Counted from the stretch's first letter, positions 1 through 64,000 are shown. The stretch: DNA of 64,000 nucleotides from Anaerolineae bacterium (GCA_021463865.1 JAJTXY010000004.1:62001-126000), one strand, 5' to 3'. Notes: a model not told the origin generated them from the letters alone. Made by a program: numbers and translations.

Positions 1-614
1 GCTGGGATACGCTTGCCAAATATGGGGGAATGCTGGACTTGCAGGGGAATGCCCGCCCCAATTCCTACCATGTCATCATGACCGCTGATGATCCCACCGT
101 CAAGCAAGTGGACGACAAAATTGACGAAATCAACGAACTGCTTCTGAAACAGGGTATCACTGCCACCTATAACAATTGGGTACAGAGCGCGGAATATACA
201 GGTCAGGTCGTCAACACCGCCGGAGGGATTTTGAATACCGCCGCCGCGTTGATTGCTGCTGTCGGGGCGATTGGCCTGCTGTCTACCCTTTCGATGAGTG
301 TGTTTGAGCGCCAAAAGGAAATCGGCGTGATGCGCTCGGTTGGGGCGACCTCGTTCACCGTCGCCGTCCAATTTTTGGTGGAGGGGTTAATTGTCGGTCT
401 GATTGCATGGTTGATTGGCATTCCGATTAGCTATTGGCTCAATGGGGTGCTGGCGAATGCCTTCAATTTTGGCGACGCATTTGTCAAATCATATCCGCTT
501 TCGACATTAGTTATCGGCTTTGTGGGCACAATGGGGATTGCGACTATCGCCAGTCTGTGGCCCTCTATCGGCGCGGCCCGCAAGACGGTCTCAGACATCC
601 TACGCTACCAATAG
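1..614 (+). CDS. ABC transporter permease, FtsX/MacB type, C-terminal part (partial)
   Basis: The reading frame is open from base 3 to the stop at 612-614, so the gene begins before the window. What remains is about 60 residues of an extracytoplasmic region followed by a typical FtsX-like permease domain: a hydrophobic segment (AALIAAVGAIGLLSTLSMSV), the cytoplasmic signature ERQKEIGVMRSVGA, and two more membrane segments ending in a short cytoplasmic tail. The ERxxEIGxxRAxGA motif is characteristic of MacB/LolC/FtsX permeases, which couple to a separate ATPase and act on lipoproteins, peptides or cell-wall hydrolases. The ATPase partner is presumably upstream and not visible. The substrate cannot be deduced. 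Confidence 0.9.
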   Translation, partial: WDTLAKYGGMLDLQGNARPNSYHVIMTADDPTVKQVDDKIDEINELLLKQGITATYNNWVQSAEYTGQVVNTAGGILNTAAALIAAVGAIGLLSTLSMSVFERQKEIGVMRSVGATSFTVAVQFLVEGLIVGLIAWLIGIPISYWLNGVLANAFNFGDAFVKSYPLSTLVIGFVGTMGIATIASLWPSIGAARKTVSDILRYQ

Positions 615-711
615 GAACATTTCGCGGCGTCCTGCCGTCCTTTGAGAGAATCGAGTGGTCACACCTACAACCATGTGATTATCTCCGTTGTTTTATACGA
701 GGAGCTTTGCC

Positions 712-2067
712 ATGCGTCGCCGCCTACCCAAAAAATTCCTAATTCCCTTGCTTGCGGCGGTTATCATTATTGTCGGCTTTGTGGTGATTTATGCGCTGAC
801 GGGTTTCCCAGATGACAATGTTTGCTGTGCCCTCCCACCTACCCCTACTTCCGAAGTTTCATTAGAGGTCAGTCCAGCGACGCCGCGTCCACCCTTTTCA
901 CCAACCACTCCAAACAAAATGGGAGTACATCTGTTATTGGATGACGGGCGACATCAATGGCCCGAAAGCATATGGCGGGAACATCTTGAAGCGGCGCGGC
1001 AGGTAGTTGGCGAATGGGGCTATGTCACACAACTGGTGCGGTTAGATGATTTGAATGTGGGACGCTGGCAGAAATTCATGGACATCTGCGCGGAACTACA
1101 CCTTACGCCGCTTTTGCGCCTCGCCACGACCATGAATTTCACCACTTATGACGGCCTGAAATATTTGGGATGGGCCGCACCGCGTCGGGATGGTGATGGC
1201 ACCTATCGCAGCACAGCGAACCGTTATGCCGATTTTGTGGCGAAATTGGAGTGGCCCACCAACCAACATTTTGTCATTGTGGGGAACGAACCCAATCACG
1301 GCGCGGAATGGGGTGGCAGCTTACCCGACCCAGCGGGCTATGCGCGATTTTTGATTGATGTCGCCGATGCCCTGCACGCACGCGATGAACATGCGGTGGT
1401 CATGAACGCCGGATTTGACCCCTATGCCCCCACCACCACACGCTATGTCCCCATCGCCTATCAGGAATTCATGGACGAAGAAACTTTTCTCGACCAGATG
1501 GTAGCGGCCTATCCTGATGTCTTTCTACGAATTGATGTTTGGGCCAGCCACAGCTACCCCCTCGGCCCATTTTCACAGCCCCCGTGGGAACAGACTTTTC
1601 AAATTGATGTGGTGAATGAGACCAGTGGCGATGATCCCATTAATCCCGATCATCAAGACCCACCCGAAGGCATTTTTAATCGCGGGGTGAATGGATATGA
1701 ATGGGAGCTATGGAAATTGAGTACCTATGGTGTGCCGCCGCTGCCTGTGATGATTACCGAAACGGGTTGGCGTCATGTCGAAACCAGCGATCCCAACGCT
1801 ACCGATACAGGTGATAATCTACCCGATGCTGCGACAGCCGCTGTCTATTTTGATTTGACTTTCAATGGCAACAATGGGCGCTACTCTGAATATCCCGCAA
1901 TCGGCTGGACGGCATGGCAGGATGACCCGCACGTGATTGGGGTCACGACTTTCGCCTTCAATGGCGATCCGGCTGAATGGGGACATACCAATTGGCTAGA
2001 ATTGGACGGAGATGGCAAAATCTTGGCGACCTATCCGATAGTTGATTTGTTAATGCCAACTGAGTAA
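712..2067 (+). CDS. membrane-anchored clan-A (TIM-barrel) glycoside hydrolase-like protein
   Basis: A protein of 451 residues with a basic N-terminus and one strong membrane segment (about residues 9-30), then a Pro/Thr-rich linker (about 42-68) and a TIM-barrel domain. I chose the ATG at 712 because GGAG lies at 701-704; a TTG 24 bases upstream lacks such a site. Residues matching the clan-A pair of retaining glycosidases are visible: the putative acid/base Glu193 in GNEPN after strand 4 and the putative nucleophile Glu350 in ITETGW. Related proteins are annotated as cellulase (GH5)- or GH39-like. No family can be fixed by eye and the substrate is unknown. The anchor and linker place the catalytic domain outside the cell. 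Confidence 0.75.
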   Translation: MRRRLPKKFLIPLLAAVIIIVGFVVIYALTGFPDDNVCCALPPTPTSEVSLEVSPATPRPPFSPTTPNKMGVHLLLDDGRHQWPESIWREHLEAARQVVGEWGYVTQLVRLDDLNVGRWQKFMDICAELHLTPLLRLATTMNFTTYDGLKYLGWAAPRRDGDGTYRSTANRYADFVAKLEWPTNQHFVIVGNEPNHGAEWGGSLPDPAGYARFLIDVADALHARDEHAVVMNAGFDPYAPTTTRYVPIAYQEFMDEETFLDQMVAAYPDVFLRIDVWASHSYPLGPFSQPPWEQTFQIDVVNETSGDDPINPDHQDPPEGIFNRGVNGYEWELWKLSTYGVPPLPVMITETGWRHVETSDPNATDTGDNLPDAATAAVYFDLTFNGNNGRYSEYPAIGWTAWQDDPHVIGVTTFAFNGDPAEWGHTNWLELDGDGKILATYPIVDLLMPTE

Positions 2068-2069
2068 CT

Positions 2070-2927
2070 ATGCACATCCGCAAAATTGCACCAGATAAGT
2101 TGGAGGCAGTGGTTGATTTAATTGCCCGTCTGCAACCCGATGAAGAACACCACATTGGCTATTTTGGCATGGAAGCCGATGACATCCGCCAATATTTGCT
2201 GGAATTTACACATGGATGGGAAAACTCAATTGTGGTTGCCCTACATCGGGAGCAGTTGGTGGGATGTTTGGCGGTGGAGTGGGATGCGGAAATCGGGCGA
2301 ACATGACTGCATGGCCCGTGTATTGACCATGTGGCGTGGCATATTATCGCGGATAAGCTCTATGCGGAGGCACAAGAATTAGGCGTGCTGCCAAAGGGAC
2401 TGGTAGAGGAGCTTTTTGGCGATGTGGTCAATGTCAAATTAGGGGCATTTGCGCGGCGACATCATTTCCGCAAAATGGAAGGCTATCAGGCTGTTCTTCG
2501 TTTTAGGAAAGAACAACTGGAATCCCTCCCCGCTTTAGAAGCCGATTTATTAGAAGGCCAATATCACAGCGCGTTCATCGCATTACATGAAAAAACCTTC
2601 CCATGTGCCTATTATAAAGGGCAGCAAATCCTTGACCGACTCAATGAGCAAAATCGGGTGTTGGTTGTAATGGAGAACAACACCTTACTTGGCTATATCT
2701 ACGCTCAAATAGATACAGGTGGGGACGGCTATCTTGATTTTGTTGGAGTGGCAGAACACGCTCGACGGCAAGGCATCGGTAGGCGCTTGGTAGTAGCCGC
2801 CACCCGTTGGTTATTGTCATATGAAAATGTTCCGCAGGTCAATTTGACCGTCAGCAGCACCAACCGCGCCGCCATCGAGCTATATCTCAAGATTGGGTAT
2901 GAGCATTTGTGGACGCTGACGGCCTAG
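2070..2927 (+). pseudogene. two-domain GNAT acetyltransferase interrupted by one in-frame TGA
   Basis: Translation starts at ATG 2070, two bases after the preceding stop, and runs 78 codons to TGA at 2304-2306. The same frame then continues open to the stop at 2925-2927 (285 sense codons if the TGA is read). Reading across gives EIGRT-(stop)-LHGPCIDHVAWHIIA, and a Trp at the stop fits the family pattern, so a single TGG to TGA change explains it. The second half is a recognisable GNAT domain with the acetyl-CoA loop RRQGIGRRL and the NRAAIELYLKIGY end motif; the first half looks like a degenerate GNAT copy. The downstream half has no clear ribosome binding site of its own. It could be a recent pseudogene, a sequencing error, or read-through (the stop is followed by C, a leaky context). 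Confidence 0.75.
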
Positions 2928-2943
2928 CGCAAACGGCCTAGCG
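2919..2943. repeat. 11-base direct repeat with 14-base period at a convergent gene junction
   Basis: ACGGCCTAGCG occurs at 2919-2929 and again at 2933-2943. The first copy contains the TAG stop of the rightward GNAT gene (2925-2927). The second contains CTA, the stop codon of the leftward AlkB-like gene (2938-2940). It looks like a short tandem duplication that separated the ends of two genes that otherwise would overlap. Confidence 0.7.
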
Positions 2944-3513
2944 TTGTAGAATGACCTTACGGAATGTCACGGATACCCGCCGACCCCGTTTAATGACTTG
3001 CCCATGCAATACATCACTTTTTCGTGCCGGAATCCCGTGCATCCATTTGTAGCGCGATTCGCCTTGCATCACGATTAGCGTTCCCGGTGTCAACAAAATT
3101 GGGATTTCGCGCTGGGTGGCAATTTCGGTGTAGACCATCACGCAGGCCGACCCTAAGCTAATTGAGATAATCGTATCGGTAAAACAGGGGATGCAGTCCA
3201 CATGCCGCGCAATGCCCTGCCCCGCTTCGTATTCGTTGAGGATGGCTTGATCGGGTACATCGGCGATATAGCCCTCGGCATGAAGGCGCTTGGCAATTGG
3301 GGTTAACCATTCCGGCAGCGGCCCCAGATAGAAATTCTCATCCACTTTGCGCGTTTTGTAATCATAGCGATAGCCGTAATGCTGCACGCGGCGTTTTAGA
3401 TCGGTCACCCATGTTTGTTGGTCAATTTGGAGCAACAATCGGGCTTGTTCGTCGGGATTTAGGTAATCGAGGCGATAGGTTAAACCGGGGATTTCGGCAA
3501 TCACGGAGGTCAT
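2938..3513 (-). CDS. AlkB-like Fe(II)/2-oxoglutarate dioxygenase
   Basis: The protein has 191 residues from the ATG at 3513, which is preceded by AAAGGA nine bases upstream; a GTG at 3603 would add 30 residues but has no ribosome binding site. It carries the AlkB-type double-stranded beta-helix: the iron ligands His104 and Asp106 in ARHVDCIPCF, a third ligand His159 in KWMHGIP, and the 2-oxoglutarate-binding arginines Arg179 and Arg185 in GRRVSVTFR. NEYEAGQGI before the first ligand is also typical of AlkB/ALKBH. Family members oxidatively remove alkyl groups from DNA or RNA bases, or act on tRNA or protein. Being monocistronic and convergent with the GNAT gene, its context does not tell which. 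Cytoplasmic; no signal sequence. Confidence 0.85.
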   Translation of the reverse strand: MTSVIAEIPGLTYRLDYLNPDEQARLLLQIDQQTWVTDLKRRVQHYGYRYDYKTRKVDENFYLGPLPEWLTPIAKRLHAEGYIADVPDQAILNEYEAGQGIARHVDCIPCFTDTIISISLGSACVMVYTEIATQREIPILLTPGTLIVMQGESRYKWMHGIPARKSDVLHGQVIKRGRRVSVTFRKVILQR

Positions 3514-3676
3514 GGAGGAGTATCCTTTCCAATTGAGCATCGGTGTAGATAGTATACAGTAGAATATTTGTTCTATCAATTCCTCTTTTTTGAAATCCCT
3601 CACGAGATTTTTCCATGTAGCAGTTTCCCATCAGGCCCATTATCATTAACAAGTGTACTCCGATACATGTTTAACG

Positions 3677-5902
3677 ATGGGAAGCCGCATGGGGTCACTC
3701 AATCCAAATCTGATTTCTGCCGATTTGACGGTCATCATAAATGAAGCTGTGGAATTGGCCCGCCGCTATATGAAACGCAATATCTATCCCGAACTGGTGC
3801 TGTTCGTGATGATACAGCATCCCGAAATTGCTGCTCGTCGGTTAATGGACGTATTCATCGAAAAACGTGGGACTGATCTTGAAAAATTGGAACGCCAAAC
3901 CCGCAACGCCATGGAATCGCGCAACGATGCCAATGGTGACCTCGATTTTTTGATGACCACCGGGCAAAAATTCCCCCTCAGCAAACAAATGCTAGTGGCC
4001 CTCGATGAAGCCCTCAGCATCGCGCAGTCCATCGGCGAGGTGTACATTGACAGCGATCATCTACTTGCCAGCCTGACGGATCGGCGCTTGGGGACGGGGG
4101 CACTGTTGCAGCAAAATGGCATCACCGAAGGGCCTGTTTTGGATTTATTGGGAGGGCAGCCTGCCAGCAAACGCCGCCGTGAAGCATCCGGTACATCCAT
4201 AGATGTTGTGGCGGAGGCCAGAGTTGGCAATTTACGCGCCGTGCATTTCCGCGAAGACCTGCTGCGCGATATGCTCAATATTTTGTCGCAGGCCGTCCAC
4301 AAACATATTGTGCTGGTTGGGCCGGACGGAGTGGGCAAACGCACATTGGCTTATTCATTGGCACTGTTGATTACCGAAGGCAAAGGGCCGGTTGGATTGG
4401 AAAAATTCGTCCAGATTGATGAAAAAGCCTATCTCGATAATTCGGTGGAGGCTATGCAAAGCGGCATCATGCGGGCACAAGGCGGGATTTTGTTTGTGCC
4501 GCACATTCATCGTTTTTTTGGTGGCCCGGCCAAAGCTGAATTCCCCAAAGCAGGCCAAAATCTGCAAAAAGCCTTTTTGGGCTATGACCCAATCATCATC
4601 TGCACGACCACACAGGCTGAATGGGAGGGTCGCGTCAACAAGGTCAGCGCGATTGGGGAACATGCTCAAGTTTTGCGAGTGCCAGAGCCAACCCGCGAAG
4701 AAACATTGGAAATATTGGAGGTCATGCGCCCCCATTTGGCAGGCGATTACGCAATAGATGTGGATGAAAGTGCCCTCAACACAGCGGTAGATTTAGCCAA
4801 GCGCTATATCGGCAATATGCCCCTGCCCCGCAGCGCCGAACATCTGCTGCATCGGGCTGCCGCGCTGGTCAGCATGAACAGTCAGCAGCATCTCGCCTTC
4901 CGACCCCAGTTGCAAGACAACGTGCTGGATGCCGAAGATGTCACCCTTGCTGCCGCGCAGATGACGGGTATCCCGGTCAGTAAATTGGACGCCGATGAAC
5001 GCACCAAATATGCCCGTATGGTGGAACATCTGCATGAACGCATTGTGGGCCAAAATGATGCGGTGCTGGCGGTCAGTCGGGCGGTGAAAACGGCAAGGGT
5101 CGGCCTACGTGACCCCAAACGTCCTATCGGGTCATTTTTGTTTCTGGGGCCAAGCGGGGTTGGCAAAACGGAATTGGCACGGGCGCTGGCGGAATTTCTC
5201 TTTGGTAGTGAAGACGCCATGCTGCAAATTGATATGTCCGAATATATGGAAGAAAACACGGTCAGCCGTTTGGTGGGTGCGCCTCCGGGTTATGTCGGCT
5301 ATGAAGGCGGCGGTCAATTGACAGATCGTGTGCGCGAACAGCCGTATATTGTCGTGTTGTTTGATGAGGTCGAAAAAGCCCACACCCGTATTCTGGACAT
5401 TCTATTGCAGGTCTTGGAAGAAGGTCGCCTGACCGATGCACAGGGCAAAACCGCCAATTTCAGCGAGAGCGTGGTCATCCTCACCAGCAATCTCGGCGCA
5501 AAGAATTTACAGACCTCGGTGGTTGATGAAGCGGTACGTGAATTGGTCATGGACGATGTACGCGATCACTTCCGGCCTGAATTTTTGAACCGCCTCGACG
5601 ATATTATCATTTTCCACGCACTGGACGATGAACATCTACGCGAGATTATGGAGCTTCTTTTGGCGCGAGAAATTAAGATTGCCCGTGAGCGTGGGTTAAA
5701 CTTGCAATTTACCGACAAAGCCGTCGCGTGGATGCTGGCCCAGAATGATAACCCTGAATTGGGGGCACGTCCGCTGAAGCGCATTATTCAACGGTATGTA
5801 CGGGAGACATTAGCTGATTTTCTGTTGGGTGATACCTTGCCCCCCAATGCCACGATTGTGATTGATGCCAAGCGCGACGGCTTAAAATTCGCGGTGAAAT
5901 AA
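3677..5902 (+). CDS. ClpA/ClpB-like double AAA+ unfoldase
   Basis: About 741 residues from ATG 3677 (alternatives are GTG 3653 and ATG 3689; none has a strong ribosome binding site). An N-terminal Clp repeat domain (about 1-140) is followed by two AAA+ modules. AAA1 has Walker A GPDGVGKR (215-222), but the Walker B region reads GGILFVPHIHRF and lacks the usual Asp-Glu. AAA2 is intact: GPSGVGKT (491-498), VVLFDEVEKAH, ILTSNLGA, FRPEFLNRLDD and the GARPLKR sensor 2. There is no coiled-coil M-domain, so the length is that of ClpA rather than ClpB or ClpC. The IGL/VGF loop that docks ClpP is also not seen between the TSNLG and FRPEFLNR motifs. It probably remodels proteins; coupling to ClpP is doubtful. 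It appears monocistronic. Confidence 0.85.
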   Translation: MGSRMGSLNPNLISADLTVIINEAVELARRYMKRNIYPELVLFVMIQHPEIAARRLMDVFIEKRGTDLEKLERQTRNAMESRNDANGDLDFLMTTGQKFPLSKQMLVALDEALSIAQSIGEVYIDSDHLLASLTDRRLGTGALLQQNGITEGPVLDLLGGQPASKRRREASGTSIDVVAEARVGNLRAVHFREDLLRDMLNILSQAVHKHIVLVGPDGVGKRTLAYSLALLITEGKGPVGLEKFVQIDEKAYLDNSVEAMQSGIMRAQGGILFVPHIHRFFGGPAKAEFPKAGQNLQKAFLGYDPIIICTTTQAEWEGRVNKVSAIGEHAQVLRVPEPTREETLEILEVMRPHLAGDYAIDVDESALNTAVDLAKRYIGNMPLPRSAEHLLHRAAALVSMNSQQHLAFRPQLQDNVLDAEDVTLAAAQMTGIPVSKLDADERTKYARMVEHLHERIVGQNDAVLAVSRAVKTARVGLRDPKRPIGSFLFLGPSGVGKTELARALAEFLFGSEDAMLQIDMSEYMEENTVSRLVGAPPGYVGYEGGGQLTDRVREQPYIVVLFDEVEKAHTRILDILLQVLEEGRLTDAQGKTANFSESVVILTSNLGAKNLQTSVVDEAVRELVMDDVRDHFRPEFLNRLDDIIIFHALDDEHLREIMELLLAREIKIARERGLNLQFTDKAVAWMLAQNDNPELGARPLKRIIQRYVRETLADFLLGDTLPPNATIVIDAKRDGLKFAVK

Positions 5903-5934
5903 TGCACAGCCATATAGATAAGTATTTACAGTTC

Positions 5935-5971
5935 AAATATGAGTTGATGAGTTAAGTATCAACTCATATTT
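5935..5971. terminator. bidirectional stem-loop terminator between convergent genes
   Basis: A perfect 14-base inverted repeat, AAATATGAGTTGAT at 5935-5948 and its complement at 5958-5971 with a 9-base loop, lies 33 bases after the Clp gene and 34 bases beyond the stop of the leftward membrane-protein gene. On the + strand it is followed by CGCGTTTTT. It serves both converging transcripts. Confidence 0.7.
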
Positions 5972-6004
5972 CGCGTTTTTGATCAAATCAACTAAAAGTC
6001 AAAG

Positions 6005-6730
6005 TCATTTATTTTCAAACCAAGAATGCACAACCCCAATAGATATTATAAATGATAATATAAAAATTATAGCCAATATTATATCATTTCTAGCGACTAT
6101 AGAGCCAATAACAACAACAATTGAGGAAATAAATAATGGTATGCCAATGTATACAAACGCTAAAATAGGGAGCGAAATTATCGTCAATAGCACGTTCTTT
6201 CTTTGGTGGCTTTGTAAAGATTCACCAACTTGACTGAAGGTCAGAATTCTCCCCTGCTGCCACAGTGTCGCTAAATCTTTTTTCAAACCATCAATCGAAG
6301 TCGAATAGACCTGTTGACCGTAGGACATATTGTTAGGTTGTATTTCAAATATAGCTTTTGTTCCATCCATCTTAATAGAAACGCCACCACTTTCAGCCCC
6401 ATAGATTGGTTTATACCTATCTCCTGTCCAAAAACTTATTTTTATGACTCCATGCCGCCATCCACTTCCACGACTATCACTATCATGATGATAGTAAGGT
6501 GCAGTCGAGTTTATACTATATTTTTTGGGGTTCCCCGATAACGTGGCCTTATCAGCGTCAGTCCCACCCCAAGCATTTCCCATATCTCGAAGCAAATATT
6601 CAACAGTGGACTGGTATTGCGACCAAAAATTCTGATCTCTTGTACGTTCATCATCTTCTTGGCGTTTAGAAAGACTCGCCTCTGATTCAACTTTTTTTCT
6701 CTTGCTTTCGGCTTCGTTCATCCAAGACAT
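6005..6730 (-). CDS. hypothetical membrane protein, AT-rich
   Basis: A protein of 241 residues that I do not recognise. The first 40 residues are charged and probably helical (many Lys, Glu, Arg). The middle is hydrophilic, with GGTDADKATLSGNP and a Tyr/Trp-rich stretch around residues 65-110 that may fold as beta strands. The C-terminal 65 residues contain two or three membrane segments (VLLTIISLPILAFVYIG, LFISSIVVVIGSIV, IILAIIFILSFIISIGVVHS). The gene is visibly richer in A+T than its neighbours (runs such as TTATATCATTT), which suggests recent acquisition. It is transcribed leftward behind the cyclase gene with a gap of 34 bases, and may share that transcript. Confidence 0.7.
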   Translation of the reverse strand: MSWMNEAESKRKKVESEASLSKRQEDDERTRDQNFWSQYQSTVEYLLRDMGNAWGGTDADKATLSGNPKKYSINSTAPYYHHDSDSRGSGWRHGVIKISFWTGDRYKPIYGAESGGVSIKMDGTKAIFEIQPNNMSYGQQVYSTSIDGLKKDLATLWQQGRILTFSQVGESLQSHQRKNVLLTIISLPILAFVYIGIPLFISSIVVVIGSIVARNDIILAIIFILSFIISIGVVHSWFENK

Positions 6731-6764
6731 ATGGCTTTTCCTTTTAGAAGTTTAATAAGTATAT

Positions 6765-7673
6765 CTATTTTAATCCAATCACCTCATACAGGCTATGCAC
6801 ACCCTGTTTGCCTTTGAGAAAAAGCTCAAAGCGGTGGTTGCAGACCACAAAATTCTGCACTTCGGCGTAGGTATCTTCAGAAATCAGCAAGTGCGTGCCA
6901 GACTCTTTGTTGGCTGATTCAATCCGCGCCGCAAAATTGACCGCATCACCAATCGCGGTGTATTTTTTGTTGATTGACCCCAACGCGCCCACAATGGCTT
7001 CCCCAAAATGAATGCCTACCCCGATTTGAAAATCCCATGTGTAGAGATTTTCGATATAAGGCCGCAGTTGACTGACCGCCTCTAACATTTCTAGGCCTGC
7101 TTTGACGGCTTTTAAAGCGGCACGGTGGGAATTTTCCGTTCCAAACAGCGCCATGATGCCGTCGCCCATATGATTATCCACATAGCCGTCGTTGCGCTCG
7201 ATGATATGATCCATCGTATGGAAATAACGGTTCAGGATATGGATGACATCATAGGGCAGCAGAGTTTCGGCAAAGGTGGTGAAATTGCGAACATCGGCAA
7301 ACAGAATAGCGAGTTTGCGCTCATCCCCGACCTGCCCATAATGGAGACCTTCTTTGGGCTGCTCGTCTACTTCAATGTCTTCTTGATCGAGTACCAAGCG
7401 GCGCACCACCACATCGCCCGTGACTCCAGTTTGGCAGGCTAGACGAATATCCGTGCCAAAACATAGGCGCTCGGCAAGGGCAGTTTCGCGGTCATTACGG
7501 GGTAGGCAGTTTTCCAAACCCTCCATAACCATAATCCGGCAGGTCGAGCAGCGGGCATTGCCACCACAGACATGAATATGTGGGATGTTGTGCATCTGCG
7601 AGGCGTTGAGAATACGGGTGCGATTCTCGACTTCAACTTCGCGGCGATCCGGGAAATAATAGATATGGGGCAT
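6765..7673 (-). CDS. [2Fe-2S] ferredoxin domain fused to class III nucleotide cyclase
   Basis: A protein of 302 residues with no membrane segment. Residues 1-95 form a plant/adrenodoxin-type ferredoxin with all four ligands: Cys36, Cys42, Cys45 (C-x5-C-x2-C) and Cys80. Residues 118-290 are a class III cyclase catalytic domain with both metal-binding aspartates (Asp127 in FADVRNF, Asp171 in MGDGIMALFG) and the transition-state pair Asn246 and Arg250. The substrate-selecting positions are unusual: His168 where adenylate cyclases have Lys, and Lys237 where they have Asp. It probably makes a cyclic nucleotide in response to redox state or iron-sulphur status, but the nucleotide is uncertain. AAAGGTG precedes the start. 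It lies 24 bases behind the metallo-hydrolase gene, so the two are likely co-transcribed. Confidence 0.88.
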   Translation of the reverse strand: MPHIYYFPDRREVEVENRTRILNASQMHNIPHIHVCGGNARCSTCRIMVMEGLENCLPRNDRETALAERLCFGTDIRLACQTGVTGDVVVRRLVLDQEDIEVDEQPKEGLHYGQVGDERKLAILFADVRNFTTFAETLLPYDVIHILNRYFHTMDHIIERNDGYVDNHMGDGIMALFGTENSHRAALKAVKAGLEMLEAVSQLRPYIENLYTWDFQIGVGIHFGEAIVGALGSINKKYTAIGDAVNFAARIESANKESGTHLLISEDTYAEVQNFVVCNHRFELFLKGKQGVHSLYEVIGLK

Positions 7674-7697
7674 GGGGTTACACCTTTAAATTGGGAA

Positions 7698-8363
7698 TCA
7701 GGACTCGTCCCGCCAATTGCTACTTAACCATTGTAACAAAAATGGATTGCTCTGGCGTTCCTCACCAATCGTTGTAGTAGGGCCGTGTCCTGAACAAACG
7801 GTATATTCATCGCCCAACACGACCAATTTATCAAATATGCTGTACATGAGAGTCGGGTAATCACCACCGGGCAGATCGGTGCGCCCGATGCCGCCCGCAA
7901 ACAAACAATCGCCACTGAAAACGACCTGTTCCGAGCGCAGCACATAGCTGACATGCCCCGGCGAATGGCCCGGCGTGAAAAAGGTCTCCAATTTGATCGC
8001 CCCGACCTCAATCACTGTCCCTTCATCCACTGTACCATCATGGGTGGCGGGTTCAGGGGCGGTAATGCCATACATCGCGGCGATTTGTTGGGCGTGGCGC
8101 AATTGAGGTACATCGGCGGCATGAAGGCGAAACGGTGCTTGGGTCGCCTCTTTGACAGGTTTGGAGGCCAATACGTGGTCAAAATGGGCGTGGGTTGCCA
8201 AAATCTCGCGCACCTGATAGCCCTCACGCTGGACGACCTCTAAAATTTTCGGCGCTTCATCGGAGGGATCAATGATAACCGCCTCGTGCGTATCAGTATC
8301 CGCCACAACGTAACAGTTGGTTTGCAGAGCGCCGAGGGGCAGCAGATGAATTTTGATGGGCAT
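7698..8363 (-). CDS. metallo-beta-lactamase-fold hydrolase, glyoxalase II-like
   Basis: A 221-residue cytoplasmic protein with the complete zinc-site pattern of the MBL fold: ATHAHFDH (HxHxDH), the later His in FTPGHSPGH, the bridging Asp in FSGDCLFAGGIGRTDLPGG, and the final His in CSGHGPTT. The GRTDLPGGD signature places it among the small glyoxalase II-like thioester hydrolases (YcbL/GloB type), which hydrolyse S-lactoylglutathione or related thioesters. The true substrate in an organism that may lack glutathione is unknown. It is the first gene of a probable two- or three-gene leftward transcript with the ferredoxin-cyclase. Confidence 0.85.
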   Translation of the reverse strand: MPIKIHLLPLGALQTNCYVVADTDTHEAVIIDPSDEAPKILEVVQREGYQVREILATHAHFDHVLASKPVKEATQAPFRLHAADVPQLRHAQQIAAMYGITAPEPATHDGTVDEGTVIEVGAIKLETFFTPGHSPGHVSYVLRSEQVVFSGDCLFAGGIGRTDLPGGDYPTLMYSIFDKLVVLGDEYTVCSGHGPTTTIGEERQSNPFLLQWLSSNWRDES

Positions 8364-8393
8364 CGGGTTTCCTCAGTGAATCCATAAACAAAA

Positions 8394-8426
8394 AACGCGG
8401 GAAGGCGTTCATCACCAACCCGCGTT
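8394..8426 (-). terminator. Rho-independent terminator
   Basis: Read leftward, AACGCGGG (8419-8426) pairs with CCCGCGTT (8394-8401) across a 17-base loop and is followed by TTTTTGTTTATGG. It lies 19 bases after the stop of the exported protein gene at 8446 and separates it from the metallo-hydrolase gene. Confidence 0.85.
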
Positions 8427-8445
8427 GATTATAGTCGAGTTTAGG

Positions 8446-9216
8446 CTATTGGGCCGCTTCGCCAATTGAGACAGTTACGGGGACTTCCGTCGTCTCCAAA
8501 CCGAATGAGAAGAAAGCCTTTTGCACCAACAGGAGATAAATTTGTCCACCCGTGAGGTTGACATTGAGGGTGGCACTGGTCAGGCCAGCGGTGCTATCAA
8601 GGTCGAATAGAGTGGTTGTAAAACCAAATTCGTCCTCCCCACCCTGCAAAATGAAATTGGCATACAAATCCGGGCCGGGGACTTGCGTCAGCGTGATAGC
8701 CCATGTGACATCCGTATCTGGCTTCAAAACCGATACACTGGGATAATTCAGGGTATCGTCGGAATAGATGGTCATCTGGGTCGTCGAGCCAACAGTCATC
8801 GGAGTGATTTGACTGGCGCGGAGGATATAATCCCCTATGCTTGAGCCATCTGCCCCCAAAGCGCGAGTTGCCAATATTGTGTAATCTCCATCGGCAGGTG
8901 CTTCAAAAACAATGACCGCCCCCAACCCGACAGTATCATCATCTTCAACCAGCAGTGCCCCGGAGCTATCGCTCAATTTGAGGGCCGGGTCAGCATCAAA
9001 TGTGCCCAACGCCGGATACATTTCAATCAGAACAATATCGCTTGCGGCCAAAGTAACCGTATAGGGTTGTTCATATGAATCGGCAGTCAACGTACCCTCA
9101 ACCCATTCATTTAACGGCAATGCCCCGCCCTGTGCATGGGCCACAGGTGTCCGCATGACCGCGATTCCACTTACCGCTACGACCACTATCATCAACAGTA
9201 AAGGCAACTTACGCAT
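8446..9216 (-). CDS. exported protein with PPC-like beta-sandwich domains
   Basis: A protein of 256 residues with a clear type I signal peptide (basic start, hydrophobic LLLMIVVVAVSGIAV, cleavage probably after VAHAQ, about residue 29). The mature part contains motifs seen in bacterial pre-peptidase C-terminal (PPC) domains: an N-terminal strand pattern SYEQPYTVTLAASDIVLIEM, then a DPALKLSDSSGALLVEDDD element, and GDYTILATRA. A second, similar half follows. No catalytic motif is visible, so a binding or structural role at the cell surface is likely. It ends at a strong terminator; the SH3-domain lipoprotein gene lies 53 bases upstream on the same strand. Confidence 0.7.
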   Translation of the reverse strand: MRKLPLLLMIVVVAVSGIAVMRTPVAHAQGGALPLNEWVEGTLTADSYEQPYTVTLAASDIVLIEMYPALGTFDADPALKLSDSSGALLVEDDDTVGLGAVIVFEAPADGDYTILATRALGADGSSIGDYILRASQITPMTVGSTTQMTIYSDDTLNYPSVSVLKPDTDVTWAITLTQVPGPDLYANFILQGGEDEFGFTTTLFDLDSTAGLTSATLNVNLTGGQIYLLLVQKAFFSFGLETTEVPVTVSIGEAAQ

Positions 9217-9269
9217 GATGGAATTGCTCCTCCAATAGAGCGACTGACTATGAATACCTTTTACAGAAC

Positions 9270-10052
9270 TTAAGCTGGAACAATGGGTAGACTGTTACAA
9301 TCGCCTTGTGTTTCTAACCACTGCGGATTGCTAACCACCCAGCCTTCCTGACCATTGGCACGCCGTATTTTTAGCCAAGTTCGATTTTGGCTGTCCACAT
9401 TGCGGCCACTGGCACTCAGCGGTTCATTTAAGTTGAAACTCCCCAATTTGTCGAAATTTTCGCCGGGGCCGCTGCGGATATTGAGATTGCCAATCATCAC
9501 GCGGGCGTTGCATGTGCCCACCTGCGGGGTTGGTTGGGCAGCCTGACCACTGGCGGGGTTATTGGCAATCGCCCCCTCCTCCAACACCTCTAGGCTGACG
9601 TTGGCAATTGGGCTGGCGACATTACGATAGTAGGCGACCACTTCGAGGGTATAGGTTCCAGTACGGTCTGGCAGCCACCCCAACACCACATCGGCGACGG
9701 TTGAATTGGCGGGGAGCGATTTGCTACTGCTAATGCGCCCATTCACCGACATCTGAATCCGGCTCACCGTGACGGGGTGTTCGGAATGAACAATCACATC
9801 CACCGCCTGTCCCACCGTTACCTGCTGACCATTTTGGGGCTGAATGACTTGGATGGTAGGGGGCGTATTGCTAGAAGGGTCGTTCGCCACCGCGTTCAAC
9901 GTTTGTTGGGCCGATTCAGCGGCGGCGGTAGGTTTTTCCTCACCCTCCCCTTTACGTTGCAGCGACAAACATCCCAGACTTGCCAACATCAAGCCTATCA
10001 AGACTAGTGTCGGCATCACCCATAAACTATTTTTCCGGCGGAGGGCAACCAT
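9270..10052 (-). CDS. lipoprotein with Ig-like and SH3b domains
   Basis: A 260-residue protein with a lipoprotein signal: hydrophobic VMPTLVLIGLMLAS followed by the lipobox LASLGC, with the lipidated Cys near residue 28. A low-complexity linker rich in Ala, Glu and Thr follows. Residues about 65-160 (PPTIQVIQPQNGQQVTVGQ to YTLEVVAYYR) look like a bacterial Ig-like/cadherin-type domain. The C-terminal 75 residues form an SH3b domain (LNIRSGPGENFDKLG, WLKIRRANGQEGWVVS). SH3b domains of this type generally bind cell-wall material. Its lipobox matters because it shows the organism makes lipoproteins, in contrast to the three solute-binding proteins in the window. Confidence 0.8.
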   Translation of the reverse strand: MVALRRKNSLWVMPTLVLIGLMLASLGCLSLQRKGEGEEKPTAAAESAQQTLNAVANDPSSNTPPTIQVIQPQNGQQVTVGQAVDVIVHSEHPVTVSRIQMSVNGRISSSKSLPANSTVADVVLGWLPDRTGTYTLEVVAYYRNVASPIANVSLEVLEEGAIANNPASGQAAQPTPQVGTCNARVMIGNLNIRSGPGENFDKLGSFNLNEPLSASGRNVDSQNRTWLKIRRANGQEGWVVSNPQWLETQGDCNSLPIVPA

Positions 10053-10223
10053 CCCAATGCTCCTAAAATTTCCAACATCAATAAGGTCTAAGGGGGATTA
10101 TAGGGTTTTGGTCAAAAATCGCCAACGGACTGCCGAGATATCCACCGATGTTTGGGAGGGCAGGGTTTTTATATTTGGGGGTATGATGGAATATGGATTA
10201 GGAGTGTATGGAAGCAATAAATT

Positions 10224-10532
10224 ATGGGTTTTCTTGGTCGTGATCCTAAAACAGTAGATTGGCACAAACGTGGTCAGCCTGAATCTATCAAGAGTAAAAT
10301 GGCTTACATTCGACGTCTTTGTGGGGGTGTAATAATTATGGGGTTACTTCCACTTGGCCTAGGAATTTACGCTAAAGAGGTGGCTTTTATCGCAATGGGG
10401 CTTGTAATGAGTGGAGGGGCACTTACCATTCTAATCCAATGGGAACTCATCAAAAAAGACTATGCCAAGAACTATAAAAAGAACCTCCGGCAGTGGAAAA
10501 AAACGAGAAAATTCGATAGGAGGAGAAATTAA
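10224..10532 (+). CDS. small membrane protein
   Basis: A 102-residue protein with two predicted membrane segments (about residues 33-50 and 53-72) flanked by strongly basic ends; the last 30 residues carry many Lys and Arg. I do not recognise a family. The ribosome binding site before ATG 10224 is weak. It stands alone, converging with the epimerase gene, and its frame is the only substantial open one in this segment. Confidence 0.55.
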   Translation: MGFLGRDPKTVDWHKRGQPESIKSKMAYIRRLCGGVIIMGLLPLGLGIYAKEVAFIAMGLVMSGGALTILIQWELIKKDYAKNYKKNLRQWKKTRKFDRRRN

Positions 10533-10577
10533 TCTAAAAAGGCGACCATTTGATTAAGCCGCCCTTTGTTAATTCGC

Positions 10578-11579
10578 TTATTCCAGCCAGACCCCCGGCA
10601 TATTCTTGGGGACTTCAATGGCTTTGAAGGTTGGGGTTTTGCGTGCGCCATGCGATTGCACCCACGGCCACATGCGGTCTAGCCCAGCCGCCAATGGGGT
10701 TTCATAATCCAGCGGCAAATCAAACGCCTCACGCACTTTGCGATGGATAGCATAGGCATGAACCACTTCATGTCGGGCAGGCAGGTAACGCACTTCGGGT
10801 TGTACACCCATCACACGGCCCACTTCTTTGACCAGTTGATTTACGGTGACCGGGGTATCCGCACCCAGATTAAAAATCTCGTTACGGGCATCGGGGTTCA
10901 CAGGCGCATGAGCCAAAACAGGCGCAACGTCACCAATATAGGTAAAACCACGACTCTGCTCCCCATCCCCAAACACGGTGACAGGCTTCTCCTGCATAAT
11001 CTGGTTCATGAATATGCCGATCACGTTGCGATAGCGATCCGCGATATTTTGCCGTTCGCCATAGACGTTGTGGGGGCGGAAGATGGTATAGGGTAGGCCA
11101 AACATCTCATAGGCCAAGCGCAAATCCTGTTCTACCGCTGCTTTCGCTACGCCATAGGGATCTTCAGGAGAAGGCTTCATATCCTCGGTCATGGGGGGTG
11201 GTGCACTGCCATACACCGCAATAGAGGAGGTAAAAACAAAATGCTCCGCGCCATAATTGACGGCAGCATTTAGCAAATTCACGCTGCCAATCAGGTTATT
11301 GGTGTAATTGAAGCGCCGAATAAAATGGCTGAGGCCCTCCGCCGCATATGCCGCCAGATGGTAGACATATTTGGGGCGGTGTTCGGCAAAAATCTTGTTA
11401 ATCAGGTCGTGGTCTACGATGCTGCCTTGAATGAAAGTGGCATTGGAATTGACATTATCTTGATAGCCGCCGCTTAGGTCGTCCATCGCCAAGACGTGAA
11501 AGCCCATCTTGACCAGTTCATCTACGAGATGCGAACCGATAAACCCGGCAGCACCCGTTACAATTACGGTGTCTGACAT
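10578..11579 (-). CDS. NAD-dependent sugar-nucleotide epimerase/dehydratase (extended SDR)
   Basis: A 333-residue protein of the extended short-chain dehydrogenase family. It has the NAD-binding TGAAGFIGSH (residues 8-17), the catalytic Ser/Thr region FTSSIAVYGS (116-125), YGVAK (Tyr142, Lys146), RPHNVYG and RGFTYIGDV. These match UDP-glucose 4-epimerase/GalE-like and related nucleotide-sugar epimerases. I chose the ATG at 11579 because GAGG sits six bases upstream; the ATG two codons earlier is too close to it. Role: interconversion of a UDP- or other nucleotide-sugar for envelope polysaccharides or galactose use. The exact substrate is not determined by sequence alone, and no pathway neighbours are adjacent. 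Confidence 0.85.
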   Translation of the reverse strand: MSDTVIVTGAAGFIGSHLVDELVKMGFHVLAMDDLSGGYQDNVNSNATFIQGSIVDHDLINKIFAEHRPKYVYHLAAYAAEGLSHFIRRFNYTNNLIGSVNLLNAAVNYGAEHFVFTSSIAVYGSAPPPMTEDMKPSPEDPYGVAKAAVEQDLRLAYEMFGLPYTIFRPHNVYGERQNIADRYRNVIGIFMNQIMQEKPVTVFGDGEQSRGFTYIGDVAPVLAHAPVNPDARNEIFNLGADTPVTVNQLVKEVGRVMGVQPEVRYLPARHEVVHAYAIHRKVREAFDLPLDYETPLAAGLDRMWPWVQSHGARKTPTFKAIEVPKNMPGVWLE

Positions 11580-11670
11580 AGACATCCTCGCTCAAAATCG
11601 AAATGTTGAATTAACGCCGCGCTAGATTACACAAATGTGCGGCAGGTGACAAGGGCTACTCAAACCAAAA

Positions 11671-12039
11671 CTAATCCTCGGTTGGATTTGCAGGGCGAAT
11701 ACGTACATAGCCGGGTTCAGCGGTAACAATTGATCCGGCCTGCAATTCTTGGCTATATAACTCAATGACTTGAATACACGTTGGGCCTTGTTGGGCTACT
11801 CGTAAATTGACCAGTCTGATAAGACCAGAATGAGGCAGTCCTTGCCGAACAGTAAGTTCTCCAAAATCCTTATCAATTGTCACGACAACACGATTTTCAT
11901 CAAATGCAAGATTGAGGATTTCGTCGTCGCCGGGATCTTTGGGCCAATAGTCGGGCGCATAGAGCACCTCATGACCCGCTTCAGTTAGTTCATTAACGGC
12001 CTGACGTGAGACACACGAATCGAGCAGCAACTTCATCAT
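11671..12039 (-). CDS. DUF5615 PIN-like protein, putative toxin
   Basis: A 122-residue protein that begins MMKLLLDSCVS and continues with VNELTEAGHEVLYAPDYWPKDPGDDEILNLA and VVTIDKDFGEL. These are the acidic-residue motifs of the DUF5615 PIN-like family (mut7-C-like), which retains the PIN nuclease fold. Start and stop of the upstream DUF433 gene overlap by four bases (ATGA), so the two are translationally coupled. DUF433/DUF5615 pairs are predicted type II toxin-antitoxin modules. The usual PIN acidic residues are present as Asp7, a central Asp pair in PGDDEI and Asp in TIDKDFGE. Function remains predicted. Confidence 0.75.
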   Translation of the reverse strand: MMKLLLDSCVSRQAVNELTEAGHEVLYAPDYWPKDPGDDEILNLAFDENRVVVTIDKDFGELTVRQGLPHSGLIRLVNLRVAQQGPTCIQVIELYSQELQAGSIVTAEPGYVRIRPANPTED

Positions 12040-12296
12040 TTAGCCCGAAGTGTGAGAGGCTCAATCCGCTCATGAGCGACAAGGCGACGGGCATAAACTA
12101 GGCAGGCCTGCAAATCTTCCAATTCAAGCCAATCATAGACTTGCATAATGCTCTCAAAGGTGTCCCCAGCCGCTAACATCCCAAGAACATGTTCGACGGC
12201 CAATCGGTGGTCACGAACAATGGGCTTTCCGCCAAAGATTTTCGGGTCTACTGTAATTCTCTCAAGTAGCTGCTTCTCGTCCAATTGAACCTCCAA
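12036..12296 (-). CDS. DUF433 protein, putative antitoxin
   Basis: An 86-residue protein with the DUF433 signature: ERITVDPKIFGGKPIVRDHRLAVEHVL followed by LAAGDTFESIMQVY and the helical LELEDLQACLVYARRL. DUF433 proteins have a winged or ribbon HTH-like fold and occur directly upstream of DUF5615 PIN-like genes. The four-base overlap with the next gene indicates translational coupling, as expected of an antitoxin-toxin operon in which the antitoxin may autoregulate. Confidence 0.8.
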   Translation of the reverse strand: MEVQLDEKQLLERITVDPKIFGGKPIVRDHRLAVEHVLGMLAAGDTFESIMQVYDWLELEDLQACLVYARRLVAHERIEPLTLRAK

Positions 12297-12324
12297 TACC
12301 CACTATATTGCCATTATACCTTAC

Positions 12325-13173
12325 CTACCCATCCAGCGGCCTGTCGTCCTCATTGAGTGCCGCCAGTTCTTCCGGCAAAATCCGCACTTCCCGCGCCACC
12401 GCCCGCGCAAAAATCAGAAAACCGGAATGGCCGATCATCTCGTCATTCGGGCGCACCCGGTCGGGAATGGTGATCCAAGGGCGCATGATTAATTCCTCGG
12501 CTTGCAGCAGATACCACGCGCCATGATAAAGTTCACGCAGCACCGTCACCATTTGATTGACCGTCGGCACAAACACACCCAAAAATCCGCCGCCCCGCAA
12601 GACTTCCCGCGCCTGCCCCAAAAATGCTTCGGGGTTATGCAGGTCAAGGAATACGGCGTGGACATCGGTTTGCTCAAACCCTTCGGTGATGTCTTTTTCG
12701 ATAAATGTCACCCGATGGTCGAGGCCCAACATGCGTAGATTTTTGATGGCCCGGTCAAGGTGTTTGGATTTGCGCTCATAGCTGTACACATGGCCCGATT
12801 CGCCGATCATCAAAGCCAAGACACTGGTGAGTGCGCCGCTGCCAGCCCCGGCCTCAATCACGTGCATTCCTTCGCGCAGGCCCAATTTCAGAGCGATATA
12901 GCCGAGGTCTTTGGGATAGATAATCTGCGTTTCGCGCTTGAGTTCGTTAATCACATCATCCAAACTCGGCGGCAAAATATACATGCCCATGCCTGTGTTG
13001 GTGCGGGCCTGAGTGCCATAGGGCAGGCCGATAATATCATCGAGCAGAATCTGGCCTAGATGGGTCTGTAATTTTTCACCCGTGCGGATGGTACGCAAAA
13101 AAACACGGCGATCTTTACCTACAAACATCACCGTGTCGCCGTATTGAACGTAAGGAGTATTGGGAAGGCTCAC
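12325..13173 (-). CDS. trmI: tRNA (adenine-58-N1)-methyltransferase TrmI
   Basis: A 282-residue class I SAM-dependent methyltransferase of the TrmI family. An N-terminal beta-barrel domain (about 1-70) precedes the family motif IYPKDLGYI (85-93), the SAM loop VIEAGAGSGALT (105-116), the acidic motif II in VYSYERK, the motif DLHNPEAFLG (catalytic-site Asp) and the C-terminal VRPNDEMIGHSGFLIFA, which matches the conserved HTGFL region. The enzyme makes m1A58 in the T-loop of tRNAs and stabilises them; it is widespread in archaea and in thermophilic bacteria, Actinobacteria and Chloroflexi. It follows a 123-codon hypothetical gene after 11 bases and is probably in the murE transcript. Confidence 0.9.
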   Translation of the reverse strand: MSLPNTPYVQYGDTVMFVGKDRRVFLRTIRTGEKLQTHLGQILLDDIIGLPYGTQARTNTGMGMYILPPSLDDVINELKRETQIIYPKDLGYIALKLGLREGMHVIEAGAGSGALTSVLALMIGESGHVYSYERKSKHLDRAIKNLRMLGLDHRVTFIEKDITEGFEQTDVHAVFLDLHNPEAFLGQAREVLRGGGFLGVFVPTVNQMVTVLRELYHGAWYLLQAEELIMRPWITIPDRVRPNDEMIGHSGFLIFARAVAREVRILPEELAALNEDDRPLDG

Positions 13174-13184
13174 ATAAATTCCAG

Positions 13185-13556
13185 TTAGGGATTCACTAAA
13201 TAAATGGTCTCGGTGCCAAGCAGGCTATAAACGACACGCCGTAAAAACGAATCATCCCAAGCAAGTTTTTCGCCAATTTGACGGATGGTACGCTGTTCAT
13301 CCACCTGCCAGATAAAAGCCCACTGCTCTGGCGAAAGGGTGTCTTCGGCATTAAAACGGTCTGCTTCACTATTGGAAAACACCACCACCATATCCAGATT
13401 GGGCACAAAATTAGCGGCGAATTGATCGGCATGACTTTGCAGCATCTCCTTAGCGGTTTGGGCGTTGCGGAAATCTGCCGAATTCGGCTTGTTTTGAAAA
13501 CTACGAATGATACGGTCAAAAGCGCGTTCGGTACGATTATAATCTGTTGGTTTCAT
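13185..13556 (-). CDS. small hypothetical protein with winged-helix-like C-terminus
   Basis: A 123-residue protein from ATG 13556; AAGGA lies 12 bases upstream, and a TTG four codons earlier abuts that site. The first half is helical and hydrophilic. The second half (WQVDEQRTIRQIGEKLAWDDSFLRRVVYSLL) resembles the C-terminal winged-helix segment found in DUF4388-type proteins, but the match is only by eye. It sits between murE (94 bases) and trmI (11 bases), on the same strand, so it is likely part of that operon. No function can be assigned. Confidence 0.6.
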   Translation of the reverse strand: MKPTDYNRTERAFDRIIRSFQNKPNSADFRNAQTAKEMLQSHADQFAANFVPNLDMVVVFSNSEADRFNAEDTLSPEQWAFIWQVDEQRTIRQIGEKLAWDDSFLRRVVYSLLGTETIYLVNP

Positions 13557-13650
13557 AGAACGCCGCAATCCTTGATAAAACTCAGATAAAGATGTTTTTA
13601 TCTTACCGCAGTTATCAAGGCATAGTCAAAACCACAAACCGCATCAAAAC

Positions 13651-15267
13651 CTATTCATCACGCAGCCATAACTCGCGGGTATCATAGGGGTCAGATGCGC
13701 TAGGCAGAGTCAATAGTGCCTGACCATGCAGCGCCGAACGCAGAGCCTCGCGGTCATCCCACGCATGTTCAATTTTGCCAAAACACATACTTTGTTCATG
13801 CCCTTTGCCACACGCCAATACCACATCGCCCGCTTTTGCCATCTGGCAGGCCAGCAAAATCGCCCGTCCGCGATCCGGCTCAATAAAGAGGGTTTCGCCA
13901 TCCACTGCGCCTTTGCTACGAGCGCCCTCCGCCATTTCCGCCAAAATGCCCAAAAGGGATTCGGTGCGGGGGTCTTCGGCGGTTAGGATAGAAATGTCAG
14001 CATGTTCTCCGGCGATTTCGGCCATGAGACGACGTTTTTCACGGTCACGTAGACCCGCACTACCAAAGACTACAATCACCCTACCCCCCTCAGGTAAAAT
14101 CAAACGGGCCGTTTCGAGCGTTTTTAAGAGGGCGTTTGGTGTGTGGGCAAAATCCACAAAGGCATTAAAAGCCTGCCCCTCATCAATCCGTTCCATGCGA
14201 CCCGGAATCAACGGCAAATCGGCGATGCCCTGCGGGATGGCGTTAATCATGCGCTGCTGATGGGTGAGTTGGGGCATGGCGGAAATCGCGGCGATGATTC
14301 CAGCCAATGCGTTCGACACATTGTAGGCCCCTAACATCGGGAGGCGCACTGCAATATCGCCCGCATTGCCCCGCAGCATAAATGAGGTGTGGGTCGGGGT
14401 ATAGTGAATCCGGTCAGCATAAAAGTCGGCATCTGTGTCGGTCAGACTGTAGAGCAACATATAATCCGCCCCAATGCTGGATTCCGCAAAATCTGGTGCA
14501 GATGGATCATCAGCATTAATTACGGCGATTTTCGGCTGTTGGCCTTTACGATAGGAATTTTTCATCAAGGTAAACAATTTGCGCTTGGCATCCCGATAGT
14601 TTTCCCAACTGCCATGCCAATCGAGATGTTCATGGGTCACATTGGTCATGATTGCCACATCTATATCCACGCCATTGATGCGCCCTTGATCTATGCCGAA
14701 TGACGTAGTCTCCAAAACGCAATGGGTCACGCCCGCTTCGACCATTTGACGTAGGTAATGCTGGACTTCATGGGCTGGGGGAGTCGTCACATGTAAGCCA
14801 GTTGGGATTTCGGTAGCGCCGATGACCGCGCTGACCGTCGAAATTAGGCCGACCTTAACACCAGCCGCTTTGAGAATGTGATAGGCAATGGTTGAGGTCG
14901 TGGTTTTGCCATCCGTCCCCGTAATTGCTATGACGACTAAACGCCGCGATGGGAAGCCCTCATAGGCCGCCGCTAGATAGCCAAAGGCTTGATAGCCATC
15001 CGCGACCTGTGCATAGGGTATGCCCTGTAGATCGGCCTGTACCTGATCTATAGGCAGTTCCCCCACAATCGCTGCCGCACCATTGGCAACCGCCTGTGTG
15101 ATATAGTGATGGCCGTCGGTGCTGCGGCCTTTGCGTGCGACAAACACTCCGCCGGGTTTCACTTCGCGGGCGTTTTCCGTGACGGGAGCCGCAATGGTGG
15201 GATTGTCAGCAGAGACAGAAAATTCAAATGGCAATGCACTTAACAAATCTGAAAATGTACGGGACAT
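13651..15267 (-). CDS. murE: UDP-N-acetylmuramyl-tripeptide synthetase MurE
   Basis: A Mur ligase of 538 residues that adds the third amino acid to UDP-MurNAc-L-Ala-D-Glu in the cytoplasm. I use ATG 15267 (MSRTFSDLL), preceded by GATGAGG; the open frame extends 48 codons further but that part is not Mur-like. Visible: the UMT-type N-domain (about 20-105), ATP loop ITGTDGKTTT (115-124), the Mur motif TNVTHEHLDWHGSWENY (208-224) with the Lys of DAKRKLF, NADDP, PGRMERI and FVDFAHTPNAL. At the specificity loop it reads EDPRTE (431-436) where mDAP enzymes have DNPR, so the amino acid added (mDAP, ornithine or lysine) is not settled. It is head of a probable murE-hypothetical-trmI transcript and divergent from the kinase cluster. 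Confidence 0.93.
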   Translation of the reverse strand: MSRTFSDLLSALPFEFSVSADNPTIAAPVTENAREVKPGGVFVARKGRSTDGHHYITQAVANGAAAIVGELPIDQVQADLQGIPYAQVADGYQAFGYLAAAYEGFPSRRLVVIAITGTDGKTTTSTIAYHILKAAGVKVGLISTVSAVIGATEIPTGLHVTTPPAHEVQHYLRQMVEAGVTHCVLETTSFGIDQGRINGVDIDVAIMTNVTHEHLDWHGSWENYRDAKRKLFTLMKNSYRKGQQPKIAVINADDPSAPDFAESSIGADYMLLYSLTDTDADFYADRIHYTPTHTSFMLRGNAGDIAVRLPMLGAYNVSNALAGIIAAISAMPQLTHQQRMINAIPQGIADLPLIPGRMERIDEGQAFNAFVDFAHTPNALLKTLETARLILPEGGRVIVVFGSAGLRDREKRRLMAEIAGEHADISILTAEDPRTESLLGILAEMAEGARSKGAVDGETLFIEPDRGRAILLACQMAKAGDVVLACGKGHEQSMCFGKIEHAWDDREALRSALHGQALLTLPSASDPYDTRELWLRDE

Positions 15268-15444
15268 CTCAACCTCATCCGATGCAAAAGAAAGCGGCGG
15301 GAATTGTAACGACGATGATGATTGGAAGCAATAAAAGTAGACGGCAAAAAACAAAGCAAGTACAATTTGAATATTGTCCTTGTCATCGTTCATCCCATCA
15401 CGAAAAAACATTTTCTCTCCGAGAGGCCAGACTTAGATTAAACT

Positions 15445-17301
15445 ATGTCTCCAAACGTTGTAACACTCTATGGTCTGCTGAGTAATGCGCTTGCGGCCAT
15501 ATTGGGGTTGTCGGTGATGTTTATCGCCTTGTGGCAAAACGCCCGTGCCCGCCTCAACCAATATCTAGCAATCAGCATGGGCATGTTAGCAGGCTGGGCA
15601 TTTTTTACTTCGTTAACGTATGTGGGGCAATTTTTGGAACTGGAGGGGCAAGACCTCGTTCACATCACCACCAGTTTTTATATGCTCGCCATTGCGGGGT
15701 TGTTTTTTTTCATTACGGAATTTGAAAGCGAAAATCGGCGGCGGTTATTCGAGGGGCGGATACTGGCAATCTTCTGGCTCGTAGTCATTTTAGGGACGAC
15801 ATGGGGCAATGAGTTTTGGCAAGATGCCATAGCCGGAAATCACGGGGAATATCGTTTTCAACCGACCACTTGGGGTATCGCCCTATGGGTGTTGGCGACC
15901 CCCTCATTAGCGTTTGTAGCCTTTGTGCGCGACCCACAACCCAAAGATGCCTTTTCACCGATCCGTCGGGCTATGGTGCCCATTGTGATTGGCAGCGGGT
16001 TTTCAGTATTAAATCTTCCATTGGGTGAGCTTATCGAAATCACTTTGGTTCAAATCAGCACGGTCTGGATTGCCCGGTTGATTTTGAATGACCAGCTATT
16101 TAACCCACTCGTCCAGCTGTATAACCAGCTTGCCAGCAAAAATGCACAACTGGAAGAAGCGACCCGCCGCAAAAGCGAATTTCTTGCCAATATGAGTCAT
16201 GAACTCCGCACCCCACTCAACAGTATTATTGGCTATACGGAGTTGGTGACAGGCGGAACTTATGGCCCGCTTAACAAAGTCCAAACGGATCGCATTGATA
16301 AGGTCAACCAGAATGGCAAACGGCTGTTGGCTTTGATTAACAATGTGCTGGATTTGAGCAAAATAGATGCAGGCCGGTTGGACATTTTCCCAACACGGGT
16401 CTCACCCACCTTATTGATTGATGAAATTATGAATACCCTGCAACCCCTTGCCGATCAAAAGGGCCTACATATATCGCGGGGCTATTATGGCCTGCCAGCG
16501 ATTTTTGTAGACGAAATCCGTGCCCGCCAAATCATCCTCAATGTCATTGCTAACGCCATCAAATTTACACCAGCCGGGGGAGTCACCATCGGGGGGTATC
16601 TGGATGCGACCCGCAATCAGGTGGTCGTTAGTGTACGCGATACAGGGATCGGGATTCAACCCACCGATGCCGAAAAAATCTTTAAGGCTTTTGAGTATTG
16701 GAAATCCCCCCAAGAAAATGAAGGTACAGGTCTTGGCTTGGCGGTAGCGCGACGTTTGGTCGAACTGCATGGAGGTCGTTTGTGGTTTGAAAGCACCCCC
16801 CAACGTGGCAGCACCTTTTTTATTGCCTTTCCAGCGGCGGTTGAACGCGATGAACAAAACAAAATCCAGCAAATCATCGCGCAAAATACCATCTTGGTAG
16901 ATGGGCGGCGGCCTTTGGTGCTAGCAATTGATGATGACCCCGAATCTATTGAGGTCATTCAAGGTTATTTGAGTCGAGACGGATTTCAAGTCTATGCGGC
17001 TTTTTCGGGTCGAGAGGGCCTGCTGCGGGCACGTGAACTAAATCCTTCGGTCATCGTGCTCGATATTTTTATGCCGGGAATGGACGGTTGGGGTGTTTTG
17101 GAGACGCTAAAATCCGACCCTGACCTCAAAAACATCCCAGTGATTATCCTCAGCATGGCCGAACACGGCGGCATCGCCAAAGATTTGGGCGCGTTTGCAT
17201 CGTTGAGCAAACCCGTCAGTCGTCGAACTTTAGTGAGTGTCGTGCAGTCGGCCTCTTTACAAGGGGCACAAGCCTCTTCCCCTCTGTTGCAGGAGGCTTA
17301 A
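15445..17301 (+). CDS. hybrid sensor histidine kinase, membrane type (paralogue 1)
   Basis: A 618-residue hybrid kinase. Residues 1-215 hold about seven membrane segments with no large external loop, an N-terminal sensor like the 7TM/histidine-kinase N-terminal modules. Then come HisKA with His252 in NMSHELRTPLN, HATPase_c with the N box (ANAIKF), DTGIGI and GTGLGLAV, and a C-terminal receiver (residues 488-605) with DDD at 496-498, phosphoacceptor Asp540 (VLDIFMPG) and Lys in LSKPV. It phosphorylates itself and its own receiver; no HPt domain is in the window. Its stop overlaps the ATG of the next kinase by one base (TAATG), so the two are co-translated. Ribosome binding site weak. Confidence 0.9.
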   Translation: MSPNVVTLYGLLSNALAAILGLSVMFIALWQNARARLNQYLAISMGMLAGWAFFTSLTYVGQFLELEGQDLVHITTSFYMLAIAGLFFFITEFESENRRRLFEGRILAIFWLVVILGTTWGNEFWQDAIAGNHGEYRFQPTTWGIALWVLATPSLAFVAFVRDPQPKDAFSPIRRAMVPIVIGSGFSVLNLPLGELIEITLVQISTVWIARLILNDQLFNPLVQLYNQLASKNAQLEEATRRKSEFLANMSHELRTPLNSIIGYTELVTGGTYGPLNKVQTDRIDKVNQNGKRLLALINNVLDLSKIDAGRLDIFPTRVSPTLLIDEIMNTLQPLADQKGLHISRGYYGLPAIFVDEIRARQIILNVIANAIKFTPAGGVTIGGYLDATRNQVVVSVRDTGIGIQPTDAEKIFKAFEYWKSPQENEGTGLGLAVARRLVELHGGRLWFESTPQRGSTFFIAFPAAVERDEQNKIQQIIAQNTILVDGRRPLVLAIDDDPESIEVIQGYLSRDGFQVYAAFSGREGLLRARELNPSVIVLDIFMPGMDGWGVLETLKSDPDLKNIPVIILSMAEHGGIAKDLGAFASLSKPVSRRTLVSVVQSASLQGAQASSPLLQEA

Positions 17302-19160
17302 TGGAGCAGGTCTCAACCGTTTCGCTAATTGTTACGGGCGTCAACAGCATCACTGCGCTGGTGAGCGCTACTATGATGCTCTTGGTGTATTGGCAAAACC
17401 CACACAATCGGCTCAATCAGATTTTTTCGGCGATGGTCTTCTCTTTGTTGATTTACAGCCTATCGCTGATTATGGCTCGCTACATAGACATCTTTAACAT
17501 TGACCCCGAAATTACCTTTTATATCAATACCAGCCTATATGGGATCTTTCTGATTCTGCTGCTAGCTTTTACACTGGCCTTCACCAATAGTTGGAAACGC
17601 GGTATTCATCCCCTGCTTATTACGGCCCTCGCAGTGTTCGCCGTCACCAACTATCTCTCATGGTCGGGTCAAGCCCACGCCAGTATGAAGCCTTCCATCC
17701 AACAAGGGGGAAGTTATGTCATTCTGCTGACGCCCATCGGATTGGCATCTTCAGGCATCTTCCTAATCTTCCCGGTAATCAGTGCTGTGCTGTTGTGGAG
17801 AACCCGTGAACACAATGGCCGGGTTCGGCATCTTTGGGTCGCGCCGGTGCTCATTTTGTTTGGCATTATCTGGACGATTGTCATCTGGCCGATTTTGCTT
17901 ATTCCAGTCAATGGCATCACCTTAGCAGTCGCCACCTTTATTTTAGGGCGGGCTGTCCTAATGGATCAATTGTTTAATCCATTGGCCCAACTCAGTGCCG
18001 AACTTGCGGTCAAAAATAGCCAACTGCGCGAGGCTGACCGACTGAAAAGTCAGTTTTTAGCCAATATGAGTCATGAGCTTCGTACCCCGCTCAACAGCAT
18101 CATTGGTTATACCGATCTTGTAGCAGAGGGAGTCTATGGCGAAGTCACCCCACAGCAAGTGGATCGCCTTGAAAAAGTGACGCGCAACGCTCGCAGTCTG
18201 CTTACGTTGATTAATGATATTCTCGACCTCAGCCGGATTGAGGCAGGCAGCATTACCCTAAACACCGAACCCATCCACACCCGCGAAATGCTCGATAGTG
18301 TCCTGACCATCCTTGACCCACAAATCAACGGGAAAAATTTGAATGTCTTACGTGAATACGCGGAGGATGTGCCCCCCGTACTTGCTGACCCGATGCGGGC
18401 GCGACAAATCCTGCTGAACATCCTCAGCAATGCCGTTAAATTTACAGCAGTTGGACATATTCGGGTCAAAGCTGTCCCCAAAGGTGAGATGGTTCAGTTT
18501 GAAATTGAGGATACGGGTATTGGTATTCCTCAAGAAAAGCAAAATCTTGTCTTTGAGGAGTTTCGCCAAGTGGACAGCACTTCTACCCGCCAATATGGGG
18601 GCACAGGACTCGGCATGAGCATTACCAAACGGCTCATCGAGATGTCAAAGGGTAAGATTTGGCTGCAAAGTCAGCCGGGAGTGGGCACAACCTTTTTTTT
18701 CACCCTGCCGATTGCCGAAAACTTTTCCCCTGCCCCTTCTATGTCTACTCCAAGTCCCTACCCGGTCTCGCGTTCGGCCGCTGGGAGCGGGCAACAACTC
18801 CGTGCCCTGATTATTGACGACAGCCATGATTCCCAATTATTCCTCAAGGATGCGCTACTGGCAGATAACCGCGTATGGCAGGTGTACGCTGCCAATTCTG
18901 GACGCGAGGGCCTACGCTTTGCCCAACAAGTTCATCCTCACGTGATTTTACTGGATGTCATGATGCCGAGTATGGATGGATGGCAGGTTCTGAAAAACCT
19001 TAAAGAAGATAACACTCTCGCCGTCATCCCCGTTGTGATTGTGAGTGCAATTGACAACTATTTCCTCGCCAAAGAAATGGGGGCGAGTGCGGTGCTGAAT
19101 AAGCCCATTGATCGGGCCAAATTACAAGAGGTTTTGGAACAAATCCTAACGCCAGCCTAA
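17301..19160 (+). CDS. hybrid sensor histidine kinase, membrane type (paralogue 2)
   Basis: A 619-residue protein with the same architecture and much shared sequence as the preceding kinase, so a tandem duplication. There are about seven membrane segments in residues 1-220 (including WQNPHNRLNQ, matching WQNARARLNQ of paralogue 1). His258 lies in NMSHELRTPLN, followed by the N box (SNAVKF), DTGIGI and GTGLGMS. A Ser/Pro-rich linker (475-497) leads to a receiver with DDS, phosphoacceptor Asp552 (LLDVMMPSMDG) and NKPI. GGAGG precedes the start within the end of paralogue 1. The two differ most in the sensor half, suggesting different signals feeding the same pathway. Confidence 0.9.
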   Translation: MEQVSTVSLIVTGVNSITALVSATMMLLVYWQNPHNRLNQIFSAMVFSLLIYSLSLIMARYIDIFNIDPEITFYINTSLYGIFLILLLAFTLAFTNSWKRGIHPLLITALAVFAVTNYLSWSGQAHASMKPSIQQGGSYVILLTPIGLASSGIFLIFPVISAVLLWRTREHNGRVRHLWVAPVLILFGIIWTIVIWPILLIPVNGITLAVATFILGRAVLMDQLFNPLAQLSAELAVKNSQLREADRLKSQFLANMSHELRTPLNSIIGYTDLVAEGVYGEVTPQQVDRLEKVTRNARSLLTLINDILDLSRIEAGSITLNTEPIHTREMLDSVLTILDPQINGKNLNVLREYAEDVPPVLADPMRARQILLNILSNAVKFTAVGHIRVKAVPKGEMVQFEIEDTGIGIPQEKQNLVFEEFRQVDSTSTRQYGGTGLGMSITKRLIEMSKGKIWLQSQPGVGTTFFFTLPIAENFSPAPSMSTPSPYPVSRSAAGSGQQLRALIIDDSHDSQLFLKDALLADNRVWQVYAANSGREGLRFAQQVHPHVILLDVMMPSMDGWQVLKNLKEDNTLAVIPVVIVSAIDNYFLAKEMGASAVLNKPIDRAKLQEVLEQILTPA

Positions 19161-19180
19161 CAAAAACTTGCACAAACGTA

Positions 19181-19223
19181 GCGTTAATTCCCTGTGTTGG
19201 CGTTAATTCTCTTATAGTATAAT
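19181..19223 (+). promoter_or_regulatory. promoter with tandem direct repeats ahead of the response regulator genes
   Basis: A perfect -10 hexamer TATAAT lies at 19218-19223. Upstream, GCGTTAATTC occurs twice, at 19181-19190 and 19200-19209, in direct orientation with 19-base periodicity (about two helical turns); the second copy covers the -35 region, where no good -35 hexamer is seen. This is the layout of an activator-dependent promoter. It would drive the CheY-like gene at 19303 and those after it independently of the kinases. Confidence 0.5.
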
Positions 19224-19302
19224 CATTTCTCACACAACTTTGGGGGAATTTCGAAATAGAGCATAATGCCCAAACACCCTCCCCAAATTTAGGAGACAAG
19301 GT

Positions 19303-19668
19303 ATGGCAAAACGGATTTTAGTGGTTGAGGATAACCCTGACAATCGCATTTTGATTACCGATGTGCTGACAGCACTCGATTATGAAGTTCTTGTGGCAGT
19401 GGATGGGGAAGCAGGCGTTCAAGTGGCAATTTCAGATATACCCGATCTCATTTTGATGGACTTATCTTTGCCCAAAATGGATGGTTGGACGGCGACGGGT
19501 CAGATCAAGGCTAATCCGAACCTCAATCATATTCCTGTTATTGCCCTGACAGCTCACGCGATGGTCGGTGACCGCGAAAAAGCACTGCAAGCAGGCTGCA
19601 ACGATTACATTAGCAAACCGATTGATTTCCGTGAACTGGCTGATAAATTGGAGAAATTTTTAGGCTAA
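19303..19668 (+). CDS. single-domain response regulator (CheY/DivK-like)
   Basis: A 121-residue stand-alone receiver. The acidic pair is in VVEDN (Glu9, Asp10), the phosphoacceptor is Asp53 (LMDLSLPKMDGW), the Thr is in ALTAHA, and the Lys is in ISKPIDF. The IPVIALTAHAM...KALQAGCNDYISKPI pattern is typical of DivK/Spo0F-like regulators that work in phosphorelays. AGGAGA precedes the start. It follows two hybrid kinases and precedes a receiver-cyclase by 13 bases, so it is a likely partner for either. It has no output domain of its own. Confidence 0.9.
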   Translation: MAKRILVVEDNPDNRILITDVLTALDYEVLVAVDGEAGVQVAISDIPDLILMDLSLPKMDGWTATGQIKANPNLNHIPVIALTAHAMVGDREKALQAGCNDYISKPIDFRELADKLEKFLG

Positions 19669-19681
19669 CAGGGCAGCATGA

Positions 19682-20719
19682 ATGAAGGTTCTGGTCGCAG
19701 AAGACAATGTAGACAGTCGCCACATGATATTGGATGTTTTGGCAGCGGCTGGGTATGACACAATTGCTTCAGTAGATGGTGCGGATGCCTTATCCAAAAC
19801 CCGCCATTATCTGCCGGATATTGTGTTACTGGATATCAATATGCCCGTGATGGACGGATGGGAGGTGTGTGCTGAACTGCGGAAAAACCCGGATACCACC
19901 CAAATTCCCATCATTATCTTAACCGCCCAATCCGATATTGACAGCCGCATTAAGGGGCTAGGCTTAGGGGCTGATGATTTTTTAAGCAAGCCCTTTAGCC
20001 CGCGTGAACTGTTGGCTCGCATTAATACACGCCTTCGCGCCAAAGCCGAAACCGATAGCATTCGGCAGCAGCGCCAACACATCCGCAAAACGTTTGAACG
20101 TTTCCTCTCGCCTGATGTCGTAGAAACGCTGATACAAAATCCTGAATCAACCCAATTAGGGGGGGCGATCCGTGACCTCACCATTTTGTTTGCTGACCTT
20201 GAGGGATTCACTGCCCTATCCGAACGGCTTGACCCGGTGGAACTGCTACATATCCTCAATGAATATCATGGCCTGATGGTGGAAATCGTGCGGCGCAATG
20301 GGGGATTGGTCAACAAATTTCTAGGTGATGGCATCCTTGCACTCTATAATGCCCCACTTGATCTCCCTAACCATGCCTTAAAAGCCGTAACGACGGCCAT
20401 TGAAATCCGCGACGCCCTTGTCGAATTTCAGCAGTATTTTCCGGGCGACCTGCGGATGAACATTAATTTTGGGATCAACAGTGGGCAAGCAGTGGTTGGC
20501 AACATCGGGAGTCGAGATTTAATGGACTATACGGCGGTTGGCGATAATGTCAATCTGGCTCAACGCCTGCAAAGTATGAGTCGGGGCGGCGAGATCATGA
20601 TTAGCGAGGCGACCTATCAACTGGTTGCACCTTATATAGCAGTTGAGGAAGCTGGTCTGCGCCATATCCGAGGACGCGAAGAACCTGTGCGCGTTTATCT
20701 CGTACAAAGTCTGTGGTAA
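19682..20719 (+). CDS. response regulator with class III adenylate cyclase output
   Basis: A 345-residue soluble protein. The receiver (1-118) has Glu7-Asp8, phosphoacceptor Asp51 and Lys103 (LSKPF). A basic helical linker (120-150, with RKTFERFLSPDVVETLI) joins it to a class III cyclase (165-340). The two metal aspartates are Asp172 and Asp216, the adenine-selecting pair Lys212 and Asp282, and the transition-state residues Asn291 and Arg295 are all canonical. So this should be a phosphorylation-controlled adenylate cyclase making cAMP. It lies 13 bases after the CheY-like gene and is in line with the hybrid kinases, which may supply the phosphate. Confidence 0.92.
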   Translation: MKVLVAEDNVDSRHMILDVLAAAGYDTIASVDGADALSKTRHYLPDIVLLDINMPVMDGWEVCAELRKNPDTTQIPIIILTAQSDIDSRIKGLGLGADDFLSKPFSPRELLARINTRLRAKAETDSIRQQRQHIRKTFERFLSPDVVETLIQNPESTQLGGAIRDLTILFADLEGFTALSERLDPVELLHILNEYHGLMVEIVRRNGGLVNKFLGDGILALYNAPLDLPNHALKAVTTAIEIRDALVEFQQYFPGDLRMNINFGINSGQAVVGNIGSRDLMDYTAVGDNVNLAQRLQSMSRGGEIMISEATYQLVAPYIAVEEAGLRHIRGREEPVRVYLVQSLW

Positions 20720-20747
20720 CAAATTATTCAAAAGGCATTTATCTGGA

Positions 20748-21848
20748 ATGAATACTATAAAAATTTTAGGTTTCACTTCGCCATCCAGCATAGAATATAC
20801 CCTTAATCCTGAGCTTTTTGATTTCGAGATGACCCATCTGCCTAATACCCTGATTGATCTGGCGCATCGTCGTTGCCCGCACGCGGTTTTAGTAGATGCC
20901 ACGTCGCTCGAAAACGGTCTTGAAGCCATTCATGCCTTGCGCGATGACCCCCTAACCACTTATCTACCCATTGTCGCACTTATCCATAAAGATAAAGCAG
21001 CGATGGATACGATTCTGGCGGCAGGGGCCGATGATTTTGTTTGCCCGCCTCTTGAAAGTCGTGAAATCGAAACACGCCTTCGTTCCGTCATTCAAAGCGG
21101 CCACTCCACCCAAATGGATACCAGTGAAATTCTACACATCACCGCACGTCGTATGAGCGGGATTGTTGATTTGCTGACCCATGATTTCCGCAATCCTTCC
21201 GGGATTACAATCAGCAGCCTCCAATTGGTATTGGAAATTCTTCACGATACCCCCGACGCCTATCCGCCGGAAGTGCTCGTCTTAATGCGTCATTCACTGT
21301 TCGCGGCCCAGCGACAGGCTTTTTTGACCGAAGATTTGCTGGATGTCTTTCGACTGGATATGAATGAATTACCGTTGACGATTGAGGCTATTAGCCTTCT
21401 GCCGCTGTTAGAAAAAGCAGGCGAATATATTCGTGAGGCAGGTAAATATAACAATATCACCATTGAGGTACGCCCAGCCGATCAAATTCCCCCTGTCTTG
21501 GCTGACAGCGCATTGTTAGGTCGGGTCTTAAATGCCGCATTGGATACATCGCTCAAATTTTGTATGCCGGGGAAAATGATTGCGTTGGAAGCGGCAGCAG
21601 AAAATGACGGGGTAGCGATTCGGATTATTGATCCGGGTCGGCCTGTTCTGCCACCTTATGACCAAGACCGCTTTTTTCAGTTGGAATATCAGAATGAGGC
21701 CCGAATGAAAAGCAGTCGCAGTTCGGTTGCAATGGGAATGCCATTTTGTTACCTCGCCCTCCAACGCATGAACGGTACGATTGAAATTAGCACCGACCAA
21801 TCCAGCGGCCTCACGACCCTGCGTATGTGGTTGCCTAGCGGGACTTAA
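20748..21848 (+). CDS. degenerate receiver-histidine kinase (probable pseudokinase)
   Basis: A 366-residue soluble protein, 28 bases after the receiver-cyclase gene. The first 120 residues have a receiver fold: Asp in VLVDATS is kept, but the N-terminal acidic pair is replaced (ILGFTSPS) and the usual Lys-Pro is VCPPL. A HisKA-like helix with His in LLTHDFRNPSG follows, then an HATPase_c-like domain in which the G1 and G2 motifs are lost (IIDPGRPV and SSVAMGMPF in place of DTGIGI and GTGLGL). Autokinase activity is therefore unlikely. It may act as a dimerisation or scaffold component of this signalling cluster. Start chosen at ATG 20748; an upstream in-frame start would overlap the cyclase gene. 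Confidence 0.75.
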   Translation: MNTIKILGFTSPSSIEYTLNPELFDFEMTHLPNTLIDLAHRRCPHAVLVDATSLENGLEAIHALRDDPLTTYLPIVALIHKDKAAMDTILAAGADDFVCPPLESREIETRLRSVIQSGHSTQMDTSEILHITARRMSGIVDLLTHDFRNPSGITISSLQLVLEILHDTPDAYPPEVLVLMRHSLFAAQRQAFLTEDLLDVFRLDMNELPLTIEAISLLPLLEKAGEYIREAGKYNNITIEVRPADQIPPVLADSALLGRVLNAALDTSLKFCMPGKMIALEAAAENDGVAIRIIDPGRPVLPPYDQDRFFQLEYQNEARMKSSRSSVAMGMPFCYLALQRMNGTIEISTDQSSGLTTLRMWLPSGT

Positions 21849-21980
21849 GGCCAGAGCCAAACAGGATACAGTGTCTACACGATTCAAGGCCATCTTTACC
21901 CTGCGGTATAGACGAGTGTTCCTTCTAATAACTGACAACTCCATCTCAATTGAAACAACTACTCCTAATGAAAGGCCATT

Positions 21981-23660
21981 ATGACAACCCCCAAATGGTG
22001 GACAAACGCTGTGTGCTATCAGGTTTACCCCCGTTCTTTTGCAGACGGGAATGGTGATGGCATCGGCGATTTGCTTGGTATTATCGAAAAACTGGACTAT
22101 CTTCAATGGCTGGGAGTCACAGTAATTTGGATATCTCCCTTCTACCCCTCCCCCCAATTTGATGTTGGTTATGACATCTCGAATTATCATGACATAGACC
22201 CAGATTATGGCACACTGGCCGATTTTGACCGTCTGATCGCAGAAGCGCATAAACGGGGTATTCGCGTGCTGCTCGATCTGGTACTCAATCATACCTCCGA
22301 TCAGCATGACTGGTTTCAACAATCACGTTTGGGCAAAGACAATCCCTACCATGATTGGTACGTATGGCGGAGCGGTAAAAATGGCGGGCCACCCAACGAC
22401 TGGGAGTCTATTTTTGGTGGTTCGGCGTGGGAATATGATGAAACGCTGGATCAATACTACTATCACTATTTTTTCAAAGAGCAGCCTGATCTCAATTGGC
22501 GCAATCCCGAAGTCAAACAGCGTATGTTTGATGAGGTGCGTTTCTGGCTGGATCGCAGTGTGGATGGCTTCCGCTTGGACGCAATTGGCGCGATTTATGA
22601 AGACCCCGGCCTACCCGATGCCCATGTAGATGTAGGTCTCGAAGAATTGTTCCTCAATTGGACGATGGGGGTATCGGAAGACACAACCAAGCAATTCCGT
22701 GCCAAAATTCGCTATCAAGATGATCTACCGGAAAATCATGGCTTGATGAAAGCCCTGCGTGCATTGATTGACACCTATGATGACCGCATTTTGCTGGGGG
22801 AAACCGACGATCCACGTTACTACGGGGATGGCACAAATGAACTCCATTCCGTGTTTAATTTTGACATCCTGCGCTTCCAAAAGCACGAAAATTTACAGGC
22901 CAGCCAGATTCGGCAAAAATTGGCAGACCGCGCCAAATTGCTGCCGAAGGGAGCGTGGGAATGCAACACGGTGGGCAATCATGACATAACACGCTCATTT
23001 ACCTTTTATGGGGATGATCGCAATCGGCATCAGGTTGCGCTGGCAATGGTGACACTGCTGCGCGGGACACCCGTATTTTATTATGGCGAAGAAATCGGTA
23101 TGGCCGATTATCTGATGCAGGAGATCGAATGGTTCAAGGACAACCTTGGTATATGGATTTATGGGGTGTTACAGCTCAAACGCCAGCTTTCGTCCGAAAA
23201 AGCACTGACCTTTGCGAATATTATGGGGCGCGATAAATGCCGCACCCCCATGCAGTGGCGAAACGCACCTAACGCTGGTTTTTCGCCTGCCGACATCACC
23301 ACATGGTTGCCCGTCAATCCCAACTATACAGAGGGTATCAATGTGGAAGAACAGCGCGAAAATCCTGATTCGACGCTAAATTATCTACGCCGTCTTATCC
23401 AAGTGCGACAAGCCCATGAAGCGCTGCGTGATGGAGAACTCGTCATGCTAGATACCGAGGATGTTTTGTCGTTCTGGCGCAAAACTCCTCACCAAAGTTG
23501 TTTCATCGCCCTCAATATGTCCAACCAACCCACCACGCTGCAACTTGAAAATCAGGCCGTGCGCCCAATTTTCTCGACTCACGCACGTAGTAGTGAATCC
23601 GATCATTTGGCTGCGTTCAAACTTCATCCCTATGAGGTTTATATCGGCATCCAAGAATAG
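21981..23660 (+). CDS. GH13 alpha-glucosidase (oligo-1,6-glucosidase/maltase type)
   Basis: A 559-residue cytoplasmic enzyme (no signal peptide) with the full GH13 set: VLLDLVLNHTS (region I), DGFRLDAIG with nucleophile Asp200 (region II), ILLGETDD with acid/base Glu274 (region III) and VGNHDITRS with Asp335 (region IV). The start YQVYPRSFADGNGDGIGDL and the length fit the alpha-glucosidase/oligo-1,6-glucosidase subgroups. It hydrolyses imported alpha-gluco-oligosaccharides, probably maltose, isomaltose or similar. AAAGG precedes ATG 21981. It converges on the MalEFG-like transporter genes, which fits a joint pathway. Confidence 0.9.
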   Translation: MTTPKWWTNAVCYQVYPRSFADGNGDGIGDLLGIIEKLDYLQWLGVTVIWISPFYPSPQFDVGYDISNYHDIDPDYGTLADFDRLIAEAHKRGIRVLLDLVLNHTSDQHDWFQQSRLGKDNPYHDWYVWRSGKNGGPPNDWESIFGGSAWEYDETLDQYYYHYFFKEQPDLNWRNPEVKQRMFDEVRFWLDRSVDGFRLDAIGAIYEDPGLPDAHVDVGLEELFLNWTMGVSEDTTKQFRAKIRYQDDLPENHGLMKALRALIDTYDDRILLGETDDPRYYGDGTNELHSVFNFDILRFQKHENLQASQIRQKLADRAKLLPKGAWECNTVGNHDITRSFTFYGDDRNRHQVALAMVTLLRGTPVFYYGEEIGMADYLMQEIEWFKDNLGIWIYGVLQLKRQLSSEKALTFANIMGRDKCRTPMQWRNAPNAGFSPADITTWLPVNPNYTEGINVEEQRENPDSTLNYLRRLIQVRQAHEALRDGELVMLDTEDVLSFWRKTPHQSCFIALNMSNQPTTLQLENQAVRPIFSTHARSSESDHLAAFKLHPYEVYIGIQE

Positions 23661-23670
23661 GCAATATAAA

Positions 23671-23698
23671 AGGGTAGTGGTTTTGGGGTCACTACCCT
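23671..23698. terminator. bidirectional terminator between GH13 and the transporter genes
   Basis: AGGGTAGTG (23671-23679) and CACTACCCT (23690-23698) form a perfect 9-base stem with a 10-base loop between two convergent genes. Read leftward it is followed by TTTTATATTG; read rightward the tail is weaker (TCTGATATTTG). Confidence 0.7.
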
Positions 23699-23728
23699 TC
23701 TGATATTTGACCTAAAAGCTCGGTATAA

Positions 23729-24730
23729 TTAGCCCTTGACCGAGCCGAGCGTCAGCCCGCCAACCAACCAGCGGGAGCTATAGAGAAACAAGATCAACAC
23801 CGGAATGGTGATGAGTACGGAACCCGCCGCAAACGTCCCCCATTGTGTTTGAAATTGAAGGATAAGCGAGTTCAACCCAAGCGGCCATGTTTGCATAACC
23901 TCCGCTTTCAGAATGACATTGGCGACCATGTATTCATTCCACGCGCTGAGGAAGTTGAACAAAAAGATGATGGCGAGCGCAGGGGTAGACAGTGGCAAAA
24001 TTACGCGCCAGAAAGCCATCATACGGGTTGCACCATCCACCATCGCGGCTTCCTCAAGGTCAAAGGGAATCGTGTCATAGTAGCCACGCAAAATCCAGAT
24101 GGATAATGGAATGGCGGTGGTAGTATAGGCCAGCGCCAAACCCAAGACATTGTTTGTTAGATTTAAGCGGGCAACAATGATGTAAATCGGAATCAGCAGC
24201 ATCCCGGCGGGAATCATCTGCGTGGAAAGCAGCAGGAACAGGCCCAAATTACGTCCGGGGAACTTCCAGCGCGAGAAGGCATAGGCACTGGTCGCAGCAA
24301 CTACCACACCGAGCAGCGCCACTGAAACCGTAATGATAAGGCTGTTCCACACCCATAGACCAAAATCATGTTCGTCGAAGAGGTTTTTGTAGGAATCTAA
24401 ATTCGCGCCGTCTGGAATAATCGCCAGCGAGGTCGAAAGGAGATTTTGGGCAGGACGTAGTGAAATCGTCACCACACGCGAGATGGGGTACAAGGTGAGA
24501 ATGCAGTAGAAAATCAGGAAACCATGCGTTGGGTAGGCCACTGCAATCGCTAACCAAACGGCGCCACCCGCTATAAACAGATTACTGTTGATTAGCGCCA
24601 GCACCAGTCCCAAGATAAGGATAACGATGCTGCCAATCCCACGCCCGCGCCGATACCACAAGGTCGAGGGTGTTTCGAATTCACGGGTTTCCCAAAAGCG
24701 TTTTTTCCAATCTTGCGATATTGTGGTCAT
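23729..24730 (-). CDS. sugar ABC transporter permease, MalG type
   Basis: A 333-residue inner-membrane protein. The N-terminal about 50 residues are cytoplasmic and charged, followed by two closely spaced membrane segments and the MetI-like fold with the EAA loop EEAAMVDGATRMMAFWRVILP that contacts the ATPase. It is longer than E. coli MalG because of the extra N-terminal helix pair. Its ATG overlaps the stop of the MalF-like gene (ATGA), which means translational coupling. The last gene of the malE-malF-malG-like leftward operon; no ATPase gene follows. Confidence 0.92.
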   Translation of the reverse strand: MTTISQDWKKRFWETREFETPSTLWYRRGRGIGSIVILILGLVLALINSNLFIAGGAVWLAIAVAYPTHGFLIFYCILTLYPISRVVTISLRPAQNLLSTSLAIIPDGANLDSYKNLFDEHDFGLWVWNSLIITVSVALLGVVVAATSAYAFSRWKFPGRNLGLFLLLSTQMIPAGMLLIPIYIIVARLNLTNNVLGLALAYTTTAIPLSIWILRGYYDTIPFDLEEAAMVDGATRMMAFWRVILPLSTPALAIIFLFNFLSAWNEYMVANVILKAEVMQTWPLGLNSLILQFQTQWGTFAAGSVLITIPVLILFLYSSRWLVGGLTLGSVKG

Positions 24731-27486
24731 TTTTCATAGATTCCTTTCAATGCGCCGCTTTGAGTGATCCAGACCGAAGCGAACAATATGAGGACGACAA
24801 AAATCACCAGTGAGAAGGCCGCCGCAAAACCAAGTTGGAATTGCCCATTGGCGCCGAATGCTGCGTTGTAGAGTGCCGTCACCAAAATATTGGTGCTTTC
24901 GTTTGGCTCACCCCCCGTAATCAAAAAGATGACATTGAAGTTATTGAAAGTCCATATCACGTCCAACGTGACGATAGGCACTGCCACCGGACGGATGAGT
25001 GGAACCGTGATATGCCTAAAACGCTCAAAGGCATTCGCCCCGTCCATCGAGGCCGCTTCATAATAATCCGGCGCAATGGATTGCAGCCCACCCAACAGCG
25101 TCACCAGATAGAAGGGGACGCCCAGCCAGATATTGACAAATGTCACCGCGACCAATGCCGGAGTAGGCCTAAAGAGCCACTGGACAGGTTCAAAGCCAAG
25201 CTCTTGTACAAGGGCATTGACAAAGCCAAATTGGAAGTTGAACTCCCCCCGCCATGCCAGTGCGATAATCACCTGTGGGATCGCCCAAGGTAGGATAATA
25301 ATGGCGCGATAGATACCTGTAAATTTCAGGTCTTTTTGATTGAGGATTAGCGCCAAAATCATACCGAAAAGCAGATGGAACAGGACATTAAAGGATGTCC
25401 AAATCAACGTAGTGCGCATCAAGCGCGGGAAGGTTGAATTTTCGGTTTGCAGCAAGCGCCCCCAGCCCAAAATCTCACCTGTTGCGGGGTCTTCATCTAC
25501 AAACACCCGTTTAAGATTGTTCCAGCCATATTCTAAGCTGTAGAGGACAATTTCACGGTCAGTCGTCACGCGCTGTTCCGGCACGGCTTCGACCCAACCT
25601 ACAAGGCCAGCTTCAGTACGGATTTGATGCCAATAGCGCTGTTCTTCATCTCGCGGGGTAATGGTAGCGCCGCTGGCGACCTCACTCAATGTTTCAGAGA
25701 GACGCGAGGGTTCAGTGTGTAGTGACCCATCTTCAGAATTTGTAAAAATGGAACGCACATCCGCAGGTTCAGCGTTCACCCATCCAAGCAAGCGAGCCTC
25801 GTCACGAGTTTGAACTTGATACCAAGGGGCGTCTTGGGTACTGAGAACATTTAGGTCAGTATCTTCGGCAAAGGTCGTTACGATTTCACTAGTATCGTTA
25901 AAGGCGGCATAGGCGTTGATTTCGGTAGGGGCCGCATAACGTTCAATCACGCTGTCTGGTTCGATATTGGTGAAACCAGAGGTGCCATCTTCTAGGCGCA
26001 GTTCATACCAAGTCAATTCACCTGTGTCGAATTCTTCAACCTGTGTACCGCCGGGTAGCGTGGCAACGACCAGATTGCTCTCCAAATCGGCAATCAAGGT
26101 GGTGGTGTCGGGGACGATCACAATATCCGTAAATGCTTCAGGGGTCGCTTGTATCCATCCTTTGACATTTTGATCGGTCTGAATGTAGTACCAGATGGTG
26201 TCCTCAACCGTCGTGCTGCTGAGGTTGACCACCAATTCACCGGTTTCAACACTGCCAAGTATCTGTATATCCTCGCCTTCAGTGGCGCTCAAGATGTCCT
26301 GCGATTCTAAAATTTCGAAGGCCTCGACAGTCTCCGGTTGTATATTAACCCAACCACGTTGGCCGACGAGATCACTGACCTCGTACCACGTTTCGGTTTG
26401 GCGGCTAGCGATACGCGCATTTTGATCGGCAGGGAGAGTGGCGGCCTGTTCCGACAAATAGTTGGCTTCGCTAAAAAGTAGAACATCTTCCGACGGATGA
26501 TATAGCTCAGTAACGGTTAACTCCGCATTTACCCAAGCTGTGCCTTCGGGTGTCTCAACTTCGTACCAAGTGAGGGGTTGATTACGCAGCATGTTAACTT
26601 CTTGGGCAGCGCTGATTTCGCCAACCACCTCACTGTCAGTGCTCTGATCATCGTACAGCGTCAAAGTCTCAGTCGGGATATAGAGATTGACCTGACGGGG
26701 TTCCGCTGTCACCCAGCCAACCGTGCCATCGGTGGTTTCGATTTGATACCACATTTCACTTTCGCGTTTGACCAAGCGGACTTGTTCGCCTGAAGCCACG
26801 CTTCCGATCACCTCACCACCCGCCGCTGATTCCTCATACAGGTCGCCACCTGCCGACATGAAAAAGGTGCTGTCTGGAATCCAACCTACCTCACCGTCGG
26901 ACGTTTTGATTTCCCACCAGTCACGCTCATCTTGAACTTTGAGAGCAGCTTCGGCCTCGCGTTGACGTTGAACACAAGCAGCATCCAATGGATTACAGAC
27001 TGTGCCCGTTTCAGTGGTCGCAAAACCCGTTATGGTCGTATACCCTACTGCTTTGGAACGCCCCGTCACACGCACTTCGTCGCCGTTCTGCAATGTAAAA
27101 GCGACCTCAGATGTTTCGGATGGTTCGACCCGTACCGGAATTTCATCCAGATTGATATTGACATCCGCGTTGAGTGCCGCCTGTCCCAGTGAACAGGGTG
27201 CATTGGTAATATTCTCGTCCGGTATATAACAGGAAATGGTCTTGAGCCGCAAATCCGAAAAAGCTAGCTGAATGTTGAAAATAAAAGGATAAACCGTAAA
27301 GATCGCCAATGCAATGACCGCTGGAGCCACCAATGTAAAGGGCAGTGCATACTTCGTTTTGAAAACTTTAGTGAGTAAGAAGTAGAGTGCAGGCTCAAGA
27401 ATAATAATTCCGAGGACGGTTATACCTATCAGCGGCAGCAGATCAAGCAAGCGCTCTACGGCGATGTCAAATGTTAAGCCTTGCAT
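24727..27486 (-). CDS. sugar ABC transporter permease, MalF type, with about eight SH3-like repeats inserted in an extracytoplasmic loop
   Basis: A 919-residue protein. Two membrane segments (about 15-35 and 45-72) are followed by a roughly 600-residue extracytoplasmic region, then a normal MetI-like permease domain with the loop EAASMDGANAFERFRHITVP. The insert holds eight copies of a 65-75 residue SH3b-like unit, each with a Trp-Tyr strand and an ending like GWV-x2-EP: examples are MWYQIETTDGTVGWVTAEP and TWYEVETPEGTAWVNAE. In E. coli MalF the equivalent loop (P2) is about 180 residues and docks the maltose-binding protein. Here it may bind the wall, glycans or the SBP. Start is ATG 27486, seven bases after AGGGA. 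No frame break joins the parts, so it is one gene. Confidence 0.9.
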   Translation of the reverse strand: MQGLTFDIAVERLLDLLPLIGITVLGIIILEPALYFLLTKVFKTKYALPFTLVAPAVIALAIFTVYPFIFNIQLAFSDLRLKTISCYIPDENITNAPCSLGQAALNADVNINLDEIPVRVEPSETSEVAFTLQNGDEVRVTGRSKAVGYTTITGFATTETGTVCNPLDAACVQRQREAEAALKVQDERDWWEIKTSDGEVGWIPDSTFFMSAGGDLYEESAAGGEVIGSVASGEQVRLVKRESEMWYQIETTDGTVGWVTAEPRQVNLYIPTETLTLYDDQSTDSEVVGEISAAQEVNMLRNQPLTWYEVETPEGTAWVNAELTVTELYHPSEDVLLFSEANYLSEQAATLPADQNARIASRQTETWYEVSDLVGQRGWVNIQPETVEAFEILESQDILSATEGEDIQILGSVETGELVVNLSSTTVEDTIWYYIQTDQNVKGWIQATPEAFTDIVIVPDTTTLIADLESNLVVATLPGGTQVEEFDTGELTWYELRLEDGTSGFTNIEPDSVIERYAAPTEINAYAAFNDTSEIVTTFAEDTDLNVLSTQDAPWYQVQTRDEARLLGWVNAEPADVRSIFTNSEDGSLHTEPSRLSETLSEVASGATITPRDEEQRYWHQIRTEAGLVGWVEAVPEQRVTTDREIVLYSLEYGWNNLKRVFVDEDPATGEILGWGRLLQTENSTFPRLMRTTLIWTSFNVLFHLLFGMILALILNQKDLKFTGIYRAIIILPWAIPQVIIALAWRGEFNFQFGFVNALVQELGFEPVQWLFRPTPALVAVTFVNIWLGVPFYLVTLLGGLQSIAPDYYEAASMDGANAFERFRHITVPLIRPVAVPIVTLDVIWTFNNFNVIFLITGGEPNESTNILVTALYNAAFGANGQFQLGFAAAFSLVIFVVLILFASVWITQSGALKGIYEK
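25570..27250 (-). repeat. coding region for tandem SH3-like repeats within the MalF homologue
   Basis: Eight degenerate units of about 65-75 codons, recognised at protein level by recurring pairs: (W/T)WY-x-(I/V/L), then G-(W/F)-(V/I/T)-x2-(E/T/V)-P, followed by a hydrophobic strand and a PxE turn. The DNA copies are diverged, with no long identical stretches, so the array is old rather than a fresh expansion. Borders are approximate. Confidence 0.75.
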
Positions 27487-27533
27487 CACAAATTCCCTAT
27501 TCTATAGTTCCCTTAACTCGAAACTCGAAAAAA

Positions 27534-27569
27534 CAACGAGTAGGACGAAAAAGGCTGTCCTGCTCGTTG
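27534..27569 (-). terminator. stem-loop between SBP and permease genes (attenuating terminator)
   Basis: A 13-base stem (27534-27546 with 27557-27569, one G-T pair) and 10-base loop lies 36 bases after the SBP stop and 48 bases before the MalF-like start. Read leftward it is followed by TTTTTT. It should end most transcripts after the SBP gene and so give more binding protein than permease. Confidence 0.8.
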
Positions 27570-27604
27570 CTTTTCCAACTATTCAATTACAGTTGCTGAT
27601 GAAC

Positions 27605-28903
27605 TTACTGCAAGTCGGCAATGCAGGTTTCAGCAAAAGCCTGTGCGTTAGCACCAGCATCTGTTGGCGTTTCACTACCACTCATCACAGCCTGATATTC
27701 CTGCGTAATAGCATCGAAAATGCAGCGCATTTCAACATTAACGGGTTGAGGCACGCCTGTTGAAAGGGCGGCGGCACTTTCACCAACCAAACGGTCTTCC
27801 GCAATCGAGGGGTCATCAAACGCAGCGAGCAATCCGGGCAGACGGCCTTGAGTAACGGTGTAGCCGAGTACGGTGGGGACATCGGTGGTGTACCACTTGA
27901 GGAATTCAACCACCACATCCAGCTTATCGCCTTCGGTCGCGGCAGGAATCATCGCATAGGTACCAGCCACTAGTGGGGCGGGTTGACCACCCTCGAACAT
28001 TGGGAAGGGTGCCAAACCAACATTTTCTTCACCGAGGGTTGCAATCATACCGGTCTCACCACCGAGGCTCCAGTCACCATTAACAGTCATGGCGGCTTTG
28101 CCTTCTTTGAACAGACCATCAAGGCAGTTGTAATCGCATTCGCTGGAAGTCACACCCAGTTCTTTGAAGCTCGCCAAGAGTTCGAGGGTCTTGATGAGGG
28201 AATCGTTATTGAGGTCGGGGGTCACACCATCGGCGGCGAAACCAACAAAGGGAACGCCATCGGGGTTAATCGCCTGCATCCATGGGAGAACCCAGAAGCT
28301 CTCACCGTGATTGAACAGGAAGGGGGTGAAGCCTTCAACGTCGGCATTGTCGGCGACCAGTTGAGCGCTCATTTCGATCAGTTCTTCAACAGTCGCGGGT
28401 GGGGTTTCAACATATTGCTTGTTGTAGATCAGCATCAGATGATTGCCTGCGCTGAAGGGGATACCCCATGTCTGACCATCGAGCACGACAGTGTTCAGAT
28501 AGACTTCCATATCAAACAATTCGTCAAGAGGTTGGACCAAACCAGCCTCGGTGAAGGGTCCAGCATGGTCAGCAACTGTCCATAGGAAATCTGGCAAACC
28601 TTCGCCCGCTAGCGCTGCGGATTGCATATTTTGACGCAGTTCTTCCACATCTAATGTTTCAATGGTCAGGGTTGAACCGGGAGCATTTTCAGCCGCCCAA
28701 GCATCAAATGCCTCTATCATTGCGGTATCGGTGTGATAGGTCTCAGATTCTTTTGACCACATCAACAGGTCAACCGCGGGAAGTTGAGCATGATTAGAAT
28801 TAGTGGAAGGGACTGAATCGGCAGCCATTGAGGGGGCAATGGCCGTAACAAGAATGATCACAACCAATGTTGCGATGCCTAAATACTTAAAAGATTTATT
28901 CAT
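27605..28903 (-). CDS. extracellular sugar-binding protein (MalE type)
   Basis: A 432-residue exported protein. The signal peptide (about 1-28) has a hydrophobic core LGIATLVVIILVTAIA and an AxA-type end (SMAAD); there is no lipobox Cys. The mature part is a family 1 solute-binding protein: LLMWSKESE at the start, LPDFLWTVADHAGPFTEAGLVQPLDEL, YGIP-like TWGIPFSAGNH, and GKAAMTVNGDWS. A Cys pair (CDYNC) and two later Cys may form disulphides. AAAGGA precedes ATG 28903. First gene of the transporter operon; with the facing GH13 gene the substrate is probably an alpha-glucoside, but this is contextual. Confidence 0.9.
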   Translation of the reverse strand: MNKSFKYLGIATLVVIILVTAIAPSMAADSVPSTNSNHAQLPAVDLLMWSKESETYHTDTAMIEAFDAWAAENAPGSTLTIETLDVEELRQNMQSAALAGEGLPDFLWTVADHAGPFTEAGLVQPLDELFDMEVYLNTVVLDGQTWGIPFSAGNHLMLIYNKQYVETPPATVEELIEMSAQLVADNADVEGFTPFLFNHGESFWVLPWMQAINPDGVPFVGFAADGVTPDLNNDSLIKTLELLASFKELGVTSSECDYNCLDGLFKEGKAAMTVNGDWSLGGETGMIATLGEENVGLAPFPMFEGGQPAPLVAGTYAMIPAATEGDKLDVVVEFLKWYTTDVPTVLGYTVTQGRLPGLLAAFDDPSIAEDRLVGESAAALSTGVPQPVNVEMRCIFDAITQEYQAVMSGSETPTDAGANAQAFAETCIADLQ

Positions 28904-29104
28904 TTGAGATGTCCTTTTACATGGTTGTAGACAACTGGCCTACGAGATACACCAAGAGATTACCACACCCTCGGCAATTCTGCACGGACAATTGGCATCA
29001 ATTTTTGGTGTCATTTATGCACTTGAAGCAGCCTCTATTGAGGGTAAAACGTTTCCCATAATCCACTATCCAAGAGAGCCTAGCCTCATCTCTTTAACTA
29101 AATT

Positions 29105-29133
29105 TTTGATCTGGCGGTGGGGCGGCTATAATC
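29105..29133 (+). promoter_or_regulatory. candidate promoter for the helicase-nuclease genes
   Basis: TATAAT at 29128-29133 with TTTTGA at 29105-29110, spacer 17, lies 27 bases before the chosen helicase start. The rest of the 256-base divergent region upstream of the SBP gene shows AAACGTTT (29047-29054), a LacI-family-like dyad core, but nothing firmer. Confidence 0.45.
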
Positions 29134-29159
29134 GGCCTATCCATGAAAGGGATAGGTCT

Positions 29160-30539
29160 ATGTCGCATGAACGTAGCTTGTATTTTCAAGGGGGCACCCT
29201 AGTTCTCAATGGTGTCGGGGCAGCGGAGGCCATGCCAGAGGTGTTCCGATGGGTAAAGGGTCATTGGCGGTCTGAGGCTTATCATTATGCGCGGCTACGG
29301 CCTATGCTCTCAAGTCTGGACATTCGGGATACCGTCCCGCGCTGGCAAAGCCTCGATCTCCATCTACATGACACACGCGAACCCCATGACTATCAGCTTG
29401 CCGCCCTCTCAGCGTGGGAGCAGGCCGGACAGCAGGGCAGCATCGTTCTGCCCACCGGGGCGGGCAAGACTTTTGTGGCGATTCATGCTATCCATAACGT
29501 CAAACGTTCGGCACTGGTAGTCGCCCCAACATTAGATTTGCTGCATCAATGGTATGCACGACTGGTCAATGCCTTTCAAATGGAAGTCGGGGTCTATTAT
29601 GGGGCGGAAAAAAGCGTCCATCCCTTGACCGTCACCACCTATCATTCAGCCGGGGATTTAATCGCCAATCAGGGGAATAGCTTTAAATTGGTGATCTATG
29701 ATGAGGTGCATCATCTCCCCGCGCCAAGTTGGGGTGAAACGGCTTTGATGACCCCCGCCCCACTGCGATTGGGCCTGACTGCGACCTACCCCGAAGCGCA
29801 TGAGCAGACCGATGGCCGCTGGCAAATTAATGAGCTTATTGGGCCAATTGTCTACGAAGTACCCATAAACGATCTGACTGGACAGCAGTTGGCGGAATAT
29901 CGTACCGAACGTATCCGCATTGACTTGACCGAGCCAGAACGCACCGCTTATGACACTGACTACGCGATTTACGCTGGATTTTTCCGCACTCGCAATTTGC
30001 GCCGGACACACGGCAAAAATTGGTTGATGGAGTTGATGCGACTAAGTGCCTTTGATGCCGAGGCCCGCCGCGCTTTGTTAGCACGCCAGCGGATTTTGCG
30101 TTTATTGGCAGGAGCAGAAGGCAAATTTGCCATTTTGGACAGCTTGCTGCGCGAATATTCGCATGAACAAACTTTGATTTTTACCGAAAATAACGCGGTG
30201 GCCTATGCGATTGCTCGCCGCCATCTGATTCCGGTCATTACCCATGAAACGACTGCCGCCGAGCGCAAACATATATTGGAGGCCTATCAGCTTGGCGAAT
30301 ATCGGGCGATTGTAACCTCGCGGGTGTTGAATGAGGGGGTGGATGTGCCGGAAGCCAAAGTTGCCATCGTGTTAGGTGGAACCGCGAGCGCCCGCGAATA
30401 TATTCAGCGCTTAGGGCGGGTGCTACGTAAGGTAGGCAATCGCCAAGCCGTGCTATTTGAAGTTATCGCCCGCCAAACGACTGAAGAAGGCAAAGCCCAG
30501 CGTCGCAAACCCCGTAAAAACGCCCATGCTCACCGCTGA
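29160..30539 (+). CDS. XPB/RadD-like superfamily 2 helicase
   Basis: A 459-residue protein from ATG 29160 (GAAAGGG upstream); 56 codons of open frame before it overlap the promoter and do not look coding. SF2 motifs are clear: PHDYQLAAL (Q-like), LPTGAGKT (97-104), VVAPTLDLLHQW (Ia), YDEVHH (DEVH 181-184), GLTATY (III), LIFTENN (IV), TSRVLNEGVDVPEA (V) and YIQRLGRVLRK (VI). The compact build with an N-terminal domain matches archaeal XPB and its bacterial relatives. It overlaps the next gene by 14 bases; that gene is a Bax1/DUF790-like nuclease. The pair probably processes DNA bubbles or forks in repair. Confidence 0.9.
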   Translation: MSHERSLYFQGGTLVLNGVGAAEAMPEVFRWVKGHWRSEAYHYARLRPMLSSLDIRDTVPRWQSLDLHLHDTREPHDYQLAALSAWEQAGQQGSIVLPTGAGKTFVAIHAIHNVKRSALVVAPTLDLLHQWYARLVNAFQMEVGVYYGAEKSVHPLTVTTYHSAGDLIANQGNSFKLVIYDEVHHLPAPSWGETALMTPAPLRLGLTATYPEAHEQTDGRWQINELIGPIVYEVPINDLTGQQLAEYRTERIRIDLTEPERTAYDTDYAIYAGFFRTRNLRRTHGKNWLMELMRLSAFDAEARRALLARQRILRLLAGAEGKFAILDSLLREYSHEQTLIFTENNAVAYAIARRHLIPVITHETTAAERKHILEAYQLGEYRAIVTSRVLNEGVDVPEAKVAIVLGGTASAREYIQRLGRVLRKVGNRQAVLFEVIARQTTEEGKAQRRKPRKNAHAHR

Positions 30540-31743
30540 TCTCATTCGACCACGCCTGCGAATTCGGGGCGATACACTGCATGTGGAACTGCTGCCGCCA
30601 CAAAATCTTCACTGGCAAGCCACCGCCGCCGCCCTAATTGACCTCTTTCAAAACCTGTCCGGTCACACATCAGGGGAATGGGAGACGGCTGTTGAGCAGT
30701 TGGAAGGTGAACGGCTCGATTATGTCGTGCTGCGTGGTCTAGCAAAAGTCTTATCCGATGGGGCGACATGGGTCACTCGTTCAACGCCGCTGCCACCCGC
30801 CGACCTACGCCGATTGGTGTTTGGACGGGGGCCGGTTCTGGATGAGACTGATTTATTCCATCCCCAGAGCCGCGCCACGCTGTTGCAAAACATTGCCGAT
30901 GAACTGGGGACGGACACCACTACCCTTGAACAAAGCCTGTTTGCCGACCTTGCCAGCGAATCCGTGTTGGTCGAGGTTGGCCCAACATGGACACCCGAAA
31001 GCCTCATCACCCGTTATAACCTCGAACTCACCCGAGGTGTGTTGTATTGGGCACGGCTGATGGAAGTCGAAATTTATGATGGCTATCAAGATTTCTGGCG
31101 TTATCTGAAATTGTTCAAGTTGATGTTTGAGGCCAAGCCCTATCAAGGCGGCTATTGGGTGACGTTGGATGGGCCGATTTCGCCCTTTGTCAATACGACC
31201 ACCCGTTATGGACGCCAGTTCGCAGCGTTTTTGCCCGCCCTTTTGTTGGGGGAGCGCTGGCAGATGCGGGCAACGGTCAAATCTCCATTTGGGGAGGACT
31301 GGTTGCGTTACGAACTCAATTCGACCTCCCCACTCACGTCACATTTTAAGCGCAGCGGGGAATTTGACAGCCGAATGGAAGCCGATTTTGCGGCAGAGTT
31401 CATCGAGAAATTTGGCGAAGGACGCGGACAATGGCAGTTGAGCCGGGAAGATGAAGTGCTGCTACTGGAGGATACGGTCATGATTCCCGACTTTGCCTTT
31501 ACCCATCAAAAAGATGGACGACGGGCATTGCTGGAAATTATGGGGTTTTGGCATCCTGACTATCTGCGCCGCAAACTTGCCAAAGTACGAGCGGCAGGAC
31601 GTTCGGATTTGATTCTGCTCGTTTATGAAGGGGTCAATCTGACCGCCGAACAACTGACCGATGTCCCCGGCGAAATCCTCTATTTTAAGAACAAGCCCGT
31701 TCTCAAGGATGTGATGGCGCTAGTCGAACGTATTGCCAAATGA
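30526..31743 (+). CDS. DUF790/Bax1-like nuclease, helicase partner
   Basis: A 405-residue protein from ATG 30526, overlapping the helicase gene by 14 bases. The start LTADLIRPRLRIRGDTLHVELL and the end fit DUF790, the family of archaeal Bax1. A PD-(D/E)XK-type site is visible in the C-terminal third: Glu285 (RMEADFAAEF), Asp322 (IPDFAF), Glu337 (LLEIMGFW) and Lys350 (YLRRKL). In archaea Bax1 binds XPB and cuts DNA near bubble junctions that XPB opens. The overlap argues that helicase and nuclease are made in equal amounts as a complex. Function is inferred from the family. Confidence 0.85.
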   Translation: MLTADLIRPRLRIRGDTLHVELLPPQNLHWQATAAALIDLFQNLSGHTSGEWETAVEQLEGERLDYVVLRGLAKVLSDGATWVTRSTPLPPADLRRLVFGRGPVLDETDLFHPQSRATLLQNIADELGTDTTTLEQSLFADLASESVLVEVGPTWTPESLITRYNLELTRGVLYWARLMEVEIYDGYQDFWRYLKLFKLMFEAKPYQGGYWVTLDGPISPFVNTTTRYGRQFAAFLPALLLGERWQMRATVKSPFGEDWLRYELNSTSPLTSHFKRSGEFDSRMEADFAAEFIEKFGEGRGQWQLSREDEVLLLEDTVMIPDFAFTHQKDGRRALLEIMGFWHPDYLRRKLAKVRAAGRSDLILLVYEGVNLTAEQLTDVPGEILYFKNKPVLKDVMALVERIAK

Positions 31744-31827
31744 GCCTGAGACGACCCAAAGCAACCCTCCCTAGTCTGTCCTTTAGGGATGGCCGCAGTG
31801 GGTTTGGCCTTATAAGGAGGGATAATA

Positions 31828-34194
31828 TCAAGCGGGTAGGATGATTTCGACGGATTGCGTAGTGCCCGACTTGGCTATTGGCAAAAATTCGCCCTGCCAA
31901 TCCGCGCCATTGACCCGACAGCCTTCTTTTTCCGAATCGTATGCACGCCGCACCGTGATGTCATAGACCGCGCCGCGATACTGGCGTTTCACGCGGTATT
32001 GTTTCCATGTGGGAGGCAATTCGGCTTTGACCCGCAGTCCTTCCAAACGGCCTTCGATTCCCAACACGCCATCTGTCAGTGCCCGCAAATACCAAGCCGC
32101 CGATCCGGTATACCACGACCACCCACCCTGTCCCGGTTGGGAGGCTAATGGCCCAGCCACATTCCCCGGCATGACATACGGTTCCACCGAGTATGCATCG
32201 GGGTCTTCACCACGCACGGGTGGACAAAAACTGCGCCAGACCTGATAGGCCGACACCATGCCGTTTTGTTTACGCTCCGCCAATACTGCCCAACACGCGG
32301 CATGACAATAGACACCGCCATTTTCACGAGTGCCGGGGGCATAACGCGACAAATAGCCAATGTGGGGGTCGGGGATGGAATAGGCCGGAGCAAGCAGTAG
32401 CGGGCCATAGGGGGAATAGAGGTGATCGCGGGTCGAGGCCATTGCCAGCCGTGCCCGATCCTTGTCCGCAGTGCCCGCCAAGACCGCCCATGTTTGGGCA
32501 TTCAGGAAAATTTGGCCTTCCGGCGATTGACACGACCCGACCAATTCCCCGGCATCGGTAGTGGCCCGCCAATACCATGCCCCATCCCAAGCGTGCTGAT
32601 TAACGGCGGCGCGGACAGCCTCAGCCTCTTTTTCAAAGCGGGTTTTGGTGGCGGCGTCTACAATGGGAAGATCGGCCCATTCGCGCAGCAGATAATGGAG
32701 GAAATGGCCCATCCAGACGCTTTCGCCCTTGCCCTCCGCGCCTACCGCATTGAGGCCATCATTCCAATCCGCTTTGAGAATATAGGGCAAACCGCGTGGG
32801 CTGCGCCGATTCAACGCCATGTCAAATGAGCGCATACAGTGTTCTTTGAGCGTACCCACGCCACCATCATAATAGGGGATTTCCGCATCCAAGCAGGCAA
32901 AATCACCCGTTTCGTGCATATAGTAAAGGGTGGCAAAGGGTATCCAGAGCAGGTCGTCGCTGTAATCAGAACGCATTCCGGTATCGGCGATGGGATGCCA
33001 CCAATGCAGCACAATGCCATCCTGATATTGGTGGGTGGCGTGCAGATGAATCTGAGCCAATGTTTTTTCTGGTTGACCCAACAGCAACCAAATGAGACTG
33101 TCTTGCAATTGGTCACGGAAACCATACGCCCCACCCGTTTGATAGTAGGCCGTGCGAGCCTTGATACGTCCCGAAATCGCTTGGTATTGCAACCAACCAT
33201 TGGCGATCACATTTAGGGCTGGGTCGGGGGTTTCGACGATCAGAGCTTGGGTAATGCCGCGCCAATATTTTTTGACCGTCTCTAAAGCGTTGTGGACAAT
33301 CGCTGCATCCCGATATTTTTGGCTGAGGGCTAGGGCTTGTTCGGGATTATCCGCCGCGCCGAGGGCATAGACGATTTCGCGTTCCTCACCGGGGGCAAGG
33401 GTAAGGTCATGCCGCAAGCTGCTAATCGCATCCCCCCAACGGCCTGTGTGCTGACAGGATTGGCCGGAGCGCACGGCGGCGGGATTATGTGGGCTGCCAT
33501 GCCGTCCCAAAAAATCTCGTTTGTCAGCGTCATAACCACTCGGCATCAGTGAGGCGCTGTGGAAGGCCATATACGGCCATGAGAGATTCCAATGTGTTTT
33601 AGATGGGACGGGCAGTTCCCACATCACTTTAGTCGCCAGCAGCACACCCTGTTCGTGATAGCTGGTTTCGATAAAGGTGCGGTGAAATTCTCGATGCCAG
33701 TCGGGAGCATTGCCTAACAACCACTCAAAATAGGTAAATAGTTGCAATTGGCGGGGCATATTGCCTTCATTTTTCAGTCGCAACACCCAAATTTCACACG
33801 GATCATCTTCCGGCACAAAATAGGTGACAGTGCTGGCGATACCCATCTGCCGTCCTTCAATAATGCTGTAGCCCATGCCATGCCGCACGCGATAATCCTG
33901 TAACTTTTCGCCACAGGGCTGAAAGGTTGGCGACCAAAACTCGCCGGAGACCGCGTCCCGGATATACAAATATTTGCCCCATTCATCGCGGATTAAATCT
34001 TGATCCCAGCGGGTAATACGATTCAGGCTGGCATGGGTGCACCAACTATACCCGCTGCCCGCCTGTGAGATGACGAAGCCGTAATCGCCGTTCGACAACA
34101 CATTGACCCAAGGCATGGGTGTTTCGGCACAGGTAATGACATATTCAAGGCCGTCATCACTGAAATAGCCATATTTGTTCGGCAGTTGGGTCAC
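31828..34194 (-). CDS. GH94 family phosphorylase
   Basis: A 788-residue cytoplasmic enzyme built like GH94: an N-terminal beta-sandwich starting KYGYFSDDGLEYVI, then a helical (alpha/alpha)6 barrel with GAYGFRDQLQDS, HWWHPIADTGMRSDYSDDLLW and the catalytic ADWNDGLN, and a C-terminal sheet domain. The GFRDQLQD and WWHP...SDDLLW motifs resemble the GH94 part of cyclic beta-1,2-glucan synthase and 1,2-beta-oligoglucan phosphorylase more than cellobiose phosphorylase. The length is nearer the 800-residue chitobiose/cellobionate group. It uses phosphate to release a sugar-1-phosphate from imported beta-oligosaccharides. TAGGAG precedes ATG, one base after the TPR gene stop; last gene of the SBP-permease-permease-TPR operon. 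Confidence 0.88.
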   Translation of the reverse strand: MTQLPNKYGYFSDDGLEYVITCAETPMPWVNVLSNGDYGFVISQAGSGYSWCTHASLNRITRWDQDLIRDEWGKYLYIRDAVSGEFWSPTFQPCGEKLQDYRVRHGMGYSIIEGRQMGIASTVTYFVPEDDPCEIWVLRLKNEGNMPRQLQLFTYFEWLLGNAPDWHREFHRTFIETSYHEQGVLLATKVMWELPVPSKTHWNLSWPYMAFHSASLMPSGYDADKRDFLGRHGSPHNPAAVRSGQSCQHTGRWGDAISSLRHDLTLAPGEEREIVYALGAADNPEQALALSQKYRDAAIVHNALETVKKYWRGITQALIVETPDPALNVIANGWLQYQAISGRIKARTAYYQTGGAYGFRDQLQDSLIWLLLGQPEKTLAQIHLHATHQYQDGIVLHWWHPIADTGMRSDYSDDLLWIPFATLYYMHETGDFACLDAEIPYYDGGVGTLKEHCMRSFDMALNRRSPRGLPYILKADWNDGLNAVGAEGKGESVWMGHFLHYLLREWADLPIVDAATKTRFEKEAEAVRAAVNQHAWDGAWYWRATTDAGELVGSCQSPEGQIFLNAQTWAVLAGTADKDRARLAMASTRDHLYSPYGPLLLAPAYSIPDPHIGYLSRYAPGTRENGGVYCHAACWAVLAERKQNGMVSAYQVWRSFCPPVRGEDPDAYSVEPYVMPGNVAGPLASQPGQGGWSWYTGSAAWYLRALTDGVLGIEGRLEGLRVKAELPPTWKQYRVKRQYRGAVYDITVRRAYDSEKEGCRVNGADWQGEFLPIAKSGTTQSVEIILPA

Positions 34195-34195
34195 A

Positions 34196-34828
34196 TTACG
34201 CTCCTACAAAAGTTTCGTTTTTTAGAATATTACGCCGATATTTTGCCAAGTCATCGGCAGCACGGGCTTGCAACGCTTTATCATTGGGAAACAGGTCAGG
34301 GATAGATTCATAAATATCTTCGGCGTCGCGCAGTTGACCATCGGCTTCATACAATTCCCCCAAGCGCAGATAAATCATGCCGAGATAGGGGTTGGTACGT
34401 CCGATATTTTCTTGAACAAATCGTTCGGCGTCTTCAATCGTCAGGCGCTCATAGACAATCTCATGGATACGGTCTTTGGCACGTTGGACACCATCGGGGA
34501 TAGGATAGGAGTAGTCGTTTTCCCAAATGCGCTGCACCTGCATATACCCGCCGTATTCAATATATTTTTTCTCTTGGGTGTCATATTTTTCGTAGCCTGT
34601 CAGCGCATCCAGATAGTTGCCTGCCTCAAAACTGGCGTCGGCATCGTCCAAATAATCTCCGGTTAGGCGATAGGCGTTCCACCACGCCAGCCCATAAGTA
34701 CCGATAAAGACCGCAATCAGGCCAGCAAACAGCAACACCCAACGATAGCGCTTTATCCAACTTTGGGTGGGCTTGACTTCAACGATGGCCTCGACAAGAG
34801 GTTGTTGAGCAAGGGTTGTTTGAGCCAT
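34196..34828 (-). CDS. membrane-anchored TPR protein in the transporter operon
   Basis: A 210-residue protein with one membrane segment (about residues 30-49, WVLLFAGLIAVFIGTYGLAWW) and an outward-facing helical region with TPR-like units (DADASFEAGNYLDALTGYEKY; NPYLGMIYLRLGELYEADGQLRDAEDIYESI). It has no enzymatic motif. Its start is 12 bases from the stop of the upstream permease and its stop one base from the GH94 start, so it is firmly inside the transport operon. It may organise the transporter or contact the SBP. I know of no described role. AGGGGG ribosome binding site. Confidence 0.75.
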   Translation of the reverse strand: MAQTTLAQQPLVEAIVEVKPTQSWIKRYRWVLLFAGLIAVFIGTYGLAWWNAYRLTGDYLDDADASFEAGNYLDALTGYEKYDTQEKKYIEYGGYMQVQRIWENDYSYPIPDGVQRAKDRIHEIVYERLTIEDAERFVQENIGRTNPYLGMIYLRLGELYEADGQLRDAEDIYESIPDLFPNDKALQARAADDLAKYRRNILKNETFVGA

Positions 34829-34840
34829 TAATTTATCCCC

Positions 34841-35674
34841 CTATTTACTCAACGATACGTTGGCAAAGGCTTTAACAAACTGCTCTTGGATGAAAAAGTA
34901 CACCACCACAATCGGCACGGTGATAATTGTGGTGAGCGCCCAAATTTGCTGGGCATTTTCACCCGGTACAGTGCCACGAAATTGCAACAGACCCAATTGC
35001 AGTGTCCATTGTTCGGGCCGATTGAGATAGAGCAGCGGGCCAAAAAAGTCGTTCCAACTACCCATAAATGTGAGAATGGCAACCGTCGCTAGTGCAGGAC
35101 GGGCCAACGGCAAAATGATGCGGGTGAAGATGACCATTTCACCTGCCCCATCAATCCGCGCCGCCTCGACCAACTCATCCGGGATGCCCGACATAAATTG
35201 GCGAATCAGGAAAATGTTAAACACCGATACAATCGAAGGGACAATTAGCGCCTCAAAGTGGCCCACCCAGCCAATGCGATACATCAACACATAGGTCGGG
35301 ATGAGGAACAACACACCGGGAATCATCATCGTCAGCAGCATAAAGCCAAAAATTTTGTCGCGCCCCGGAAAGGGGATTTTGGCAAAGGCATAGGCCGCCA
35401 ATGCACTAAAAATGGTATTCAGAACGGTGATTGACCCCGCTAGAAACACGGAGTTTTTAAACAGCAGCATCACATCCAGTTCATCAAACACGCCCGTGTA
35501 ACCTGTAAAGACAATTTTTTCAGGTAAAGCGGTTGGGGAGTGCATAATCTCTTGCCCGGTCTTCACCGAGTTGTTAATCATGTAGAAGAACGGGTAGATC
35601 ACGAAGAAAGCACCCAGTAGCAGAACGGCATAACTCAGAATGATAGTGGGGGAAAATGCTTTTGCGCGTCTCAT
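34841..35674 (-). CDS. sugar ABC transporter permease, MalG/UgpE type
   Basis: A MetI-like permease of about 277 residues with six membrane segments and the EAA loop VEAARIDGAGEMVIFTRIILP. I start it at the ATG at 35674 (or its neighbour 35677), which follows AGGGAG; an upstream ATG at 35695 would overlap the previous gene. It pairs with the permease encoded just upstream. The substrate is inferred from the operon to be a beta-gluco-oligosaccharide. Confidence 0.9.
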   Translation of the reverse strand: MRRAKAFSPTIILSYAVLLLGAFFVIYPFFYMINNSVKTGQEIMHSPTALPEKIVFTGYTGVFDELDVMLLFKNSVFLAGSITVLNTIFSALAAYAFAKIPFPGRDKIFGFMLLTMMIPGVLFLIPTYVLMYRIGWVGHFEALIVPSIVSVFNIFLIRQFMSGIPDELVEAARIDGAGEMVIFTRIILPLARPALATVAILTFMGSWNDFFGPLLYLNRPEQWTLQLGLLQFRGTVPGENAQQIWALTTIITVPIVVVYFFIQEQFVKAFANVSLSK

Positions 35675-35684
35675 CATGCTCTCC

Positions 35685-36638
35685 CTAATTCTCATTGGTG
35701 CGGAAGAACTTAAATTGCAGGAAAGTTAGCGCGGCGATGATATAGGCCAGCAGCAGCCCCAACGTGGACGCAAATCCCACATTAGATCGGTCAAAGGCTT
35801 GGGCATACAGGTACAACACAGGCGTCAAGGCTTGGTTGTTGATCCCGCCATAGACATTAAAGCCGATACTAAAGACCTCGCCGAACATTTGCAGGCCATT
35901 GATGACATCCACCACCAATAGGAAAAACAATTGCGGCTTGAGGGTAGGCAGGGTGATATAGGTAAACATTTGCCACCCGTTTGCCCCGTCAACCGCTGCC
36001 GCTTCATACAGGCGTGCGTCAATCGAATACATGCCCGCCAGCAAAATGACCGTGCTGATGCCAAACCATTTCCATGTGTTAATAAGCGCGATCACAATCA
36101 TCGGCCATGTTTCTTCGGACTTCCAGAAAAACGGCCCATCGAGCAGGTGCAGATCAATGAGGTATTTTTGGATTGGCCCGCCCGGACTGGCAAGATTGTC
36201 CCCAATCGTCATCAAAACCACCGTCGAGGTAATAACGGGCAAGAAATAGATCGTTCGCAGCAACCGTCCACCAAATTTGATATTAAACAGCAGCGAGGCA
36301 ATCAGCAGGCCCAAGCCATTTTTAAGGAAAATAAACACCGACTGGTTGAGGACGATGTTAAAAATGGCTTTCCAAAATAGGGGGTCTTCAATGCCGCGTA
36401 CCCAGTTGCCGATGCCGACAAATTGACGATTTTCGGGGTTCACAAAAGAATAATTAAAAAAGGTCAAAAAGAATGAGAGAATCAGTGGATAGATTCCAAA
36501 AACAATGTATAAGATGATCCAAGGCGAGACAAACACATAACCCCACCAATTGCGGCGCATCCGATGTAAAAGCGTGGTATGTCGTTTTGCCGAAACACTG
36601 GCGATACTTTGTTGGCCTTCGGCAGCAATCGCGCTCAT
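35685..36638 (-). CDS. sugar ABC transporter permease, MalF/UgpA type
   Basis: A 317-residue MetI-like permease with the EAA loop EAAAVDGANGWQMFTYITLP. Unlike the two other MalF-type permeases in the window it has no large extracytoplasmic insert; the loop after the first membrane segment is about 45 residues (LTFFNYSFVNPENRQFVG). AAGGGGA lies ten bases before ATG 36638. It follows the SBP gene after a stem-loop and overlaps or abuts the next permease gene. Confidence 0.92.
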   Translation of the reverse strand: MSAIAAEGQQSIASVSAKRHTTLLHRMRRNWWGYVFVSPWIILYIVFGIYPLILSFFLTFFNYSFVNPENRQFVGIGNWVRGIEDPLFWKAIFNIVLNQSVFIFLKNGLGLLIASLLFNIKFGGRLLRTIYFLPVITSTVVLMTIGDNLASPGGPIQKYLIDLHLLDGPFFWKSEETWPMIVIALINTWKWFGISTVILLAGMYSIDARLYEAAAVDGANGWQMFTYITLPTLKPQLFFLLVVDVINGLQMFGEVFSIGFNVYGGINNQALTPVLYLYAQAFDRSNVGFASTLGLLLAYIIAALTFLQFKFFRTNEN

Positions 36639-36674
36639 AAGGTTTAATTCCCCTTCAACTTCTTTTCCTGATAA

Positions 36675-36698
36675 GGATGGGTCACAGACGACCCATCC
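36675..36698 (-). repeat. palindromic repeat (copy 1) forming a stem-loop between SBP and permease genes
   Basis: GGATGGGTC (36675-36683) and GACCCATCC (36690-36698) form a perfect 9-base stem with a 6-base loop. Read leftward the element begins GTAGGGATGGGTCGTC, closely like the element at 54735 (GTAGGGGCGGGTCGCC), so both look like copies of one dispersed palindromic repeat. It lies 36 bases before the permease start and probably protects or attenuates the message. Confidence 0.6.
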
Positions 36699-36754
36699 CT
36701 ACAAACGAAAACTGCAAGGGCGATTATTTATCTATGGCCCTTTTCTGATTTGGA

Positions 36755-38053
36755 TTATTCGGTAGCAATGGCCTCGCGTGCTTTTTCAGCAGCATAACCC
36801 ACTGCCTCATCTAGTGAAACCGAGCCTTCAACCACAATTTCCTGATATGCCCCTTGTACAGCCACCGCAACTCGTTCAGCCGTTGCAAATTGTTCGGGCA
36901 CATACCCATGTTCCAGCACCTGCACAAACGGCAACCGGCTGGGGTCTTGGAAATAGGGGTCAGCCTTTAGGCTCGTCAACACAGGCAGATAGCCCAATTC
37001 GGTGATGAATTGATAGTTGTTCTCGTCTTCCATAATGAATTTCAAGAAATCCCATGCGCGGGCTTCGCGTTCGGGGTTGGTCTTGAGAATCATCATCGAG
37101 CGGCCACCATAGGTCGTAAAGCTGGTATCGCCCTCTTCGGGAACGGGCACGGGCGCAACGCCGACATCTTCACCAATGACCATCTCACCACCCACCGCGT
37201 TTTCGAGGTTGGGTTTCCAAGAATAGCCATACTGCATCCACATGCCGATGGCGCGGCCAAAGAAGTTCTTTTCCATTGTGGGTGGGGCATATTGTTGGGC
37301 TTCTTTGAGGAAGGCAAAGAATTTGTCCAGCGCACATTCTTCGCGGTCAAACACGATGTCCGTCGCCAGATTATTCAACAATTGGCATTCACCCTGATTG
37401 GCATTGAGATAGATGGGTTGGAGCATGTTCCAATACCAACCACCCCATTGCAGGGCTTCATTCCACAGCACCGTGCCATAGACCTCGTCGCCGTTTTCAC
37501 GGTTGGGAAGGGCATCAATCGCGGCGGCAGCGGCTAGGAATTCCTCCCAAGTGACCGGGGGGGCTTCGGGGTCGAGGCCTGCTTCTTCAAATAGGGCTTT
37601 GTTGTAGATCATCAGGGTCACGTCTGCGCCAACAGGGACATAATATTGATGACCATACAGTTTTTGCAGAGAAGCGGGTTCGATGCGGGCAAACAGTTCA
37701 TCCGCGCCGGGTAGTTCATCCAATACCACAGCGGCATCTTGTTCTGCCAATGTACCCAATTGAGGGCCAAAGGAGGTGATGATGAGGTCAGGTTGGTTGC
37801 CAGCGGCAATCAGCGCTTGGAACTGACCGCCTTCCGGTTCCAGTTCGAGGGTGATGTTTACATCGGGATTGGCTTCATTATATTTGGCGACAAGGCGGGT
37901 CATGGTGTCTTGCATCGCACCAGCAACAACCGACACACGCAGTTCATCTGCCATTGGGGGTTCATCTTGGGCACGCGACATGCCCAAGTTCGGGGCAACA
38001 ATAGCGGCGACAACGACAAGGACAATCAACGAACGCACAAAAAAACGTGACAT
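36755..38053 (-). CDS. extracellular sugar-binding protein
   Basis: A 432-residue exported family 1 solute-binding protein. The signal peptide has a hydrophobic core (LIVLVVVAAIVA) and ends about MSRAQ, with no lipobox. Typical features follow: LRVSVVAGAMQDTMTRLVAKYNEANPD, QPDLIITSFG, GHQYYVPVGADVTLMIYNKALFEEAG, and a C-terminal helix pair. First gene of the operon that continues with two permeases, the TPR protein and the GH94 phosphorylase. Expression is probably repressed through the palindrome at 38140-38159. Confidence 0.9.
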   Translation of the reverse strand: MSRFFVRSLIVLVVVAAIVAPNLGMSRAQDEPPMADELRVSVVAGAMQDTMTRLVAKYNEANPDVNITLELEPEGGQFQALIAAGNQPDLIITSFGPQLGTLAEQDAAVVLDELPGADELFARIEPASLQKLYGHQYYVPVGADVTLMIYNKALFEEAGLDPEAPPVTWEEFLAAAAAIDALPNRENGDEVYGTVLWNEALQWGGWYWNMLQPIYLNANQGECQLLNNLATDIVFDREECALDKFFAFLKEAQQYAPPTMEKNFFGRAIGMWMQYGYSWKPNLENAVGGEMVIGEDVGVAPVPVPEEGDTSFTTYGGRSMMILKTNPEREARAWDFLKFIMEDENNYQFITELGYLPVLTSLKADPYFQDPSRLPFVQVLEHGYVPEQFATAERVAVAVQGAYQEIVVEGSVSLDEAVGYAAEKAREAIATE

Positions 38054-38139
38054 GGTATTTTTTATCTCCTCAACTCTTTAGTGGTCTTCAGTTAGGATAA
38101 ACTGGGTAGTGTTTGCTCTAAATTCGACCTGCCTCCTTC

Positions 38140-38159
38140 TTGTAAAAGCGCTTTTACAA
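38140..38159 (-). promoter_or_regulatory. LacI-family operator at the SBP operon promoter
   Basis: TTGTAAAAGCGCTTTTACAA is a perfect 20-base palindrome with the central CG expected of LacI-family sites, 87 bases before the SBP start. Read leftward its end TTTACA can serve as the -35 hexamer of a promoter with a weak -10 (ATTTAG or TTTAGA). A related, imperfect site GGGAGCGCTTTCCC lies at 38177-38190. A near-identical operator lies at 39362-39379 at the divergent enzyme promoter. Confidence 0.8.
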
Positions 38160-38239
38160 TGGGTGAAAATTTTTTAGGGAGCGCTTTCCCCTTTCATATC
38201 TAACAAGGTGTTTAATCGCCTTATTAGGGACTTACAACA

Positions 38240-39253
38240 TCAGCAACCGCAGGATTTACGAACCACCAGCGACGCGGGCAGCAGCATGACACGCGGCGAG
38301 GCCAATGTCCGTACTTCAACGTTCTCCTGTGGCCCGATCATGGCAATCGCTCGTTTGGCGGCGTGCCAGCCCATTTCATAGACAGGCTGTTGAATCGTGG
38401 TTAGTGGGGGTGAGATATAACTGGACATCGGAATATCATCAAAACCCACCACGGCAATATCTTCCGGGACACGCAGGCCACTTTCTTGGATAGCGCGAAT
38501 CGCATCAATCGCCATTTGGTCATTGGCGGCAAACACGGCTTCTGGCAAAACAGGCCGCTGCAATAATTCCAACATGGCACGATAACCACTGTCTTGCAAA
38601 TAATCCCCCGGCACAATATATTCCGGCCCAACGCTTAGGCCATGTTCGGCTAGAACATCCTGCATCGCCCGTAACCGTTCACGGCTGTCAGGGGTGTAAT
38701 TCGTACCTGCGATATAGGCCAGACGCCGATAACCATGTCCCAATAAATGCTCGGTCATCGCACGGCTGCCACTGTAATTATCGGCCAAAAATGCCGGAAT
38801 ATTTTTCCCAACGTCTTGTTGGGCCAATACAATCGGTACTCCACGCGCAGCGATTTGCTGAATTTCATGGATGTAGACATCAATCGCTACCAGCACCATC
38901 GCGTCCACATTACCGCGACGAAACAAATCTAAATAACGGTGTTCGTGGGCGGGGCGGGGCTGACTGGCAATAAGCAAACTATAGCCCTCGTCCGTTGCTG
39001 CGTCCTCCACCCCCCGCACGATCTGGAAAAAAAACGGGTCGTTCACTTGGGGGATGACCAATCCCAGCGTATTGCTTTCTTGGCTGGCAAGCCCGCGTGC
39101 AAACGCATTGGCATGATAGTCGAGTTCTCGAACGGCCTTCAATACTCGTTCTCGTGTTGCTGGACTCACCCGGTCTTTATTATTGAGGACTCTGGAAACC
39201 GTACCGATTGAGACCCCGGCATGTTTTGCAACATCAAAAATCGTAGCCGCCAT
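38240..39253 (-). CDS. LacI-family transcriptional repressor of the glucan locus
   Basis: A 337-residue regulator. The N-terminal HTH (ATIFDVAKHAGVSIGTVSRVLN) and hinge helix are followed by a periplasmic-binding-protein-like effector domain (about 60-330) with LGLVIPQVNDPFFFQIVRGVEDAA and VVGFDDIPMSSYISPPLTTIQQP. ATG 39253 is preceded by AGGAAG; a start five codons upstream lacks this. It lies between the SBP operon and the divergent exported enzyme gene, with matching palindromes at both promoters, so it should repress both until a gluco-oligosaccharide binds. It ends VVRKSCGC, an unusual two-Cys tail. Confidence 0.92.
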   Translation of the reverse strand: MAATIFDVAKHAGVSIGTVSRVLNNKDRVSPATRERVLKAVRELDYHANAFARGLASQESNTLGLVIPQVNDPFFFQIVRGVEDAATDEGYSLLIASQPRPAHEHRYLDLFRRGNVDAMVLVAIDVYIHEIQQIAARGVPIVLAQQDVGKNIPAFLADNYSGSRAMTEHLLGHGYRRLAYIAGTNYTPDSRERLRAMQDVLAEHGLSVGPEYIVPGDYLQDSGYRAMLELLQRPVLPEAVFAANDQMAIDAIRAIQESGLRVPEDIAVVGFDDIPMSSYISPPLTTIQQPVYEMGWHAAKRAIAMIGPQENVEVRTLASPRVMLLPASLVVRKSCGC

Positions 39254-39277
39254 GATCTTCCTGCCCAACTGTTTGTT

Positions 39278-39287
39278 AAAACGTTTT
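39278..39287 (-). promoter_or_regulatory. possible autoregulatory LacI-type site
   Basis: AAAACGTTTT, a palindrome with central CG inside TTAAAACGTTTTTA, lies 25 bases upstream of the repressor start. It is shorter by one base pair per half than the AAAAGCGCTTTT core of the two main operators, so binding by the same protein is only a possibility. Confidence 0.4.
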
Positions 39288-39361
39288 TATTCTAGCAAGC
39301 GCCTCCAAAATGTGCAAATCGTTTTTTTGCCCCCCCTAATTTCGAGAGTTTTCGACATTTT

Positions 39362-39402
39362 TGTAAAAGCGCTTTGACAGATTTTTTCTCCCGATTTATA
39401 CT
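39362..39402 (+). promoter_or_regulatory. promoter with LacI-type operator over the -35 box
   Basis: TTGACA (39374-39379), 17-base spacer and TATACT (39397-39402) form a strong sigma-70-type promoter 65 bases before the exported enzyme gene. The palindrome TGTAAAAGCGCTTTGACA (39362-39379) covers the -35 box and differs from the operator at 38140 in one base of the core. Repressor binding would block polymerase directly. Confidence 0.85.
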
Positions 39403-39467
39403 CATCCTCAAAATAGATTTTTTTCCGCTAGATCAGCGGCAAGTGCTTAAAAGGAGCTAGAAGCTAT

Positions 39468-42400
39468 ATGTTAAAAAAGCTAGTACAGATTGTGCTGTGC
39501 GGGATCATGATTGCCACACTTGCAATCAGCATCCATCCCCCCGTCTCTGTAGCACAGGATGACAGCGTTGTCTGGGCGGCGTGGGATGCCAAAGACGCTG
39601 CTACCATCGGAGACGATAATTCTGGTTCCAGCGTGACCGTGACAGATGCGGTCACTACCCCGGCTGGTGCCCCAAGTTTGGAAGTCACCCCTAGCGGCAC
39701 TTCCGAAGAAACCAAGATGGCCGTACCGTTCACAGGTGCAGATTTAGCCGATTTTGCGACCTACAGCACCCTATCCATCGAAGTCTATTTGCCCGAAGGT
39801 AACACCATAAATCCCAATTCATTCTTCTTAGGGATGGCGGATGTTGGTGGGGAATGGACATGGGTAGGCGGTATTTTTGGCACGGCAGAAGCCCTAACCA
39901 CTGGCTGGAATACCATTGTATATCCACTTGACCCCGCCATGCGTGCCCCGGTAGCCGACCACAGCTATATGCTGTACTTCTCTTTCTTCAGCGCCGATGA
40001 AGCAGGCACCAAGACCCCGATGTTTGAACCCATCTATGTCGGGAGCGCGACCTTGAGCGGTTCAGAAGCTGCTGGTGGTGGTGAAGGCGAAGGTACAACC
40101 GCTGGCTCGGCGGAAGGCAGTCTGGCATGGGCCGCGTGGGATGCCAAAGATGTTGCTGCGATTGGTGATGATAACTCCGGCTCAACCGTCGCCATCAGCG
40201 AAGACATTCAGACCCCTGCTGGCACCCCCAGTTTACAGGTAACCCCCAGCGGTACCTCCGAAGAAACCAAAGTCGCCATTCCTTTCACAGGCGCGGATTT
40301 GGCGGATTGGGCTGCTTACGATCAGGTCGTTATCGAAGTCTACCTGCCCGAAGGCAATGCTCTCAATCCCAATAACTTCTTTATGGGCATGGCCGATGTG
40401 GGGGGTGAATGGACTTGGGTTGGTGGCATTTTTGGTGAAGCCACTGAACTGACCACTGGCTGGAATAACATTGTCTATAAACCCGATAATGTCATGCGTG
40501 CGCCTGTCGCGGATCACAGCTATATGCTGTATATGTCGTTCTTTAGTGCCGACGAAGCTGGCAACAAGACTGTCTTAACTGAACCCTTCTATCTGGGTGG
40601 CGCGATGCTCGTTTCAAGTGCCGCTGTATCTCCGCCTGCCCCCGAAAGAATTCTGTGGGCGGCATGGGAAAGCAAGAACGCTGGCATGATCGGCCATGAC
40701 AACACGGGTTCTTCGTTTGCAGAAGGCAAAGACATCCTGACCGCGACGGGTATTTCCTCACTACAGGTTATTCCTTCCGGCACAACGGAAGAAACCAAAC
40801 TGGCTTTCCCTGTTAGCGGGGCGAACCTGCAAACATGGTCGCTAGGACGGGTTGAACTAGAAATCTACCTGCCCTCCACCAATGCCTTTAATCCCAATCA
40901 GGTGTTTATGGGTATGGCAGACATCACAGGTGAATGGGCATGGGTCGGCGGCGTCTGGGGCGTTTTTGAAGGCGATACCGAATGGGCCAAAGTCATTTTT
41001 GATCTTGACCCCAACATGCGCAAGCCCAATCCCAACGGCGCGTATTTCATTTACTTCGCGTTCATGTATGCCGATGAAAATGGCAATAAGACTGTCTTGA
41101 CCGAACCGTTCTATCTGGGCAGCATGTACGCCATGCCTGTCCCCGGTGAAGCCGACCAAACCTTGACTTGGGCACCATGGGAGAACAAGGATATTGCGAT
41201 GCTGGGCGATGATAACAGCGGCTCGACCTTTGCGGTCAGCAATGATGTGTTAACCCCTGACGGCACTCCTTCGCTCCAAATTATGCCCAGTGGCGATGCC
41301 GCAGAGACCAAACTGGCCTTCCCCATTACCGCAGCAGATTTGGCGGATTGGGCCACTTACACACAGGTCGAACTAGATGTCTATCTGCCCGAAGGTAATG
41401 CCATGAACCCCAACAAATTCTTCATGGGCATGGGTGATACGACGGGCGAATGGGCATGGGTCGGCGGGATGTTCGGCGGAGCGCTCCAACTGACCACTGG
41501 ATGGAATCGCATTGTCTATGTGCCCCTCCAACCGATGCGTAACCCCAAAGAAGGCGGCACTTATGAGCTATACCTGTCTTTCTTCTTTGAAGATGCCAGC
41601 GGCAAAGTTCCGTTAACCGAACCGATCTATCTCGGCGGGGCTTATCTATCCGCCCCCGAAAAAGTAGCCGCGCCAGGTGAATTTTCGCAAGACAGCGTCT
41701 ATCAATCCGAGGTGGATTTGCTGCTCTCCTTTGATGATGTGGCCCTGCTCGATTCCGTCGGCAGCGAAACTTTCAGCTTCTTTTGGGAACAAGCTAATCC
41801 CGCCAACGGTCTGGTCAAAGACCGCAACACCCCCGATTCCCCTGCCAGTATTGCCTCCGTCGGCTTTGCGCTGGCTGGCATTCCAATTGCGGTGGATCGT
41901 GGCTGGATTAACTACAATCAAGGCTATGAACGCGCCCTTGTCACCCTACAAACCTTTGCCAATGGCGGTGTGCAAGGTGATCACGGTTTCTTCTATCATT
42001 TTGTGGATATGGAAACCGGGGAGCGCGTGTGGAGCAGCGAAATTTCTTCGATTGACTCTGCCCTGTTTATCGCAGGGGCGCTAACCGCCGGGGCATACTT
42101 TAAAGACACTGAAGTCGCAGCCCTCGCTCAACAACTTTATGAAAATATGGATTGGGAATGGATGATGGCGGGCGGCAACATGGTCTCGATGGGTTGGAAA
42201 CCAGACATTGGCTTCCTCTCCGCCACATGGGATCACTTCGATGAAAGTTTACTGCTCTATATCTTGGGCATCGGTTCACCCACCCACCCCATCCCCGCCG
42301 AATCATGGGATAATTGGGATCGTCCGATCAACCTACAGGGTGAATTTATCTATCTAGGCGGAGAACCCCTGTTTGTATATCAATATCCGCTGGCTTTCTT

Positions 42401-42944
42401 TGACCTGCGTGGCAAAGAAGACGCCTACGCCAACTATTTCAACAACACCACCCGCGCCTGTGAACGCAGCATTCAGTTCGCCGCCGATAATGCCGATGCC
42501 TATGCCACTTATCAGGGCGGAATTTGGGGTATCAGCGCCTCCGATGGCCCACGCGGTTACAAGGCATATGGCGCGACAGGTGGCAACCACGACGGTACAA
42601 TTGCCCCGTATGCCTCGATTGCCTGCTTGCCCTTCACCCCCGAAGCATCTATGGCGGCGATTCGGGCCATGTTGACCAAATGGGGTACGAAGGTGTGGCG
42701 TGAACACGGCTTTGTCAGCGCGGTCAATGATGTAGATCAATGGTATTCGGTAGACCACATCGGCATTGATCAGGGTGACATCCTGCTGATGATTGCCAAC
42801 TATCAAGACGGCTTTGTGTGGAATCTGCTGTCGCAAAACCCGAACATCCAAAATGCGATCAACGCGATGGGTTTTGTCGAAAGCACAGGCGACTATGCCG
42901 TGACCCCGGCTTATCTGGAAGCCTTCAAGAGCGGGACGAATTAA
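39468..42944 (+). CDS. exported glucoamylase-like (PF10091/GH144-like) enzyme with four N-terminal repeat modules
   Basis: A 1158-residue secreted protein. The signal peptide (about 1-29) ends VSVAQD, without lipobox. Four homologous modules of about 165 residues start near residues 34, 219, 396 and 566, each with WAAWD(A)K...GDDNSGS, TPSLQVTPSGTSEETK, NPNxFFMGMADxxGEWxWVGG and a jelly-roll-like strand pattern; these look like carbohydrate-binding modules. Residues about 745-1150 form an (alpha/alpha)6 glucoamylase-like domain (ETFSFFWEQANP, WSSEISSIDSALFIAG, WDHFDESLLLYILGIGSPTHPIP, GGNHDGTIAPYASIACLPF). GH144 and GH162 enzymes, endo-beta-1,2-glucanases, are of this type. It should cut an extracellular glucan into oligomers for the adjacent SBP. 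First gene behind the LacI-controlled promoter. Confidence 0.85.
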   Translation: MLKKLVQIVLCGIMIATLAISIHPPVSVAQDDSVVWAAWDAKDAATIGDDNSGSSVTVTDAVTTPAGAPSLEVTPSGTSEETKMAVPFTGADLADFATYSTLSIEVYLPEGNTINPNSFFLGMADVGGEWTWVGGIFGTAEALTTGWNTIVYPLDPAMRAPVADHSYMLYFSFFSADEAGTKTPMFEPIYVGSATLSGSEAAGGGEGEGTTAGSAEGSLAWAAWDAKDVAAIGDDNSGSTVAISEDIQTPAGTPSLQVTPSGTSEETKVAIPFTGADLADWAAYDQVVIEVYLPEGNALNPNNFFMGMADVGGEWTWVGGIFGEATELTTGWNNIVYKPDNVMRAPVADHSYMLYMSFFSADEAGNKTVLTEPFYLGGAMLVSSAAVSPPAPERILWAAWESKNAGMIGHDNTGSSFAEGKDILTATGISSLQVIPSGTTEETKLAFPVSGANLQTWSLGRVELEIYLPSTNAFNPNQVFMGMADITGEWAWVGGVWGVFEGDTEWAKVIFDLDPNMRKPNPNGAYFIYFAFMYADENGNKTVLTEPFYLGSMYAMPVPGEADQTLTWAPWENKDIAMLGDDNSGSTFAVSNDVLTPDGTPSLQIMPSGDAAETKLAFPITAADLADWATYTQVELDVYLPEGNAMNPNKFFMGMGDTTGEWAWVGGMFGGALQLTTGWNRIVYVPLQPMRNPKEGGTYELYLSFFFEDASGKVPLTEPIYLGGAYLSAPEKVAAPGEFSQDSVYQSEVDLLLSFDDVALLDSVGSETFSFFWEQANPANGLVKDRNTPDSPASIASVGFALAGIPIAVDRGWINYNQGYERALVTLQTFANGGVQGDHGFFYHFVDMETGERVWSSEISSIDSALFIAGALTAGAYFKDTEVAALAQQLYENMDWEWMMAGGNMVSMGWKPDIGFLSATWDHFDESLLLYILGIGSPTHPIPAESWDNWDRPINLQGEFIYLGGEPLFVYQYPLAFFDLRGKEDAYANYFNNTTRACERSIQFAADNADAYATYQGGIWGISASDGPRGYKAYGATGGNHDGTIAPYASIACLPFTPEASMAAIRAMLTKWGTKVWREHGFVSAVNDVDQWYSVDHIGIDQGDILLMIANYQDGFVWNLLSQNPNIQNAINAMGFVESTGDYAVTPAYLEAFKSGTN
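39567..41660 (+). repeat. four tandem protein-coding modules of about 165-185 codons
   Basis: Module starts are near 39567, 40122, 40653 and 41163. Modules 1 and 2 are the closest pair, sharing WAAWDAKD, GDDNSGS and TPSGTSEETK almost unchanged, which points to the most recent duplication; module 3 is the most diverged. A Gly/Glu/Thr-rich linker of about 20 residues separates modules 1 and 2. Confidence 0.85.
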
Positions 42945-42952
42945 ACTGGAAT

Positions 42953-43025
42953 CACCCCTGCTCCGGTAGGGGTGAGGCATGACATTCAACGGGGGTGGTC
43001 ACATGCGGCCACCCTCTTTATTTCT
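42953..43025 (+). terminator. two stem-loops between the exported enzyme and GH1 genes
   Basis: CACCCCT (42953-42959) pairs with AGGGGTG (42968-42974). A second hairpin, GGGTGG (42993-42998) with CCACCC (43009-43014), is followed by TCTTTATTTCTC, an intrinsic terminator-like tail. The GH1 start is 38 bases further on with no obvious new promoter, so partial read-through is likely. Confidence 0.65.
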
Positions 43026-43051
43026 CAAAAGTATCACGGGAGTTTTTATTT

Positions 43052-44374
43052 ATGGGCTTTCCAAAGGACTTTCTATGGGGAGCAACCACCTCCAGCTATC
43101 AAATCGAAGGGGCATGGAACGCCGATGGGCGCGGCGAAACGGTCTGGGATCGTTTTTGCCATACCGTCCCCAACAAAGTCGCCAACCGCGATTCTGGGGA
43201 TGTAGCCTGCGACCATTATCATCGCTACCGAGAAGATGTGGCCTTGATGTGTCAAATAGGGTTACAAGCCTATCGTTTTTCGGTGGCGTGGTCGCGGGTG
43301 CTGCCAGCAGGAATTGGCTCGGTTAACACAAAAGGTCTCGATTTTTACAGTCGCTTGGTAGATGAACTTTTGGCGTCGGGCATCCAGCCCTATCTGACCC
43401 TTTATCATTGGGATACCCCTCAAGCCTTACAAGATCGAGGGGGTTGGGCCAATTCCGCCAGTGTGCAGTGGTTCGCCGAATATACTGAAGTTATGACACG
43501 CCATTTAGGGGATCGTGTGCAAAACTGGACAACGCACAACGAGCCGTGGATCGTCGCATTTGTGGGTTATTTTTATGGTGGACACCCACCGGGCATGACC
43601 GATCTCACCACCGCCTATCAAGTGGCCCATCATTTGTTGCTGGCACATGGCGCGGCAGCCCCCATCATCCGTCAGAATGTGCCCAATTCACGACTGGGTA
43701 TCTCGCTCAATCTCAACCCGATTTACCCCGGTGCACCGGAAACTGAGCACATGTCAGCCGCCTATCGCCAAGATGGATTCCTGAATCGCTGGATGCTCGA
43801 CCCCTTGTTTAAGGGGGTCTATCCGGCGGATATGGTCACGCTTGTCGAACCGTATTTGCCCCCAATTGACCTTGCCGCCATCCAATCCGCCGCCGTGCCG
43901 CTCGACTTTTTGGGGGTGAACTATTATCTCCGCAATGTAGTGCTGCACGACGACAACGAACTGCCACTGCGCCTGCGCCACATGATGCCGGAAGATGCCC
44001 AAAAGACAGCGATGGGGTGGGAAATTTTCCCCGAAGGCTTAACGGCCCTCTTGGTACGTTTACAGCAAGATTATGCCCCTGCCGCGATTTATATAACCGA
44101 AAATGGCTCGGCTTTTGAGGATACTGTTTCTGCCGATGGCACTATCCACGACCCGCAACGCATCGCCTATTTTGAATCGCACCTCGCCGCCCTTGAACAG
44201 GCGATTGAACAGGGGGCAGCCGTCAAAGGCTATTTTGTGTGGAGTCTGATGGATAACTTTGAATGGTCACATGGTTATGACAAACGATTCGGTTTGATTT
44301 ACGTAGATTACACAACCCAAAAACGCATCCTCAAAAAAAGCGCGTTGTACTATCGGGATAAGATTCGAGGCTAA
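43052..44374 (+). CDS. GH1 beta-glucosidase
   Basis: A 440-residue cytoplasmic enzyme from ATG 43052 (GGGAG nine bases upstream). It has the family start FLWGATTSSYQIEGAW, acid/base Glu164 in HNEPW, nucleophile Glu350 in YITENGSAF, and the end YFVWSLMDNFEWSHGYDKRFGLIYVDY. It hydrolyses the non-reducing glucose from beta-gluco-oligosaccharides; GH1 also includes beta-galactosidases, but the surroundings favour glucosides. It follows the exported glucanase-like gene and precedes the leaderless GH144-like gene by three bases. Confidence 0.93.
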   Translation: MGFPKDFLWGATTSSYQIEGAWNADGRGETVWDRFCHTVPNKVANRDSGDVACDHYHRYREDVALMCQIGLQAYRFSVAWSRVLPAGIGSVNTKGLDFYSRLVDELLASGIQPYLTLYHWDTPQALQDRGGWANSASVQWFAEYTEVMTRHLGDRVQNWTTHNEPWIVAFVGYFYGGHPPGMTDLTTAYQVAHHLLLAHGAAAPIIRQNVPNSRLGISLNLNPIYPGAPETEHMSAAYRQDGFLNRWMLDPLFKGVYPADMVTLVEPYLPPIDLAAIQSAAVPLDFLGVNYYLRNVVLHDDNELPLRLRHMMPEDAQKTAMGWEIFPEGLTALLVRLQQDYAPAAIYITENGSAFEDTVSADGTIHDPQRIAYFESHLAALEQAIEQGAAVKGYFVWSLMDNFEWSHGYDKRFGLIYVDYTTQKRILKKSALYYRDKIRG

Positions 44375-44377
44375 CCT

Positions 44378-46480
44378 ATGCAAGACACGATCTATGACCA
44401 CTTGATTTTTGATAACAGCCGCACACCTGACACTTACTTTTTTAGTCATGTCACATTTTCGGGGGATAGTTCAATACACCATATCAACCATCACCTGCCC
44501 GTGAGCCATGCCCATTTTATCACCCCACCCAACAGCCTTGAATTGACGTGGTGTTCCAAAGCAGGGGGTCATTGGCAGGCCGAAATTTTGGTCGAGTATT
44601 GGCGGGGACGATCCACTGCGCTCAAAGGGGATACACTCTCATTTTGGTGCTACGCCCCTGCTCCCATTCCGCCAGAATCACTGCCGCTGGTGTGGTTGGA
44701 AGTGCGCGGCGAGATTAGGCCCTTTTTCCATTTGAGACTGGCGGTTAAAGATTTGCCTGTCCGACAGTGGACGCATGTCCAAATTCCACTCAGCGCCCAT
44801 TTTGACCTGACCTTTAAGCAGAAGGATGGGCCGGAAATCACCAAAGTTATTTTTTCGCAGGGCAATCTAAGCGACGAAACCTATACCCTCTACCTTGATG
44901 ACATCAAAATTGGCAACGTCCCTCAAAATCAACCTGTCACACCGCCTACGGGATTTTCTGCCGTCGCCTATGATCGCCATGTAGAATTGGCATGGGCCAA
45001 AATCACTGATCCCGCCGTGCAGTATGTCCAAATTGAGCGGGCCGAAGTAGGGCAAGATTTTCAACCTGTTGGCATTCAATATCCACACTATTCGCGGTTT
45101 GTGGATTACATCGGTCTGTCCCATCGTACCGTCCGTTATCGCCTCACCGCCGTCAATTATGCCTATCAAGCCTCCATGCCAACACCGAGCATCGAAGCCA
45201 CTACCCGCCCATTTAGCGATGATGAATTATTGACGATGGTGCAAGAAGCGCATTTTCGCTACTACTGGGATCATGCCCACCCCGACGCAGGCTTGGCGCT
45301 AGAATGTATCCCCGGTGACACCAACATGATTGCATTAGGCGCATCCGGTTTTGGCCTCATGGCGTTAATCGTGGGGGCAGCGCGCGGATTCATCAGTCGG
45401 GCTGAATTGACAGAGCATATCCAAAAAGTGCTGCTCTTCTTGAGCACAGCGGATCGGTTTCATGGGGTCTGGCCGCATTTTCTGGATGGGCGCACGGGCA
45501 AAACCGTTCCCTTTTTTGGCGATCACGATGATGGTGGGGATTTGGTCGAGACCGCCTTTATGTTGCAGGCCCTGTTAACCCTGCGCCAATATTTTGACCG
45601 CCCCACGCCGGAGGAAGAGCAAATCCGTGCCACCATCACCCACCTCTGGGAAACCACTGAATGGGATTGGTACCGCTTCCCCGATGACCCCCATTTTTTA
45701 ATCTGGCACTGGTCGCCCAAACATGGCTGGTTGATTAATCACCCCCTCATTGGCTGGAACGAGGTCATGATTGTCTACCTGCTGGCGATTGCCTCCCCAA
45801 CCCATCCCGTCCCTGCCGAGATGTTCCATAACGGGTGGGCCTCGCAAAACGAACGCGCCCAACAATATCGCAGCGGATGGGGGCAGACGACGGCGGGCAG
45901 TCTCTATACCAACGGTACAGAATATTATGACATCGAGCTTCCGGTAGGTGTTGGGTCAGGTGGCCCATTGTTCTTTACCCATTACTCGTTTTTGGGCTTT
46001 GACCCTCGCCACAAACGTGATCGCTATGCCAATTATTTCGACAACAACCGCCGCATCAGCCTGATTAACTATCGTCATTGTGTCGCCAATCCGGGGGGCT
46101 TTGTCGGCTATGGCGAAAATTTCTGGGGATTGACCGCCAGCGACGACCATACAGGGTATGTGCCGCACGACCCCCAAAACGACAACGGTACAATTACGCC
46201 CACCGGAGCACTAGCGGCTTTTCCCTATACCCCCACTGAATCCATGCAGGCCCTCAAGCATTTTTATTTTGATCGTGGGGCGGAGCTTTGGGATATTTAC
46301 GGTTTCCGCGACGCCTGCAATCCCACTGTCGGGTACGTTTCCAATATTTATATGGGATTGAACCAAGCGCCGATTGTGGGCATGATTGAAAATCACCGCA
46401 CAGGGCTATTGTGGCGGCTGTTTATGTCCAATCCTGAGATACAGGGGATGTTGGACAAAATTGGATTTGTGCCGGATTAA
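44378..46480 (+). CDS. leaderless glucoamylase-like (PF10091/GH144-like) enzyme
   Basis: A 700-residue protein without a signal peptide or membrane segment. Residues about 1-190 form a jelly-roll/CBM-like domain ([36 protein letters not shown]), about 195-285 an FN3-like domain ([20 protein letters not shown]), and about 290-695 the glucoamylase-like helical domain ([73 protein letters not shown]). It is related to the exported enzyme at 39468 but lacks its four modules. The gene starts three bases after the GH1 stop, so it is co-translated. If truly cytosolic, it acts on imported oligosaccharides; alternatively it leaves by another route. Confidence 0.8.
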
Positions 46481-46572
46481 GATGTTGATTATTTTTGACA
46501 ATCTATCCTGCTGCTACAATGGAGGGAGGCTAATATTGGCAGTAGACCTTGTAGTTTTGGTAGAGAGTAACT

Positions 46573-47610
46573 ATGGCAGACAATCGAAATGGACGAGCCA
46601 TTACCCAAGATGATGTAGCCCATCACGCCGGAGTGACGCGTTCCATCGTGTCCTATGTCATCAATAACGGGCCACGCAAGGTCTCGGAGGAAACCCGCAA
46701 CCGTGTCCTCGCCGCCATCAAAGAACTCGGCTACCGCCCCAACAAACACGCCCGAATGCTTTCCAGCGTAGATAACACCATTGCCGAGAAATATCTTGGC
46801 ATCATCTTGGCAGGCAATTACATGTTCAAGCGACCCTATTATGGCGCGATCCTCGCTAGTATTCACGAACATGCCCATGAACATGACTGCCATATTCGCT
46901 TTATCCGCGTGTTTGACGATTTCAGTAATCCGGCTTTGTTTAATGAATTGATTCACCCCAATGAAATTAGTGGCCTGATTTTATTGGGCCTCGATCAAGT
47001 TTTGGACACCATTGAGGACGAAACGCTGATTGATGAGATTGTGCATCGGGTAGATCGGGCCGTGTGTGTGGAGTGGGAATGGCCGGGTGTGCCTTCCATC
47101 CAATTTGATCGCCAATTCGCCGCATTTCAATCCACCCAACATTTGATTACGTTAGGTCGTCGCCAAATCGCCTATATTGGCCCAGAAGATAAGCGTGTAC
47201 AAGGGTATCGCCAAGCCCTTTGGGAAAATAATCTGCCGATTGATGAAAGCCTTATACGCCCTGCTGTGAATGCCAGTTCTGGCTTTGAATCCTGTGACCA
47301 ATTGTTGGCAAGCGGGGTTCCGGTAGATGCCATCTGCTCCGGCACGGATGAGGTGTCCATCGGCATCCTTAACTGTTTACATCGGCGCGGCTTTGCAGTG
47401 CCAAAAGATATTGCTCTCGCCAGCATTGACAACCTCGATATTGCGGCCTATACCGTTCCGCCGCTGACAACCGTCGAAGTCCCCAAACGTGAAATCGGCT
47501 ATCATGCGGTGGATATTTTGACCTCCGACAAAGCCACTTATGATGTCGCGGGTTATGCTATTACCCTGCCTACTCGTTTAATCGTCCGCGAATCCAGTGT
47601 GATGCCATAA
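46573..47610 (+). CDS. LacI-family transcriptional regulator of the galactan locus
   Basis: A 345-residue regulator with an HTH (ITQDDVAHHAGVTRSIVSYVINNGPRKVS) and effector-binding domain (IPVDAICSGTDEVSIGIL..., IASIDNLDIAAYTVPPLTTVEVPK). It sits at the head of the galactan gene cluster, followed by a promoter with a 14-base palindrome. It probably represses that cluster until a galacto-oligosaccharide binds. It is not close to the other LacI protein in the recognition helix (SIVSYVIN versus GTVSRVLN), so the two should read different operators. Confidence 0.9.
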   Translation: MADNRNGRAITQDDVAHHAGVTRSIVSYVINNGPRKVSEETRNRVLAAIKELGYRPNKHARMLSSVDNTIAEKYLGIILAGNYMFKRPYYGAILASIHEHAHEHDCHIRFIRVFDDFSNPALFNELIHPNEISGLILLGLDQVLDTIEDETLIDEIVHRVDRAVCVEWEWPGVPSIQFDRQFAAFQSTQHLITLGRRQIAYIGPEDKRVQGYRQALWENNLPIDESLIRPAVNASSGFESCDQLLASGVPVDAICSGTDEVSIGILNCLHRRGFAVPKDIALASIDNLDIAAYTVPPLTTVEVPKREIGYHAVDILTSDKATYDVAGYAITLPTRLIVRESSVMP

Positions 47611-47672
47611 GCTCAACTTAATCTATGTTTCTCTAATCGAATCAGGATTTGGGCTGCACTTTTTTAAGTACA

Positions 47673-47729
47673 GTTGACAATTTGCTGTTGTCTATGTTAC
47701 GATCAACATGAGTTGTCAACGCGCGTTGA
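47673..47729 (+). promoter_or_regulatory. promoter and operator of the galactan cluster
   Basis: TTGACA (47674-47679), an 18-base spacer and TACGAT (47698-47703) give a plausible promoter. Just downstream is a perfect palindrome TCAACGCGCGTTGA (47716-47729) with the central CG typical of LacI-family sites. In addition GTTGACAA (47673-47680) and TTGTCAAC (47713-47720) form an inverted pair around the promoter. The repressor encoded directly upstream is the natural candidate to bind here. Confidence 0.65.
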
Positions 47730-47771
47730 TTGATGAGTATTTTTATACTTTTATTGAAAGAACATATTCTG

Positions 47772-48785
47772 ATGTACCTCGGTGCTGATCTTTCTTTCGT
47801 CAATGAACTAGACGATTTAGGCGGCGTTTTTTATCATCAGCAACAACCCCGCGATGCCTTTGCACTATTTCATGAGTTCGGGGCCAATATCGTGCGGGTT
47901 CGATTGTGGCACACCCCCACCGTCACCAACTACAGCAATCTACCCGATGTTAAACGTACCATCCAGCGAGCCAAAGCACTTGGTATGGCTGTGATGCTGG
48001 ATTTCCACTATTCCGATCATTGGGCCGATCCCGCCAAACAAATCATCCCGGCAGCATGGGCACATCTCACCGACTTATCCGCCCTCGAAAACGCCCTCTA
48101 TGATTACACCCATCATGTATTGGTTGAATTGAATACAGCAGGCCTATCCCCTGAATTTGTGCAGGTCGGCAACGAAATCAATACGGAGATATTGCTCGAC
48201 GCTCCACCTACTGACGCGCCTATCCGCTGGCCCAGAAATGCCCAACTCATCAACGCGGGTATCGAGGCGGTACGGGATGCTGCCCCCCAAGCGCGGGTCA
48301 TCCTGCATATCGCCCAACCGGAAAACATCGTCTGGTGGTTTGATGCAGCCATCACAGCAGGCGTGGTGGATTTCGACGTTATTGGCCTGTCTTATTATCC
48401 CAAATGGAGCCAATGCAGGCTGGATGAAGCAGCCCAAACCATCGGTCAAGCACGCGAACGGTATCAAAAAGATGTCATGCTGGTCGAGACCGCCTATCCT
48501 TGGACATTAACCCCCGGTAGTGAAAACGACCACCTCTTGGGAGCCGATGCGCTCCTGCCCGAATATCCCGCGACGCCGCAAGGCCAGCGTCAATTTTTGA
48601 CCGATTTAACACAAGCCACCCTGAATCATGGCGGCCTTGGGGTTGTCTATTGGGAACCTGCTTGGATTTCCATCCCCGCCAAGCCGTCACATTGGGAAAA
48701 CGCCACCTTTTTTGATTATCAGGGCAGAGTTCATGAGGGTATTCAATTCCTAACACACCGCTATGAGCAGCGGACGTTGGAGTAA
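47772..48785 (+). CDS. GH53 endo-beta-1,4-galactanase, leaderless
   Basis: A 337-residue GH53 enzyme beginning directly with the catalytic domain (MYLGADLSFVNELDD). Visible are VRVRLWHTP, MLDFHYSDHWADPAKQ, acid/base Glu135 in QVGNEIN and nucleophile Glu239 in MLVETAYPW. There is no signal peptide: the open frame upstream to 47730 would add only MMSIFILLLKEHIL, which lacks a basic start and a cleavage site and overlaps the operator. It is therefore probably cytosolic and trims imported galacto-oligosaccharides. A secreted paralogue lies at the end of the same cluster. Confidence 0.88.
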   Translation: MYLGADLSFVNELDDLGGVFYHQQQPRDAFALFHEFGANIVRVRLWHTPTVTNYSNLPDVKRTIQRAKALGMAVMLDFHYSDHWADPAKQIIPAAWAHLTDLSALENALYDYTHHVLVELNTAGLSPEFVQVGNEINTEILLDAPPTDAPIRWPRNAQLINAGIEAVRDAAPQARVILHIAQPENIVWWFDAAITAGVVDFDVIGLSYYPKWSQCRLDEAAQTIGQARERYQKDVMLVETAYPWTLTPGSENDHLLGADALLPEYPATPQGQRQFLTDLTQATLNHGGLGVVYWEPAWISIPAKPSHWENATFFDYQGRVHEGIQFLTHRYEQRTLE

Positions 48786-48817
48786 ACCGAAACTTTTTAT
48801 TTAGAAAGGACATTCGT

Positions 48818-50029
48818 ATGAAGCGTTTCGTTTTTTTAGTTGTACTTGTTGTATTGGCAGTTAATCTGCCGCTGTCCGCATCCCCCAAAGCGGTAGCCCA
48901 AACCCCTACCTTAACCATTTGGACAGATGATCAGCGCCTGCCGGTCCTCACCGAATTGTCGAAGGCATTCACCGAAGAATACGGGGTGGAAGTGGTTGTC
49001 GAGCCACAGGGCACCGAAAACACCATGAACACCATGACGCAGGGCGCTGCCACTGGCGAAGGCCCCGACCTTTTCACTATTCCGCATGACAATATGGGAC
49101 GGTTGGTAGATACAGGGGTGGTCGCTCCGATTGATCTGGGTGACAAAGCCGAATTTTTCCTGCCAAATTCGCTAGAAGCCTTCACCTATAATGGTGAACT
49201 CTACGGTGTGCCGTTCGCGGTGGAAAATGACGCGCTGTTCCGTAATGTTGACCTCGTGCCGGAAGCCCCCAAGACATGGGCCGAAGCCGCTGAAATTGGA
49301 CGGCAGTTGGTGGATGAGGGTAAGGTTGAATATGCCTTTGCCTTCCCCGATCTCGGTTACAACTACTATCCGGTCTACACCGCGTTTGGTGGCTACGTTT
49401 TTGGTCGGGACGAAGAGGGCAACTACACCGCTGATGATCTCGGCATGGACAACGAAGGCATGGTTGCTGGTGCGGAATGGGCCAACTCCCTCATCCGCGA
49501 TGGCTATGCCTCTGAGAATCTGGACTGGGAAGCCGCCCACGTTCTGTTTGAAAGCGGACAGGCCCCCTTCATCATCACTGGCCCTTGGGCGGTGGATCGT
49601 TTCAAGACCAATGAAGTGCCATATGCCATTAGTGCTTTCCCCGCCGCTACCGAAGACGGCGAACCCGGTGGGCCGTTCATCGGCGTGCAGGGTTTTATGG
49701 TCAACGCAGGCAGCGAAAATCTGCTGTTGGCCCAGACCTATCTGACCGAATTCATCGCCACCGATGAATCCATGCAATACATCTTCGACAATGACCCACG
49801 TCCTTCCGCGTGGGTGGCTGTTTTTGAAGCGACCGAAGACCCCGATATGCGCGGTTTTTCTGAGGCAGGGGTAACTGGTCAGGCTATGCCTGCCATTCCG
49901 GCGATGGGCTTTGTGTGGGATGCGTGGGAAAGCGCCGGCCTGCTGATTACGCAGGGCGAATTGACCCCCAGCGAGGCCCTTAGCCAAGCGGCTGAACAGA
50001 TTCGCACACAAATCACCGAATCTGAATAA
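48818..50029 (+). CDS. galacto-oligosaccharide-binding protein (MalE/GanS type)
   Basis: A 403-residue exported solute-binding protein. The signal peptide (hydrophobic VFLVVLVVLAVNLPLSA) ends near KAVAQ, with no lipobox. Family features include LTIWTDDQRLPVLTELSKAF, GPDLFTIPHDNMGRLV, YGVPFAVENDALFRN and GQAPFIITGPWAVD, close to maltodextrin/galactodextrin-binding proteins. GAAAGGA precedes the start. Lying between a GH53 gene and MalFG-like permeases followed by GH42, it should bind galactan oligomers. Confidence 0.9.
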   Translation: MKRFVFLVVLVVLAVNLPLSASPKAVAQTPTLTIWTDDQRLPVLTELSKAFTEEYGVEVVVEPQGTENTMNTMTQGAATGEGPDLFTIPHDNMGRLVDTGVVAPIDLGDKAEFFLPNSLEAFTYNGELYGVPFAVENDALFRNVDLVPEAPKTWAEAAEIGRQLVDEGKVEYAFAFPDLGYNYYPVYTAFGGYVFGRDEEGNYTADDLGMDNEGMVAGAEWANSLIRDGYASENLDWEAAHVLFESGQAPFIITGPWAVDRFKTNEVPYAISAFPAATEDGEPGGPFIGVQGFMVNAGSENLLLAQTYLTEFIATDESMQYIFDNDPRPSAWVAVFEATEDPDMRGFSEAGVTGQAMPAIPAMGFVWDAWESAGLLITQGELTPSEALSQAAEQIRTQITESE

Positions 50030-50040
50030 TTAGAGACACC

Positions 50041-50075
50041 GCAGGCATTCCTTTCCATACTTGAGGAGTGCCTGC
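50041..50075 (+). other. stem-loop between SBP and permease genes
   Basis: GCAGGCATTCC (50041-50051) pairs with GGAGTGCCTGC (50065-50075) over 11 bases with one G-T pair and a 13-base loop, 11 bases after the SBP stop. No T-run follows, so it more likely stabilises the SBP message than terminates it. Confidence 0.65.
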
Positions 50076-50110
50076 CCTCCTTCCATTTATTGGTTTCAAC
50101 GGTTTTTTCT

Positions 50111-51670
50111 ATGAACAAAAAAAACGCCTTTCCTGTGACCCCTTCAACCATCATCCGCCTAGTATTGGTAGGCGTGTTTGATGTGGCGGTGCTGTCGCTC
50201 ATCCGTCAATTATTGAATGACGGCAACTATCCACTTTCCGGCATTCTCGGTGTGGTGATTGTCATTATTACCCTCTGTTTTTCGCTGGAAAAATTGCGGT
50301 ACTATCGCTGGTTGGGGGTTAGCCTTGCCGCGACCACGCTTTTTGTCCTATACCCGATTCTATACACCATCTACCTCTCCACCACCAATGCAGGTTATGG
50401 GCATATTCTCACCAAGCAGGAGGCGGTGGATTTCTTGGAGAGCCAGCAATACGTTCCTGAATCGGGTCAGCAGTATAAATGGACAGCCTATCGCTCCCTT
50501 GAATCCATCGATGATTATGTACTGTGGTTGCAGGCCGAAGATGACGCCACCTTTCTCACTGGTATAGGAACTGCTACCCAACCCGCCAGCATTGGGGAGG
50601 ATGGCGTAGGGATCGCTGATGACAAGGGTATTCCGACCAGCATTCAAGGCTATCAGCGCCTTGAAAAGCGCGATACGGTTGCCATGATTGATCAATTGGG
50701 CGAACTTGAATTTGGCGTCGCACCCGATATTATCCGTATTACCAGCCTGACGGCTGCTGCCACCACCCAACAGCGGTATCGCTACCATTCCGACAGCGAT
50801 ACCCTCACCGATGCCGAGACGGGCCTTGTCTATCATCCTGACGAAGGCGTTTTTACCACCGATGATGGTCAAGAACTGCCCCCCGGTTTTAGGGTTGGGG
50901 TGGGGCTGGATAACTTCGAGCGTTTTTTCTCAAGTTCGGCGCTGCGTGGGCCGCTGGTGCGTATTATCTCGTGGAACTTCGCCTATGCCATTTTGAGCGT
51001 GTTATGCAGTTTTGCGCTGGGTCTGTTTATCGCAGTTTTGTTCGAAACTCTGCCCGGCAGGCAAATTATCCGTGCCTTGCTGATTATCCCCTATCCCATT
51101 CCAGCACTGGTTTCGATTCTTATCTGGCGCAATCTGCTTAATCCAGACTTTGGCGCACTCGTCAGCCTGCAAAACTCTATTTTCGGCACCGCCCCCAACT
51201 GGCTTACCGATCCGAAATGGACACGCATCGCCATTATCATTATCAATATGTGGCTCTCCTATCCCTATTTTTATATTGTCTCCAGTGGCGCATTACAAGC
51301 CATTCCCACCGATATGATGGACGCGGCGGCGGTGGATGGGGCGAACGCATGGCAGCGCTTTTCCAAGATTACGCTACCCCTGCTGCTAAAGATTGTCAGT
51401 CCGTTGTTGGTGGCGTCTTTTGCTTTTAACTTTAACAACTTCAACCTGATATACATCTTCAATCAGGGCAATCCACCCATCGCGGGGTCACCGATTCCAG
51501 CCGGTCACACCGATATTTTGATCTCATTTGTCTATCGCCTTGCTTTCAATTCAGCCATAAGCGATTACGGCTTAGGGGCCAGCATCTCGATTGTATTGTT
51601 CCTCTTTATCGCGGCGATCACATGGGGTCAATTCCGTTACACGCGCGTTTTGGAGGATCAAACCGTATGA
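50111..51670 (+). CDS. galacto-oligosaccharide ABC transporter permease, MalF type
   Basis: A 519-residue permease. Three membrane segments near the start are followed by an extracytoplasmic loop of about 175 residues (from about 95 to 270), as in E. coli MalF P2, then the MetI-like core with DAAAVDGANAWQRFSKITLP and FNLIYIFNQGNPP. This ordinary P2-type loop contrasts with the SH3-repeat loop of the MalF homologue at 24727. ATG 50111 is used. Its stop overlaps the next start (ATGA). Confidence 0.92.
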   Translation: MNKKNAFPVTPSTIIRLVLVGVFDVAVLSLIRQLLNDGNYPLSGILGVVIVIITLCFSLEKLRYYRWLGVSLAATTLFVLYPILYTIYLSTTNAGYGHILTKQEAVDFLESQQYVPESGQQYKWTAYRSLESIDDYVLWLQAEDDATFLTGIGTATQPASIGEDGVGIADDKGIPTSIQGYQRLEKRDTVAMIDQLGELEFGVAPDIIRITSLTAAATTQQRYRYHSDSDTLTDAETGLVYHPDEGVFTTDDGQELPPGFRVGVGLDNFERFFSSSALRGPLVRIISWNFAYAILSVLCSFALGLFIAVLFETLPGRQIIRALLIIPYPIPALVSILIWRNLLNPDFGALVSLQNSIFGTAPNWLTDPKWTRIAIIIINMWLSYPYFYIVSSGALQAIPTDMMDAAAVDGANAWQRFSKITLPLLLKIVSPLLVASFAFNFNNFNLIYIFNQGNPPIAGSPIPAGHTDILISFVYRLAFNSAISDYGLGASISIVLFLFIAAITWGQFRYTRVLEDQTV

Positions 51671-52593
51671 CCGACATCCAAACTCATTCCAAGCCAATAG
51701 CCACGACCAGCTACAATAAACCCAATTTCTCGCTGAATTATCAGCAGCGACGTTGGCTAGGATATATCATCCGTTACATCATCGCGGCGATTCTGATTGT
51801 GTTCGCCTTTGTACCCGTTGTATGGGTGTTGTCGGCTTCGTTTAATCCATCGGGGTCGCTGGTCTCGATAGAAGTGATCCCCCAAAACCCCGGCTTCGGG
51901 AATTATCGCGGTCTGTTTGAGAACCAATACTATCCATACCTGACATGGCTCAGGAATTCATTTGTGGTGGCCTCCGTCTCAACATTTTTGAGTGTCAGCA
52001 GCACCACCGTCTCCGCCTATGGCCTGTCGCGCTTCCGCTTTTATGGGCGCAAAACCTTGATGCGAGCCATTTTGATTATCAGTATTTTCCCGGCGGCCCT
52101 CTCGATTATCGCGCTGTATACGACCTTTCAACAGGTCGGCAACCATATCGGTATCTTGGGTCTCGATTCCCATGCCTCGCTGATTTTGATTTATGCGTCC
52201 GGCGCACTCAGCATCAACGTGTTTTTGGTGAAGGGCTATATAGATTCCATTCCGCTCGAAATTGAGGAATCAGCACTGGTGGATGGTGCGACCCATGCCC
52301 AGATTTTCCGTATGATTACCCTGCCCCTTGCCAAGCCGATTCTCATCACCATCTCGGTGCTCACCTTTATGGCGATTTATGGCGATTTTGTGCTGCCGCG
52401 TGTCTTGATGCAAAGCTCTGACAAATATACGGTCATGGTCGGCCTCTATTTGTTCCAGTCAGCGGACTATGCCCAAAACTGGGGCGTTTTTACGGCGGGG
52501 GCGGTCATCGCGGCCTTGCCGATTCTTGGACTCTATATGCTGCTCCAACGCTACATTATTGGTGGTCTGACGGCTGGCGCAGTCAAACTTTAA
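51667..52593 (+). CDS. galacto-oligosaccharide ABC transporter permease, MalG type
   Basis: A 308-residue MetI-like permease with the EAA loop EESALVDGATHAQIFRMITLP and the C-terminal GGLTAGAVKL found in MalG proteins. It overlaps the MalF-type gene by four bases, so the two subunits are translationally coupled. No ATPase gene follows; the GH42 gene comes next after 67 bases. Confidence 0.93.
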   Translation: MTDIQTHSKPIATTSYNKPNFSLNYQQRRWLGYIIRYIIAAILIVFAFVPVVWVLSASFNPSGSLVSIEVIPQNPGFGNYRGLFENQYYPYLTWLRNSFVVASVSTFLSVSSTTVSAYGLSRFRFYGRKTLMRAILIISIFPAALSIIALYTTFQQVGNHIGILGLDSHASLILIYASGALSINVFLVKGYIDSIPLEIEESALVDGATHAQIFRMITLPLAKPILITISVLTFMAIYGDFVLPRVLMQSSDKYTVMVGLYLFQSADYAQNWGVFTAGAVIAALPILGLYMLLQRYIIGGLTAGAVKL

Positions 52594-52660
52594 GTCAAGA
52601 CTTTTGGAGAATATTCGGCGGGCTAACCGCTGGTATAACAAACGCTAGGTTAGGCAACTC

Positions 52661-54685
52661 ATGAAACTTTTTGAAAAACTGTGGCACGGGGCCGATTATA
52701 ACTATGAGCAGTGGCTCGACCGTCCTGACATTCTGGCGGAAGATTTCCGGCTGATGCGCTTGACCCATTGCAATGTCATGAGCATCGGCATCTTTGCATG
52801 GTCAATGCTTGAACCCACCGAAGGCCACTATACCTTTGATTGGCTCGATCAATTGATGGACAGCCTTGCCGAAAACGGCCTCAGCGCGATTTTAGCCACC
52901 CCCAGCGCCGCCCCACCCGCGTGGTTATCGCAAAAATATCCCGAAACCCGCCGCGTCAATGAGCATGGCATTCGTCAACCCCATCGCCGCCGCCAAAATT
53001 TCTGTTATTCCTCACCTATCTATCGAGAAAAAATCGTCGCACTCAATACCCGCCTTGCCGAACGCTATCAACATCATCCAGCCCTTGTATTGTGGCATGT
53101 TTCCAATGAATACGTAGCGACCCAGTGCCATTGCGATTTGTGTTATCAGGGTTTTAGAGCATGGCTGCAACGGCGCTATGGCGACCTTGATACGCTAAAT
53201 CGGGCATGGTGGTCAACCTTTTGGAGCCATCGTTTTACCGATTGGTCACAAATCGAACCCGTTGACCCTTCTATGCACAGCCTGATGTTGGATTGGCAGC
53301 GCTTTACCAGTGACCAAGCCCTAGATTTTTTCCTTGCCGAATCCGCTCCCCTCCGCCAGATAACTCCCAACATTCCTATCACCACCAATTTTATGCAGCC
53401 GGATGTCGGCCTTAATTATTGGAATTTCGCCCTGCATGTAGATGTGGCGTGTTGGGACAGCTATCCGCGCTGGCATCAAACCGATGACCTGCAAACCGCG
53501 ATGCAAACCGCCTTTTATCATGATCTACACCGTTCCTATAAACAGGGGCAGCCGTTTTTGTTGATGGAATCCACGCCGAGTGTCACCAATTGGCAGGGCA
53601 TCAGTCGGCTGAAGAAACCGGGAATGCACAAACTCTCCTCTTTGCAGGCCGTCGCACATGGGGCCAACAGCGTCCAATATTTTCAGTGGCGCCAAAGTCG
53701 AGGCGGGGAGGAGAAATTTCATGGAGCGGTGGTCAGCCATCTTGCTTCAACCGACACCCGCGTTTTTCAGGATGTGCAGGCCCTCGGCAGTACATTGGAA
53801 AAACTCGCTCCCGTCACCGAAACAACCATCCAAGCGCCTGTCGCCCTGATCTATGACTTTGAAAACGAATGGGCTTTGAATCATGCTCAACTCCCGCGCA
53901 GCATCGGCAAGAACTATCAGGAGACCTGCCGACAGCACTATCGCCCATTCTGGCAGCAGGGTATCGCGGTGGACATTATCAACGCCGAGGCTGATTTCAA
54001 TGGTTATCGGCTGGTTATTGCCCCGATGCTATATATGTTCACGCCCGGTTTGGCTGAACGTATTGAAGCCTATGTCAAGGGCGGGGGAACATTCGTGACG
54101 ACCTATTTATCGGGTTTGGTCAATCAATCCGACCTAGTTTTTTTGAATGGCTATCCGCCTGCCCTACGTCGCACATTGGGGCTGTATGCTGAAGAAATGG
54201 ATACTCTAACCGACCACCAATTAGGGCAACTGCGGGCCTGTCCAGAAAATCCCCTGAATCTGAATGGGGACTATGAATTCCATCATTACGCCGAACTCGT
54301 TCATCCCGAAACGGCCCAAGTCTTGGCGACCTATCATTCTGAATTTTATGCAGGCTATCCCGTATTAACCGCCAATTCCTATGGTAGCGGCCAAGCCTAT
54401 TTCATTGCGGCGCGTACTGAAAATCGCTTCTTGACCGATTTTTACACCTACCTTACCAAGTGTATGGGTATAGAAAATCCACTACGCCAACCGCTGCCCG
54501 CTGGACTCTCCATGCAGGTACGCGCGAATGAAAGCCAGCGATTCGCGTTTATCATGAATTTCACCGACCATGCCATTTCAATGGAAATCGGGCAGGGGTG
54601 GCAGGATACTTTGACGGGATTGCAGTCAACATCTTCGATTACCGTACCACCGTATGATGTAGTGATTGTGGGGCAAGTCCTGTGA
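52661..54685 (+). CDS. GH42 beta-galactosidase
   Basis: A 674-residue cytoplasmic enzyme. The TIM barrel (about 1-390) has acid/base Glu150 in HVSNEY and nucleophile Glu303 in LLMESTPS. The zinc-binding cysteines of GH42 are present: Cys115, Cys156, Cys158 and Cys161 (QCHCDLCYQ). The trimerisation domain (about 395-600, with APMLYMFTPGLAERIEAYVKGGGTFV) and a small C-terminal sheet domain follow. It removes galactose from short beta-1,4-galacto-oligosaccharides. In the cluster it completes the pathway after GH53 action and uptake. Confidence 0.93.
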   Translation: MKLFEKLWHGADYNYEQWLDRPDILAEDFRLMRLTHCNVMSIGIFAWSMLEPTEGHYTFDWLDQLMDSLAENGLSAILATPSAAPPAWLSQKYPETRRVNEHGIRQPHRRRQNFCYSSPIYREKIVALNTRLAERYQHHPALVLWHVSNEYVATQCHCDLCYQGFRAWLQRRYGDLDTLNRAWWSTFWSHRFTDWSQIEPVDPSMHSLMLDWQRFTSDQALDFFLAESAPLRQITPNIPITTNFMQPDVGLNYWNFALHVDVACWDSYPRWHQTDDLQTAMQTAFYHDLHRSYKQGQPFLLMESTPSVTNWQGISRLKKPGMHKLSSLQAVAHGANSVQYFQWRQSRGGEEKFHGAVVSHLASTDTRVFQDVQALGSTLEKLAPVTETTIQAPVALIYDFENEWALNHAQLPRSIGKNYQETCRQHYRPFWQQGIAVDIINAEADFNGYRLVIAPMLYMFTPGLAERIEAYVKGGGTFVTTYLSGLVNQSDLVFLNGYPPALRRTLGLYAEEMDTLTDHQLGQLRACPENPLNLNGDYEFHHYAELVHPETAQVLATYHSEFYAGYPVLTANSYGSGQAYFIAARTENRFLTDFYTYLTKCMGIENPLRQPLPAGLSMQVRANESQRFAFIMNFTDHAISMEIGQGWQDTLTGLQSTSSITVPPYDVVIVGQVL

Positions 54686-54698
54686 AAGGGAGGGGTTG

Positions 54699-56231
54699 AT
54701 GAAATTTCGGAAAATATGCCGGATAGAAGGATTTCGTAGGGGCGGGTCGCCGTGCCCGCCCGTTTTTGAGATGGCACAGGGCCGTCCCCTACGCAGATCG
54801 GGCGGTTTCAAAATCGCGCTACTACTTGTCTTATTGGCGATTGGGCTGCCGCGTCAAGGCTTGGCAGGCACAAATCCGCCCCAATACTATCTAGGCGTTG
54901 ATCTATCCTACGTCAATGAGATGGAAGACTGTGGCGCGATATACCAAGTGGATGGCGAGCCGCGTGACCCCTATCAGATTTTTTATGATTATGGTGCAAA
55001 TCTAGTGCGGATTCGCCTGTGGCATACCCCCACTTGGACGGACTACAGTACGTTTGACGATGTGGTGCGTTCGCTGCAACGGGCCAATGCACTTGGCATG
55101 AATGTCCTGTTAGACTTTCATTATTCCGACACATGGGCCGACCCCAGCCATCAAACCATTCCGGCGGCGTGGGCCACAATCACGGATGTAAACGAATTAG
55201 GGCAGGCGCTCTATCAATATACCTATGACACCCTGATGCAGTTGGATGCACTTGGTCTCATGCCAGAAATGGTGCAGGTGGGTAATGAAATCAACACTGA
55301 AATTTTACGGGCCGAAGATGCCGCTGGTTATCCGATTGATTGGGATCGTAATGCCCTGCTGCTTAACCGCGCTATTCAAGCGGTGCGTGATGCCGATGCC
55401 CAATCCGCCGAAACGCCGCGTGTCCTGTTGCACATCGCCAAACCGGAAGCCGTCGAGGGCTGGTTATTGGCCGCGACCAATGCAGGCGTAATGGATTATG
55501 ACATCATCGGGATTTCCTACTACCCCGGTTGGTCAACCCACACCGTCACCACTGTTGGCAATGTCATAAGCCAACTGCGCTATAAATTTGGCAAAGAGGT
55601 TATGATCGTCGAGACGGCCTATCCTTGGACGTTGGACGCTGTTCCGGATGCTTCTAATATTCTCGGCAGAGATTTCCTCGCCCCTGATTACCCCGCCACT
55701 CCCGAAGGTCAGAAGCAGTTCCTGACCGATTTGGCCCAAGCGGTGTTTGCGAACGGCGGGCTTGGCATTGTCTATTGGGAGCCAGCGTGGGTCTCCACCT
55801 CCTGCCGGACGCTGTGGGGACAGGGGTCACATTGGGAAAACGCCACCTTCTTTGATTTTCAAAATAGTAACGAGATTTTGGAAGGCATCGAATTCCTTCA
55901 GCATTCTTATCAATATCCGGTCAATATCACCCTGCAATTCAAGTTCACAGATGAATCCCTGCCGGATAAGATTTTCTTTTGGGGAGATTTCACCGGGCTT
56001 GGCAAGCGTCCGATGCTGCTGCCGCTGGTAGATGGTTCATACAGTCTTGAGGCGCGACTGATGCCGGGGACGGAAATTCGCTATCAATTTTATGGCGTGA
56101 CCCCTGCCTCACCAGAAAATGCCCTGCTTTCCACCGACTGCATGGACGAAGAAGGCCATACGTCCCTCACTATCCCGGCTGAGGATGTAGTGATTGAGCA
56201 TACCGCCGAGACTTGCCCTGTAATTCCTTAG
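54699..56231 (+). CDS. secreted GH53 endo-beta-1,4-galactanase
   Basis: A 510-residue protein from ATG 54699, seven bases after GGGAGG. The first 34 residues are unusual, being encoded largely by a palindromic repeat; a hydrophobic signal core follows (about 38-50, IALLLVLLAIGLP) with cleavage near GLAG. The GH53 domain (about 64-415) has LGVDLSYVNEME, VRIRLWHTP, acid/base Glu197 (QVGNEIN) and nucleophile Glu305 (IVETAYPW). The C-terminal about 95 residues (NITLQFKFTDESLPDKIFFWGDF) look like an Ig/CBM-like beta domain. It cuts galactan outside the cell. An internal ATG at 54771 would give a normal-length signal peptide but has no ribosome binding site. Confidence 0.88.
   Translation: MKFRKICRIEGFRRGGSPCPPVFEMAQGRPLRRSGGFKIALLLVLLAIGLPRQGLAGTNPPQYYLGVDLSYVNEMEDCGAIYQVDGEPRDPYQIFYDYGANLVRIRLWHTPTWTDYSTFDDVVRSLQRANALGMNVLLDFHYSDTWADPSHQTIPAAWATITDVNELGQALYQYTYDTLMQLDALGLMPEMVQVGNEINTEILRAEDAAGYPIDWDRNALLLNRAIQAVRDADAQSAETPRVLLHIAKPEAVEGWLLAATNAGVMDYDIIGISYYPGWSTHTVTTVGNVISQLRYKFGKEVMIVETAYPWTLDAVPDASNILGRDFLAPDYPATPEGQKQFLTDLAQAVFANGGLGIVYWEPAWVSTSCRTLWGQGSHWENATFFDFQNSNEILEGIEFLQHSYQYPVNITLQFKFTDESLPDKIFFWGDFTGLGKRPMLLPLVDGSYSLEARLMPGTEIRYQFYGVTPASPENALLSTDCMDEEGHTSLTIPAEDVVIEHTAETCPVIP
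54735..54793. repeat. palindromic repeat (copy 2) inside the GH53 signal region
   Basis: A 59-base element bounded by perfect 8-base inverted ends, CGTAGGGG (54735-54742) and CCCCTACG (54786-54793). Inside, GGGCGGG and CCCGCCC form a second hairpin around TCGCCGTG. Its first part matches the element at 36675-36698 read on the other strand. It is translated in frame as part of the long N-terminus of the secreted galactanase. Confidence 0.75.
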
Positions 56232-56250
56232 AATTCAAAAGACCAGTTAT

Positions 56251-56297
56251 GTTCACCGCTTATAGTCGCTTTCCAACACAGGGCGGTGAACGTTTTT
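56251..56297 (+). terminator. Rho-independent terminator after the galactan cluster
   Basis: GTTCACCGC (56251-56259) pairs with GCGGTGAAC (56283-56291), followed by GTTTTTATT. It is 20 bases after the GH53 stop and just before the end of the convergent TIR-NACHT gene. Confidence 0.75.
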
Positions 56298-58515
56298 ATT
56301 GCTTTAGACCGGCGAAATAGTCAAGCAGCATCCGGTGTACGAAGATATAACCACCGCCAACCTTACGCAAAAGAAATAGTTCTCTGGCTGCATAATCCAG
56401 AAAATGGGCATAATTACGAGGGATTGCGCCATCCCGATGAAGGACATAGCGCAGTACGGCATGGCGAATGATTGACCTAATTCCATAAGAAAGGGCTAGA
56501 AAAATCCCAAAGCCTAAGCCGGAGATAATGCCAACCGCAATTCCCGACCCAAGATTTAGAACGACGCCAATCACCACCAAACTAATCAGGCCGATAGAAA
56601 GCGCAACCATAACCCCTGCCCGGAGCGCATTCCAAAAACTGATTCTTAAACCTTGATTCGGGTGACTTCGCATTTCGAGGCGTTCGGCGGATTTTAGCCC
56701 TGCCTCCATAAACCCGACTGTGCCAGCGGCAACGGCTACCATACCTCCCATTGTCAGCATTTCCATAAACCAAGCCACTACTGCAATTACCGCGCCAATA
56801 ATGAGGGCATTGATAATCCCCCACACAATATCGCCTTTTGACCAGCGGAAATTGATGGTGTCCCCTACTTCGATTTCGGTCATTTTAACGGGCAAGCCAG
56901 CGGCGATCCCTAGAACAATGAGAATGGTCAGTGTCACGACCAAGCCATAGAGAAGGCCATCGGTTAAATTGGTTGCCATACTGTAGGTAATTGCCGTCAG
57001 CACCCCATATGTCAATCCAAAAATCAACCCATACGTGGCTCCCATTGCCACCTTCACCAAAATACGATGGAGGCGCTGCTGACTTGAGGTTTCTAACCAA
57101 TAGGGCTGCATGGATTCGATATAAAAAATGGTTTGTTGGCGCTCCACCATCTTGCTTGCCAGAAAACTTAAGTAGTGGCGGGTCTGTCGCGGGATATAGT
57201 CTCCATGCCCAGAGCCGGTTTTCAAGCGCTGTTTAATATAGCTATCAAAAAGATGATTGCGCCGTGCCGCTTCGCTATTTTCATTGATGGGCAATACAAG
57301 ATTGACACTTGACGCTTTGCGATAGGAGAACGCAATGGTATTGAGTAGAAAAGGGATACTCGCCATTTCGCGTAAAACAGCATCACGTTCCAAAAATGCC
57401 CGCAGATCAGCAAAATCTTCGCCCTGAAGATAACCTTCAATCTGCTGATGCGTCAGGGATTGGAGCATAATAGCACTTTCCAAATCGAGCTTATGCGCCA
57501 ACAGGTTGTAATCAGTCGTCCGACTGCAAACCACCATATCTACGGCCTGATATTCGCGCCGAAAATCGTTAATGGCTTCAACGCAGGCATCTCGATAAAC
57601 ATCCATCACCTCGTCGAGACCATCCAAAAGTAGAAGCAGTTGTTCGCCCTCAATCCAATTCACTGCAACTTTTTTGGGCACTTGGTAGCGAGTACGTAAC
57701 TCCTCTTTCAGCCATTCTGTGAGTGTTTTGCGTTCGACGGCCCAAGAGGACAAGTTAAATACTGCCGGGATAGGTTGTTTCTCATCCACTTTGGCTTGCT
57801 GGATAAGTTCCCGCGCCAACTGCAACAGCAAAACGGTTTTTCCACTGCCGGGAACACCTAAGATGAGCAGTTCACGATTCATGTCCCGGAACAAATCCAC
57901 AATGTTGGTGCTGCTCGGCAGTTTGTAATCGCCATAATCTTTGTGCTTTAGAACTGCTTCTGGGCTAATGGCTAGGCCAAGATCGAATGCCCGGTCTTCA
58001 TGCAGAGCTTTTTCCAAGACACCTGTGACCCAAAAGCTGTGAACCTTCTCCAACATCCGTTCACGATTACCCGCAGCAAGTCGGGTGGGCGCAAAATCAG
58101 CAAGTGATTCTGAGTGCCTCGGTGCGAAGGTTTTTTGGTAGGGTGCAAGCAGCGTTTCCCGCAATTCGCCAAATCCCTTTTGCTCGTCACGGGTGAAATC
58201 AATATATTGCAGTCCGGCAAGGTGATAGGGCAATTGGGCGTCTTGATATTTGATCAACAGCAGACGTCTTTGAGGGTTATTTAAGGCATAGTCCCACTCA
58301 GCCATCACTTCACGGGAGGCAATGGCTTCTGGCGTAACTACTCCGATAATAACCTGCGCGGTCTCCAATCCCTTTTGGATTTCATGGCGAAAATAGGCCC
58401 CTCGCGGGATATTGTCTTCATCGAGCCAAGTCCGGTGTCCCCAGTTTTGTAGGTGATCCCGTAGTTTTCGAGCAAAAGGGCGATATTCGCTTTTATAGCT
58501 GATAAAGACTTCCAT
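56296..58515 (-). CDS. TIR-NACHT-multi-TM protein, NLR-like putative immune sensor
   Basis: A 739-residue protein. Residues 1-125 are a TIR domain (MEVFISYKSEYRPFARKL, WLDEDNIPRG) with Glu73 in SREVMAEWDYAL at the position of the catalytic Glu of NAD-cleaving TIRs. Residues about 210-400 are a NACHT-type STAND ATPase with Walker A GVPGSGKT (220-227) and Walker B LLLLLDGLDE (293-302). About 484-682 contain six to eight membrane segments, and the last 50 residues end in FVHRMLLDYFAGL, a motif that normally closes the NACHT helical region. So a membrane block is inserted before that motif. Such proteins can act in phage defence by NAD depletion or membrane damage. It is a single gene with no visible defence neighbours. 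Confidence 0.88.
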   Translation of the reverse strand: MEVFISYKSEYRPFARKLRDHLQNWGHRTWLDEDNIPRGAYFRHEIQKGLETAQVIIGVVTPEAIASREVMAEWDYALNNPQRRLLLIKYQDAQLPYHLAGLQYIDFTRDEQKGFGELRETLLAPYQKTFAPRHSESLADFAPTRLAAGNRERMLEKVHSFWVTGVLEKALHEDRAFDLGLAISPEAVLKHKDYGDYKLPSSTNIVDLFRDMNRELLILGVPGSGKTVLLLQLARELIQQAKVDEKQPIPAVFNLSSWAVERKTLTEWLKEELRTRYQVPKKVAVNWIEGEQLLLLLDGLDEVMDVYRDACVEAINDFRREYQAVDMVVCSRTTDYNLLAHKLDLESAIMLQSLTHQQIEGYLQGEDFADLRAFLERDAVLREMASIPFLLNTIAFSYRKASSVNLVLPINENSEAARRNHLFDSYIKQRLKTGSGHGDYIPRQTRHYLSFLASKMVERQQTIFYIESMQPYWLETSSQQRLHRILVKVAMGATYGLIFGLTYGVLTAITYSMATNLTDGLLYGLVVTLTILIVLGIAAGLPVKMTEIEVGDTINFRWSKGDIVWGIINALIIGAVIAVVAWFMEMLTMGGMVAVAAGTVGFMEAGLKSAERLEMRSHPNQGLRISFWNALRAGVMVALSIGLISLVVIGVVLNLGSGIAVGIISGLGFGIFLALSYGIRSIIRHAVLRYVLHRDGAIPRNYAHFLDYAARELFLLRKVGGGYIFVHRMLLDYFAGLKQ

Positions 58516-58679
58516 CGTCCAACGCCTTCAGTGCGAATCTGGCTCTTGAATAGCAACCGGAATAAGTAAATTTTCCCACGCTGTTTTTCAATGGGATGTC
58601 CCTGAGTTTATATCAGATGATGGTACTTACAAAATTTGAAGAGGGGAGTGCCGTATTTTCCGGTTCATCCGTGTGGAAA

Positions 58680-58716
58680 GGGAATACCCCCCAAAAACAC
58701 CAGTATTCCCTTTTTT
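58680..58716. terminator. stem-loop after the metal ATPase gene
   Basis: GGGAATAC (58680-58687) pairs with GTATTCCC (58703-58710), followed on the + strand by TTTTTTG. The gene it serves is the leftward ATPase ending at 58736, for which the tail is only TTTCC, so efficiency in that direction is uncertain. The rest of the 220-base gap to the TIR gene shows nothing recognisable. Confidence 0.65.
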
Positions 58717-58735
58717 GTTATATCGAAGCACGTGT

Positions 58736-60916
58736 TTAGCGGATTCTGAGAGGTCGCATCCCGTTTAGTGTGACCAGCAGCGAGACACCCATATCGGCGG
58801 CAATCGCTAACCACAACGACGTGATGCCAAAGACCGCCAGCGCCATAAATAGGAGCTTGGTGGCAAAGCTAAAGCCGATATTCTGGCTAATCAAGCGGCG
58901 GGCAAAGCGTGACAGGCGGATGGCCGAGGGCAGCTTTGCCAGTTCATCCCCCATCAAAACAATATCGGCGGTTTCCATCGCTTGGGCGCTGCCTGCCCCA
59001 CCCATCGCAACACCAACCGTTGCAGTCGCTAAGGCTGGGGCATCATTAATGCCGTCACCAATCATCACCACACTTTGATAGGTGGACATCAATTCGTGAA
59101 TTGCGGTGGCTTTGTCCTCTGGCAGCAGATTGGCCTTGATTTCGCGTACACCAACCTGCTGACCCACCGCCTGCGCAACGGTGGCATTATCTCCCGTCAG
59201 CATCACCGTTGTCATTCCAAGCATATGCAGATCTTGAATCATCTTTTGGCTTTCGGGGCGAACCGTATCCGCTACTCCGATAAAGCCGCGCACTTGGTCG
59301 CCTGCGCTGACCAACAAGGTCGTTTGACCAGCCGCCTCCGCCGATTGCACCGTCACACAAAAATCGGGATGATGGGTAAACTGCTCATCAAACAAGCGGT
59401 GATTGCCGAGTGTCACCATCTGCTCATTCACTCGACCCTGTACACCCCGCCCCGCTAGAGTAGCTACGCTTTCAGCAGGCACATAGGTATTGGCTAAACC
59501 ACGCTGTTCGGCTGCATTGACCACTGCCCGTGCCAGCGGATGAGTGCTGCGTTTTTCAACCGCCGCCGCCAATGCCAACACATCGTCACATAATTCGCAG
59601 TCATTTCCGGTGACACAATCAATGGAACGGGCCGTCATCACCATCGGTTGGCCCTGTGTCAATGTGCCTGTTTTATCAAAGGCCACCGCTTTGACCTGCC
59701 CTAACGCTTCCAAATGTGCCCCGCCCTTAATCAACACCCCTTGTCGGGCCGCTGCTGTGATAGCGCTAATCACCGTTACCGGAGCACTGATGACCAACGC
59801 ACAGGGACATGAGATTACCAACAACGACAGAGCACGATAGAACCAGCCATGTGTGCCGTCTGCTGTGTTCCAAAATGGCCCACCCAACAACAGGGGCGGA
59901 ATAGTTGCCACCAGCAAAGCCAAGATCACCACCGCCGGGGTATACCAGCGCGAAAATTGGTCAATCAGGCGCTGGCTGGGCGCACGAACGCCCTGTGCCT
60001 CCTCGACCAGTTGGATAATGCGATTCAGCGTATTATCCTGTGCCAGCCGAGTCACACGCACATGCAGCAAGCCTTCGCCGTTGACCGTGCCAGCAAACAC
60101 CTCCGACCCGGCCTCTTTAAAGACGGGCACACTCTCGCCAGTAATCGGCGCTTGGTTGACGTGGCTTGTCCCATTCAACACTTCGCCATCCATCGCCACC
60201 CGTTCACCCGGCTTAATCAGGATCACATCGCCGATTTTGAGCGCTTCCACCGGTACGACCTCTTCCAAAATGCCGAGGGTGCGGATGGCCTGTGGTGGTG
60301 TCAAATCCAACAAACTGCGGATGCTCTGTCGGGCACGATCCGTCGTATATCCCTCAAGGGCTTCGCCAATCGCAAACAGGAAAATCACAGTGGCACTTTC
60401 CATATACTCGCCAATGATGACTGCCCCAATCGCTGCAATCGTCATCAGCAAATTGATATTAAAATCACGGTTGATAATGAGGGTATTGAGGCCGCTGCGG
60501 GCAATCGGATAGGCAGCAACCGCCATTGCTACGATAAATAACGCATTCGTAAGGGTATCGGGCAGGCCGATAAGTGCCAATATCGCCGTTACGACAATCA
60601 GCCCGCCCCCAATCAGCGATAGTTGGGTAGCCCGTCGGCTGACCAGATAATCCCAAAATCCCAACACACCCCCGCGATTTTGGGGGTTTTGGCTGGTTGG
60701 TGCTTCGACATCCGCTAATTCATAACCCAGCGACTTGACGCGCTGTTCCAAAACGGGCTGGGGCACGGCCCCGGTTAGATGCAGTTTCCCCGTCGCAAAA
60801 TCCACCTGTACCGCCTGCACCCCTTCGAGTTGACCGACCCCTTTTTGCAGTTTTTCCGCACAGTGGGCACAATCCATCCCCTGTACTTTATAGGTCTTCG
60901 ATGCTAGTGTGGTCAT
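58736..60916 (-). CDS. P1B-type heavy-metal translocating ATPase (Zn/Cd/Pb group)
   Basis: A 726-residue membrane pump. The N-terminal HMA domain has GMDCAHC (Cys16, Cys19). Then follow the membrane helices, TGES (259-262), the ion-binding CPC (370-372) in SCPCALVIS, DKTGT (414-418), HP (459-460) and GDGINDAPAL. CPC with a C-terminal Asp in the last membrane segment (LAIAADMGVSLLVTLNGMRPL) fits the Zn/Cd/Pb-exporting CadA/ZntA type. Three extra cysteines (434, 440, 443; DCVTGNDCELC) lie in the nucleotide domain just before the HP motif. It is a single gene with a dyad-rich promoter; no metalloregulator gene is adjacent. Confidence 0.93.
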   Translation of the reverse strand: MTTLASKTYKVQGMDCAHCAEKLQKGVGQLEGVQAVQVDFATGKLHLTGAVPQPVLEQRVKSLGYELADVEAPTSQNPQNRGGVLGFWDYLVSRRATQLSLIGGGLIVVTAILALIGLPDTLTNALFIVAMAVAAYPIARSGLNTLIINRDFNINLLMTIAAIGAVIIGEYMESATVIFLFAIGEALEGYTTDRARQSIRSLLDLTPPQAIRTLGILEEVVPVEALKIGDVILIKPGERVAMDGEVLNGTSHVNQAPITGESVPVFKEAGSEVFAGTVNGEGLLHVRVTRLAQDNTLNRIIQLVEEAQGVRAPSQRLIDQFSRWYTPAVVILALLVATIPPLLLGGPFWNTADGTHGWFYRALSLLVISCPCALVISAPVTVISAITAAARQGVLIKGGAHLEALGQVKAVAFDKTGTLTQGQPMVMTARSIDCVTGNDCELCDDVLALAAAVEKRSTHPLARAVVNAAEQRGLANTYVPAESVATLAGRGVQGRVNEQMVTLGNHRLFDEQFTHHPDFCVTVQSAEAAGQTTLLVSAGDQVRGFIGVADTVRPESQKMIQDLHMLGMTTVMLTGDNATVAQAVGQQVGVREIKANLLPEDKATAIHELMSTYQSVVMIGDGINDAPALATATVGVAMGGAGSAQAMETADIVLMGDELAKLPSAIRLSRFARRLISQNIGFSFATKLLFMALAVFGITSLWLAIAADMGVSLLVTLNGMRPLRIR

Positions 60917-60935
60917 GTTCCATCCAACTTTCGTC

Positions 60936-60976
60936 CTAATTGATACTTCATATCAAAGATACAACGTATCAATTAG
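60936..60976 (-). promoter_or_regulatory. dyad operator upstream of the metal ATPase
   Basis: An 11-base outer inverted repeat, CTAATTGATAC (60936-60946) and GTATCAATTAG (60966-60976), encloses two inner dyads: TTGATA-N5-TATCAA (60940-60956) and GATAC-N3-GTATC (60958-60970). The site begins 20 bases before the start codon. Such paired dyads suit a dimeric ArsR/SmtB- or TetR-like metal sensor binding twice. The regulator is not in the window. Confidence 0.65.
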
Positions 60977-61129
60977 CAGAATATCTATCATATTCTTATT
61001 CTAGCGCAAATTCTTTTCTGATGCAACCTAGAATCGTCTATAATCTAACTTGGCTCTACAAAATCAGACGCGCAACCCACCCCGGAATTCTACGTAATGA
61101 TGGTTGAGAACAAGAGATGAATAGGGACT

Positions 61130-61417
61130 ATGCAAACCGGAGATCACAACCCCATGCAAACGACACATAACGTTCAACAACGGAACAGCAGCGGCTTTGT
61201 TGGGCTGTTTTTGGCCGCCGTGATGGTCTGTTTTGTACTCATGCTTGGCCTGTTCTTGGTCGGCTTCCTGCTAAAGATCGCCCCTCTGCTTGGCTTCTTC
61301 GTCGCAATCGGGAGTGGAGTATGGTACTTCAATGCCAAGACGGATCATTTCAAACTGCGTGCGATGACTACCGTTGCCTTTGGCTTGCTGTTGATGGTGC
61401 TTGGCTTCATCTTCTAA
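61130..61417 (+). CDS. small membrane protein
   Basis: A 95-residue protein with a polar N-terminus (about 22 residues, rich in Gln, Asn and His) and three hydrophobic segments (GLFLAAVMVCFVLMLGLFLVGFL, APLLGFFVAIGSGVWYF, AMTTVAFGLLLMVLGFIF). An alternative start at residue 9 is possible. I do not recognise the family. It stands alone between the ATPase operator and the glycosyltransferase gene. Confidence 0.6.
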   Translation: MQTGDHNPMQTTHNVQQRNSSGFVGLFLAAVMVCFVLMLGLFLVGFLLKIAPLLGFFVAIGSGVWYFNAKTDHFKLRAMTTVAFGLLLMVLGFIF

Positions 61418-61503
61418 GCCAATTCTAACCCCTCTACGCTGGCAGGTGTCTGATGAATAGGTTATGCTAATGTGCAGTAGTCTTACCTGAACAAGCATAA
61501 CCT

Positions 61504-62754
61504 ATGGCAAAATTTTGGTTCGTTTCCGCGCCCCTGTTTGGACACCTAGACTGGGGTGGTTTTCTCAAAACAGCCCTTGCACTGCAATCAGTGGGACACC
61601 AAGTTACTTGGATTAGCCAACCCGCAATTGGGGCATACCTAGCCGAAAAAGGCCTTGAGTTTAGCCCAATTGCCACCACAGGCTGGTTATGGCCTCCACC
61701 CCCTCCCCCTGACCCCAAAACCTTAACTCCGCAGCAAGCCGTCTTTATCCGCTATAAACGTGCTTTGGATACATGGCTGAGTGAGGAACTAATTCCAGCG
61801 GCGGTTCAGCACCTGCTCGATCTTGCTGAGGCCAATGGTGTGCCGGATGTACTCGTCACCGACCCCTTCTTAACGGCCTCGGCGATTGCCGCTGAAAAAA
61901 TGGGCACCAAGTTGGCGGTCTGTGGCTGGCCTGCCACCACCGATCTGGATGAAGATCATCTTTTTGCCGTACAGCGTGAACTCGCCGAAGACAGCCGAGG
62001 ACGCCTCCAGAGATTATGCGAGCAGTTCAATGTGCAGGGTGAGAATTTTTCGCAAGGGCCAACACCATCCATTCAATCGCCGCATCTGCATATCAGCTAC
62101 TTCAACGATTATTGGCATCAAGGCGACCCACCAGTTCTGCCCCAAACCCATTTTGTAGGGGGCACACCGGACATCCCCACGACACCCCCTCCGCAATGGA
62201 TGGAACATTTACCGGATGCCCCCATTGCCCTGATTACATTGGGCAGTGTTTTTACCGGTGATCTCGGCTTTTTTGCATGGGCCGCCCAAGCCGCGCATCA
62301 CCTCGGTTGGGTTCCGGTGGTGGTGATTGGCCGTAATCCTATCGCGCCCGAAGAGAAGGCCCAATTAAAAGCGGCGCTTCCCCCCGGAGCATTTCTATTA
62401 AACTGGATTGACTATGACCATCTTTTCCCACGCCTCAAGGTGATTGTGCATCATGGCGGGATGGGAACAACACACGCAGCCATTTTGCACGGCGTCCCAC
62501 AAGTTGTTGTACCCCATGCAGCCGACCAACGTGGACAAGCCAAGCGTGTTTCGCAAGCCAAAGTCGGGCTGCATCTGACGGCTCATGAGGTCAAAAATGG
62601 GCAACTGCTTCCGGCAATCCGAGCCGTTGGCACAGACGAAAAAGTGTGGCAGCAATGTCAGTGGTTGGCCCAGAGTTTCGCAGCATTAGGCGGAGCAGCA
62701 CAGGCCGGAAATTTGCTGGCGGGGTTGGTAAATGAGACAGGTATTGGTTTATAA
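61504..62754 (+). CDS. GT1-type glycosyltransferase (MGT/UGT-like, GT-B fold)
   Basis: A 416-residue cytoplasmic protein. The N-terminal half starts AKFWFVSAPLFGHLDWGGFLKTALAL, typical of acceptor-binding domains of GT1 enzymes, and a Pro-rich loop (WLWPPPPPPDPKT) follows at about 60-72. The C-terminal half has LITLGSV, the donor-binding HHGGMGTTHAAILHGVPQVVVPHAADQRGQAKR, which is the UDPGT signature region. It transfers a nucleotide-activated sugar to a small hydrophobic acceptor such as a carotenoid, sterol-like lipid or macrolide. No neighbouring pathway identifies the acceptor. Confidence 0.85.
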   Translation: MAKFWFVSAPLFGHLDWGGFLKTALALQSVGHQVTWISQPAIGAYLAEKGLEFSPIATTGWLWPPPPPPDPKTLTPQQAVFIRYKRALDTWLSEELIPAAVQHLLDLAEANGVPDVLVTDPFLTASAIAAEKMGTKLAVCGWPATTDLDEDHLFAVQRELAEDSRGRLQRLCEQFNVQGENFSQGPTPSIQSPHLHISYFNDYWHQGDPPVLPQTHFVGGTPDIPTTPPPQWMEHLPDAPIALITLGSVFTGDLGFFAWAAQAAHHLGWVPVVVIGRNPIAPEEKAQLKAALPPGAFLLNWIDYDHLFPRLKVIVHHGGMGTTHAAILHGVPQVVVPHAADQRGQAKRVSQAKVGLHLTAHEVKNGQLLPAIRAVGTDEKVWQQCQWLAQSFAALGGAAQAGNLLAGLVNETGIGL

Positions 62755-62760
62755 ACGAAT

Positions 62761-62776
62761 TTGAAACCGTTTTCAA
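62761..62776. promoter_or_regulatory. near-perfect 16-base palindrome with central CG
   Basis: TTGAAACCGTTTTCAA pairs at seven of eight positions and has the CG centre of LacI-family operators. It lies six bases after the glycosyltransferase stop and 85 bases before the GNAT gene. It could be an operator for the GNAT gene; without a T-run it is not a convincing terminator. Confidence 0.35.
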
Positions 62777-62860
62777 TCCATCTCTACACCCCACAAGTAT
62801 TGATTTTCCATTAAGATTGTAAGTAGATGTCTCTTAAATTTAACGATAAGATCGAGTCAA

Positions 62861-63832
62861 ATGCACATTCGTTGGTACGAACCAGAGGACGAACCCCACT
62901 TAATGGAGTTGGAAAGGCTTTCGCCACGCGGCGAACCCCGTCCCTTTGTGCATTTCCGCCGCCGTTTTATAGATCGCGCCGCCATGTATGACAATTACTA
63001 TCTATTTGTCGCCGAAGAGGATCATCGCCCTATCGGTGTCACCTCCATCACCATCAAAGATACATGGATCGGCAATGAGCCTGTTCGCATCGCCTACAGC
63101 TTTGATACACGGGTACACCCCAATTATCGGCGGATGGGGGTTGCCAACGCCATGCAAGAAGCCAAGCTCAATTTCCTGTTCCAAGAAGGTATACACGGCA
63201 TGTATGCCTATGTCGTGGCGACCAATTATCCGGCTCTCAATATGTTGGAAAAAATCGGCCATTACCGCGCCCGTCTGGTTTTACATCTCACCTATTCGCC
63301 CTACCCTCTGATTGTTCCCCCCGTACAAGCACCCCATTTTCTCAATGGCATCTCCGATTCCGGCATAGTAGATGCGGTCTACAGCAGCCGCGATATGTAT
63401 GTGCAAGATGTGGATATTGCGGTATCGGAGTTTAACTTTGAACGCCTCTTTTATGACTATGGGGGGCCAAACTTTGCGGGGTTGAGTATTTTTGATCAGA
63501 GTTTGGTCTATCAACAAATTTCGGCGGACGAACCCTGGCCCACCGAAGAAGAAGTGATGAAACGCGCCCGAACGCTACGGCTGTTCGACCCCACTGGATT
63601 GCACAATGGGACATCCCTCCGTAACATCTTTGATTATGTACGCGACCTTGCAGTTACTTCGAATGTTGCCAAGTTGAGCATGATTTTAGATCGTAATGAC
63701 ACCGTGCCGGGGTTCTTTTTTCAAGAGGCCACCAACCAAACAGATTATTGGTTAATGTTCCGTCCCTTGATTCCCGATTGGGAACCGCAGTGGAATGGTG
63801 GCCCGATCTATATAGACCCGCGTGATTTCTGA
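62861..63832 (+). CDS. GNAT-family N-acetyltransferase with C-terminal extension
   Basis: A 323-residue protein. Residues 1-150 form a GNAT domain: MHIRWYEPEDEPHLMELERL, YSFDTRVHPNYRRMGVANAM (acetyl-CoA loop RRMGVA) and ATNYPALNMLEKIGHYRAR. The second half (about 155-320) has no obvious GNAT motif; it is hydrophilic with aromatic patches and may be a degenerate second domain. The acceptor is unknown. The last gene ends two codons' length from the end of the convergent partial gene. Confidence 0.82.
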   Translation: MHIRWYEPEDEPHLMELERLSPRGEPRPFVHFRRRFIDRAAMYDNYYLFVAEEDHRPIGVTSITIKDTWIGNEPVRIAYSFDTRVHPNYRRMGVANAMQEAKLNFLFQEGIHGMYAYVVATNYPALNMLEKIGHYRARLVLHLTYSPYPLIVPPVQAPHFLNGISDSGIVDAVYSSRDMYVQDVDIAVSEFNFERLFYDYGGPNFAGLSIFDQSLVYQQISADEPWPTEEEVMKRARTLRLFDPTGLHNGTSLRNIFDYVRDLAVTSNVAKLSMILDRNDTVPGFFFQEATNQTDYWLMFRPLIPDWEPQWNGGPIYIDPRDF

Positions 63833-64000
63833 CTAGCGCCGCCGTTGACGCCGTTGGGCTTGGCGCTGACGCCGACGCTCGGCTCCGCGATTCACCCCTC
63901 GCTCAAATAAGAAACCGAATATCTCACCCGCAAACGGCAATTGGCTTAACGCACCCAACACACCAAGCACCCCACCCGCGATACTCATATTCGGAATCGT
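63833..64000 (-). CDS. hypothetical protein with Arg/Gln-rich C-terminal tail (partial)
   Basis: The leftward frame is open from the window edge to a TAG at 63833-63835 and encodes 55 residues. The visible part has a Gly-rich hydrophobic stretch (SIAGGVLGVLGALSQLPFAGEIFGFLFERG), perhaps a membrane-associated helix, followed by a tail of alternating Arg and Gln (GAERRRQRQAQRRQRRR). Its stop abuts the stop of the GNAT gene (63830-63832). The family cannot be named from this end. Confidence 0.6.
   Translation of the reverse strand, partial: TIPNMSIAGGVLGVLGALSQLPFAGEIFGFLFERGVNRGAERRRQRQAQRRQRRR

Follow-up and report, generated by a model that had tools for sequence, protein, structure and literature searches.

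We report, from a group of uncultured Chloroflexota, a MalF-type permease in which an array of eight SH3_3 units occupies the extracytoplasmic loop that holds the P2 domain in Escherichia coli MalF. The gene lies in a 64,000-nucleotide stretch of an Anaerolineae bacterium genome (GCA_021463865.1 JAJTXY010000004.1:62001-126000; referred to as the window), on the minus strand, in a 919-residue frame that begins with an ATG at 27486, ends with a stop codon at 24727-24729 and contains no internal stops; the uninterrupted 919-codon frame described in the initial annotation (24727-27486) is thus borne out. A GTG is present 3 bases 5' of this ATG. The gene and its parts are as follows.

24727..27486, minus strand: MalF-type permease gene with the SH3 array, 919 codons plus stop (open frame, Pfam, NCBIfam)
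27262..27471, minus strand: N-terminal pair of membrane helices, residues 6-75 (spanning 6-41 and 47-75 in the model)
27193..27231, minus strand: Cys86-Cys98 pair at the base of the loop (invariant alignment columns, present also in SH3-free sisters)
26857..27174, minus strand: SH3 unit 1, residues 105-210; Cys164 and Cys171 lie in an insert of about 40 residues within it (motif, family comparison)
26689..26856, minus strand: SH3 unit 2, residues 211-266 (best SH3_3 stretch 215-260; model pLDDT 87.6)
26509..26688, minus strand: SH3 unit 3, residues 267-326 (Pfam, unit alignment)
26329..26508, minus strand: SH3 unit 4, residues 327-386 (Pfam, unit alignment)
26134..26328, minus strand: SH3 unit 5, residues 387-451 (Pfam, unit alignment)
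25951..26133, minus strand: SH3 unit 6, residues 452-512 (Pfam, unit alignment)
25756..25950, minus strand: SH3 unit 7, residues 513-577 (Pfam, unit alignment)
25567..25755, minus strand: SH3 unit 8, residues 578-640 (Pfam, unit alignment)
24730..25551, minus strand: MetI-like permease core, residues 646-919 (BPD_transp_1 706-905, MalF 649-905)
25018..25065, minus strand: EAA loop, residues 808-823 (sequence; residues invariant among relatives)

The N-terminal helices and the MetI-like core are those of a normal permease. In the AlphaFold model, the two helices that precede the repeats (residues 6-41 and 47-75), as proposed initially, have pLDDT values mostly of 77-92. The core matches BPD_transp_1 (PF00528) above the cut-off at residues 706-905 with an E-value of 1.2e-15, and the residues of its EAA loop are invariant among relatives, in agreement with the MetI-like core and EAA loop noted from the sequence. 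The MalF-type identity assigned at the same time is likewise supported, since the best NCBIfam match of the core is MalF (PRK10999), with residues 649-905 aligned on residues 261-510 of E. coli MalF. The score of 146.8 bits against an equivalog cut-off of 392 denotes a MalF-like protein below the enterobacterial equivalog, and the substrate of the permease is therefore deduced from its genomic context.

The P2 domain of MalF is a well-studied extra domain of type I importers, and many relatives are devoid of it. In E. coli, P2 comprises residues 91-271 of MalF and binds MalE (PMC3150292). Given this and the alignment of the core on MalF, residues 85-645 of the window protein fill the place of P2, confirming the loop assignment made earlier. 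The array permease has no match to MalF_P2 (PF14785) in Pfam up to an E-value of 1, whereas a second MalF in the window (50090-51670) has a MalF_P2-type loop (PF14785 E-value of 2.1e-8, score of 34.8 against a cut-off of 34.4). The protein thus resembles E. coli and Salmonella MalF (PF14785; PDB identifier 2r6g) in subunit type, in the position of the loop between equivalent helices and in its maltodextrin-type MalG and MalE partners, but differs in having eight SH3_3 units over about 560 residues in place of a MalF_P2 domain of about 180. Sister permeases that lack SH3 units are about 370-420 residues long with a loop of about 60 residues, in which the Cys pair leads directly into LYGLDYA..NF..VF; alignment places the array between these two points, C-x-L and LYGL, and the Cys86/Cys98 pair is kept in both array-bearing and SH3-free forms. 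The array would function like an enlarged P2 while not being homologous to it.

A domain search, suggested in the initial annotation for residues 75-645, identifies SH3_3 (PF08239) in the array permease over nine stretches with an E-value of 1.2e-40 and 137.9 bits against a gathering score of 27. The GW family (PF13457) also matches the array above its cut-off, with SH3_3 scoring far higher. Counting by the W-Y/H/W motifs at residues 190, 246, 307, 367, 432, 493, 555 and 619 gives eight units. The number of SH3-like units perceived from the sequence therefore stands, but not their length of 65-75 residues: the spacing is 56-65 residues, and unit 1 extends to about 106 on account of its insert. 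In the full-length AlphaFold model, most transmembrane helices are confident and most of the array has a pLDDT below 50, owing to the shallow alignment of the array. A three-unit sliding alignment, which aligned by identity overlap, was set aside in favour of folding single units from an alignment of 24 of them. Unit 2 thus folded is a confident small SH3 barrel (pLDDT 87.6). Foldseek matches this model to bacterial SH3 domains with a probability of 1.00 and a TM score of about 0.7, though with an E-value of only about 0.01 as expected of a short domain; the matches include dipeptidyl-peptidase VI (PDB identifiers 3npf and 4r0k), the endolysin of phage phiSM101 (4krt) and CPF_0587 (2krs). A profile search also retrieves the phiSM101 endolysin (4krt) with an E-value of 3.1e-9.

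Full 919-residue orthologues with 95-97% identity are present in three other genomes of the genus and absent in a fourth, and all eight units are kept in the four genomes of the genus that have them. Three genomes of a second family in the same taxonomic order encode six-unit forms that are about 820 residues long, and a fourth has only a truncated contig. Outside the order, no MalF array was found in 396 genomes of the class Anaerolineae or among the best 80 loci when 84,980 species were scanned; the other members among these loci are 301-420 residues long. The survey of homologues for loop length and repeat number proposed at the outset thus yields eight or six units in the bearers and none in the sisters. 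In a tree of the core, the array bearers form one group (85/87) that excludes the order's SH3-free sisters, and a single gain within the MalF family would be the simplest reading. A misassembly joining two genes, named initially as the case that would overturn the finding, is ruled out by the full-length orthologues in other genomes and by the dN/dS of the array.

Among congeneric orthologues, dN/dS is 0.06-0.13 for the array, 0.000-0.016 for the core, about 0.03-0.05 for the adjacent MalG gene, 0.02-0.05 for the gene of the adjacent solute-binding protein (SBP) and 0.06-0.09 for a neighbouring GH13-type gene. The array is clearly under purifying selection as a protein, less tightly than the core. 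Between the two families, unit 1 is 46-49% identical and is the only unit clearly conserved, whereas the others are about 20-34% identical with no clear register, which suggests that unit 1 is old and fixed while the rest is turning over in number and sequence; the membrane-adjacent stretches are the most conserved parts of the loop. Such turnover, together with the highest dN/dS of the operon and the existence of sister permeases that lack an array, is what would be expected if the array beyond unit 1 were a tolerated, lineage-specific spacer with no specific ligand and little function. The clear purifying selection and the retention of eight units in four genomes of the genus speak against this, and we regard it as quite improbable.

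On crossing the SH3_3 and BPD_transp_1 matches of the genome, we observe one more SH3-bearing permease, G000:C4 (L031:2153-3283, 376 aa), whose single SH3_3 match of 22.2 bits is below the gathering score of 27. Among its relatives across Anaerolineae, the number of SH3 domains in this same loop, counted mostly by motif, ranges from none in proteins of about 290-350 residues through one at about 376-405 to two at about 466-544. For two of the proteins with two domains, Pfam confirms the count, with scores of 56.4 and 48.9 bits and two stretches in each. The G000:C4 and MalF-array families differ clearly in sequence and in unit number, and we read them as separate gains; judging from these comparisons, the placement of SH3 domains in a permease loop recurs within the class Anaerolineae.

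The net charge of the array is -72 over 541 residues (-13 per 100); in the six-unit arrays it ranges from -54 to -59 across some 440 residues. This is comparable to four SBPs of the genome (-11.6 to -12.8 per 100 residues) and to the canonical MalF_P2 loop in the window (-10.8 per 100 residues), a likeness that would be a weak argument for a P2-like role; given that strong acidity is common to the array and the SBP, any contact between them would not be one of simple charge attraction. On the other hand, 41 SH3 domains taken from further proteins encoded in the genome have a mean charge of -0.3 per domain. An R-x-G-P type motif, scored by regular expression rather than by a structural test and placed by its sequence position in what would be the β2 region, occurs in 34 of those 41 domains but in one of the eight array units, viz., unit 1. 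These features bear on a tether to the wall, an idea raised initially, in which the units would anchor the transporter there, or set its spacing, by binding peptidoglycan or some other polymer of the envelope. Among solved structures, the closest are indeed from wall hydrolases (the SH3 domains of the phiSM101 endolysin, 4krt, E-value of 3.1e-9, and of dipeptidyl-peptidase VI), and peptidoglycan is the known or presumed ligand of tandem SH3b arrays such as that of the Clostridium perfringens autolysin CpAcp with its ten SH3b domains (PMC8470621). By eye, the SH3 domains of this genome are also found on an M23-like peptidase and a LysM-like protein, although many others are on proteins with no evident wall role, for example kinase-like proteins. 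The strong acidity and the loss of the R-x-G-P motif in seven of eight units lower the likelihood that units 2-8 bind peptidoglycan in the classic manner, and a tether to the wall therefore seems unlikely to us, if not negligibly so.

The neighbourhood of the gene points to the sugar. A MalE-like SBP gene lies upstream of the array-permease gene and a MalG gene downstream.

27605..28903, minus strand: MalE-like solute-binding protein gene (Pfam, NCBIfam; signal peptide without lipobox)
23729..24730, minus strand: MalG-like permease gene (Pfam, NCBIfam; ATGA overlap with the MalF gene)
21981..23660, plus strand: GH13-type glycosidase gene, convergent (family from the sequence and from matches to GH13-like neighbours)

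The ATGA overlap corroborates the coupling to MalG claimed initially. The second permease gene and the SBP gene adjoin the array permease and are conserved in congeneric loci, and the GH13-type gene is kept beside the operon within the genus. A secreted α-amylase with a CBM20 domain adjoins the locus of a six-unit relative. From the MalE- and MalG-like partners, the GH13-type neighbour and this amylase, the imported sugar is probably an α-glucan oligosaccharide. The CBM20 amylase and the GW match of the array would also be consistent with an array that itself captures oligosaccharides or a starch-like polymer on the outside of the cell and passes them on to the SBP, but the conserved aromatics (WY, GW) occur in ordinary SH3_3 domains too and we know of no starch-binding SH3_3 domain; such direct glycan capture is highly doubtful.

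The SBP encoded next door has a signal peptide without a lipobox, as the initial annotation had stated, and the annotation had further suggested that the array retains this unanchored protein. In such a scheme, the array would replace the lipid anchor in holding a soluble SBP at the membrane, and the binding of MalE by P2 in E. coli (PMC3150292) lends it some appeal. We find, however, that while the SBPs at SH3-bearing MalF-family loci lack a lipobox, so do those of the SH3-free sisters of the order, as called, here and below, by a regular expression at the N-terminus and not by a trained predictor. In the G000:C4 family, all eight SBPs from the order (8/8) lack a lipobox beside permeases with one or two SH3 domains, whereas outside the order at least seven SH3-bearing systems pair with lipidated SBPs (L162, L163, L168, L170, L171, L174 and L176; the Cys was judged by eye in four of the outside-order systems), and SH3-free systems of the family there also look lipidated. 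The missing lipid anchors thus follow the taxonomic order and not the SH3 domains, and the comparisons in both permease families lead us to reject SH3 domains as a substitute for SBP lipidation; retention in this sense is very improbable. Loss of the lipoprotein pathway is likewise ruled out, Lgt and LspA being present in the order, which is a further point against retention.

The explanation we favour, at slightly less than an even chance when taken jointly, is that the array permease serves as the MalF subunit in an ABC importer of type I that takes up maltodextrin-like sugars and that its array plays a P2-like role, with unit 1 at the docking face for the SBP and the further, acidic units holding or guiding the SBP or the substrate. 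This is suggested by the position of the array in the place of P2, the single group of bearers, the conservation of unit 1 and a charge like that of the SBPs and P2. Unit 1, with its Cys-containing insert, might perform the P2-like work at the translocator face that meets the SBP, and the remaining units would form a flexible loop or lasso, fixed at both ends, that keeps the SBP or the substrate near the translocator. With both ends of the array fixed in the membrane, it could reach outwards only as a folded-back loop of about half its contour length, which we estimate at about 10-12 nm for eight units, taking an SH3 barrel to be about 3 nm. A loop of about 60 residues suffices in the sister systems, so docking as such does not require the array. 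Co-evolution with the SBP was considered as support for docking and rejected: SBP identity is low for the given core identity across SH3-bearing and SH3-free pairs, but the tree has long stems on both sides, with the SBP diverging faster on the SH3 stem and the sister stem alike, such that the array is not singled out. We also put forward, tentatively and as something that is possible rather than probable, an elaboration in which the SH3 lasso at the P2 site serves as an antenna of the importer, capturing one or several SBPs or polymer-bound substrate and raising their local concentration, and in which such antennae evolved at least twice in Anaerolineae (the eight- and six-unit forms and the one- and two-unit forms).

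Parallels to the parts of this protein exist. CpAcp (PMC8470621) and the phiSM101 endolysin (PDB identifier 4krt) share with the array the SH3_3 family, the fold, the tandem order and the extracytoplasmic site, but the window array is fixed at both ends in a transporter loop, is very acidic and lacks R-x-G-P in seven of eight units. The listerial GW modules (InlB, PF13457) are similar in being SH3-like repeats with a G-W motif, to which the array has its above-cut-off match; the SH3_3 score of the array is far higher and the array is acidic. Extra extracytoplasmic domains covalently joined to the translocator are seen in GlnPQ (PMC8025302) and OpuA (PMC11065425), where they are substrate receptors; the array permease instead has SH3 barrels within one of its internal loops, and its SBP is not covalently joined to it. 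The initial annotation knew of no described transporter with such a loop, and in the open-licence papers searched we likewise came across no ABC importer permease with an SH3 array. Thus, while each of the parts is known, their combination and position are apparently undescribed.

Bacterial SH3 domains are usually read as wall anchors; the permeases described here indicate that they are also built into transporters. An unrelated domain at the place of P2, seen in two permease families alongside SH3-free sisters in the same order, amounts to a natural experiment on the function of this loop, and it bears on how the members of the order keep their non-lipidated sugar-binding proteins near the membrane.

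The 4.9-Mb genome of the organism (G000) contains 79 SH3_3 matches, carried by kinase-like, peptidase-like and other secreted proteins. Further permeases and another SH3-bearing protein are as follows (L numbers denote loci).

L031:2153-3283, + strand, contig G000:C4: second permease with SH3
L002:274-2199, + strand, contig G000:C23: MalF-like permease, 641 aa
L033:397-2757, + strand: permease, 786 aa, long extra region
L033:2750-4399, + strand: permease, 549 aa, long extra region
L034:3244-4770, + strand: permease, 508 aa, long extra region
Window 50090-51670, + strand: MalF-type permease with MalF_P2 match (PF14785)
L139, contig G000:C3, SH3 match at 72784-72939: 763-aa protein

The L031 permease harbors a single SH3 domain in its first extracytoplasmic loop, and its relatives across Anaerolineae have none, one or two. 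The N-terminal part of the L002 permease contains a PDZ domain (residues 87-127; PDZ_6, E 4.2e-8). Both members of the L033 pair possess an extra region, and these regions, like that of the L034 permease, matched no clear Pfam family. The PF14785 match in the window is barely over the cut-off (E 2.1e-8); the adjoining glycosidase gene (52661-54685) is likely of GH42 type, as judged solely from its sequence. Read by eye, the L139 protein appears to comprise a periplasmic-binding-protein domain, one SH3 domain and another repeat-like domain, in that order.

The sugar solute-binding proteins examined in the order Aggregatilineales, encoded at window 27605-28903 and 48818-50029 and in loci L156-L161, L164 and L167, lack a lipobox despite the presence of Lgt and LspA in the order, whereas the solute-binding proteins of relatives outside the order are lipidated.
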